Assembly (NCBI GenBank): GCA_028277585.1
Contig: JANQFY010000271.1
Coordinates: 1-34,999 of the forward strand
DNA length: 34,999 nt
Origin: Sedimentisphaerales bacterium
GTDB lineage: Bacteria; Planctomycetota; Phycisphaerae; Sedimentisphaerales; Anaerobacaceae
Direction: 5' to 3'
Positions 1 to 34,999 of this stretch are shown piece by piece. Both the position numbers and the translations under genes were made by a program. The first letter of the stretch is position 1, and every line of letters begins with the position of its first letter. The notes beneath the pieces were generated by a model. It was not told the origin of the DNA. It made no database searches and was given only the letters and a program-made list of their open reading frames with translations.

Positions 1-1633
1 ACGACGATTGGGCGAGGACGACCGTCTCCGTGCCGGTCAGGCTCTCGTCGAGCTTGACCTTAACACGCGTCTTCTGACCCGGCTTGCGGTTGGGCTCGCC
101 TCCTTTGAACTGGCGCATCGCGTCGGTTTGGGTACCCGCCACCAGCCCTTTCAGCTCCGCCTCTGGTCGTGGTCGGCTGATCCACGTCACGGCGATGCCC
201 AAGCCTCCAGCGACCAGTAGGCCGTAGAGGGCGCGGATGAACTTGTAGCTATCAGGACCCATGCCGAAGTCCAGGGGACCCAGCAGAGTATCCGGCCAGA
301 CGAAGGAAAGCGCGATCAGGATGGCGCCTCCGACGATCGTGGCGAAAGCCGCCGTCGGTGTGTAGCGCTTCCACGTGATGCCCAGGAAGATCGCGGTCAA
401 GACCGGCGGTGTCACGGCTGCGGTGAACATGCTGTGGGCCCCGTAGATGGTGTCCTTCATGAAGACCGGCACCAATGCCAGCCCCGCGCCGGCCGCAACG
501 AGGCTGGTGACGCGCGCCACCCACAGGTAGTGTTTGTCACCGGCATCGCGTTTGACGTAGGGGCGCCAGATATCGTTGACGAAGATCGCGCTGACCGCGT
601 TGATCAGCGAATCGGCCGTGCTCATCAGCGCCGCTGTCAAGGCGGCCAGGACGAACCCGAAGATGCCCGGGGCACAGAGAAAATGGGCCGCGTCGACGAA
701 CGATGTCCCGGGTTCGGTGGTCAGGTCACCGTTATTGACAAGGGCTTTGGCGATCCACCCGCCGCAGCTCGTGGCGATCGCCGCCAGGGGAGCGAGCAGG
801 AGGATCCAGCAGACGACCATGCGGCGCGAATCCTTGACGCTCTTTAGCGAGAGGAACCGCATGATGAAACCCTGATGCATTAACATCAGGGCGCCGGTGT
901 TGGCCAGGCCGTCCTGGACGTAGATGCCGATGAAGCTGAATTTCGGCGGGTCGTTGAAATCGGAGAACGCGTACTTATGTGTTTCGGGCAGGAGCGACCA
1001 GAACTCGCCGAAGCCGCCAAAGTGCCAGATTGCTGCGCCAAACAGGCCGAGCCCGGCTACGAGCAGGATCATGCCCTGAATCAGGTCGGTCATGATCACG
1101 GCGGTCTGCCCGCCGATGTACACATAGACCGCCACCGCGACGGCGGTGATCGCCGCGCCGGTCATGATCTCCCAGCCCAGTAGGGCGTGCAGCGTCTTGC
1201 CCAGCGTGATCAGGTTGATGCCGATGTAGCCGACGATGTAGAAGAGGATGATCACCGTGGCGGCGACCCGGGTCTTCTTGTCGAAGCGGGCCTCCAGATA
1301 CTCCGGCACGGACTGGATCTTCTTGTAGTAGATGATCGGGATCCAGACGAGTACGAGAATAGGCATCCAAAACCAATCGTTGAGATACGACTGCGTGCTG
1401 CAAATGCCGTGTCGGAAGCCGGCGGCGCTGTACTTGACGAAGCTGTAGCTGCCCACGACGGTTGCCACGCAGGAGAAGGCGATCAGCCACCAGGAGAAGC
1501 GCTGCCCCCCGAAGAAGAAGTCCTTGGTCGTGGTCGTGTAGCGACCGAAGTAAAGGCCGAACCCCAGCACCGCAATGAAATAGCCGATCATCACGACGTA
1601 GTCGATGTTCTCACCGACGGCTTGAGCGATCAT
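1..1633 (-). CDS. Sodium:solute symporter (SSS family), 3' end cut by window edge
   Basis: About 544 residues are readable from an ATG at 1633 to the left edge with no stop, so the C-terminus lies outside. The protein is a string of hydrophobic helices with the usual SSS layout: an early helix, then the GRYTTTTKDFFFGG segment that precedes the second helix, and a conserved segment around LMSTADSLINAVSA near residue 350. The family couples inward sodium flow to uptake of sugars, carboxylates, amino acids or similar solutes across the inner membrane; the substrate cannot be told here. After the last helix there is a polar, Lys/Arg-rich tail of at least 60 residues. The start overlaps the stop of the upstream small membrane gene (ATGA), so the two are probably translated together. 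Family assignment is firm, substrate unknown. Confidence 0.88.
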   Translation of the reverse strand, partial: MIAQAVGENIDYVVMIGYFIAVLGFGLYFGRYTTTTKDFFFGGQRFSWWLIAFSCVATVVGSYSFVKYSAAGFRHGICSTQSYLNDWFWMPILVLVWIPIIYYKKIQSVPEYLEARFDKKTRVAATVIILFYIVGYIGINLITLGKTLHALLGWEIMTGAAITAVAVAVYVYIGGQTAVIMTDLIQGMILLVAGLGLFGAAIWHFGGFGEFWSLLPETHKYAFSDFNDPPKFSFIGIYVQDGLANTGALMLMHQGFIMRFLSLKSVKDSRRMVVCWILLLAPLAAIATSCGGWIAKALVNNGDLTTEPGTSFVDAAHFLCAPGIFGFVLAALTAALMSTADSLINAVSAIFVNDIWRPYVKRDAGDKHYLWVARVTSLVAAGAGLALVPVFMKDTIYGAHSMFTAAVTPPVLTAIFLGITWKRYTPTAAFATIVGGAILIALSFVWPDTLLGPLDFGMGPDSYKFIRALYGLLVAGGLGIAVTWISRPRPEAELKGLVAGTQTDAMRQFKGGEPNRKPGQKTRVKVKLDESLTGTETVVLAQSS

Positions 1634-1854
1634 ACGGCGCCCTCGCTTGCCCACCCGGGGGCCAGAAAGGTGAACACGCACATGATGATCAGCATGAACA
1701 GGTAGCCCGCGACCAGGATCGCCAGAAGACGCCGATCCTCAGAGACCTTCAAGTCAAGGTACTTGCCCCGCAATCCGCACCAGATCCCTATGAAGCAGAG
1801 CACGGCCCCAATACCGAATTCGCACACGATAGGCCAGACCCGAAGCATGTTCAT
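1630..1854 (-). CDS. Small two-helix membrane protein coupled to the symporter
   Basis: A 74-residue protein with two strongly hydrophobic stretches (about residues 6-27 and 42-62) joined by a charged loop with KVSEDRR. I chose the ATG at 1854 because AGGAG sits nine bases upstream; an in-frame ATG at 1887 would add 11 residues without a better ribosome site. Its stop overlaps the symporter start by the four-base ATGA arrangement, so it is almost certainly co-translated with the transporter. Small membrane partners are known beside some SSS-family transporters, and this one may be an accessory subunit. That role is inferred from position only; I do not recognise the family by sequence. Confidence 0.68.
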   Translation of the reverse strand: MNMLRVWPIVCEFGIGAVLCFIGIWCGLRGKYLDLKVSEDRRLLAILVAGYLFMLIIMCVFTFLAPGWASEGAV

Positions 1855-2020
1855 TCGCCATTTCTCCTGACGAAGGATGGTCTCCATTCCATCCCGGATA
1901 TCCAGGATACATCTGAAGAGGCATTGTCACCGAGTGGCCCGGAGCGGGCAAGGGAAAAACGCGGCCTGGCTGCGGTCCGTGTCGCCTCCGGCCACGCCGC
2001 GTCGAACGCTCGTTAGACGG

Positions 2021-4201
2021 CTACGTCAGGAAGCCTTTCGGGGAGCGGATCTTCTTATCCCACCAGCGTCCCGGCTTGGTGTCGATGCGGGCGATGGTCT
2101 TGGAGGTCAATTGGACTCCCTTGGCCTTGATGCCCTTGATCAGGACCTGCTCCGGTCTGAATTCCTGTTGGTGAATCCGCTGGCCCTTGGCGGGTTCGTA
2201 TTTGACGAAGATCGACTCCGGCGTTTCGAACGTGCAGATTCGCAGTTCGCTGTCTTTGGGGACGTAGTGGTAGTCACGGTTCATGATGGTTCCACCGATC
2301 TGAAAGCGTTTGATATAGGTGACGCCCCAGTCGGTGTAGACCGCCGTGAAGACGAGATCCCGTTTGTACAGACCGCACCAGATCAGACCGTCGTCAACGA
2401 AATAGGTCTCCGGCGGGGGCATGACCACGAACGTGCCGTCGTTCTTGACGATGAGCAGTTTGTCCAGTGAGGAACAACTCAACAGCGGTTCACCCTTAAT
2501 CGTGTGCCCCAGGAAGCCCTTTTCCGGATCGAGGTTGATGCTAAGCTCGTTAGATGTGAGCTTCCGCACGTCGAGCGCCTTGAACACATCGATCTTCGTG
2601 CGGCGCGGATATTCCTTCTTGTACTTCCTGATCAGAGATTTCAGATACCGCACGGCGTAGGACTTCAGGTCCTTGAGGTTCTTCTCGACCTCTGCCAGTT
2701 CCTTCAAGATGGCTTCGATGTCCTTGCGGTTCTTCTCGATATCAAAGCGGGAAATCCGCTTGATACGCACCCCCAGCAGCATCTCGACGTCGTTCTTCGT
2801 GACATCGCGTTTGAGTTTCGGCCGGAAGGGCTCCAGCCCTTTGAACACGGCCTTGATCACCGCCTCATAGGTCTTGCACTCCTCGATCTTCTTGTAGATG
2901 CGATTCTCGATGAAGATCTGGATAAGTGTCTTGCTGTGGAACTCGTCGAGGAGTTGTTTCTTTCGAAGGGCGAGCTCGCGACGCAGGACATCCAGGAGCT
3001 GGCGCGCGTTCTCGCGGAGCACCTGCTCGGTGTTCATCTCCGTCGGGCGCTTGCCGCAGATCACCGTGATCTGGCTCGAGACGGACGTTTCGCATCGCGT
3101 GAAGGCGTACAGCGCCTTGATGACTTTGTCCTGATTGGCGCCCTGTGAGAGCGTCAGTTCGATGCCTACCTTCTCGGCGGTGAAGTCACTGATCGAGCGG
3201 ACCGCGACCTTCTTCTTCTTGACGGCTTCTTCGATCGAGCGGATCACCGATTCGGTGGTCTGCATGCAGGGCAGTTCGGTGATCAGCAGCTTGTTGGCGC
3301 CCTGCTTCTCGAGGCAGGCCCGGACCTTGATCTTGCCGAACCCCTTGTTGTATTCGCCGACGTCCATGACCCCGCCCGTCTGAAAATCGGGCAGGACATT
3401 GATCTCAACGGGTTTCCTCTTATTCTCCTGAATGATCTGGACTTCCGCTTCCAGCAACTCGATGAAGTTGTGAGAGAGGATGCGCGTGGACAGCCCTACG
3501 GCGATGCCCTCGGCGCCGAGCATCAGAAGCAGCGGGAGCTTGGAGGGCAGAGTCACCGGTTCCTTGTTGCGCCCGTCATAGCTTGGGATGAACTCGGTCA
3601 GATCCTTGTTGAACAGCTCCTCACGCGCCAGTTGCGTCAGCCGGCACTCAATGTATCGAGGGGCGGCCGCGTTATCACCGGTGAAAATATTCCCGAAGTT
3701 GCCCTGTCCTTCAATGAGATACCGCTTGTTGGTCAGTGTCACCAGGGCGTCGCCGATGGAGGCGTCGCCGTGCGGGTGGTACTGCATGGTGTGGCCCACC
3801 ACGTTGGCGACCTTGATGAAGCGTCCATCGTCCTTTTCCTTGAGGGCATGGAGGATACGCCGCTGCACGGGCTTGAGACCGTCGGCGACGTTAGGAATGG
3901 CCCGTTCGCAGATGACATAGGACGCGTACTGCAGGAAATTGAAGTCGACCAGGTCGGTCAGCGGCCCGTGCCGTTCATGGACCGGGAGGTGGTCGTTTGG
4001 CGTGGGCGGTTCCTCGTCGTCGCCGTTGCCCGACGCCTCGGTCTGCGCCTTGGTCGATGTCTCTTCGGGAGGATCAACAGGGGTCGAGGCGGGCGTGCGT
4101 ACGAACTCGTAGCGCGTCACACCCTTGCTGGTGCGGGATGTTTGCACCGAGTCGGTGTCGAGTTCATCGTCAAATAGGAACCTCTGCTGTTCCTTGCTCA
4201 T
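2021..4201 (-). CDS. parC: DNA topoisomerase IV subunit A (ParC/GyrA family)
   Basis: A 726-residue breakage-reunion subunit of a type IIA topoisomerase, which cuts and passes duplex DNA to unlink chromosomes. The first 75 or so residues are a low-complexity, acidic extension. The catalytic core follows, with the quinolone-region motif HPHGDASIGDALV at about 142-154 and the active-site tyrosine in AAPRYIEC (Tyr183). A helical coiled-coil region rich in Lys and Glu spans about 390-560. The C-terminal domain, about 170 residues, is short for a full GyrA six-bladed pinwheel and lacks an obvious GyrA-box, which favours ParC over GyrA. Its ATG overlaps the parE stop (ATGA), so the two subunits are translationally coupled. 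Confidence 0.92.
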   Translation of the reverse strand: MSKEQQRFLFDDELDTDSVQTSRTSKGVTRYEFVRTPASTPVDPPEETSTKAQTEASGNGDDEEPPTPNDHLPVHERHGPLTDLVDFNFLQYASYVICERAIPNVADGLKPVQRRILHALKEKDDGRFIKVANVVGHTMQYHPHGDASIGDALVTLTNKRYLIEGQGNFGNIFTGDNAAAPRYIECRLTQLAREELFNKDLTEFIPSYDGRNKEPVTLPSKLPLLLMLGAEGIAVGLSTRILSHNFIELLEAEVQIIQENKRKPVEINVLPDFQTGGVMDVGEYNKGFGKIKVRACLEKQGANKLLITELPCMQTTESVIRSIEEAVKKKKVAVRSISDFTAEKVGIELTLSQGANQDKVIKALYAFTRCETSVSSQITVICGKRPTEMNTEQVLRENARQLLDVLRRELALRKKQLLDEFHSKTLIQIFIENRIYKKIEECKTYEAVIKAVFKGLEPFRPKLKRDVTKNDVEMLLGVRIKRISRFDIEKNRKDIEAILKELAEVEKNLKDLKSYAVRYLKSLIRKYKKEYPRRTKIDVFKALDVRKLTSNELSINLDPEKGFLGHTIKGEPLLSCSSLDKLLIVKNDGTFVVMPPPETYFVDDGLIWCGLYKRDLVFTAVYTDWGVTYIKRFQIGGTIMNRDYHYVPKDSELRICTFETPESIFVKYEPAKGQRIHQQEFRPEQVLIKGIKAKGVQLTSKTIARIDTKPGRWWDKKIRSPKGFLT

Positions 4202-6018
4202 ACCAGTATCTCTTCGTTGATGACGAGTTTGTCCATGATGTAGTTGCGTCGTTCCTGTGTGTTCTTGCCCATGTAGAAGGCCAGCATTTCGTCGATGGCG
4301 TGGTCGCCGGACGTCGTGACCGGGCTCAGACGCATTTCCGCGCCGACGAAGGCCTTGAACTCCGAGGGCGAGATCTCTCCGAGACCTTTGAACCGCGTCA
4401 CCTCATTGGCACGTCCCAGTTTTTTCATGGCCGCGTCACGCTCCTCTTCGGAATAGCAGTAGAGCGTCTCCTTCTTGTTGCGCACGCGGAAGAGGGGCGT
4501 CTCCAGGATCTTGAGGTGGCCCCGTTCCACAACCGACTGGAAGAAACGCAGGAAGAACGTGATCATCAGATTGCGAATATGCAGGCCGTCCACGTCCGCA
4601 TCGGTGGCCAGGATCACGTGGTTGTACCGCAAGTTGTCGACGTTCTCCTCGATGTCCAGGCTCTTCATCAGATTGAAGATCTCTTCGTTCTTGTAGAGCG
4701 CGTCTTTCTTGAGTTCGCAGACGTTCAGAGGCTTGCCCTTGAGCGTATAGATCGCCTGCGTGTTGACGTCGCGGCAACTGACGATGGACCCGGCGGCCGA
4801 CTGGCCCTCAGTGATGAAGACCATCGTATTCTTGTGCAGCCCCTTGGCGTGGTTGTAGTGCTTCTTGCAGTCGCGCAACTGGGGCACGCGAATGGAGATG
4901 GCCTTGGAGCGATCGCGGGCCAGTTTCTTGACCGCGTTGAGTTCCTTGCGGAATTTCTGCGTCTCGATGATCTTGTTGATCAGCTTGTCCGCCTGGCTCT
5001 TGTTGCTGTGCAGTAGTTTGAGAACCGCCTCCTGGACGCGGGAGACGATTTCCGAGCGAATCTCCGTATTGCCCAGCTTGTTCTTGGTCTGGCTCTCGAA
5101 GATCGGATCTTTCAGCCGAATCGCAATCGCGCCGAGCAAACCTTCGCGGACATCATCGCCGCTGAACTTCTTCTTGGCGAAATCGTTCACGCCGCGCAAA
5201 ACGCCTTCCCGGAACCCGCTCAGATGGGTCCCGCCGTCGCTGGTGTGCTGCCCGTTGACGAACGAGTAGTAGTTCTCATTGAATCGGTTCGTGTGCGTGA
5301 AGGCGAATTCCAGCGTGGCGTCGCGATAGTGCAGTGGCGGGTAAACCTTCTCGAACGAGGTCTCGTCCTCGATCAGGTCCAGAATGCCGCCGTTCGAAAG
5401 AAAGCGTCGGTCGTTGTAGTTGACGCGAAGCCCGGCATTGAGATAGGCATAGAAGCGAAGTCGTCGCTCGACATGCTCTTCGGAGAACGCGTAGTTCGGG
5501 AACATGCCGGGGTCCGGCGTGAAGCTGACGAATGTGCCGTTCGGTTCGTTGGTCTTGCCCTTCTTCTGCTTGAGGAGCTTGCCGAATTCGAAGCGGGCTT
5601 CGCTGTATTTGCCCTCACGGCAACTGCGCACCTCAAAATCCGAGGATAGCGCATTGACGGCTTTGGTGCCGACGCCATTGAGACCGACGCTGAACTGGAA
5701 CACATCGTCGTTGTATTTGGCGCCGGTATTGATCTTGGAGACACATTCCACGACCTTGCCCAGTGGGATGCCCCGGCCGTAATCCCGAACCGACACCTTG
5801 TTCTCCGCGATGGTGATGTCGACCTTCTTGCCGTGGCCCATGATGAACTCATCGATCGCGTTGTCGATGACTTCTTTGAGCAGGATGTAGATTCCGTCGT
5901 CGTAGTGGGCTCCGCTGCCGGTGCGGCCGATGTACATCCCGGCCCGCAGGCGGATATGCTCGAGCGACGAAAGGGTCTTGATCTTGTCGTCCGTGTACTC
6001 GTGTTTTCTTTTTGCCAT
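4198..6018 (-). CDS. parE: DNA topoisomerase IV subunit B (ParE/GyrB family)
   Basis: A 606-residue ATPase subunit, close in style to Bacteroidetes ParE. The GHKL ATP site is visible: EVIDNAIDEF (Glu49, Asn53), RDYGRGIP (Asp79) and GLNGVGTKAVNALS. The transducer loop QTKNKLGN is at about 310-317. The TOPRIM domain carries FITEGQSAAGS (Glu404) and DADVDGLHIRN (Asp473, Asp475, Asp477), which bind the catalytic magnesium ions. The usual EGDSA motif reads EGQSA here; the metal-binding Glu is kept, so activity is expected. The ORF ends soon after the RFKGLGEI and FYMGKNTQERRNYI blocks, with no long GyrB insert. It is first in a two-gene parE-parC unit. Confidence 0.94.
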   Translation of the reverse strand: MAKRKHEYTDDKIKTLSSLEHIRLRAGMYIGRTGSGAHYDDGIYILLKEVIDNAIDEFIMGHGKKVDITIAENKVSVRDYGRGIPLGKVVECVSKINTGAKYNDDVFQFSVGLNGVGTKAVNALSSDFEVRSCREGKYSEARFEFGKLLKQKKGKTNEPNGTFVSFTPDPGMFPNYAFSEEHVERRLRFYAYLNAGLRVNYNDRRFLSNGGILDLIEDETSFEKVYPPLHYRDATLEFAFTHTNRFNENYYSFVNGQHTSDGGTHLSGFREGVLRGVNDFAKKKFSGDDVREGLLGAIAIRLKDPIFESQTKNKLGNTEIRSEIVSRVQEAVLKLLHSNKSQADKLINKIIETQKFRKELNAVKKLARDRSKAISIRVPQLRDCKKHYNHAKGLHKNTMVFITEGQSAAGSIVSCRDVNTQAIYTLKGKPLNVCELKKDALYKNEEIFNLMKSLDIEENVDNLRYNHVILATDADVDGLHIRNLMITFFLRFFQSVVERGHLKILETPLFRVRNKKETLYCYSEEERDAAMKKLGRANEVTRFKGLGEISPSEFKAFVGAEMRLSPVTTSGDHAIDEMLAFYMGKNTQERRNYIMDKLVINEEILV

Positions 6019-6051
6019 AACTAAGCGTCTGCCTTTGGTCCTTCAAAGAGT

Positions 6052-6081
6052 AGTATCCCACGCTCCAGATCAACTGTCGAA
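6052..6081 (-). promoter_or_regulatory. Possible sigma70-type promoter for parE-parC
   Basis: Read on the minus strand, TTCGAC (6076-6081) and GATACT (6052-6057) are 18 bases apart, about 35 bases upstream of the parE ATG. The match is moderate and rests on sequence alone. Confidence 0.28.
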
Positions 6082-6290
6082 GGGGCTGCAGAAGGGTCCT
6101 AGATTAGCAATTCCCTCCAATCTCTTCAAGAAGGGAACCGAAGGATCTCACCGAGTGAAGGCGATAATCGGGTGAAATCTCTCGTTGATCTGCCGGATCG
6201 GACGCGTGGCGGGCGTATGGGGCTGTTTTCCTCCACCGCCCCGGGAGGCTGGCAATTGGTGAGGGGGCAGACCGCTCTTGGCTGCACCGT

Positions 6291-7253
6291 TCAGGCCCTG
6301 TTGACGACGTTCTGAGGCTTGCCCACGAGGAATGCGGCGACGTTTTCGGTGGCGACCTTCAGCAGTCGCTGCCGCGCCGCTCGCGTCGCCCAGGAAATGT
6401 GGGGCGTGATGAAGCAGTTTCTGGCGCTGAGCAGAGGATTGTCCTTCTCGGGCGGTTCGGAGGTCAAGACATCCAGGCCCGCGCCGGCGATTCTCTCGTC
6501 GTTGAGCGCCTGAGCCAGGGCGCGTTCGTCGATCAGCGGCCCACGGCTCGTATTGATCAGGAATGCGCTCTTCTTCATCATTGCCAGACGCTGCTCGTTG
6601 ACGAGCCCTTTGTTTTCTGCGGTGAGGGGGCAATGCAGGCTGACCACGTCGCTCAGGCGGAACACTTCGTCCAGTTCGACGAGGCGGCATCCCGCGGGCA
6701 CATCCGCTGGCGTATCGATATCGTACGCGATGACGTCCATTCCCATGGCCAGCGCCATCCGGGCTGTCGCTCTGCCAATCCTGCCGAAACCGACGACGCC
6801 CATCGTTAGGCCCGCTAACTCGATCAGAGGCGTTTCCCAGTAGCAGAAATCCGGATGGGAGGACCATTTGCCGGCGCGGACCGTCTCCGCATGGCGCCCA
6901 ACGTTCAGCGTGAGGTTCAGCAGGTGGGCGAAAGCCATCTGGGCGACCGATCGCGTGCTGTAGGCCGGGACGTTGGTGACGAGCACCTCTCGGCGGCGGG
7001 CCGCATCGACATCCACGACGTTGTAGCCCGTCGCCAGCACGCCGACGTATTTGAGGTTCGTCAACGCTTCGATCACCTTAGCGGTCAGTTCGGTCTTGTT
7101 CGTCAGTACAATCTCGGCCTGTCCGGCCCGCGCGACGACATCCGCCTGTGCCGTACGATCGTACACCTCGCATGGACCCAAGGCTTCCAGACCGTCCCAG
7201 GACAAATCGCCGGGGTTCAGTGTGTAACCGTCAAGAACGACAATCTGCGCCAT
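6291..7253 (-). CDS. D-isomer-specific 2-hydroxyacid dehydrogenase (glycerate/hydroxypyruvate type)
   Basis: A 320-residue NAD(P)-dependent dehydrogenase of the D-2-hydroxyacid family, reducing a 2-keto acid such as hydroxypyruvate or glyoxylate or running in reverse. The nucleotide-binding motif VVGFGRIGRATA lies in the middle of the chain. The catalytic Arg-Glu-His set is visible in NTSRGPL, TSEPPE and ITPHISW. Length and the single catalytic/Rossmann layout fit glycerate dehydrogenase or hydroxypyruvate reductase and exclude the longer ACT-domain SerA. It starts 43 bases after the sialidase-like gene on the same strand, with GAGAGAGG as ribosome site, so the two may be co-transcribed. The substrate is not fixed by sequence. 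Confidence 0.88.
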   Translation of the reverse strand: MAQIVVLDGYTLNPGDLSWDGLEALGPCEVYDRTAQADVVARAGQAEIVLTNKTELTAKVIEALTNLKYVGVLATGYNVVDVDAARRREVLVTNVPAYSTRSVAQMAFAHLLNLTLNVGRHAETVRAGKWSSHPDFCYWETPLIELAGLTMGVVGFGRIGRATARMALAMGMDVIAYDIDTPADVPAGCRLVELDEVFRLSDVVSLHCPLTAENKGLVNEQRLAMMKKSAFLINTSRGPLIDERALAQALNDERIAGAGLDVLTSEPPEKDNPLLSARNCFITPHISWATRAARQRLLKVATENVAAFLVGKPQNVVNRA

Positions 7254-7296
7254 TGAAAAACCTCTCTCAAAGCTGGGTCAGCCGTTCGCACGTCGA

Positions 7297-8367
7297 CTAC
7301 AGTTCAGGGGGCGATCCGATGATGGCGTATTCGTCGAACACGGCGTGCATGATCGTCGTTCGCGTGTTCGTCGTGTAGATAATGTGGATCTTGCCGTCAA
7401 ACGTCTGAATCGCATAGGGATAGGCGAACGTATTGTCCCCGCCGGCAATGTCACGCCGATAGGGATAGGTCCGGTCGCCGTCCGTCGATACCGCGACGGT
7501 CAGAGGTGTCCGGTCGTTCATGTTGTGGTTGTAGACGAGCAGTAGATGGCCGTTCCTCAGCTTGATGAAGTCAACGGCTGAATTCGGGTTGGGGAACTTC
7601 GTCTCCACCGCATCGCTCCAGGTGAAGCCGCCGTCTCGGGACTCGGAACGCAACATGTAGCCGTGATCGGTGGGCAGGAAATCGCCGCCCCGGCGGAGAT
7701 AGGCGATTAGGTACTTGTCGCTCATCTGGACCACCTGGGCTTGCAGATTGCCCATGGGCGATCGGATTCGATTAGTCTCGGTCCAGACCTTCGTTTTCGG
7801 GTTGTACCGCATGAAGTAGGAACAGGTCGTCGCGGCACTCTTCTCGCGATCGTCACCGGTCTCGTGGTACATGGGCAGGAGATAGTCCCCGTTGTTCAGG
7901 ACGATCGGCTGGCCCCGCACCATGGTCCCTTCTTCGAAGTTGAGCATGAACGAATCGGACCAGGAGACTGCCCCATTTTCCGAGATCTTCACTTTGACGC
8001 GGGCGTTGCACCAGGTTTCGCCATAGCGGTTCACATAGAAGAGCCACACCCGGCCGTCCGGGGCTTGCCACACCACGGGATTGCCTTCACCCCGGTTGGG
8101 CGTATTGGCGATGATCTTGGGCCGGGTCCATTGCGTCGTGCCGACCTCCAGACGAGAGCCGTACACGGCGGTGTCGTCGCCGTATTCTCCCGAACCGCCG
8201 TAGTAAGCGATATAGAGGTCTCCGTTGGCCAGTTGCGTGATGGCCGCGGGATGCTTGTACCGACCCGGATGTTCGGGGCCGAATACGCGGTACGTATCGG
8301 TGTTATAGCTTTCGCCGTGGGCGGGTATGCCAACCAGACACAACAAGAACACAGCCAGTTTCCGCAT
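7297..8367 (-). CDS. Secreted sialidase/BNR-repeat protein
   Basis: A 356-residue exported protein. I place the start at 8367 (MRKLAVFLLCLVG) because an AGGAG site lies just upstream and a classical signal peptide ending near AHG follows; an in-frame ATG at 8424 would bury the signal. The rest reads as a beta-propeller of the sialidase type. It has repeated Asp-box-like turns (SENGAVSWSD, SRDGGFTWSD, STDGDRTYPY) and short 'NGDLYIAYYGG'-like strands typical of BNR_2 and exo-alpha-sialidase-like proteins. Such proteins bind or cleave glycans outside the cytoplasm. I did not identify the arginine triad with certainty, so sialidase activity is unproven. It is divergent from the secreted protein gene at 8624. 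Confidence 0.8.
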   Translation of the reverse strand: MRKLAVFLLCLVGIPAHGESYNTDTYRVFGPEHPGRYKHPAAITQLANGDLYIAYYGGSGEYGDDTAVYGSRLEVGTTQWTRPKIIANTPNRGEGNPVVWQAPDGRVWLFYVNRYGETWCNARVKVKISENGAVSWSDSFMLNFEEGTMVRGQPIVLNNGDYLLPMYHETGDDREKSAATTCSYFMRYNPKTKVWTETNRIRSPMGNLQAQVVQMSDKYLIAYLRRGGDFLPTDHGYMLRSESRDGGFTWSDAVETKFPNPNSAVDFIKLRNGHLLLVYNHNMNDRTPLTVAVSTDGDRTYPYRRDIAGGDNTFAYPYAIQTFDGKIHIIYTTNTRTTIMHAVFDEYAIIGSPPEL

Positions 8368-8422
8368 AACACGTCTCCTAACTCGCGCGATTCCGCTGGT
8401 TTCCAGATTCCACACGACAACC

Positions 8423-8451
8423 ATTAGATTCTCTGTGACAGCTTCTGTAAA
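8423..8451 (-). promoter_or_regulatory. Likely sigma70-type promoter of the sialidase-like gene
   Basis: On the minus strand, TTTACA (8446-8451) and TCTAAT (8423-8428) are separated by 17 bases. This would start transcription near 8416, about 50 bases upstream of the chosen ATG at 8367, which also supports that start over the one at 8424. Confidence 0.42.
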
Positions 8452-8623
8452 GGGCCGAGTCAGGTCAGCGAAATATCGGAAGAGGACCCTGGCATACGGC
8501 GGGTTGACTCCCTAGAATGCGGAAGAAGAGGCTCTGTTCTGGAGTGCCATTGTCGTAGGAAGCAGAAGAGCATTCGGCTCCCCGGTGCCGTGAGGCTGGG
8601 AGCTTATAAGGAGTTGCCCAGCC

Positions 8624-9610
8624 GTGACCAGGAATCCTGTTCAGCGCAATCTCATTGTTCTCCTGGTCTTGCTGGCCGGCCCCGCGTTCGGTGACAGCTG
8701 GGAGAAACGATCGGAAGCTCTGTTCCTGGACACCCAGTTTCGGCGTGGCTTCCTGTTGAGTTATCCCGATTCGTCCCGGGGGCGCGCGGTCGAGGCTGTC
8801 CTGGATTTCGATGATCCAAACAACGTTCCCGTCTGGCGACTGTGCCAATGGGGGACGAAACGCACCTTGGCTGGGACCCGCTGCTTCCACGGCCGTACCG
8901 GTGATGTGTGGTACGACAACCACGCCAAGAAGGTCGTCGTCGGTGGACCCGATTCCGAGCAGCGAGATCTTGTCCTGAATGTTCGTGGCAAATCTGAATA
9001 CGGGGACCGGACCAGGAAGGCTGGAGAAGCCTGGCCGCACTTGCTGGTCGAGCAGGATGCAGTTCAGTTGCACCGGCTGGATGAACTGGATGAAGTCCCG
9101 CTCCAAATCAGTCTACGTTTGACCTACAGTTCCAGCCGCATGAGCTGGGAGGATTATGATCCCGGGCTTCACGCCGCTCAGTTCCAGATGTTCTTCATCG
9201 TCAAGAACGTCCAGCCAGGCTCCGACGATTACGGTGACTTCTTCTGGTTCGGCGTGCCGTTCTATGACACCAGGCACGACATTCCGCCCGCCTACATGGC
9301 CAAGGATGCGGGCAAAGATGATGCCACGGGGAAGTTCATCTACACCATCGACGGGAGAACAATCAATCGAACTCCGCTCAAGAAAGGCCAGTGGGTTACG
9401 ATACAGAGGGACTTTCTGCCGCATATTCGGACCGGCTTGCGCGAGGCCGTCGCCAGAGGGTATCTGACAGACCCAGACCCTCACAACTACGCCATCGCCA
9501 ATATGAATCTCGGCTGGGAAGTCCCTGGAACATTCGACGTCGCCATGCAGGTCCGCGACTTCGCTGTCTCTGCTGTCTTCGGAACAGAAGGTCATGATGA
9601 GGCGCCCTGA
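8624..9610 (+). CDS. Secreted protein of unknown function
   Basis: A 328-residue protein read from a GTG at 8624, with TAAGGAG about 11 bases upstream. The N-terminus is a clear signal peptide (NLIVLLVLLAGPAFG) with a likely cleavage after residue 23. The mature part is rich in aromatic and beta-strand-like segments (WPHLLVEQDAV, FFWFGVPFYDTRHDIP, YAIANMNLGWEVPG). It looks like a beta-sandwich of the kind seen in lectin-like or polysaccharide-lyase-like secreted proteins, but I do not recognise a family and assign no activity. Its TGA overlaps the ATG of the next gene by one base (TGATG), so the two are translationally coupled. It is divergent from the sialidase-like gene and so may share its regulation. 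Confidence 0.72.
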   Translation: MTRNPVQRNLIVLLVLLAGPAFGDSWEKRSEALFLDTQFRRGFLLSYPDSSRGRAVEAVLDFDDPNNVPVWRLCQWGTKRTLAGTRCFHGRTGDVWYDNHAKKVVVGGPDSEQRDLVLNVRGKSEYGDRTRKAGEAWPHLLVEQDAVQLHRLDELDEVPLQISLRLTYSSSRMSWEDYDPGLHAAQFQMFFIVKNVQPGSDDYGDFFWFGVPFYDTRHDIPPAYMAKDAGKDDATGKFIYTIDGRTINRTPLKKGQWVTIQRDFLPHIRTGLREAVARGYLTDPDPHNYAIANMNLGWEVPGTFDVAMQVRDFAVSAVFGTEGHDEAP

Positions 9611-9966
9611 TGCCGGAGCAATTGCACTACCTGTTCGTCTGCCATGCGAATATGGACAGAAGCCCGACGGCTGAAGCCGCGTGCGCCAGAATCGCGGCAG
9701 AGAACAACTTGCCCATCGAGGCCAGTTCGGCCGGAGTGGCGCCGTACGCCAATCGGCCCGTCACCAGGGAAATCGCCGATCGGGCGGACAAGATCTTTGT
9801 CATGGAGCCTCGCATGGTGCAGGCGATGGTGGAGCAGTACGGCCAGGACCCCGCCAAGGTGATCTGTCTGGAAATCCTGGACGTCTATGTGCAAAACGAC
9901 CCGATGCTTGTCCGGCGACTGGAAGAGAAGATACGTGCGCATCTGGCCCGGGAGGGGCTGGTGTAG
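9610..9966 (+). CDS. Small CX5R (low-molecular-weight phosphatase-like) protein
   Basis: A 118-residue cytoplasmic protein whose start overlaps the stop of the secreted protein upstream. It opens with LFVCHANMDRSPTAEA, a CX5R(S) loop (Cys11, Arg17, Ser18) at the end of the first beta strand, as in low-molecular-weight protein tyrosine phosphatases and arsenate reductases. A later EILDVYVQNDP segment (Asp91, Asp97) resembles the shorter COG4551-type group. That group keeps the phosphate-binding loop but is smaller than the standard 150-residue enzymes. Substrate and even catalytic activity are unknown. The fold assignment is fairly secure. Confidence 0.74.
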   Translation: MPEQLHYLFVCHANMDRSPTAEAACARIAAENNLPIEASSAGVAPYANRPVTREIADRADKIFVMEPRMVQAMVEQYGQDPAKVICLEILDVYVQNDPMLVRRLEEKIRAHLAREGLV

Positions 9967-10008
9967 AGGTTCGAACGGCGGGGGATTGTACGAAGGGAAG
10001 GGGACGTT

Positions 10009-12147
10009 ATGCGACGGATACCTTGCTTGTTCCTTGTTCTGATGGCGGCATGTTCCAGCGGTGTTGGCGTGGAAGCGGCCGAGGACCTGCGGGTGCTCGA
10101 GAGGTGGATCGAATGGAGCGACGGGGGCGCCATGCTGATGAAACACCTCAACACCGAGGCGTTTCGCCATCTGGACGCGCGCGATCGCATCATCGCCGAC
10201 CTGCAGAGCGCCGAGGACTGGCAGCAGCGACAGCGGGACGTCCAGAAAACGCTCCAGGAAATCGTCGGGCCGTTTCCCGAGCGGACGCCCCTGAATGCAA
10301 GGGTGACGGGGGTCGTTACGAAGGAGGACTATCGCGTTGAGAAGATCGTTTTCGAGTCGATGCCCGGCTATCTCGTCACAGCCGCACTCTTCATTCCCAA
10401 CAATCTGACGGAGAAGCGTCCCGCCATCCTCAACGTGATCGGCCATTCGACGACCTCCTTTCGCCGCGACATCTACCAGGTCGTGATTCTCAATCTGGTG
10501 AAGAAGGGGTTCATTGTCCTGGCGATGGACCCTTACGGACAGGGCGAGCGGATCGACTACTTCGATGCGGAGAAGGGCAGGTCCAAGGTCGGAGGCTCGA
10601 CGGGCATTCATTCCTACATTGGCAATCAGATGTTCCTGACAGGTGTCTCGCCCGGCCGGTACTTTGTCTGGGATGGGATTCGGGCGATCGACTACCTGCT
10701 GACCCGCGAGGAAGTGGACCCCGAGCGGATCGGCCTGACCGGCCTGTCCGGCGGTGGCACGCAGACCAGCTACATCTCCATCTTCGACGATCGTGTCAAA
10801 GCGGCCGCTCCCTCGTGCTATATCACCGGGTTCAGGCGTTTGCTGGAGTCGATCGGTCCCCAGGATGCGGAGCAGAACTTCTACCACGCCGTGGCGCGCC
10901 GGCTGACCCATGCCGATTTCCTTGAGGTTCGGGCCCCACGCCCCACGCTGATCGTCGCGACGACGCGCGACTTCTTCAGTATTCAGGGCGCGCGAGAGAC
11001 CTACACCGAGGTCAAGAAGGCGTACGTCGCGCTGGGGCATGAAGACCATATCCTGTTGTCTGAGGACGACTATGAGCATGGGTTCACCGCCAAGAATCGG
11101 GAAGCCACCTATGCGTTCTTCCAGCGTTTCCTCGATCTGCCTGGGGATCCAACTGATCAAGCCGTCGAGACACTCAGCGCCGACAAACTGAATGTGACAC
11201 CCACCGGGCAGTTGGCGACGTCGTTCAAGGGGCGAACGCTTTTCGATGTGCACAAGGTCACGCTGGATCGACTGGCGGCGAAATTGGACGCGTCACGCAG
11301 GCATGCGGATTCGCATTTGCGGCAGGTCCGGAATCGGGCGAAGACGCTTTCCGGATTCAGGGCGACGGAACGCGTCGGCGAAGTTATCTATCGCGGGCGG
11401 TACCAGCGCTCCGGGTACACGGTCGAACGTCTGGCCCTGCCCGGAGAGGGGGACACCGTCATTCCTCTGCTGGCGTTCGTTCCCGAGGGCGCCGGTCCTC
11501 ACCCCGTGGCTTTGTGGATGCACCCTGACGGAAAGGCCGCTGATGCAGCGCCGGGCGGAGCGATCGAGCAATGTGTCCGGTGGGGTCGCCTGGTCCTGGC
11601 GCCTGACGTTCTGGGCGTAGGGGAGACGCGCAACACGGTGGTCAATTATCCGTCCGCCGCCCATTATGGCGCCATTCTCATCGGGCGGAGCCTGCCCGGT
11701 CTGCAGGCCGGGGACATCCTGCGCGTGGTCAAGTACGCCCGGCAGAGGGACGACGTGAATCCCCAGGACACCCTCGCGCTGGCCCGGGGAACTCTCTGCC
11801 CCGCGCTGTTGCACGCCGCGGCGTTCGATTCCGACATTCGCGCTATCGTTTTGGATCGACCTTTGCTCTCGTACCATCTCCTGGCGGCCCACCGGCACTA
11901 CAGATACGACATGCATGCCACCGTGGCCGGTGCACTGACGGCGTACGACCTGCCCGATCTGATGGCCTGCTGCGCCCCGCGTCGGCTTGTCGTAGTTGAT
12001 CCCGTAGACCATCTCAGCAACTCGGCTGCACCAGCGCTAATCGACGCGCAATACGCCTTTCCGCTCGAGACCTATCGGGCCCAGAATGCCTCAGAAAACG
12101 TATTCATCGCCCAAACGCTGGACGAGGCGATCGAGCGGGCCATGTGA
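10009..12147 (+). CDS. Exported two-domain alpha/beta hydrolase (acetyl-xylan-esterase-like)
   Basis: A 712-residue exported protein with an N-terminal signal (PCLFLVLMAACSSG) that may be a weak lipobox with Cys15 as lipid site. The first domain (about 80-375) is an alpha/beta hydrolase with nucleophile elbow GLTGLSGGG (Ser247) and probable Asp321 (TTRDFF) and His357 (YEHGF). That completes a catalytic triad and resembles carbohydrate esterases and dipeptidyl-peptidase-like hydrolases. The second half (about 430-712) repeats the fold outline (PHPVALWMHPDG, LVLAPDVLGVGET). It has ALARGTLCP where the Ser elbow should be, so it is probably inactive and may bind substrate. Its neighbours suggest de-esterification of a glycan. 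It starts 42 bases after the CX5R gene, with AAGGGGA as ribosome site. Confidence 0.82.
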   Translation: MRRIPCLFLVLMAACSSGVGVEAAEDLRVLERWIEWSDGGAMLMKHLNTEAFRHLDARDRIIADLQSAEDWQQRQRDVQKTLQEIVGPFPERTPLNARVTGVVTKEDYRVEKIVFESMPGYLVTAALFIPNNLTEKRPAILNVIGHSTTSFRRDIYQVVILNLVKKGFIVLAMDPYGQGERIDYFDAEKGRSKVGGSTGIHSYIGNQMFLTGVSPGRYFVWDGIRAIDYLLTREEVDPERIGLTGLSGGGTQTSYISIFDDRVKAAAPSCYITGFRRLLESIGPQDAEQNFYHAVARRLTHADFLEVRAPRPTLIVATTRDFFSIQGARETYTEVKKAYVALGHEDHILLSEDDYEHGFTAKNREATYAFFQRFLDLPGDPTDQAVETLSADKLNVTPTGQLATSFKGRTLFDVHKVTLDRLAAKLDASRRHADSHLRQVRNRAKTLSGFRATERVGEVIYRGRYQRSGYTVERLALPGEGDTVIPLLAFVPEGAGPHPVALWMHPDGKAADAAPGGAIEQCVRWGRLVLAPDVLGVGETRNTVVNYPSAAHYGAILIGRSLPGLQAGDILRVVKYARQRDDVNPQDTLALARGTLCPALLHAAAFDSDIRAIVLDRPLLSYHLLAAHRHYRYDMHATVAGALTAYDLPDLMACCAPRRLVVVDPVDHLSNSAAPALIDAQYAFPLETYRAQNASENVFIAQTLDEAIERAM

Positions 12148-12195
12148 GTTCCATCTGCTTTCGCGATGTCGAAACGGTTTCTTTGTATGACCTTA

Positions 12196-12210
12196 AACCC
12201 TTGAGGGGTT
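12196..12210 (+). terminator. Weak hairpin after the hydrolase gene
   Basis: AACCC and GGGTT form a five-base stem around a TTGAG loop. There is no T-run after it, so termination is doubtful. Confidence 0.25.
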
Positions 12211-12268
12211 CTGGGGTTTGCCGAGTTTCCGCCGAGGCTTTCCTTCGATTCGACGGGCTGAAAATCCG

Positions 12269-12297
12269 TGGCAGAACCGGTGCGGATCGATTACAAT
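12269..12297 (+). promoter_or_regulatory. Possible promoter of the HzsA-like gene
   Basis: TACAAT (12292-12297) is a good -10 match. TGGCAG (12269-12274), 17 bases upstream, is a poor -35. It would leave a leader of about 170 bases before the ATG at 12474. Confidence 0.25.
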
Positions 12298-12473
12298 GGC
12301 GAACGGTTCCACCGTCGCGGGGGTAGTATGCCCTGGGGGCGTATACGGTGCCCTGTCTTGAACGACGTGGCGATTCCCGCCCGCTCAGCTCAAGACGGCC
12401 GGAGGCAATTCCGGATACTCTCACAATCGCTGCTACCGAAAAACTGAAGCACTGTAAGCTAGATGGAGACAAC

Positions 12474-16367
<3,894 letters not shown>

Positions 16368-16387
16368 AGAGGGCGGGCGTGCCCGGG

Positions 16388-16415
16388 GGGGGCGATGCAG
16401 GCTCATCGCGCCCCC
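16388..16415 (+). terminator. GC-rich imperfect hairpin between the two cytochrome genes
   Basis: GGGGGCGAT (16388-16396) pairs with ATCG (16405-16408) and CCCCC (16411-16415) across an eight-base loop, with a two-base bulge. There is no T-run. It may weaken or process the transcript between the two genes rather than stop it. Confidence 0.33.
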
Positions 16416-16469
16416 GTCCGGCCAGTGGCGATATCTGCGCATCTGTTACTGAAGAACTGAGAACTGAAC

Positions 16470-18269
16470 ATGCGACATCTGATACTTCTTCTCTGCCTGA
16501 CACTGCCGCTCTCGGCCGCGTCCCGGTACCTCTCTCCTTCCGATATCGCGGTGTCAGAGGACGGCTCCGTTCTCTATCTCGCTTGTGAGACCGGCGGCTG
16601 CCTGCAGATCCTTGATGTTGAGAAGGAGAAGGTCTCCTCTGTGTTCCAGATCGAGGGGATCAGAGAGTTGGCGCTCTCGCCCGACGAGAGTCGCGCCTTT
16701 GCCCTGTGTGGGGAATTCGACGGCACGCTGAAGGAGGTCGATCTTGAGAACGGTCGAGTGACGCGCCGCTTCTCTGCCGGGCACACGCCCATGTCGCCCG
16801 TGATCAGCCTCGATGGCAAGACGCTGTTCTTCTGCAATCGCTTCTCCCGGGCCGATCAGCCGGACGTGCACGCCTTCGACATTGCCTCGGGCAAGATCCG
16901 GGCTTCCGCCAGGGCGATCCGGGAACCGGTGACGATGACCCTGTCCAAGGACGGCGAATTCCTTTGGGTCGTCAATCACCTTCCCTTGATGGCGGCGAAT
17001 CTTGAGCACGTCTTCACTTCGCTGAACGTCTATCGAACGACGGATCTCGAGAGTGTCGCCAAGCTGGATCTGCCGCCCGGTTCGTTTGCGATTCGCGACT
17101 CGGCGTTGAGCAATGACGGCAAGTATCTATTCGTTACGCACACGATCGGGCGTTTCACGGTGCCGACGACCCATCTCGATCGCGGCTGGATCAACACCAG
17201 CGGGGTTTCCATCTTTGATGTTCCCGGGCAGCGCTATATCAACACCGTTCTTCTGGACGATGTCATGCTCGGCGCCGCCAACCCGTGGGGCGTTACGGTG
17301 ACCGACGATGACGCTTGGCTCTGTGTCAACGCCTCGGGGACCCACGAGGTCGTGGTCATCGATATCAAGGAGATGTTCGCTCGAATCGAACGAGCGCCTG
17401 CTCCTGAAGAGATCATGAACGACCTGGCCTTTCTCTACGGCGCCAAGCATCGGGCGAAACTCGAGGGCGAGGGCGCCCGCGCCATCGCGGCCAAGGGCAA
17501 CTTCCTGTACGTGCCCATGTACTTCTCCGACAGCGTTAACGTGATTGAGATGTGGGACGATGGGCCCGGTGCGGCGATCCCCGTGCCGCTGAAGGAACCG
17601 GCCCGACCCGACCTGGTTCGGATGGGGGAGATGGCATTCAACGACGCGACGTTCTGCTATCAGAACTGGCAGAGCTGCGCCAGTTGCCATCCGGACGTTC
17701 GCTCCGACGGAACGAACTGGGATCTTCTCAATGACGGAATCGGCAATCCGAAGCAGTCGCGCAGCTTGCTCTACACACACAAGACCTCCCCGGTAATGAT
17801 AACGGGCGTCCGGCCCGCCGCCGAGATTGCGGTCACCAAGGGGTTCTCCCACATCCAGTTTCATCAGGTGACGCAGGAACGCGATGACGCCGTAAACGAG
17901 TATCTCAAATCCGTCAAACCGATCCCGAGCCCCTACCTGACCAAGGACGGTCGCTTGACCGAATCCGCCCGAAGGGGCAAGGCGATTTTCGACGGCAAGG
18001 CCGGGTGCGTGACCTGTCATGTGCCTCCTTATTTCGGGGATCGGTCGAAGCACCGTTTTGGTTTGGGCTCGGATGACGACCGCGATCGCGAGTTTGCCAC
18101 CCCGATTCTGATCGAGTGCTGGCGCACCGCTCCCTACATGTACGACGGTCGCGCCGTGTCGATCAAGGACGTGATCACGGTCGACAACAAGAACAATTCG
18201 CACGGCAACACCAAGGACCTCACTGACCAAGAGGTCGAGGATCTCGCCGAGTACGTCAAATCGCTGTAG
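16470..18269 (+). CDS. Exported beta-propeller / dihaem cytochrome c peroxidase fusion (HzsB-HzsG-like)
   Basis: A 599-residue protein with a signal peptide (MRHLILLLCLTLPLSAAS). Residues about 20-350 form a YVTN-type beta-propeller with repeated short units (SPSDIAVSEDGSVLYLAC, ALSNDGKYLFVTH). Residues about 375-599 form a dihaem domain of the cytochrome c peroxidase/MauG family. Its haem sites are CASCH (Cys403, Cys406, His407) and CVTCH (Cys513, Cys516, His517), followed by the family's APYMYDGRA and DLAEYVKSL ending. A propeller joined to a dihaem peroxidase matches the fused beta-gamma subunit of hydrazine synthase, and the gene before it resembles the alpha subunit. It is periplasmic or extracellular. 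The ribosome site is weak. Domain calls are firm, but the reaction is unknown and hydrazine synthesis is not claimed. Confidence 0.86.
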   Translation: MRHLILLLCLTLPLSAASRYLSPSDIAVSEDGSVLYLACETGGCLQILDVEKEKVSSVFQIEGIRELALSPDESRAFALCGEFDGTLKEVDLENGRVTRRFSAGHTPMSPVISLDGKTLFFCNRFSRADQPDVHAFDIASGKIRASARAIREPVTMTLSKDGEFLWVVNHLPLMAANLEHVFTSLNVYRTTDLESVAKLDLPPGSFAIRDSALSNDGKYLFVTHTIGRFTVPTTHLDRGWINTSGVSIFDVPGQRYINTVLLDDVMLGAANPWGVTVTDDDAWLCVNASGTHEVVVIDIKEMFARIERAPAPEEIMNDLAFLYGAKHRAKLEGEGARAIAAKGNFLYVPMYFSDSVNVIEMWDDGPGAAIPVPLKEPARPDLVRMGEMAFNDATFCYQNWQSCASCHPDVRSDGTNWDLLNDGIGNPKQSRSLLYTHKTSPVMITGVRPAAEIAVTKGFSHIQFHQVTQERDDAVNEYLKSVKPIPSPYLTKDGRLTESARRGKAIFDGKAGCVTCHVPPYFGDRSKHRFGLGSDDDRDREFATPILIECWRTAPYMYDGRAVSIKDVITVDNKNNSHGNTKDLTDQEVEDLAEYVKSL

Positions 18270-18321
18270 GTTCTGCGGCGATTCGCTGACCTTTACGCAT
18301 GGACTCTCACCGCCCGTGCTA

Positions 18322-18342
18322 TCGGTCTGTTCCCCAGGCCGA
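18322..18342 (+). terminator. Hairpin downstream of the propeller-peroxidase gene
   Basis: TCGGTCTG (18322-18329) pairs with CAGGCCGA (18335-18342), eight pairs with one G-U, around a TTCCC loop. It sits about 50 bases after the stop. No T-run follows, so it could be a terminator or only an RNA-stabilising hairpin. Confidence 0.4.
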
Positions 18343-18405
18343 CAAAGTCAGTAATCGTCATGGGTGAGTCAGGAATTGGCATGTCGGCGCCTTCCCAGGG
18401 TGAAC

Positions 18406-18411
18406 TATACT
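18406..18411 (+). promoter_or_regulatory. Possible -10 element of the fucosidase gene
   Basis: TATACT lies about 70 bases upstream of the fucosidase ATG in a GC-rich gap. I see no convincing -35 at the right distance, so an activator or alternative sigma factor may be involved. Confidence 0.25.
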
Positions 18412-18481
18412 GATTAGACTACCCGAGTGGGGTCAAGATGGGGCAGGGCTGAACGAGGTCTATTCCGGTAAGGAGCATACG

Positions 18482-20047
18482 ATGTTCGAGCGAAGAGGTA
18501 TCAAGGCTGTTGCGGTTCTCGTTGTCATGGCGTGGATTGTCATGTTGGCCGGCGCATCAGCGGCGGCCGATCTCGATTCCAGTTCCATTCCAAAGGCTGT
18601 CCAGAAAATCGCTAAAGCGGGTCCGTTTCAGCCCTCCTGGGATTCGCTTGCCAACTACACGATTCCGAAGTGGTACCAGGACGCCAAGTTCGGCATCTTC
18701 ATCCACTGGGGCGTCTACTCGGTTCCAGGGTACGGCAACGAGTGGTATCCGCGCGAGATGTACAACGCCAACAAGAGCCGGCGTGGGATCTACCAACACC
18801 ACCTCAAGACGTACGGCAAGCCATCCGAGTTCGGCTACAAGGACTTCATCCCCAAGTTCAAGGCCGAGAAGTTCAACGCGGCCGAATGGGCGAAGCTCTT
18901 CAAGGACGCCGGCGCCAAGTACGTCATCCCCGTGGCTGAGCATCACGATGGTTTCCCCATGTACGATTGTAGCTACACCGACTGGGACGCGGTGAAGATG
19001 GGCCCTAAGCGGGACATCATCGCCGAACTAGCCCAGGCGATACGCCGGGAGGGTCTGACCTTCGGGCTTTCCAGTCATCGGATTGAGAACTGGTGGTTCT
19101 ACGGGGAAGGTCGCAAGATCAAATCGGATGTTACCGACGAACGCTATCGGGGGCTCTACGGCCCGGCCCGCGACCGCCAGGAGTCCGAGGACGGGAAGAC
19201 TCCCCCCGACGACGCCTTCCTGTCCGACTGGCTGCTGCGTTGTTGCGAGTTGGTCGACAAGTACCAGCCGCAGGTCATCTGGTTCGACTGGTGGATCGCA
19301 CAGCCTCCGGTGCAACCCTATCTGAAGACCTTCTCCTCTTACTACTACAACCGCGGCGCCCAATGGAACAAAGGGGTGGCGATCAACTACAAGAAGCTCG
19401 GCGGTGAGTCGTTCCCCGATACGGCCGGTGTTCTGGACATCGAGCGCGGCGGGCTCGCAGAGATCCGCGACCTGTTCTGGCAGACCGACACGTCGGTCTC
19501 CAAGACCTCGTGGGGCTACGTCACCAATCACCAATACAAGACGGTGAACTCACTGATCGACGATCTCATCGACATCGTCAGCAAGAACGGATGCATGCTG
19601 CTGAACATCGGACCCAAGCCGGATGGGACCATCCCTCAGGCCGAACAGAAGATGCTCCTGGAGATGGGGGCTTGGTTGAAACTCAACGGCGAGGCGGTCT
19701 ACGCGACCCGCCCCTGGCGCCAGTACGGCGAAGGACCCACCCAGGTTGAAGACGGCACGATGAGCAACGACGCCGAGAAGCGCCGGCGCGACTTCGGCGT
19801 GGGGGATTTGCGGTTCACCACCAAGGGCAAGACGCTCTACGTCATCGGTCTCGAGTGGCCGGGCGACGGCGCCGTCGTCAACATCCGCGCCCTGGCGAAC
19901 GGCAAGGGCCCCGACAAGATTGGTACGGTCACGTTGCTGGGGCACGATGGGCGACTCGACGCCCGGCGCACGGACAAGGGCCTGAGTGTGACCTTGCCCA
20001 AACGCAAGCCATGTGACCATGCATACGTCCTGAAGATCAAACGCTAG
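18482..20047 (+). CDS. Secreted alpha-L-fucosidase (GH29)
   Basis: A 521-residue exported glycoside hydrolase that removes alpha-linked L-fucose from glycans by a retaining mechanism. A signal peptide (about residues 1-29, ending ASAAAD) precedes the TIM barrel. The barrel shows GH29 landmarks: WYQDAKFGIFIHWGVYSVP (64-82), KYVIPVAEHHDGFPMYD (146-162), and VIWFDWW with the expected nucleophile Asp269. LLNIGPKPDGTIP marks the end of the barrel. A small beta domain at the C-terminus may bind sugar. The ribosome site TAAGGAG is strong. The next exported enzyme starts 64 bases downstream on the same strand, so they are likely co-expressed. The acid/base residue cannot be assigned by eye, as is usual in this family. 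Confidence 0.93.
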   Translation: MFERRGIKAVAVLVVMAWIVMLAGASAAADLDSSSIPKAVQKIAKAGPFQPSWDSLANYTIPKWYQDAKFGIFIHWGVYSVPGYGNEWYPREMYNANKSRRGIYQHHLKTYGKPSEFGYKDFIPKFKAEKFNAAEWAKLFKDAGAKYVIPVAEHHDGFPMYDCSYTDWDAVKMGPKRDIIAELAQAIRREGLTFGLSSHRIENWWFYGEGRKIKSDVTDERYRGLYGPARDRQESEDGKTPPDDAFLSDWLLRCCELVDKYQPQVIWFDWWIAQPPVQPYLKTFSSYYYNRGAQWNKGVAINYKKLGGESFPDTAGVLDIERGGLAEIRDLFWQTDTSVSKTSWGYVTNHQYKTVNSLIDDLIDIVSKNGCMLLNIGPKPDGTIPQAEQKMLLEMGAWLKLNGEAVYATRPWRQYGEGPTQVEDGTMSNDAEKRRRDFGVGDLRFTTKGKTLYVIGLEWPGDGAVVNIRALANGKGPDKIGTVTLLGHDGRLDARRTDKGLSVTLPKRKPCDHAYVLKIKR

Positions 20048-20111
20048 AGTACCAGAGGGACTGTAACAATCGATGAGACAAGCCCTCGACGGCGAATGAA
20101 CGGGAGACAAT

Positions 20112-21617
20112 ATGATTGCGCGATTAGCTTCTCTGGCCGTCTTGCTGGGAGGGCTTGTTTCCTCAGCACCCGCCAAGGTCATCGACATGAGACCCCACTG
20201 GGACGACCAGACCGCCTTGGCCAACCCCCACAAGGGCTGGTACCACCACTATCTCGATAATGGGCTGAGGAAGTACCTCGTTCAGGACGATCGTGAGTTG
20301 CTGGACTTCCCCGGCATGGATCATCTTTACCTGCGTCTGGCGTGGTCCTATCTGGAACCTCAGGAGGGGCGCTATCGCTGGGACGTGATGGATCCGCTCA
20401 TCGAGAAGTGGACGGCTCGGGGGTTCGGGATCGCGTTTCGCATCTCGTGCCGCGAGACGGGCACCAGGCCGATCGAGCAGCAGTTCGCCACACCGAAGTG
20501 GGTAATCGACGCCGGCGCCAGAGGGGGGCACTACTACAAGGGCAAGAGGACCGGGCCGGAAGGGCCCTGGGAGCCGGATTTCGACAACCCCGTTTACCTC
20601 GCCAAGCTGGACAACTTCCTCCGAGCGTTCGCGGCCCGCTACGATGGCAAGCCCTGGCTGCGCTATGTGGATATCGGCAGCATCGGGGACTGGGGGGAGG
20701 GGCATACGACTTCGGGCAGCGGCGCGAAGTACGATTTCGCTCAGCGGAAGCGTCACGTCGACATGCACCTCAAGTACTTCCGGAAGACCCCGCTGGTCGT
20801 CACCGACGATTTCGTGCACGCCATTTCCGATCCCCAGCAGCGCCGGCGCATGCATGAGTACGTGGTCGCGCAGGGGATCATGTATCGCGACGACAGTATT
20901 CTGGTCGACTGGTATGTCAAGACCTACTACGACACAAGCACCGTTCGGAGTCCCGAGTATTTCGACGCTGTGTGGCGCCGGATGCCCACGGTTCTCGAAT
21001 TGCAGCACTACGGCATGGCCAAGCGGATCGGCAACTGGCAAGGAGCGGCCGGCTCGACGATCGCTCGGAAGGGGGACGGCAAGACCGGGGCGGACATCTT
21101 CCGGGAGGCCATCGATCTGCTGCACGCCACCTACATAGGCTACCATGGCTACGCCCGTGAGTGGCTGGCCGATAATCCGGAGTTGACGAAAGAACTGCTC
21201 AATCGCTGTGGGTACTGGTACTTCCTCCATAGCGTTGCCGTTCCGGATCGCCTGGTGCCGGGCTGCCCCTGCGTCCTTCAGTTTGCCTGGCAGAATCGGG
21301 GAGTCGCGCCGGCCTACCATCCGTTTGCGCTGAAGATGCGCCTTGTCGGCCCGGAGGTCCATGACTTCACGCTCGACTCCGGCAATCAGAAATGGTTGCC
21401 CGATAGAACCGACGATCCGCTACTATGGACCTATCAGTTACATCTTCCCTCGGCGATGAAAGCGGGGCGGTACCAATTGAAGCTAAAACTGGTCTGCCCG
21501 CAGACTAGACGGGATGTGCTGCTGGCTCTGGAGAAGGACCTGATGGATGCTCAGCGGTTCTATGTGATCGGGGAGGTGCTGTGCGGTTCAGACACCCTCG
21601 CGGCTCGTACGGAATGA
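20112..21617 (+). CDS. Secreted DUF4832-type TIM-barrel protein (putative glycoside hydrolase)
   Basis: A 501-residue exported protein with a signal peptide ending near SSAPA. NPHKGWYHHY (38-47) followed by LYLRLAWSYLEPQEGRYRWD (72-91) is the opening of the DUF4832/DUF4874 and GH42-like group of TIM barrels. A likely acid/base Glu lies in GDWGEGH (Glu196) and a second candidate in VLELQHY (Glu296), about 100 residues apart as in clan A hydrolases. The last 110 residues look like a beta-sandwich (FAWQNRGVAPAYHPF, LWTYQLHLPSAMKAGRYQL), the DUF4832 part. Substrate and activity are not established. Its place just after a fucosidase suggests work on the same glycan. Confidence 0.76.
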   Translation: MIARLASLAVLLGGLVSSAPAKVIDMRPHWDDQTALANPHKGWYHHYLDNGLRKYLVQDDRELLDFPGMDHLYLRLAWSYLEPQEGRYRWDVMDPLIEKWTARGFGIAFRISCRETGTRPIEQQFATPKWVIDAGARGGHYYKGKRTGPEGPWEPDFDNPVYLAKLDNFLRAFAARYDGKPWLRYVDIGSIGDWGEGHTTSGSGAKYDFAQRKRHVDMHLKYFRKTPLVVTDDFVHAISDPQQRRRMHEYVVAQGIMYRDDSILVDWYVKTYYDTSTVRSPEYFDAVWRRMPTVLELQHYGMAKRIGNWQGAAGSTIARKGDGKTGADIFREAIDLLHATYIGYHGYAREWLADNPELTKELLNRCGYWYFLHSVAVPDRLVPGCPCVLQFAWQNRGVAPAYHPFALKMRLVGPEVHDFTLDSGNQKWLPDRTDDPLLWTYQLHLPSAMKAGRYQLKLKLVCPQTRRDVLLALEKDLMDAQRFYVIGEVLCGSDTLAARTE

Positions 21618-21645
21618 ACCGTCCGGGGGCGAGGCCGGGGACGGT
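21618..21645. terminator. Hairpin between convergent genes
   Basis: ACCGTCC (21618-21624) and GGACGGT (21639-21645) form a seven-base stem with a GC-rich loop. It sits in the 32-base gap between the convergent TIM-barrel and HAD genes. Its position fits a two-way terminator, although neither side has a T-run. Confidence 0.42.
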
Positions 21646-21649
21646 AGAT

Positions 21650-22360
21650 CTATGACAGGAGACTGTCGATATCGAGAAGGTTCTCGAGGCTGGTGATCAC
21701 GGGGGCCGCGATGTCTCTGTCCGGCTCGGGCCAGGATCGGGACAGTTGGTGGTGTTTGATCCAGATGGCGTGCAGCCCCGCGTCGGTCGCGCCGCAGATG
21801 TCCGCATGCCAGTCGTCGCCGACAAAGACGGCTTGGCTTGGTTCAACCCCTAGAGTTTCCAGGCACGCCTGAAACACGCGAGGATCCGGTTTCGGGGGAA
21901 CGCCTTCTTCACCCGCGATGATCACGGTCTCGAAGCATTTCATCACTTCCGGCATTTGGACCAGGCGATGTTTCTGCGAGCCGGCCTGCGCCTGGGTGTT
22001 GGAAATGGCCGCAAGTCGGTAGCGACCAGCGAGGTTCCGCAATGTGCTCAAGGCCTCGGGAAACAGGACCGTACGATCCTTGACCGCCTGCCAGTACTCA
22101 TCCTCCCATTGATCGAGCAGGGACAGATCGCAGTCCCGGCAATAGTGCCAATAGACTTCTTCCCAGAGGGCTTTCCGAGAAAGCTTGGATTCGGCGTGAC
22201 GCTGCTTGCGCAGGGGGCGATAGACTAAGAGGAAGTCCTCCCATGAGTTGACGCAAATATTCTCGAAGATCTTCTTCTGCGCTTGTTTTTCGGCGTATCG
22301 GAAGCCGTCGGTGGAATCCACGAGCGTCTGGTCGAAATCGAGGAGGATGGCCTTGATCAT
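21650..22360 (-). CDS. HAD-superfamily hydrolase (YjjG-like), last gene of the phosphonate-amine operon
   Basis: A 236-residue soluble phosphatase-fold protein. The HAD motifs are complete: LLDFDQTLVD (nucleophile Asp8, acid Asp10), AISNTQAQ with the motif II residue, a Lys in PPKPDPRVF, and VGDDWHADICGA with the magnesium-binding acids. A helical cap lies at about 20-95. This is the HAD subfamily of nucleotidases and small phosphate-ester hydrolases. It does not carry the DWAGT-type opening of phosphonoacetaldehyde hydrolase (PhnX), so I do not call it a C-P bond enzyme. It lies 95 bases after the aldehyde dehydrogenase, with a hairpin in the gap and no clear ribosome site. Its level may therefore differ from the genes upstream. 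Confidence 0.85.
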   Translation of the reverse strand: MIKAILLDFDQTLVDSTDGFRYAEKQAQKKIFENICVNSWEDFLLVYRPLRKQRHAESKLSRKALWEEVYWHYCRDCDLSLLDQWEDEYWQAVKDRTVLFPEALSTLRNLAGRYRLAAISNTQAQAGSQKHRLVQMPEVMKCFETVIIAGEEGVPPKPDPRVFQACLETLGVEPSQAVFVGDDWHADICGATDAGLHAIWIKHHQLSRSWPEPDRDIAAPVITSLENLLDIDSLLS

Positions 22361-22397
22361 AGGAGAATCCGATTACGTGTTCGCCTGCCGTATGATC

Positions 22398-22431
22398 TCG
22401 GGGCCCGACGTTTGAGTGCATCGGGCCCCGA
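22398..22431 (-). repeat. Perfect 11-bp inverted repeat between the aldehyde dehydrogenase and HAD genes
   Basis: TCGGGGCCCGA (22398-22408) pairs with TCGGGCCCCGA (22421-22431) around a 12-base loop. The stem is very GC-rich and lies just after the dehydrogenase stop. No T-run follows on the minus strand. It is likely an RNA-stabilising or partly terminating hairpin within the operon. Confidence 0.55.
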
Positions 22432-22455
22432 ACGTGTCAACAGAATCGAGGAGGG

Positions 22456-23844
22456 CTAGTCCCTGCCCCACTTCGCCAGGTAATCGCCGAACAATTCCTC
22501 ATCGCTGGGGATGTGCTCGGGAACTGGAATCGACAGCCAGGTGAAGTTGAGGAACTGGCGCCAGTTGATGTTGTCGGTGGTCATGTTGCCGGCCCACGAT
22601 CCGCAGCCCAGCGAATCGGTGGTCGGTTGGCCGTTGAACCAACTGCCGCTGTTGGCCGCGGCGTGGGGCATGTTGCAGTTGACCCGGCCCACGTTGGTTT
22701 TGAGCGCCAGTTCGATCCGGCGATCGTCGTTTGTACTGTGCAGCGAGACCGAGTGGCCTTCGCCCGAGAATTTCAGGATGCGTCCCGTCCGCTCCACGAT
22801 CTCGCTGAAGTCCGTCCACTTCCAGACGGTCAGAACCAGGGAAATCTTCTCGCCGGAGAAGCGGTCCTCAGCGCCGACCTTCTGGCCGATGACCATCAGG
22901 AAACGCGTGCCCTCGGGGACCTTGATCCCGGCGTTCTCGGCGATGTACAGGGCGGGTTTGGCCACAATGTCTCGGTTGAGCGTCTTGCCGTCAGGCCACA
23001 TGTACGACCTGAGTTTCTCTCGCTCTTCGTCGCTGCACATATAGCCGCCCTCGGCCTTCAGGGCCTCGATCATGTCGTCGTAGACGGCTTCCTCGATCGC
23101 CACGGCGTTCTCGGAAGAACACGAGGCCGAATTGTTGGCCGTCTTGGACTTGACGATTTTCGCCGCCGTCGAAGGCAGGTCGACCGTATCGTCGATGATC
23201 GAAACCACGTTGCCGGCTCCGACCGTGTGGCACGGCTTACCGGCCGCGTACACAACCTTGACCAGCGCCGCGCCGCCGGTGGCGATCGCGAAGTCGCAGT
23301 TCTTCATGAGTTCGACCGTCTTCTCTTTGCTCGTCTCTTTGATACACTGCATCAGGTCTTCCGGGGCGCCGACCTTGCGAAGGGCCTTGCGTATATGTTC
23401 GACGGTCAGGTACGAACTGCCCTGGGTTCTCGGGTGGGGCGAGACGATCATCGCGTTTCGGCACTTCAGGGCGCTGAGGCTCAGACAGCAGACCGTCGAC
23501 TCGGGATTGGTGCAAGGCACCACGTTGGCGATCACGCCCATGGGCTTGGCGTAGACGCGCAGGCCCTTTTCCGTGTCCTCCTCGATGAGACCACAGGTCT
23601 TGGCGCCGACCATGTCGCGCATGATGCCGCGGGTCTTGTTCTGGATCTTGTGGACCTTGTCCTCGTACACGCCGATCCCGGACTCGTCCACCGCCAGGCG
23701 GGCGAGCTTCTTGGCCGTCTCTTCCTTCTGCAGTTCCCAGCCGACCGCCGCACACATTTCGTCGACCTTGTCCTGCGGCCAGTATTCGATGATCTTGAAC
23801 GCGGCTCGCGCCTTCTCGTACATTTGTTGAATATTGTCAGCCAT
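22456..23844 (-). CDS. CoA-acylating aldehyde dehydrogenase (SauS/AdhE-N/EutE-like)
   Basis: A 462-residue dehydrogenase of the acylating type, which turns an aldehyde plus CoA and NAD(P)+ into an acyl-CoA, or the reverse. The order of motifs follows the N-terminal half of AdhE: ESGIGVYEDKVHKIQNK, KTCGLIEEDTEKG, PMGVIANVVPCTNPESTV, and SPHPR. The catalytic cysteine lies in SASCSSENAV (Cys242). NAD-binding glycines lie near VGAGNVVSII. SauS-type enzymes use sulfoacetaldehyde. Here the upstream phnW and PbfA-like genes suggest phosphonoacetaldehyde as substrate, giving phosphonoacetyl-CoA; that is inference. A good AAGGAGG site precedes the ATG, 77 bases after the preceding gene. Confidence 0.88.
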   Translation of the reverse strand: MADNIQQMYEKARAAFKIIEYWPQDKVDEMCAAVGWELQKEETAKKLARLAVDESGIGVYEDKVHKIQNKTRGIMRDMVGAKTCGLIEEDTEKGLRVYAKPMGVIANVVPCTNPESTVCCLSLSALKCRNAMIVSPHPRTQGSSYLTVEHIRKALRKVGAPEDLMQCIKETSKEKTVELMKNCDFAIATGGAALVKVVYAAGKPCHTVGAGNVVSIIDDTVDLPSTAAKIVKSKTANNSASCSSENAVAIEEAVYDDMIEALKAEGGYMCSDEEREKLRSYMWPDGKTLNRDIVAKPALYIAENAGIKVPEGTRFLMVIGQKVGAEDRFSGEKISLVLTVWKWTDFSEIVERTGRILKFSGEGHSVSLHSTNDDRRIELALKTNVGRVNCNMPHAAANSGSWFNGQPTTDSLGCGSWAGNMTTDNINWRQFLNFTWLSIPVPEHIPSDEELFGDYLAKWGRD

Positions 23845-23921
23845 CGTAACTACAAGCCTCCTTGAAGTGCGAATTGTCTTCTATGTCGAATCATCGCAGC
23901 GCTTGCTGCCTGCGAGACTTC

Positions 23922-24971
23922 CTACAGTTTCTTGCCGACGGATTTGATGCCGGTCTTCTTGCTCGGGTCTTCAATCTCCTCGTGGATGGAATAGCCGCTA
24001 CCCAGGACCTTCTTGCGATCTTGCTCGGCTTTGTTCCACTGGTCCAGATCCTTGCAGAGTGCCGACTTGGCGTGCTTGTCGCGATCCGCCAATGGCGGGA
24101 CCGGTCGATCGGCTTGCCCGTCATAGCATTCCTTGGGCGTCAGGGGCTGGCCCAGCTTCTGGTAACTGCCCCGTTCGACCTCTTCGATGTAGTGGGCGCC
24201 GGCTGCGAAAGATCGCGTCACGGCCAATATCGCCCAAGTCGCTTCAGGCGAGAAACCGAGGTCCATCATGACCGATCCCATAGCGCCGAGCATATCGATA
24301 TCCACCGGCGTGTCGCTGGCCTCTTGAGCGGCCTTGGCGATGGCTTTGATCAACTCAACGTAGGTCCCCGCGACACCCAGCTTCTCCGCTCGGGCAATCA
24401 TACGCTTGGCGGCCGGGTCCTTGAGCATCAGGTCGGAAACGCCCAGCGATTCACTGCCCAAGTGCTCCTTAACGATTCCCTGAGCGATCTGCTCGATGCT
24501 GAGCCCCTGGGCCTGACCGGCTTCGAGGCTGTCGAGCAGCATATTGCCAAACGCCGAATAGGCGCCGTAGGCATGGCCGAACGCCAGGATCGAGGCGCCG
24601 CAAGCCTGTGTCAGGAAGGTCTTGCTCTGCGCCACCAGCCGGGAAATCGCCACCGGCATGGAGAGCCCGTCCTCTAACGCTAGGATCATGACGTAGTTGA
24701 GCATCTTGTCTTCTTCGGTCGTGGGAATCCGGGCCTGGAAATCCACGAAGAGAACATCCGTGACGCCGTAGCCTTCCTCGACCAGTTCGGTGGTGTCGTA
24801 GCCGCGCGCCACGATGCGATGCACATTCTTGTACGCGACTTCCGAGACCCACTGGAAACGCGCGCGTTTGTCGTCCAGCGGCACGGTGCCGTATTCACGT
24901 TGACTGTAATCGTAGGGCAACCCAGGGTTATCTAGATTGCCAATGCCTTTCTTGTCACCTAGATCACCCAT
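23922..24971 (-). CDS. Citrate-synthase-like protein 2, catalytic residues lost
   Basis: A 349-residue protein of the citrate synthase/citryl-CoA lyase superfamily. Landmarks include RGYDTTELVEEGYGVTDVLF (56-75), ASILAFGHAYGAYSAFG (126-142), DMLGAMGSVMMDLGF (226-240) and VTRSFAAGAHYIEE. At the three usual catalytic points it differs from true citrate synthases. The first His of HGG is Tyr135, the His in the GHRVY/GHPxH loop is absent (SLGVSDLMLKDP), and the catalytic Asp is Leu228. The substrate-binding Arg of the GRTAG-like helix is kept (TRSF). Both termini carry charged extensions. It overlaps the first citrate-synthase-like gene by 13 bases and has a strong GGAAGGAGAG site, so the two probably form a complex. 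A conventional synthase reaction is unlikely for this chain alone. Confidence 0.82.
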   Translation of the reverse strand: MGDLGDKKGIGNLDNPGLPYDYSQREYGTVPLDDKRARFQWVSEVAYKNVHRIVARGYDTTELVEEGYGVTDVLFVDFQARIPTTEEDKMLNYVMILALEDGLSMPVAISRLVAQSKTFLTQACGASILAFGHAYGAYSAFGNMLLDSLEAGQAQGLSIEQIAQGIVKEHLGSESLGVSDLMLKDPAAKRMIARAEKLGVAGTYVELIKAIAKAAQEASDTPVDIDMLGAMGSVMMDLGFSPEATWAILAVTRSFAAGAHYIEEVERGSYQKLGQPLTPKECYDGQADRPVPPLADRDKHAKSALCKDLDQWNKAEQDRKKVLGSGYSIHEEIEDPSKKTGIKSVGKKL

Positions 24972-25855
24972 TGCTTGTACTCTCCTTCCTCTTTCTGCTT
25001 CTTAGCATATTCCTGTCGATCCTCTTGCTTGGGAACGACGCGGTCTTCCGGCCCAACGTATTTGATCATGCTCAGATCGATGACCTGGACCATCGGCTCG
25101 CGGCGCGATGCGCCCCAGGCCCGTCCTCGTTTCATATTGAACAGGGCGTGGGCCGCACAACTGAAGCCGCGACACACACTGCCGATGCACCAGGCGGCGT
25201 TCGGAGCAAAGCCGATGTCACACAGCGCCGTATTGCCCGCGCCGACAACGTTCACGCCGACGTAGGAACGACCTTCGGCCTTGCGTCGGGCGTGGAAGTG
25301 TTTCTCGATCGCCCGCTGCATCTGGAGGTAGACGCCGTTGAGTTCGAGTTCTTCCTGCTTCAAGTGAATCGGTTCGGCCCGCGGGTCGCTGTCAATGTGC
25401 TGGGGCTGCCCCATTCCCATAACGGGCTTCTTGTTGTCGAGGTACTCGTCGACGAGAATCTTCGCCATCTCGTCAACGGTCTTGCCCTCGTCGTGGGCTC
25501 GCTTGAGGTACTTCTTCATCATGTACCCGTGAGCGGCTCCCGGGCCGTGCACGCCGCCGAACGTGGTGATGGACGCGGCGATCGCACAGGGCAGATTGGG
25601 CCGGCCGATGCTCACGCCAATGGCGCCGACAGCCGAGGGGGACATCGAGTGTTCCAGGAAGACGCCCATCTCGTACTTGAGCATCTTCTCTTCGGGCTCC
25701 GTCGGAAGCCTATCCTGGAACAGCACGAACATCGCATCGTAAAACGAATAGCCCTCTTCCGCCAGTTCGCTCAGGTCGTACCCGCGCAGGACGGTCTTCT
25801 CCTCCGTTTTGTAAGAGATGGAGGTCTTTCTCTCGAGCGGTGGCTCTCTGTCCAT
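24959..25855 (-). CDS. Citrate-synthase-like protein 1, partly degenerate active site
   Basis: A 298-residue relative of the next gene product, with the same opening (LRGYDLSELAEEGYSFYDAMF). It keeps the first catalytic His (TFGGVHGPGAAHG, His103) and the Arg in VCRGFSCAAH. The loop that reads GFGHPxHKxxDPRA in active relatives is GMGQPQHIDSDPRA here, so the first His is Gln150 and only the second (His153) remains. The catalytic Asp position in VNVVGAGNTALCDIGF is Val204. The C-terminus has the family's YVGPEDR. It may bind an acyl-CoA with a changed chemistry, for example hydrolysis, lyase action or isomerisation. It starts 12 bases after the dehydrogenase-like gene with AAGGAG upstream and overlaps its paralogue. 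The family is clear and the reaction unknown. Confidence 0.84.
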   Translation of the reverse strand: MDREPPLERKTSISYKTEEKTVLRGYDLSELAEEGYSFYDAMFVLFQDRLPTEPEEKMLKYEMGVFLEHSMSPSAVGAIGVSIGRPNLPCAIAASITTFGGVHGPGAAHGYMMKKYLKRAHDEGKTVDEMAKILVDEYLDNKKPVMGMGQPQHIDSDPRAEPIHLKQEELELNGVYLQMQRAIEKHFHARRKAEGRSYVGVNVVGAGNTALCDIGFAPNAAWCIGSVCRGFSCAAHALFNMKRGRAWGASRREPMVQVIDLSMIKYVGPEDRVVPKQEDRQEYAKKQKEEGEYKQWVI

Positions 25856-25867
25856 GTCTTCAACTCC

Positions 25868-27037
25868 TTATTGGTCAGACAGTTCTGTCTTCTGTTCGTG
25901 AATGATCAGCCGACGTTTCTTCAGTTCCGCGAAAATGACTTCCGGGTCAAACGCCTCCTCGGGAGTGATGACGCCGGTCTTCTCCACCTTGCCCTGAGCC
26001 AGCAGCGTTGCCCCGATCGCCATGGGAATGCCGACGTTCCGGGTATAGGCGCGGAGCTTCTCCCAACCGGGTTCGGAGCCGTCCGAGGCGGGGTGGGTGT
26101 GGGTCAGAATGTACTGGTAGGTCTTGCCATCCTTCTGTCCGATGACTTCGATGTACAGGGCATAGCCGTACAGTTCGGTTTCCGTCCCTTCGGGGCTGTT
26201 GAGCAGATACTGAGCGATCAAATCGAGGATGCCCGCTTCAGCATCACCGACTCTGACCTTGTCGTTCCGCATGAAGCCCCAGTCGTACAGCGTGCGAACG
26301 AGCTGCATGTTCTTGGGGGGCCACGTGCCGCGCACCTCGATCAGGCGAACGCCCTTATCCTTGAGGGCTTTGGACAAGGTCAAGGTCTCGGCGTGGGGGA
26401 TGATGTACTCCGGATGCGTGCCGTAGGGTTCCGGCAGCGCGATGTCACGGGGTCGAGCGAAAGGCGGAACCTGCTTGTACTCGCCGTCTTCGTAGACGAT
26501 GCGCCCGGGCAGATTGGGGTCGTATTCGTAGCGCGTCGTCTCAGCGATTGCCGCCGAGAAGGCAACCGGTCGAAAGGCGCCGTGACTGACGCGGATCGTG
26601 TCGACGGTGTCGAGTTGGTTGGCGGCCGACATTGCCATCATGTTGGTCGTGCCGGGCGTCATGCCGAAGCCGGGCACGCAGGTCCTACCGTGCTTCCGGA
26701 ATTTGCCGTCGTACTCGTCTTCGGCACCGAAGCCGTTCAGATTAATGCCGTGAATACCCGCCTTGGCGATGCAGGCTGTCGAATCGCCGTTCAGGGCAAT
26801 CGTCGTCCCGTCCAGCGCGACGCCGTAGCCCTCCAGAACCTGGGCCGTCGCGTCATGGTCAGTGACATCGACACGTACGAAATCGACGCGCGGGTCGTTC
26901 AGCCATTCCGCAACCTTGCGTCCCTCCGCTTCGTCATAATCCGCCACCGTGATCTTCTCAAAGTCGGAGAACTCAACCAGGTCGAACAGGGACTCACGGG
27001 CGATTCGACCCGCTCCACCCAAACAGATTGCTTTCAT
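25868..27037 (-). CDS. Saccharopine-dehydrogenase-family oxidoreductase
   Basis: A 389-residue protein with an N-terminal nucleotide-binding fold (AICLGGAGRIARES at 3-16, acidic end of strand two in ITVADYDEAEG) and a central GFGMTPGTTNMMAMSAANQL block. The C-terminus carries GVITPEEAFDP and RLIIHEQ, both typical of saccharopine dehydrogenases and carboxynorspermidine-type enzymes. The family joins or splits an amino group and a keto or aldehyde group with NAD(P)H. In this operon it could act on an imine or secondary amine formed from an aldehyde and an amino acid, but the substrate is unknown. Its ATG overlaps the PbfA-like stop by one base (TGATG), which ties its expression to that enzyme. 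Confidence 0.84.
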   Translation of the reverse strand: MKAICLGGAGRIARESLFDLVEFSDFEKITVADYDEAEGRKVAEWLNDPRVDFVRVDVTDHDATAQVLEGYGVALDGTTIALNGDSTACIAKAGIHGINLNGFGAEDEYDGKFRKHGRTCVPGFGMTPGTTNMMAMSAANQLDTVDTIRVSHGAFRPVAFSAAIAETTRYEYDPNLPGRIVYEDGEYKQVPPFARPRDIALPEPYGTHPEYIIPHAETLTLSKALKDKGVRLIEVRGTWPPKNMQLVRTLYDWGFMRNDKVRVGDAEAGILDLIAQYLLNSPEGTETELYGYALYIEVIGQKDGKTYQYILTHTHPASDGSEPGWEKLRAYTRNVGIPMAIGATLLAQGKVEKTGVITPEEAFDPEVIFAELKKRRLIIHEQKTELSDQ

Positions 27038-28413
27038 CAGTCACAACCCTTTCTTTCCGCTTCGCTGAGGCACTGATCCAGTATGTCCAGCGCCTTATCC
27101 ATTTCGTCTCGGGTGATCGTCAGAGGGGGAGTCAGTGTGATGATGTTGCCCATCGTCACCTTGAAGCTGAGCCCTTTGTCCAGGGCGCTGTACATCACCT
27201 GCTCGGCCATGTCCACGGCCGGTTCCTTCGTCTGGTGGTCCTTGATCAATTCAATGCCCATCAGCAGACCAAGCCCCCGGGCGGCGCCAATTGATTCGTG
27301 CCGCTCCTTCATCGCTTCCAGTCGGGTCAAGGCGTGCTCGCCCATGCTCCTGGCGTTGGCGATCAGGTCGTCCTGTTCCAGCGATTCGATGGTCGCGAGC
27401 GCCGCCGCACAGGCGACGGGGTTCTTCTCATGCGTATAATGGCCCAGCGCGATATCCTGGGCGACATCCAGGTCTGCGCGAGCGATCAACGCCGCCAGCG
27501 GGAAGATCCCGCCGCCCAGGCCCTTGCCGATGACCAGCATATCGGGAACGACGTCGAAATTCTCGCATGTGAACATTCTGCCCGTGCGCCCCAGGCAATG
27601 GGGGATCTCGTCGAGGATCAGCAGTGCGCCGTACTTGTCACACGCCTGGCGGACTCGCTTCCAGTAGCCCTTGGGGGGAATGACCGACGTGCTGCGCGTC
27701 GTCTCGGCGATCACCGCCGCGACATCGCCTTCCTTGCGAAGGACGTATTCAATGTAGTCGACGCATTTGAAGGTGCAATCGTCGGCGCATCCCCACATGC
27801 AGCGATAGCAGTCCGGTGGTGGGGCGTGTTCGGTGCCGGGCAGCAGGGGGCCGATGTCCTTGCGGAAGATCGTCTCTCCGCCAATGGAGATCGCATCGAG
27901 CGACGCCCCGTGGAACGAGTCCCACATCGAGATCGTCTTGAACCGGCCCGTCGCCAGCCGCGCCAGTTTCAGCGCCATGCCGATGGCGGTGGTCCCGCCC
28001 GGCGCCAGAAGAATCTTGCCCAGGTTGCCCGGTGCCAGTTCAACCAACTTCTCGGCGAGCTGAATCGCCGGAACATTCGTATAGCGACGCGTGCAGAACG
28101 CCAGTTCCTCCATCTGATCCTTGACGGCGTCGATCACGCGGCGGTTCGCGAACCCGACCTGATGGACATTGTTGCCATGAAAGTCCATGAACTGCCTGCC
28201 CTGCAGGTCGGTCAGCGTGATGCCCTCGCAGTGGGACAGCACGTTCAGGCACGGGGTCGAGAGCGACTGACGCAGGAAGTACCGGGCGTCCAGATCGAGC
28301 CAGCGCTGTGTCTCGGCGTCGATGTTCTCTTTCGCCCACGCCGTGCGGCGCGGGGAGATGTTGAGATCGCCCTCGGATTGCATGCTTTCGTGGTGTTCTT
28401 CTTTCGATGACAT
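27037..28413 (-). CDS. pbfA: Class III aminotransferase-fold PLP enzyme, PbfA-like ammonia-lyase
   Basis: A 458-residue PLP enzyme. I start it at 28413 (MSSKEEHHES), with GGGGAAGAG upstream; the longer frame to 28494 would overlap phnW and has no ribosome site. Visible features are FHGNNVHQVGFAN (78-90), DSFHGASLDAISIGGE (165-180), LILDEIPHCLGRTGRMF (Asp268, cofactor ring) and VIGKGLGGG (Lys297, PLP Schiff base). This set resembles (R)-1-hydroxy-2-aminoethylphosphonate ammonia-lyase, which makes phosphonoacetaldehyde and ammonia and is usually next to phnW, as here. It carries a Cys-rich insert with Cys202, 205, 209, 213 and 217. Alternatives are a transaminase such as taurine:pyruvate aminotransferase. 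The fold is firm; the PbfA call rests on family resemblance and neighbour. Confidence 0.68.
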   Translation of the reverse strand: MSSKEEHHESMQSEGDLNISPRRTAWAKENIDAETQRWLDLDARYFLRQSLSTPCLNVLSHCEGITLTDLQGRQFMDFHGNNVHQVGFANRRVIDAVKDQMEELAFCTRRYTNVPAIQLAEKLVELAPGNLGKILLAPGGTTAIGMALKLARLATGRFKTISMWDSFHGASLDAISIGGETIFRKDIGPLLPGTEHAPPPDCYRCMWGCADDCTFKCVDYIEYVLRKEGDVAAVIAETTRSTSVIPPKGYWKRVRQACDKYGALLILDEIPHCLGRTGRMFTCENFDVVPDMLVIGKGLGGGIFPLAALIARADLDVAQDIALGHYTHEKNPVACAAALATIESLEQDDLIANARSMGEHALTRLEAMKERHESIGAARGLGLLMGIELIKDHQTKEPAVDMAEQVMYSALDKGLSFKVTMGNIITLTPPLTITRDEMDKALDILDQCLSEAERKGCD

Positions 28414-28468
28414 TGGCGCTCTTCCCCAATCGTCAGACTGTCGACTCACCCGGTTCCGTAGAACCCGT

Positions 28469-29602
28469 TCACCGGAGCTTGACGCCCATCTCAATCAGCG
28501 TCTCTTGAATGGCCGCCAGAAGGGCGCGAACGTCCGACTCGGAGATTCGGCCGATGTTCCCGATGCGGAAGCAGTCGGCGTCGCTGACTTTGCCTGGATA
28601 GATCACGTAATCCTTTTCATTCAGGTGCTCGTAGAACGCTTCGAATTGGAAATTGGCGTCTTCGGGGTACAGGAACGAGGTGATGATGTACCCCTGGTCT
28701 TCGCGTGCCAGGTATTCCTTGAATCCGAGCCGCTGCATTCCCTCCATGAGCGTTTCGTAGTTGTGCCGGTAGCGGTCGCCTCGGCCGGCCACGCCGCCTT
28801 CGGCCTCCAACTCCGCCAGGGCTTGTCGAAACGCGATCAGCGTATGGGTCGGCGGTGTGAAACGGAACTGCCCGTTCTTCTCCAGGCCGCGGTACTGCTC
28901 CAGCAGGTCGAGGCTCAGGGTTCGCGAATAGCCGGCCGTCTTCTCCAGAGCGTCGATCCGGGCCAAAACAAACGAGAAGCCGGGGACGCCTTCGATGCAC
29001 TTATTCGCCGAAGAGACCAGGTAGTCGATGCCGCACTCCGGGAGATTGACGGGCACGGCCCCGTAGCTGCTCATGGCGTCGACGAAGTAGGTCGCTTTGG
29101 TCTTGCTAACGATCTCGCCGATCGCGGCGATGGGATTGATGATGCCCGTCGTCGTCTCACAATGGACGACGGCGACGTTGGTGATTCCCGGGTCGCCGTT
29201 CAACGCCGCTTCCACCTGCTCCGGGATCGGTGTCGTGTTCTCGGGATACTCAAGCGTCACGGTTTCAATCTTGAGCACCGATGCCATCTTGACCAGCCGC
29301 TTGCCGTACGCCCCGTTGACGATCACCAGGAGCTTGCCGTCGGGCGGCACGGTGGAGGAGATGACCGCCTCCAGGCCGAACGTGCCGCTTCCTTGCATGA
29401 GAACCGTCGTATATTCGTCGAGGCCGGCTTGGCCGAGTTTGACCAGTTCGTCGCGAATCTCCTTCACCAACCCAATGAACTCGAAATCGCGAGACCCGAG
29501 GTCCCTCAGCATGGCTTGCTTGACCGTCCGACTCGTCGTCAGCGGACCCGGGGTGAAGAGCACTTTGTCCTTCCAACCAGAGATAGTCGCTTTGGGCTGC
29601 AT
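28469..29602 (-). CDS. phnW: 2-aminoethylphosphonate:pyruvate transaminase
   Basis: A 377-residue class V aminotransferase-fold enzyme. It moves the amino group of 2-aminoethylphosphonate to pyruvate, giving phosphonoacetaldehyde and alanine. Characteristic PhnW segments are [18 protein letters not shown] (15-32), [18 protein letters not shown] (65-82), [10 protein letters not shown], and [21 protein letters not shown] carries the ring-stacking Asp175. The PLP lysine is in [12 protein letters not shown] (Lys201). The length is normal. It is the first gene of the operon, downstream of an AraC-family gene on the same strand. GGAGG lies 13 bases before the ATG, a little far. Related enzymes can use other small amines, so the phosphonate substrate is likely but not certain. 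Confidence 0.87.
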
Positions 29603-29669
29603 GATCCAGACTTAACCTCCACAAGCAATACGTCAAAACGAAGTAGCATCGGAACCCAATTCCGGGCGG

Positions 29670-29750
29670 ATTATGCGACAGATGCCCGATTCAGACCATG
29701 CACAAAATTGTTCATTACCTGGATTATTCTGTTGTTTTGCGAGTGTTAGG
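29670..29750 (-). promoter_or_regulatory. Candidate promoter and activator site upstream of phnW
   Basis: On the minus strand CATAAT (29670-29675) is a good -10 element about 68 bases before the phnW ATG, with no good -35. A run of AT-rich DNA in an otherwise GC-rich region lies just upstream (about 29701-29740). It contains ACAAAATTGT, a small inverted repeat, at 29702-29711. A weak -35 with an AT-rich block is what an AraC-type activated promoter often shows. The site assignment is inference. Confidence 0.38.
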
Positions 29751-29791
29751 AAAGACGCCTCTTCATCAGGGTGTTCGCGCCGTGATGGGCG

Positions 29792-30619
29792 TCACAGAGA
29801 GGCTCTGCGGATGTGGGTGCGGAACTCTCCGGGCGAGACGCCGCTGATGCGCTTGAACATGCGTGAGAAGTAGAATGGGTCGTCAAAGCCAATCGCCTGG
29901 GCGATTTCATAGACATAAAGGGATTCGTCGGCGAGCAGTTTCTTCGCACGATCGACACGCATCTGTTGAATGTAGCGCATGGGGGGGACACCCAGGACCG
30001 ACCGGAACACGTGCGTGAGATGGCACGGGGAAACGCAGCAGTGCTCGGCGACTTCGGAGACGGAGACCTTCCGCTGCAGGTTGCGTTCGATGTAGCCGGC
30101 GGCGCGTTCGGCCAGGATGGCGCCTTTGCCGGAGGCTTTCTCAGCTTCCGGTGCAGGGCGGTCGATCTGACAATAGCGTCTTATGCGGCTCATGATCTCC
30201 AGGATCAGCGCCTCGATCTTACTTTCGGTTCCGGGCTTGTCCTTCCAGATCAGATGGAGGATCTGTTCGAACAGATGGGCCGACCATCTCTCAGCGTTGC
30301 TGAGATGCTGGCGCTCGGGAGGGCAATCCGCCAGGAATTCTCGGGACCCGCCGGTCTCGTCCAGCAGATCGAACCGAAGTGTGAAGATATCCAGGTGCTC
30401 GCCCAGTATTTCTTCGCTGTGGAGTTGCCCGGGCTGGACGAAATAGAGATCCCCATCGCTTCCGATGAAGTCGGCCTGGTCGATACTGCAGCGCATCCGA
30501 CCCTTCTTGATGAGGACCAGTTCCGTCTCCCGGTTGGTGTGTTCGGGCCAGACCCAGTAGCGGTTAATCCTCGCTTTGTGGATGCGCAGAAACCGGGGTA
30601 CGAGACTCTCTTCGCTCAT
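29792..30619 (-). CDS. AraC-family transcriptional regulator
   Basis: A 275-residue regulator. The N-terminal half looks like a cupin-type sensing domain (TELVLIKKGRMRCSID, GDLYFVQPGQLHSEEI). The C-terminal 100 residues hold the two helix-turn-helix units of AraC/XylS proteins: VSVSEVAEHCCVSPCHLTHVF and LYVYEIAQAIGFDDPFYFSR, then MFKRISGVSPGEFR. It sits between the phnW operon (same strand, 189 bases downstream) and the divergent HAD-amidotransferase pair. It is therefore the natural regulator of both, probably sensing a pathway intermediate such as an amine or aldehyde. That target is inferred from position. Confidence 0.9.
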   Translation of the reverse strand: MSEESLVPRFLRIHKARINRYWVWPEHTNRETELVLIKKGRMRCSIDQADFIGSDGDLYFVQPGQLHSEEILGEHLDIFTLRFDLLDETGGSREFLADCPPERQHLSNAERWSAHLFEQILHLIWKDKPGTESKIEALILEIMSRIRRYCQIDRPAPEAEKASGKGAILAERAAGYIERNLQRKVSVSEVAEHCCVSPCHLTHVFRSVLGVPPMRYIQQMRVDRAKKLLADESLYVYEIAQAIGFDDPFYFSRMFKRISGVSPGEFRTHIRRASL

Positions 30620-30686
30620 GTGTCACATCCCATGATGGCGCCGTTCCAGGCGGCTCTCACCGTTGCCCTCGATTTCCAAATTTTGA

Positions 30687-30714
30687 TTGTGCTGGCGAGT
30701 GAGAACACTATAAC
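30687..30714 (+). promoter_or_regulatory. Possible promoter of the HAD-amidotransferase pair
   Basis: TTGTGC (30687-30692) and TATAAC (30709-30714) are 16 bases apart in the 186-base gap between the divergent AraC and HAD genes, about 90 bases before the HAD ATG. An activator or repressor bound here could control both directions. Confidence 0.36.
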
Positions 30715-30805
30715 ACATTGGTTGACCACGGGGCATCTCAAATGATCCCGGTGGATGCACGACACATACTGACACCGGCGCTGCCGGCGCCACGGACGGG
30801 AGCCA

Positions 30806-31570
30806 ATGACTGAATCTGCCGTACGAGCGATCACCTTCGATTTGTGGGACACACTTCTTATCGACGATTCGGACGAACCGAAACGCGCGGCCCAGGGGCT
30901 TCGCTCCAAGCCGGCTGAGCGGTGCGCCCTCGTTCAGGAATTCCTGGAGCGTCATGAGCCTATCTCCAGAGAACTTCTGGAGGTTGCCTACGCGACGACC
31001 AACGCCGCCTTCCGCCAGGTCTGGTATGGTCAGAACGTTACCTGGACTGTTCGCGAGCGCCTCTCGGTTCTGCTCAAGGGCCTGGGACGTACCTTGCCTG
31101 AGCCGGAACTGGACGAACTGGTGCGCCTGCACGAGGAGATGGAACTGGCCGTCAAGCCCGATCTGGCGCCCGGGGTTGAAGAGGTCCTGAGCGGTCTGAA
31201 GGGCAAGTACCAGATGGCGGTGATCTCCGACGCGATTTTCACGCCGGGCCGTGCTCTGCGCCAGATACTGGCGGATTACGGCCTTCTCCAGTACTTCGAC
31301 GCCTTTGTGTTCTCCGACGAGATCGGCTGCTCCAAGCCGGCCCCCCTCGCCTTCGAGACGGCCGCCCAATCGCTGGACGTCGCCCTCGGCGAGATCGCGC
31401 ATATCGGAGATCGTGAACCCAAGGATATCAAGGGCCCTCACGCTGTCGGCGCCCGGGCCATTCTGTGTACGGTCGTCAAAGACCGCGGGAGCCAGAGCAC
31501 CGAGGCTGACGCCATTTGCGGCGATCTTCTCGACCTGCCGGCCATTCTGGACGATCTGAACAAACATTGA
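30806..31570 (+). CDS. HAD-superfamily hydrolase
   Basis: A 254-residue soluble HAD hydrolase. Motif I is ITFDLWDTLLIDD (Asp12 and Asp15 as nucleophile and acid/base), motif II is AVISDAIF, motif III has the Lys in GCSKPAPLAF, and motif IV is HIGDREPKDIKGPHAVG. A helical cap lies between about residues 25 and 110. This is the general HAD-IA group of phosphatases and dehalogenases. It lacks the PhnX opening, so a role in C-P bond cleavage is not supported by motif. It is divergent from the AraC regulator and is followed 15 bases later by an amidotransferase gene, so the two form an operon. GGGAG precedes the ATG. Substrate unknown. Confidence 0.87.
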   Translation: MTESAVRAITFDLWDTLLIDDSDEPKRAAQGLRSKPAERCALVQEFLERHEPISRELLEVAYATTNAAFRQVWYGQNVTWTVRERLSVLLKGLGRTLPEPELDELVRLHEEMELAVKPDLAPGVEEVLSGLKGKYQMAVISDAIFTPGRALRQILADYGLLQYFDAFVFSDEIGCSKPAPLAFETAAQSLDVALGEIAHIGDREPKDIKGPHAVGARAILCTVVKDRGSQSTEADAICGDLLDLPAILDDLNKH

Positions 31571-31585
31571 ACGGAGGAAAGACGA

Positions 31586-32446
31586 GTGACAGCAGGATTG
31601 CGGTTTCTCATCATCGATGGCTATCCCCGGAAGAGCCGGGACGACCTTGAAGCGGCCGGTATGAAGCTCGCGTGGAAGCTCTACGCCGACATGCTCCTGC
31701 AGCACCTGCCCGATGCCGTCTACGATGCTCTACTGCCAAGTGACGCCGGTGTGGACATGCCCTCGGCCCAGGACCTCCACAACTACGCCGGTATCATCTG
31801 GACAGGCTGCAATCTGTCCATTTTCGACCTGGAGAACCCGAGCGTTGTCAATCAAATCGAACTGGCCAAAGCGGCCTACGAGGTCGGCGTGCCCAGTTTC
31901 GGGAGTTGTTGGGGAATCCAGATGGCCGCCGTCGCCGCCGGGGGCGAGGTCGAGCCCAATCCGAAGGGCCGCGAGATGGGAATGGGCCGCAAGATCCACC
32001 TGACGCCCGAGGCCCACACGCATCCCATGTTCGAAGGCAAGCCGCCCGTCTATGAGGGGTTTGTGAGCCATGACGACATGGTGACCAAGATCCCAGCGGG
32101 GGGGACGTTATTGGCGGGCAACAGCTTTGCCAGTGTCCAGGCCCTGGAGGTCAAGCACAAGAACGGGGTCTTCTGGGCGACTCAGTACCATCCCGAGTAC
32201 GACCTCCACGAAATGGCGCGATTGATTGTCGCTCGGGAGAAGAAGCTTGTCAAAGCCGGGTTCTTCCGGGGGCACGACGATCTGATGGACTACGTGGATC
32301 GCCTGGAGGCGCTGAGCGCCGAACCGGATCGCAAGGACCTGCGCTGGCAGTTGGCAATCGACGACGATCTGCTCTCCGACCCAATTCGGCAGTGCGAATT
32401 CGTCAATTGGATCAGTAAGCTGGTCCTACCCACCGCCGGCCGGTAG
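31586..32446 (+). CDS. Stand-alone class I glutamine amidotransferase-like protein
   Basis: A 286-residue protein read from a GTG at 31586 with CGGAGGAAA just upstream. It has the class I amidotransferase triad: nucleophile Cys108 in SFGSCWGIQMAA and His202/Glu204 in WATQYHPEYD. The GMP-synthase-like 'GF.SHDDMV' block is at about 158-166. There is no fused synthetase and none beside it. About 80 extra residues follow the triad (VDRLEALSAEPDRKDL and on). Proteins of this kind either feed ammonia to a partner or hydrolyse gamma-glutamyl amides, as PuuD does in putrescine breakdown. Beside amine catabolism genes the second is attractive, but the partner and substrate are not known. It is convergent with the aldehyde oxidoreductase gene, 23 bases away. 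Confidence 0.86.
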   Translation: MTAGLRFLIIDGYPRKSRDDLEAAGMKLAWKLYADMLLQHLPDAVYDALLPSDAGVDMPSAQDLHNYAGIIWTGCNLSIFDLENPSVVNQIELAKAAYEVGVPSFGSCWGIQMAAVAAGGEVEPNPKGREMGMGRKIHLTPEAHTHPMFEGKPPVYEGFVSHDDMVTKIPAGGTLLAGNSFASVQALEVKHKNGVFWATQYHPEYDLHEMARLIVAREKKLVKAGFFRGHDDLMDYVDRLEALSAEPDRKDLRWQLAIDDDLLSDPIRQCEFVNWISKLVLPTAGR

Positions 32447-32469
32447 CGAAACTCTCGGATGAGGAACTC

Positions 32470-34371
32470 TTAGAGCGTCCACTCCAGACCGAGTTCACGC
32501 AACTTGGCCTCGGTGGGGTTGCCGGTTTCGCTGTCCCAGCCCATCAGACCATAGTAGGCGTCCAGCATCTTCGGGAAGGACCTGCTCTCGACGCACTTGC
32601 CCTGGGCCGGCCCGTCGGGCAGCGCCTTGTTGAGCCTCTCGGGGAGACGGTCGTGCTCGCGGGAAAAGCCTCTTCTGGTGTTGAGTTGCCTCATCATATT
32701 GATCCGGCGCTCGCCGACCTTCATCAACTCCCAGAGTGTGCACTCCCAGCCGGTCGTGTAGAGCAGTAGATCCTCGAGGTCGCGGTAGGTGAAGAGATTG
32801 CCCGGCCCCCAGCAGAACATGCAGAGGCCCAGCGTGTCGAGCACGCTGTAGAAACACTGGGAGTAGGCGGTCATCCGCACTTTGTCTATCTCATTGGATT
32901 CCAGAGCCTTGCGGATTTCGGGCTGTTCCGCAGCGGTGGTGTTCTGGAAGATGCCCAGTCCATTACGTGCTTCAGAATCACTGGCCAGGAGCCAGTCATG
33001 CTCCGACGACATATGGTCCGGCCCGATCGGACAAGCCGCGTACATCAAAGCCTGGCTCGGTTTGACTTGCGCCATATGCACGGCCAAGCCGCTGTTTCTG
33101 ACATGTATCGCGAAATCAGCCGTCTGTGGACCGAGGTGTTCTATCGCGGCCGTGAAACCGTCGGCCAGTATGTCACCTATGCCCTTGCGCTGCGCGACGG
33201 CTTCTATGAGCCAGAACAGTGCCTCGGGATCGCCAAAGCTCAGCGACTTACCGTCCGTCGCTTCGGCCGTGATCGCGCCTTCTTCCGAAGATTCGAAGAG
33301 GTACGCCGCCAGCCCTCCCATCGTGATCGTGTCGATTCCGTAGTTGTTGCACAGCTCATTCGCCTTGGCGACTGCGACCGGGTCGGTGATGTCCAGGTTG
33401 GAGCCAAGGAGCCCCAGTGTCTCAAATTCGGGGCCGCCCAGCCGGTCGGTGACCTTGTAGGGCTTCTCCGCCTTCACTTTCTTGCGGCATCCGACAACGC
33501 AAGCGTAACAGGTCGTGAAGCCTGCTCCTATTTCGGGTTCGTACGTGGACCCGTCCAGCTTCTTGTAGTCCTGGTGAAAACTGCGCGAGTAGTTGTGTGT
33601 CGCCAGGTTCCCGGCCTCGGCCTGAAATCCCACCACGCCCGGCGTGCCGTGTTTTCTGAGGGTCGCGGGGAACCCGGAATCGGGCAATCGCTCCGAGGCC
33701 AGGCGGCCCAATCTCTTGAGCCCATCCGTGTCCGCGAAGTTGACCTTGTTGTCCCCTCGAACCACCACGGCGCGAAGATTCTTGCTGCCGAAAACGGCGC
33801 CCATGCCGGTTCGGCCGGCGACGTTGTTCAGGTCCGCCACCAGGCATGCGAATCGCACGAGGTTCTCGCCGGCCGGCCCGCATTGGAGGATGCTGAGCTT
33901 GCCGTCGCCCACCTCGTCCGTCAGCGCATCGTACGTATCCAGGACATTGCGTCCTTTCAGATAACTGGCGTCTTTGATCTGTATGTCATCTCCGTCGATC
34001 AGCAGATAGACCGGTGCTTCTGATTTGCCCGTGATGACGACGGCGTCGTAGCCGGCCCGCTTGATCATCGGTCCGATGCTTCCGCCGGTCTGGCTGTCAC
34101 CGATGGCGCCGGTTGCCGGCGACAATGCGGTGACACTGCAGCGACTCACGCCGCTGACGGCAGCCCCCGTTGTGACTCCGGGCGCGATGGTCAGTATGTT
34201 CTGTTCGCCCAGAGCATCGACGTCCGGCGACGTTTCCCTGAGAAGGAAGTACGTTCCGACGGCGCCCCCGCCCAGGTACATGCGGTAGAAGTCTTCGTTG
34301 AACTTTGGGGTCTCGATGGCACCGGTGGTCAGATTGACTCGAAGAATCGTTCCTGTAAAGCCGTTAGGCAT
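32470..34371 (-). CDS. Aldehyde:ferredoxin oxidoreductase (tungsten/molybdenum AOR family)
   Basis: A 633-residue cytoplasmic enzyme that oxidises aldehydes to acids with ferredoxin, or the reverse, using a metal-bis-pterin and one [4Fe-4S] cluster. I start it at 34371 (MPNGFTGTILRVNL), with GGAG eight bases upstream; an ATG at 34389 has no such site. The cluster cysteines are CYACVVGC (Cys288, Cys291, Cys295) and the later Cys517 in DTLGLCMF. Pterin-binding segments VAGRTGMGAVFGSKNLRAV and GPEFETLGLLGSNLDI are in their usual places. The length is typical. It lies downstream of an iron-type alcohol dehydrogenase on the same strand, so the pair could interconvert alcohol, aldehyde and acid. 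This points to anaerobic metabolism. The substrate is open; the nearby aldehyde-forming operon is suggestive. Confidence 0.93.
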   Translation of the reverse strand: MPNGFTGTILRVNLTTGAIETPKFNEDFYRMYLGGGAVGTYFLLRETSPDVDALGEQNILTIAPGVTTGAAVSGVSRCSVTALSPATGAIGDSQTGGSIGPMIKRAGYDAVVITGKSEAPVYLLIDGDDIQIKDASYLKGRNVLDTYDALTDEVGDGKLSILQCGPAGENLVRFACLVADLNNVAGRTGMGAVFGSKNLRAVVVRGDNKVNFADTDGLKRLGRLASERLPDSGFPATLRKHGTPGVVGFQAEAGNLATHNYSRSFHQDYKKLDGSTYEPEIGAGFTTCYACVVGCRKKVKAEKPYKVTDRLGGPEFETLGLLGSNLDITDPVAVAKANELCNNYGIDTITMGGLAAYLFESSEEGAITAEATDGKSLSFGDPEALFWLIEAVAQRKGIGDILADGFTAAIEHLGPQTADFAIHVRNSGLAVHMAQVKPSQALMYAACPIGPDHMSSEHDWLLASDSEARNGLGIFQNTTAAEQPEIRKALESNEIDKVRMTAYSQCFYSVLDTLGLCMFCWGPGNLFTYRDLEDLLLYTTGWECTLWELMKVGERRINMMRQLNTRRGFSREHDRLPERLNKALPDGPAQGKCVESRSFPKMLDAYYGLMGWDSETGNPTEAKLRELGLEWTL

Positions 34372-34416
34372 GACATATCTCCATAGCACGCGAGCGCACC
34401 TGACATCAAGTCCGGC

Positions 34417-34999
34417 CTAGAATGCTTCCTGGTAAAGCGCCAGCAGGTCCTCTTCCGTACAGGGCCGAGGGTTCGATGGGTGACATGGGTCCTCGAAAGC
34501 CTTCTTGGACAGCATTTCGAGCTGGCTCTCCTCGATCCCGACCTCACGCAATGACTTCGGTATTCCGATACATTCGTTGAGTTCTACGATCGCCTCAATC
34601 GCCTTGTCGGCGGCCTCGGCGTCCGACATCTCGGAGGTGTTGACGCCAAAACACTGCGCGACTCTGGCATACTGAGCGGCCGAGACTTCCTTGTTGTATC
34701 GCATCACCGGGGCAAGGCAAATGGCGTTCGCCAAGCCATGCTGAACGCCAAACTCGCTGGACAGCGGGTGCGAGAGAGAATGAGCCGCTCCGAGATCCTT
34801 CTGAAAGGCGACGGCTCCCATCGCCGCGGCCACCTGCATCATGCCGCGCGCCTCAATGTCCGAGCCGTCGGCGCAGGCTCGGGGCAGATACGTCCAGACC
34901 ATACGGATCGCCTCGAGCGCAACGGCGTCGCACATCGGGTGAAACACGGGGCACACCAGCGCTTCGATCGCGTGGGTCATGGCGTCCATGCCGGAGCTG
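34417..34999 (-). CDS. Iron-containing alcohol dehydrogenase, N-terminus cut by window edge
   Basis: The C-terminal 194 or so residues of a group III (iron-type) alcohol dehydrogenase; the frame stays open to the right edge (SSGMDAMTHAIEA). The ATG at 34989 is internal and not the true start. All four usual metal ligands are present: Asp and His in MDAMTHAIEA, His in LSHPLSSEFG and His in VQHGLANAI. The family reduces aldehydes or oxidises alcohols with NAD(P)H. Members act on phosphonoacetaldehyde (PhpC type), sulfoacetaldehyde (SarD type) and many others. Its neighbours here make an aldehyde from a phosphonate or similar amine plausible as substrate, but nothing visible fixes that. It leads into the aldehyde oxidoreductase gene after a 45-base gap. 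Confidence 0.9.
   Translation of the reverse strand, partial: SSGMDAMTHAIEALVCPVFHPMCDAVALEAIRMVWTYLPRACADGSDIEARGMMQVAAAMGAVAFQKDLGAAHSLSHPLSSEFGVQHGLANAICLAPVMRYNKEVSAAQYARVAQCFGVNTSEMSDAEAADKAIEAIVELNECIGIPKSLREVGIEESQLEMLSKKAFEDPCHPSNPRPCTEEDLLALYQEAF

Follow-up and report, generated by a model that had tools for sequence, protein, structure and literature searches.

Gene organization of the locus

The window is the whole stretch of DNA that was analysed, 34,999 nucleotides from the genome of a Sedimentisphaerales bacterium (GCA_028277585.1; 80% complete). Its phosphonate-related genes are itemized in Table 1. The run extends from an AraC-type regulator through to HAD1, and all of its genes were located on the minus strand at the positions given by an earlier reading of the sequence alone. 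The couplings described there were also found: PbfA and SDH share one base, a gap of 12 bases separates SDH from CS4, and CS4 overlaps CS3 by 13 bases. The 13-base overlap is also present in 27 of 56 other loci. HAD2 and a glutamine amidotransferase-like gene are possible further members; their homologues (74% and 76%, respectively) are located directly 3′ of HAD1 in locus L030 only. A repeat search upstream of phnW revealed no convincing repeats.

Table 1. Genes of the putative operon and possible additional members
Feature	Position	Strand	Assignment
AraC-type regulator	29792..30619	-	Pfam HTH_18 + AraC_binding
PhnW, 2-aminoethylphosphonate (AEP) aminotransferase (AEP to phosphonoacetaldehyde)	28469..29602	-	NCBIfam
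PbfA	27037..28413	-	NF049939, 707 versus curated cut-off 525; start set from sequence
SDH, saccharopine-dehydrogenase-like	25868..27037	-	PF16653 + PF03435
CS4, citryl-CoA-lyase-fold subunit	24959..25855	-	Proposed C–P-cleaving subunit
CS3, second citryl-CoA-lyase-fold subunit	23922..24971	-	Proposed CS4 partner
ALDH, SauS-like CoA-acylating aldehyde dehydrogenase	22456..23844	-	NF047625
HAD1, HAD-family protein	21650..22360	-	Pfam PF00702; accessory or rival C–P hydrolase
HAD2, possible member	30806..31570	+	Pfam
Class-I glutamine amidotransferase-like protein, possible member	31586..32446	+	Pfam

PhnW and PbfA are true members of their families, both scoring above curated cut-offs. For PhnW the scores are 492 bits on NF010006 (cut-off 296), 480 on TIGR02326 (cut-off 401) and 462 on TIGR03301 (cut-off 361). 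The family match of PbfA begins at residue 40, so that translation probably starts at an ATG near 28413 and not at the listed TTG at 28494. Control of the operon by the AraC-type regulator is plausible. Within the same order, a homologue with 45% identity adjoins phnW–pbfA–phnY–phnA (locus L159, genome G057). There, next to the related AraC regulator, PhnW and PbfA, it is PhnY and PhnA, both above cut-off, that occupy the place held by the cassette in the window.

The acylating aldehyde dehydrogenase

The best match of ALDH is SauS, an acylating sulfoacetaldehyde dehydrogenase, at 511 on NF047625 and thus below the cut-off of 600. The scores on acetaldehyde dehydrogenase models are lower, at 376 and 321. 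Cys242 is invariant in 51 aligned rows. A PhnY-type dehydrogenase was not found in the operon, ALDH reaching 31 bits versus 636 on TIGR03250. Since SauS uses the sulfonate analogue, its match is counted in favour of ALDH as the enzyme proposed to convert phosphonoacetaldehyde to phosphonoacetyl-CoA.

CS4 and CS3 share a fold but have lost catalytic residues

CS4 and CS3 are both most similar to citryl-CoA lyases, with best scores (108 and 106, respectively) that lie below the NCBIfam cut-off of 193. Foldseek searches with structural models of the two subunits each gave 6hxp as the top PDB match (E = 3.4e-10 for CS4 and 4.2e-8 for CS3), and as modelled both have the fold of citryl-CoA lyase and citrate synthase.

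The alignments, window included, comprise 69 rows for CS4, 58 for CS3, 51 for ALDH and 34 for HAD1, rows with internal stops or <85% coverage having been excluded; the CS4 row of L102 is actually its CS3, and hence 68 CS4 rows are counted. We compared the positions that we take to be the catalytic His, His and Asp of citryl-CoA lyase and citrate synthase. CS4 retains the first histidine (His103), with Gln150 and Val204 replacing the second His and the Asp, and the pattern His, Gln, Val/Ile is found in 68/68 rows. All three positions are altered in CS3, being Tyr/Phe, Ser/Asp/Asn and Leu/Met/Ile in 58/58 rows, none of which has His, His or Asp at the respective position. The catalytic Asp of citrate synthase serves condensation. 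The residue pattern points to C–P cleavage in preference to a condensation of the citrate synthase type, and CS4 and CS3 probably form a heteromer. The CS4 tree requires 20 group changes compared to a minimum of nine, which is compatible with horizontal transfer but is no proof of it. Distant relatives of CS3 only were found in the plasmid collection (19 records, identity ≤28.4%).

HAD1 and SDH

Among 40 loci, 31 contain HAD1 somewhere, and in 29 the gene is found no more than 1 kb downstream of ALDH. At position 10, where HAD phosphatases usually have their second Asp, 22 of the 34 rows have Gly, seven have Val and three have Asp. PhnX, itself a HAD protein, likewise lacks this second Asp. 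These observations favour the chief rival to C–P cleavage by CS4/CS3, in which HAD1 is the C–P hydrolase. It might be a divergent phosphonoacetaldehyde hydrolase, with ALDH converting acetaldehyde to acetyl-CoA and CS4/CS3 acting on acetyl-CoA, or alternatively a phosphonoacetyl-CoA hydrolase. Nine genomes have a locus without HAD1; five of these encode it elsewhere, again in keeping with such a role, but a genome-wide search at E ≤ 1e-30 found none in the other four (G772, G775, G776 and G782, the last a single 3.27-Mb chromosome). Moreover, no PhnX match is listed for HAD1 at the window locus, placing it far below the PhnX cut-off, and the closer similarity of ALDH to SauS than to acetaldehyde dehydrogenases also argues against the proposal. 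We regard a hydrolytic HAD1 as unlikely. The earlier reading placed a HAD protein in the gene set; HAD1 is frequent in cassettes, but some cassette genomes lack it.

The full set of families named in that reading is not conserved. Homologues of SDH occur in L026 (an AEP cluster), L024, L025 and L047, but it is found near the cassette solely in the window and L047, and so falls outside the conserved core. Our guess is that SDH is accessory, perhaps with a role with N-substituted AEP. It is not the HAEP racemase PbfF, since SDH belongs to PF03435/PF16653 and PbfF is assigned to pfam02826 in the available text of PMC12366243. In the plasmid collection SDH has distant relatives only (44 records, with identity ≤30.8% among the matches listed).

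Recurrence of the cassette across genomes

A search with CS4 found 73 loci carrying ten phylum labels. CS3 is present in 67 of these and ALDH in 52, many of the loci being contig ends. Recurrence of the CS4–CS3–ALDH core beyond chance, often with HAD added, is confirmed. A gene of the AEP aminotransferase family is located inside the cassette in 31 of the 73 loci. Both its position and its subfamily vary, with two of each, and the two subfamilies occur in different lineages: PhnW is upstream in nine loci, and an AepZ-like gene follows CS3 in 22 (one of the 22 was scored, at 409 versus a cut-off of 361).

A PhnW/AepZ, PbfA, PhnA or PhnX-like gene is present in 38 of the 73 loci; a PhnA-like fragment in L082 was not counted, having no NCBIfam match at E 1e-30. 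The other 35, including the Spirochaetia loci L083 and L085–L092, lack a strong phosphonate marker in the available sequence, which is short for many of them. Together with the similarity of ALDH to SauS, such loci could indicate that the core cassette acts on another aldehyde (sulfoacetaldehyde or malonate semialdehyde), which phosphonate genes have only sometimes joined. However, Spirochaetia without a local marker encode PhnW/AepZ elsewhere (above cut-off in G785 and G788–G791, and as a partial match in G787). PhnW/AepZ is encoded in 36 of 49 cassette genomes, the remaining 13 having none above cut-off, and PbfA in 31 of 49 compared with 9 of 392 in the phylum background. These frequencies, and the presence of two aminotransferase subfamilies in cassettes of different lineages, make action on another aldehyde very improbable.

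PhnX was not found above cut-off in any of the 49 cassette genomes, nor in the window's own genome; on the same model a Vibrio PhnX reaches 322 against a cut-off of 220. As evidence of replacement this absence is weakened by the eight remaining genomes of the phylum with PbfA: they are without CS3 and likewise without PhnX above cut-off, so the absence of PhnX does not by itself demonstrate replacement. PhnA is above cut-off in three of the 49 genomes, and not in the window's own genome. In L066 and L093 it immediately precedes CS4, and from its position in L066 phosphonoacetate may matter in some genomes. CS4/CS3 might then be a thioesterase, releasing phosphonoacetate from phosphonoacetyl-CoA for PhnA, or, as the fold of citryl-CoA lyase is that of a C–C bond enzyme, might join a keto acid with the C–P bond broken later. 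The rarity of PhnA argues against the thioesterase, while the Asp required for condensation is missing from both subunits, and we consider either function distinctly improbable. Biosynthesis in place of breakdown was also considered. It is not general, because pepM is above cut-off in only four of the 49 cassette genomes and was not found above cut-off in the window's own genome; in G756, G759 and G764 PhnW may be biosynthetic, as pepM is encoded together with PhnW/AepZ.

A proposed route from aminophosphonates to acetyl-CoA

The sequence-only reading had suggested a branch from phosphonoacetaldehyde through an acyl-CoA without PhnX or PhnA/PhnY, and SDH aside this agrees with the co-occurrence of the families. 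That reading assigned no function to the two citrate-synthase-like proteins. We lean slightly towards the operon as a system for aminophosphonate degradation by a third branch from phosphonoacetaldehyde, with CS4/CS3 cutting the C–P bond. PhnW (from AEP) and PbfA (from R-HAEP) would generate phosphonoacetaldehyde, and ALDH would oxidise this aldehyde to phosphonoacetyl-CoA, using CoA and NAD(P)+. The thioester would be held by the CS4/CS3 heteromer. On breakage of the C–P bond the leaving acetyl-CoA enolate would be stabilised by His103 of CS4, and its protonation would give acetyl-CoA, with phosphate as the other product. This cleavage needs no base for a C–H proton, and so would fit the loss of the catalytic Asp. 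Formation of acetyl-CoA, not acetate (as with PhnA) or acetaldehyde (as with PhnX), would retain the energy of the thioester.

The pathway is well backed by gene context; the identity of the C–P-breaking enzyme we infer. We see an even chance that a two-subunit enzyme of citrate-synthase-like fold expels phosphate from phosphonoacetyl-CoA via an acetyl-CoA enolate, taking AEP and HAEP directly to acetyl-CoA in mostly uncultured, probably anaerobic hosts of sediments and animal guts. No such acyl-CoA phosphonate route was found in our literature searches.

Discussion

The proposed route has elements in common with several known systems. As in the PhnW–PhnX (phosphonatase) pathway with PbfA, phosphonoacetaldehyde would be supplied by PhnW and PbfA, but the window has a CoA-acylating ALDH and CS4/CS3, and no PhnX above cut-off. 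As in PhnW–PhnY–PhnA, phosphonoacetaldehyde would be oxidised ahead of C–P cleavage, but with a thioester replacing free phosphonoacetate, and the window's own genome is without PhnA. SauS is matched by ALDH over nearly its whole length, yet ALDH is below the curated cut-off and has phosphonate genes as neighbours. CS4 and CS3 have the fold and length of citryl-CoA lyase and the corresponding module of ATP-citrate lyase, but are two different subunits encoded adjacently, with catalytic positions lost. In flavophos biosynthesis in Burkholderia, the BKACE enzyme BsfD is likewise predicted to produce phosphonoacetyl-CoA, according to the available text of PMC12871164; as described there, that system differs in being biosynthetic and in using other enzymes.

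AEP is described as the most prevalent natural phosphonate (in the available text of PMC10590968). If the proposal is correct, phosphonoacetaldehyde has a CoA-ester fate besides its two hydrolytic ones, and a new protein fold is added to those that cleave C–P bonds. The route would then account for how bacteria that encode PhnW and PbfA, and neither PhnX nor PhnA, use aminophosphonates as a source of phosphorus, carbon and energy. At present their genomes would be scored as lacking a C–P-cleaving step, so that phosphonate turnover in anoxic environments may be undercounted, and the gene set is common to many mostly uncultured bacteria.

Organization of the operon

The operon (21650-30619, minus strand) is transcribed in the order AraC-type regulator, PhnW, PbfA, SDH (saccharopine-dehydrogenase-like), CS4, CS3 (both related to citryl-CoA lyase), ALDH (CoA-acylating aldehyde dehydrogenase) and HAD1 (HAD family), based upon Pfam and NCBIfam. 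The gene overlaps described in the sequence-only reading are correct, that of CS4 and CS3 comprising 13 bases, and PbfA probably starts at an ATG near 28413. PhnW and PbfA exceed their curated NCBIfam cut-offs. Among NCBIfam models, ALDH scores highest with that of SauS, which acts on sulfoacetaldehyde as an acylating dehydrogenase, at 511 bits against a cut-off of 600; the AdhE (376) and acetylating acetaldehyde dehydrogenase (321) models follow. CS4 and CS3 match citryl-CoA lyase below cut-off. In the proposed route ALDH would convert phosphonoacetaldehyde to phosphonoacetyl-CoA, from which CS4/CS3 would generate acetyl-CoA and phosphate. Elsewhere in the window an ORF that by eye resembles a tungsten-type aldehyde ferredoxin oxidoreductase adjoins a glutamine-amidotransferase-like gene; it is not kept with the CS4-CS3-ALDH cassette across the loci compared by eye.

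Distribution of the cassette

A CS4 scan of genome contigs gave 73 loci at 67-86% identity, except L102, where the listed match is its CS3. MAG appears in the majority of record titles. A tree built from 68 CS4 proteins spans ten labelled phyla (Thermodesulfobacteriota, Planctomycetota, Spirochaetota, Chloroflexota, Myxococcota (bins titled Deltaproteobacteria), Verrucomicrobiota, Pseudomonadota, Gemmatimonadota, Bacteroidota and Latescibacterota). Within the window's phylum, a CS3 search of 392 genomes (E <= 1e-20) found the window's own genome only. CS3 is present in 67 loci and ALDH in 52, many loci being contig ends. CS4 and CS3 could both be placed in 56 loci, and 27 of these share the window's exact 13-base overlap. 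The operon is a real observation, its CS4-CS3-ALDH core being conserved well beyond chance. One genome (G749) has two CS4-CS3 pairs, in L031 and L078; one is accompanied by PhnW, PbfA and ALDH, and its counterpart has no ALDH in the available locus DNA. In the Spirochaetia loci L085-L092 a longer citrate-synthase-like gene (446 aa) lies immediately upstream of CS4, in divergent orientation. By record title, L086-L091 except L088 come from rumen or other forestomach, and L092 from horse faeces; AEP occurs in rumen ciliates.

Association with phosphonate genes

Function-blind clustering of 883 predicted ORFs from the 73 loci placed an aminotransferase family, found in 31 loci, directly behind CS and ALDH in size. 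HAD1, in 27, and a zinc alcohol dehydrogenase, in 17, followed, with PbfA ranking next (16 ORFs, 12 loci). In nine loci a PhnW 62-78% identical to that of the window lies on the same strand, <=4.5 kb upstream of CS4. In 22 more a 33-44% identical aminotransferase is immediately 3′ of CS3; the one tested of these 22 passes the PhnW-AepZ cut-off (409; cut-off 361). Among the other neighbours tested, those below cut-off are an HpnZ-like alcohol dehydrogenase (310; 328), a phn_DUF6-like membrane protein (143; 288) and a PhnX-like protein (170; 219). PhnA exceeds its cut-off in two loci (Table), where an XRE-type regulator gene precedes it. Altogether PhnW/AepZ, PbfA, PhnA or a PhnX-like protein occurs within the available DNA of 38 of the 73 loci, and none in that of 35.

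Across the 49 genomes behind 50 of the loci, none has PhnX above cut-off, and PhnA (3), pepM (4), PbfA (31) and PhnW/AepZ (36) pass; one further genome, G756, is slightly under for PhnA (402; 408). The PbfA background is 9 of 392 genomes in the window's phylum, its own counted, and is not matched for other phyla. Among the 36 genomes with PhnW/AepZ, G769 has PhnA and G756 nearly so; the remaining 34 have neither PhnX nor PhnA above cut-off. Spirochaetia without a local marker have PhnW/AepZ elsewhere in the genome (above cut-off in G785 and G788-G791, partial in G787). Two observations count against the proposed route: 13 of the 49 genomes are without PhnW/AepZ above cut-off, and the eight further genomes in the window's phylum that have PbfA, all without CS3, are also without PhnX above cut-off.

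A genome of the same order (G057) has a single cluster that encodes a relative of the window's AraC (45% identity), PhnW (54%), PbfA (51%), PhnA (483; 408) and PhnY (638; 636). The head is the same as in the window, but PhnY and PhnA stand where the window has the cassette. This comparison hints that the cassette does the same job, i.e. phosphonoacetaldehyde oxidation and C-P bond cleavage.

Coordinates of features in the window and related loci
Feature	Location	Score; cut-off	Context
PhnA	L066:7559-8863	479; 408	Directly upstream of CS4; Verrucomicrobiota bin
PhnA	L093:3775-5184	467; 408	Directly upstream of CS4; Verrucomicrobiota bin
PhnX-like HAD domain + PhnW, single ORF	L026:3767-5806	204; 219 (TIGR03351)	Beside AEP ABC transporter, PbfA, SDH homologue
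MtmB-like corrinoid methyltransferase pairs	L030:6400-9191, L031:7154-9958, L100:15169-17945, L079:522-3369		Near PhnW or cassette
Run with SDH homologue	L025:3408-10723
Longer citrate-synthase-like gene	L085-L092, about 8400-9740
Oxidoreductase-like ORF	window 32470-34389

Candidates for C-P bond cleavage

AlphaFold models of CS4 and CS3 (mean pLDDT 77 and 73) both have citryl-CoA lyase 6hxp as top structural match. With rmsd values as high as 10.7 (CS4) and 5.2 (CS3), the predicted citryl-CoA lyase fold alone is claimed. Compared with 6hxp, CS4 retains the first catalytic His (His103), with Gln150 and Val204 replacing His and Asp; all 68 CS4 rows have either His-Gln-Val or His-Gln-Ile at the three positions. 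The equivalent positions of CS3 (58/58 rows) are Tyr/Phe, Ser/Asp/Asn and Leu/Met/Ile. In citrate synthase the Asp deprotonates acetyl-CoA and the first His stabilizes the enolate. A catalytic Asp is consistent with the titles of PDB entries on Asp-to-Ala variants of ATP-citrate lyase, one of which has citryl-CoA bound. The CS4/CS3 mechanism is proposed because cleavage of the C-P bond in phosphonoacetyl-CoA would require a stabilized enolate and no proton abstraction. The chance that CS4/CS3 break the C-P bond seems even or slightly better.

The main rival is HAD1 acting as a C-P hydrolase. It retains Asp8 and the later HAD motifs, but at position 10 the 34 rows have Gly (22), Val (7) or Asp (3), among others. 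Of the 40 loci with >1.5 kb of sequence beyond ALDH, 29 have HAD1 on the same strand <=1 kb downstream of ALDH, two have it at another place in the locus, and in nine it was not seen. The genomes of these nine have it elsewhere in five cases and lack it at E <= 1e-30 in four, including G782, a single chromosome; it was likewise not found in G757, whose contig ends early. Overall it was found in 10 of 15 genomes searched. HAD1 is either accessory to the cassette or the C-P hydrolase.

Genes at the SDH position

The place between PbfA and CS4 that SDH has in the window is taken in L030 and L031 by two MtmB-like methyltransferases (label from PF05369, with one of eight genes tested). All four pairs in the Table have open frames and hence no in-frame TAG to be read as pyrrolysine. 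An SDH homologue (68% identical) shares locus L047 with the cassette. Others, 55-64% identical, occur in L026, within an AEP cluster of a PhnX-like-PhnW fusion, PbfA and a phnS2 transporter protein above cut-off, and in L024 and L025, with no PhnW or PbfA nearby. The run in L025 includes, as labelled by eye, a GlpT-like transporter, a HAD protein, two FAD-type oxidoreductases and a choline-kinase-like protein. As a guess, SDH and the methyltransferases may handle N-substituted AEP.

A proposed phosphonoacetyl-CoA route

The literature search found no description of such a route. Within the papers searched phosphonoacetyl-CoA is mentioned in one, as a predicted biosynthetic product (PMC12871164). 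A route that passes through phosphonoacetyl-CoA explains the gene set best and is judged probable.
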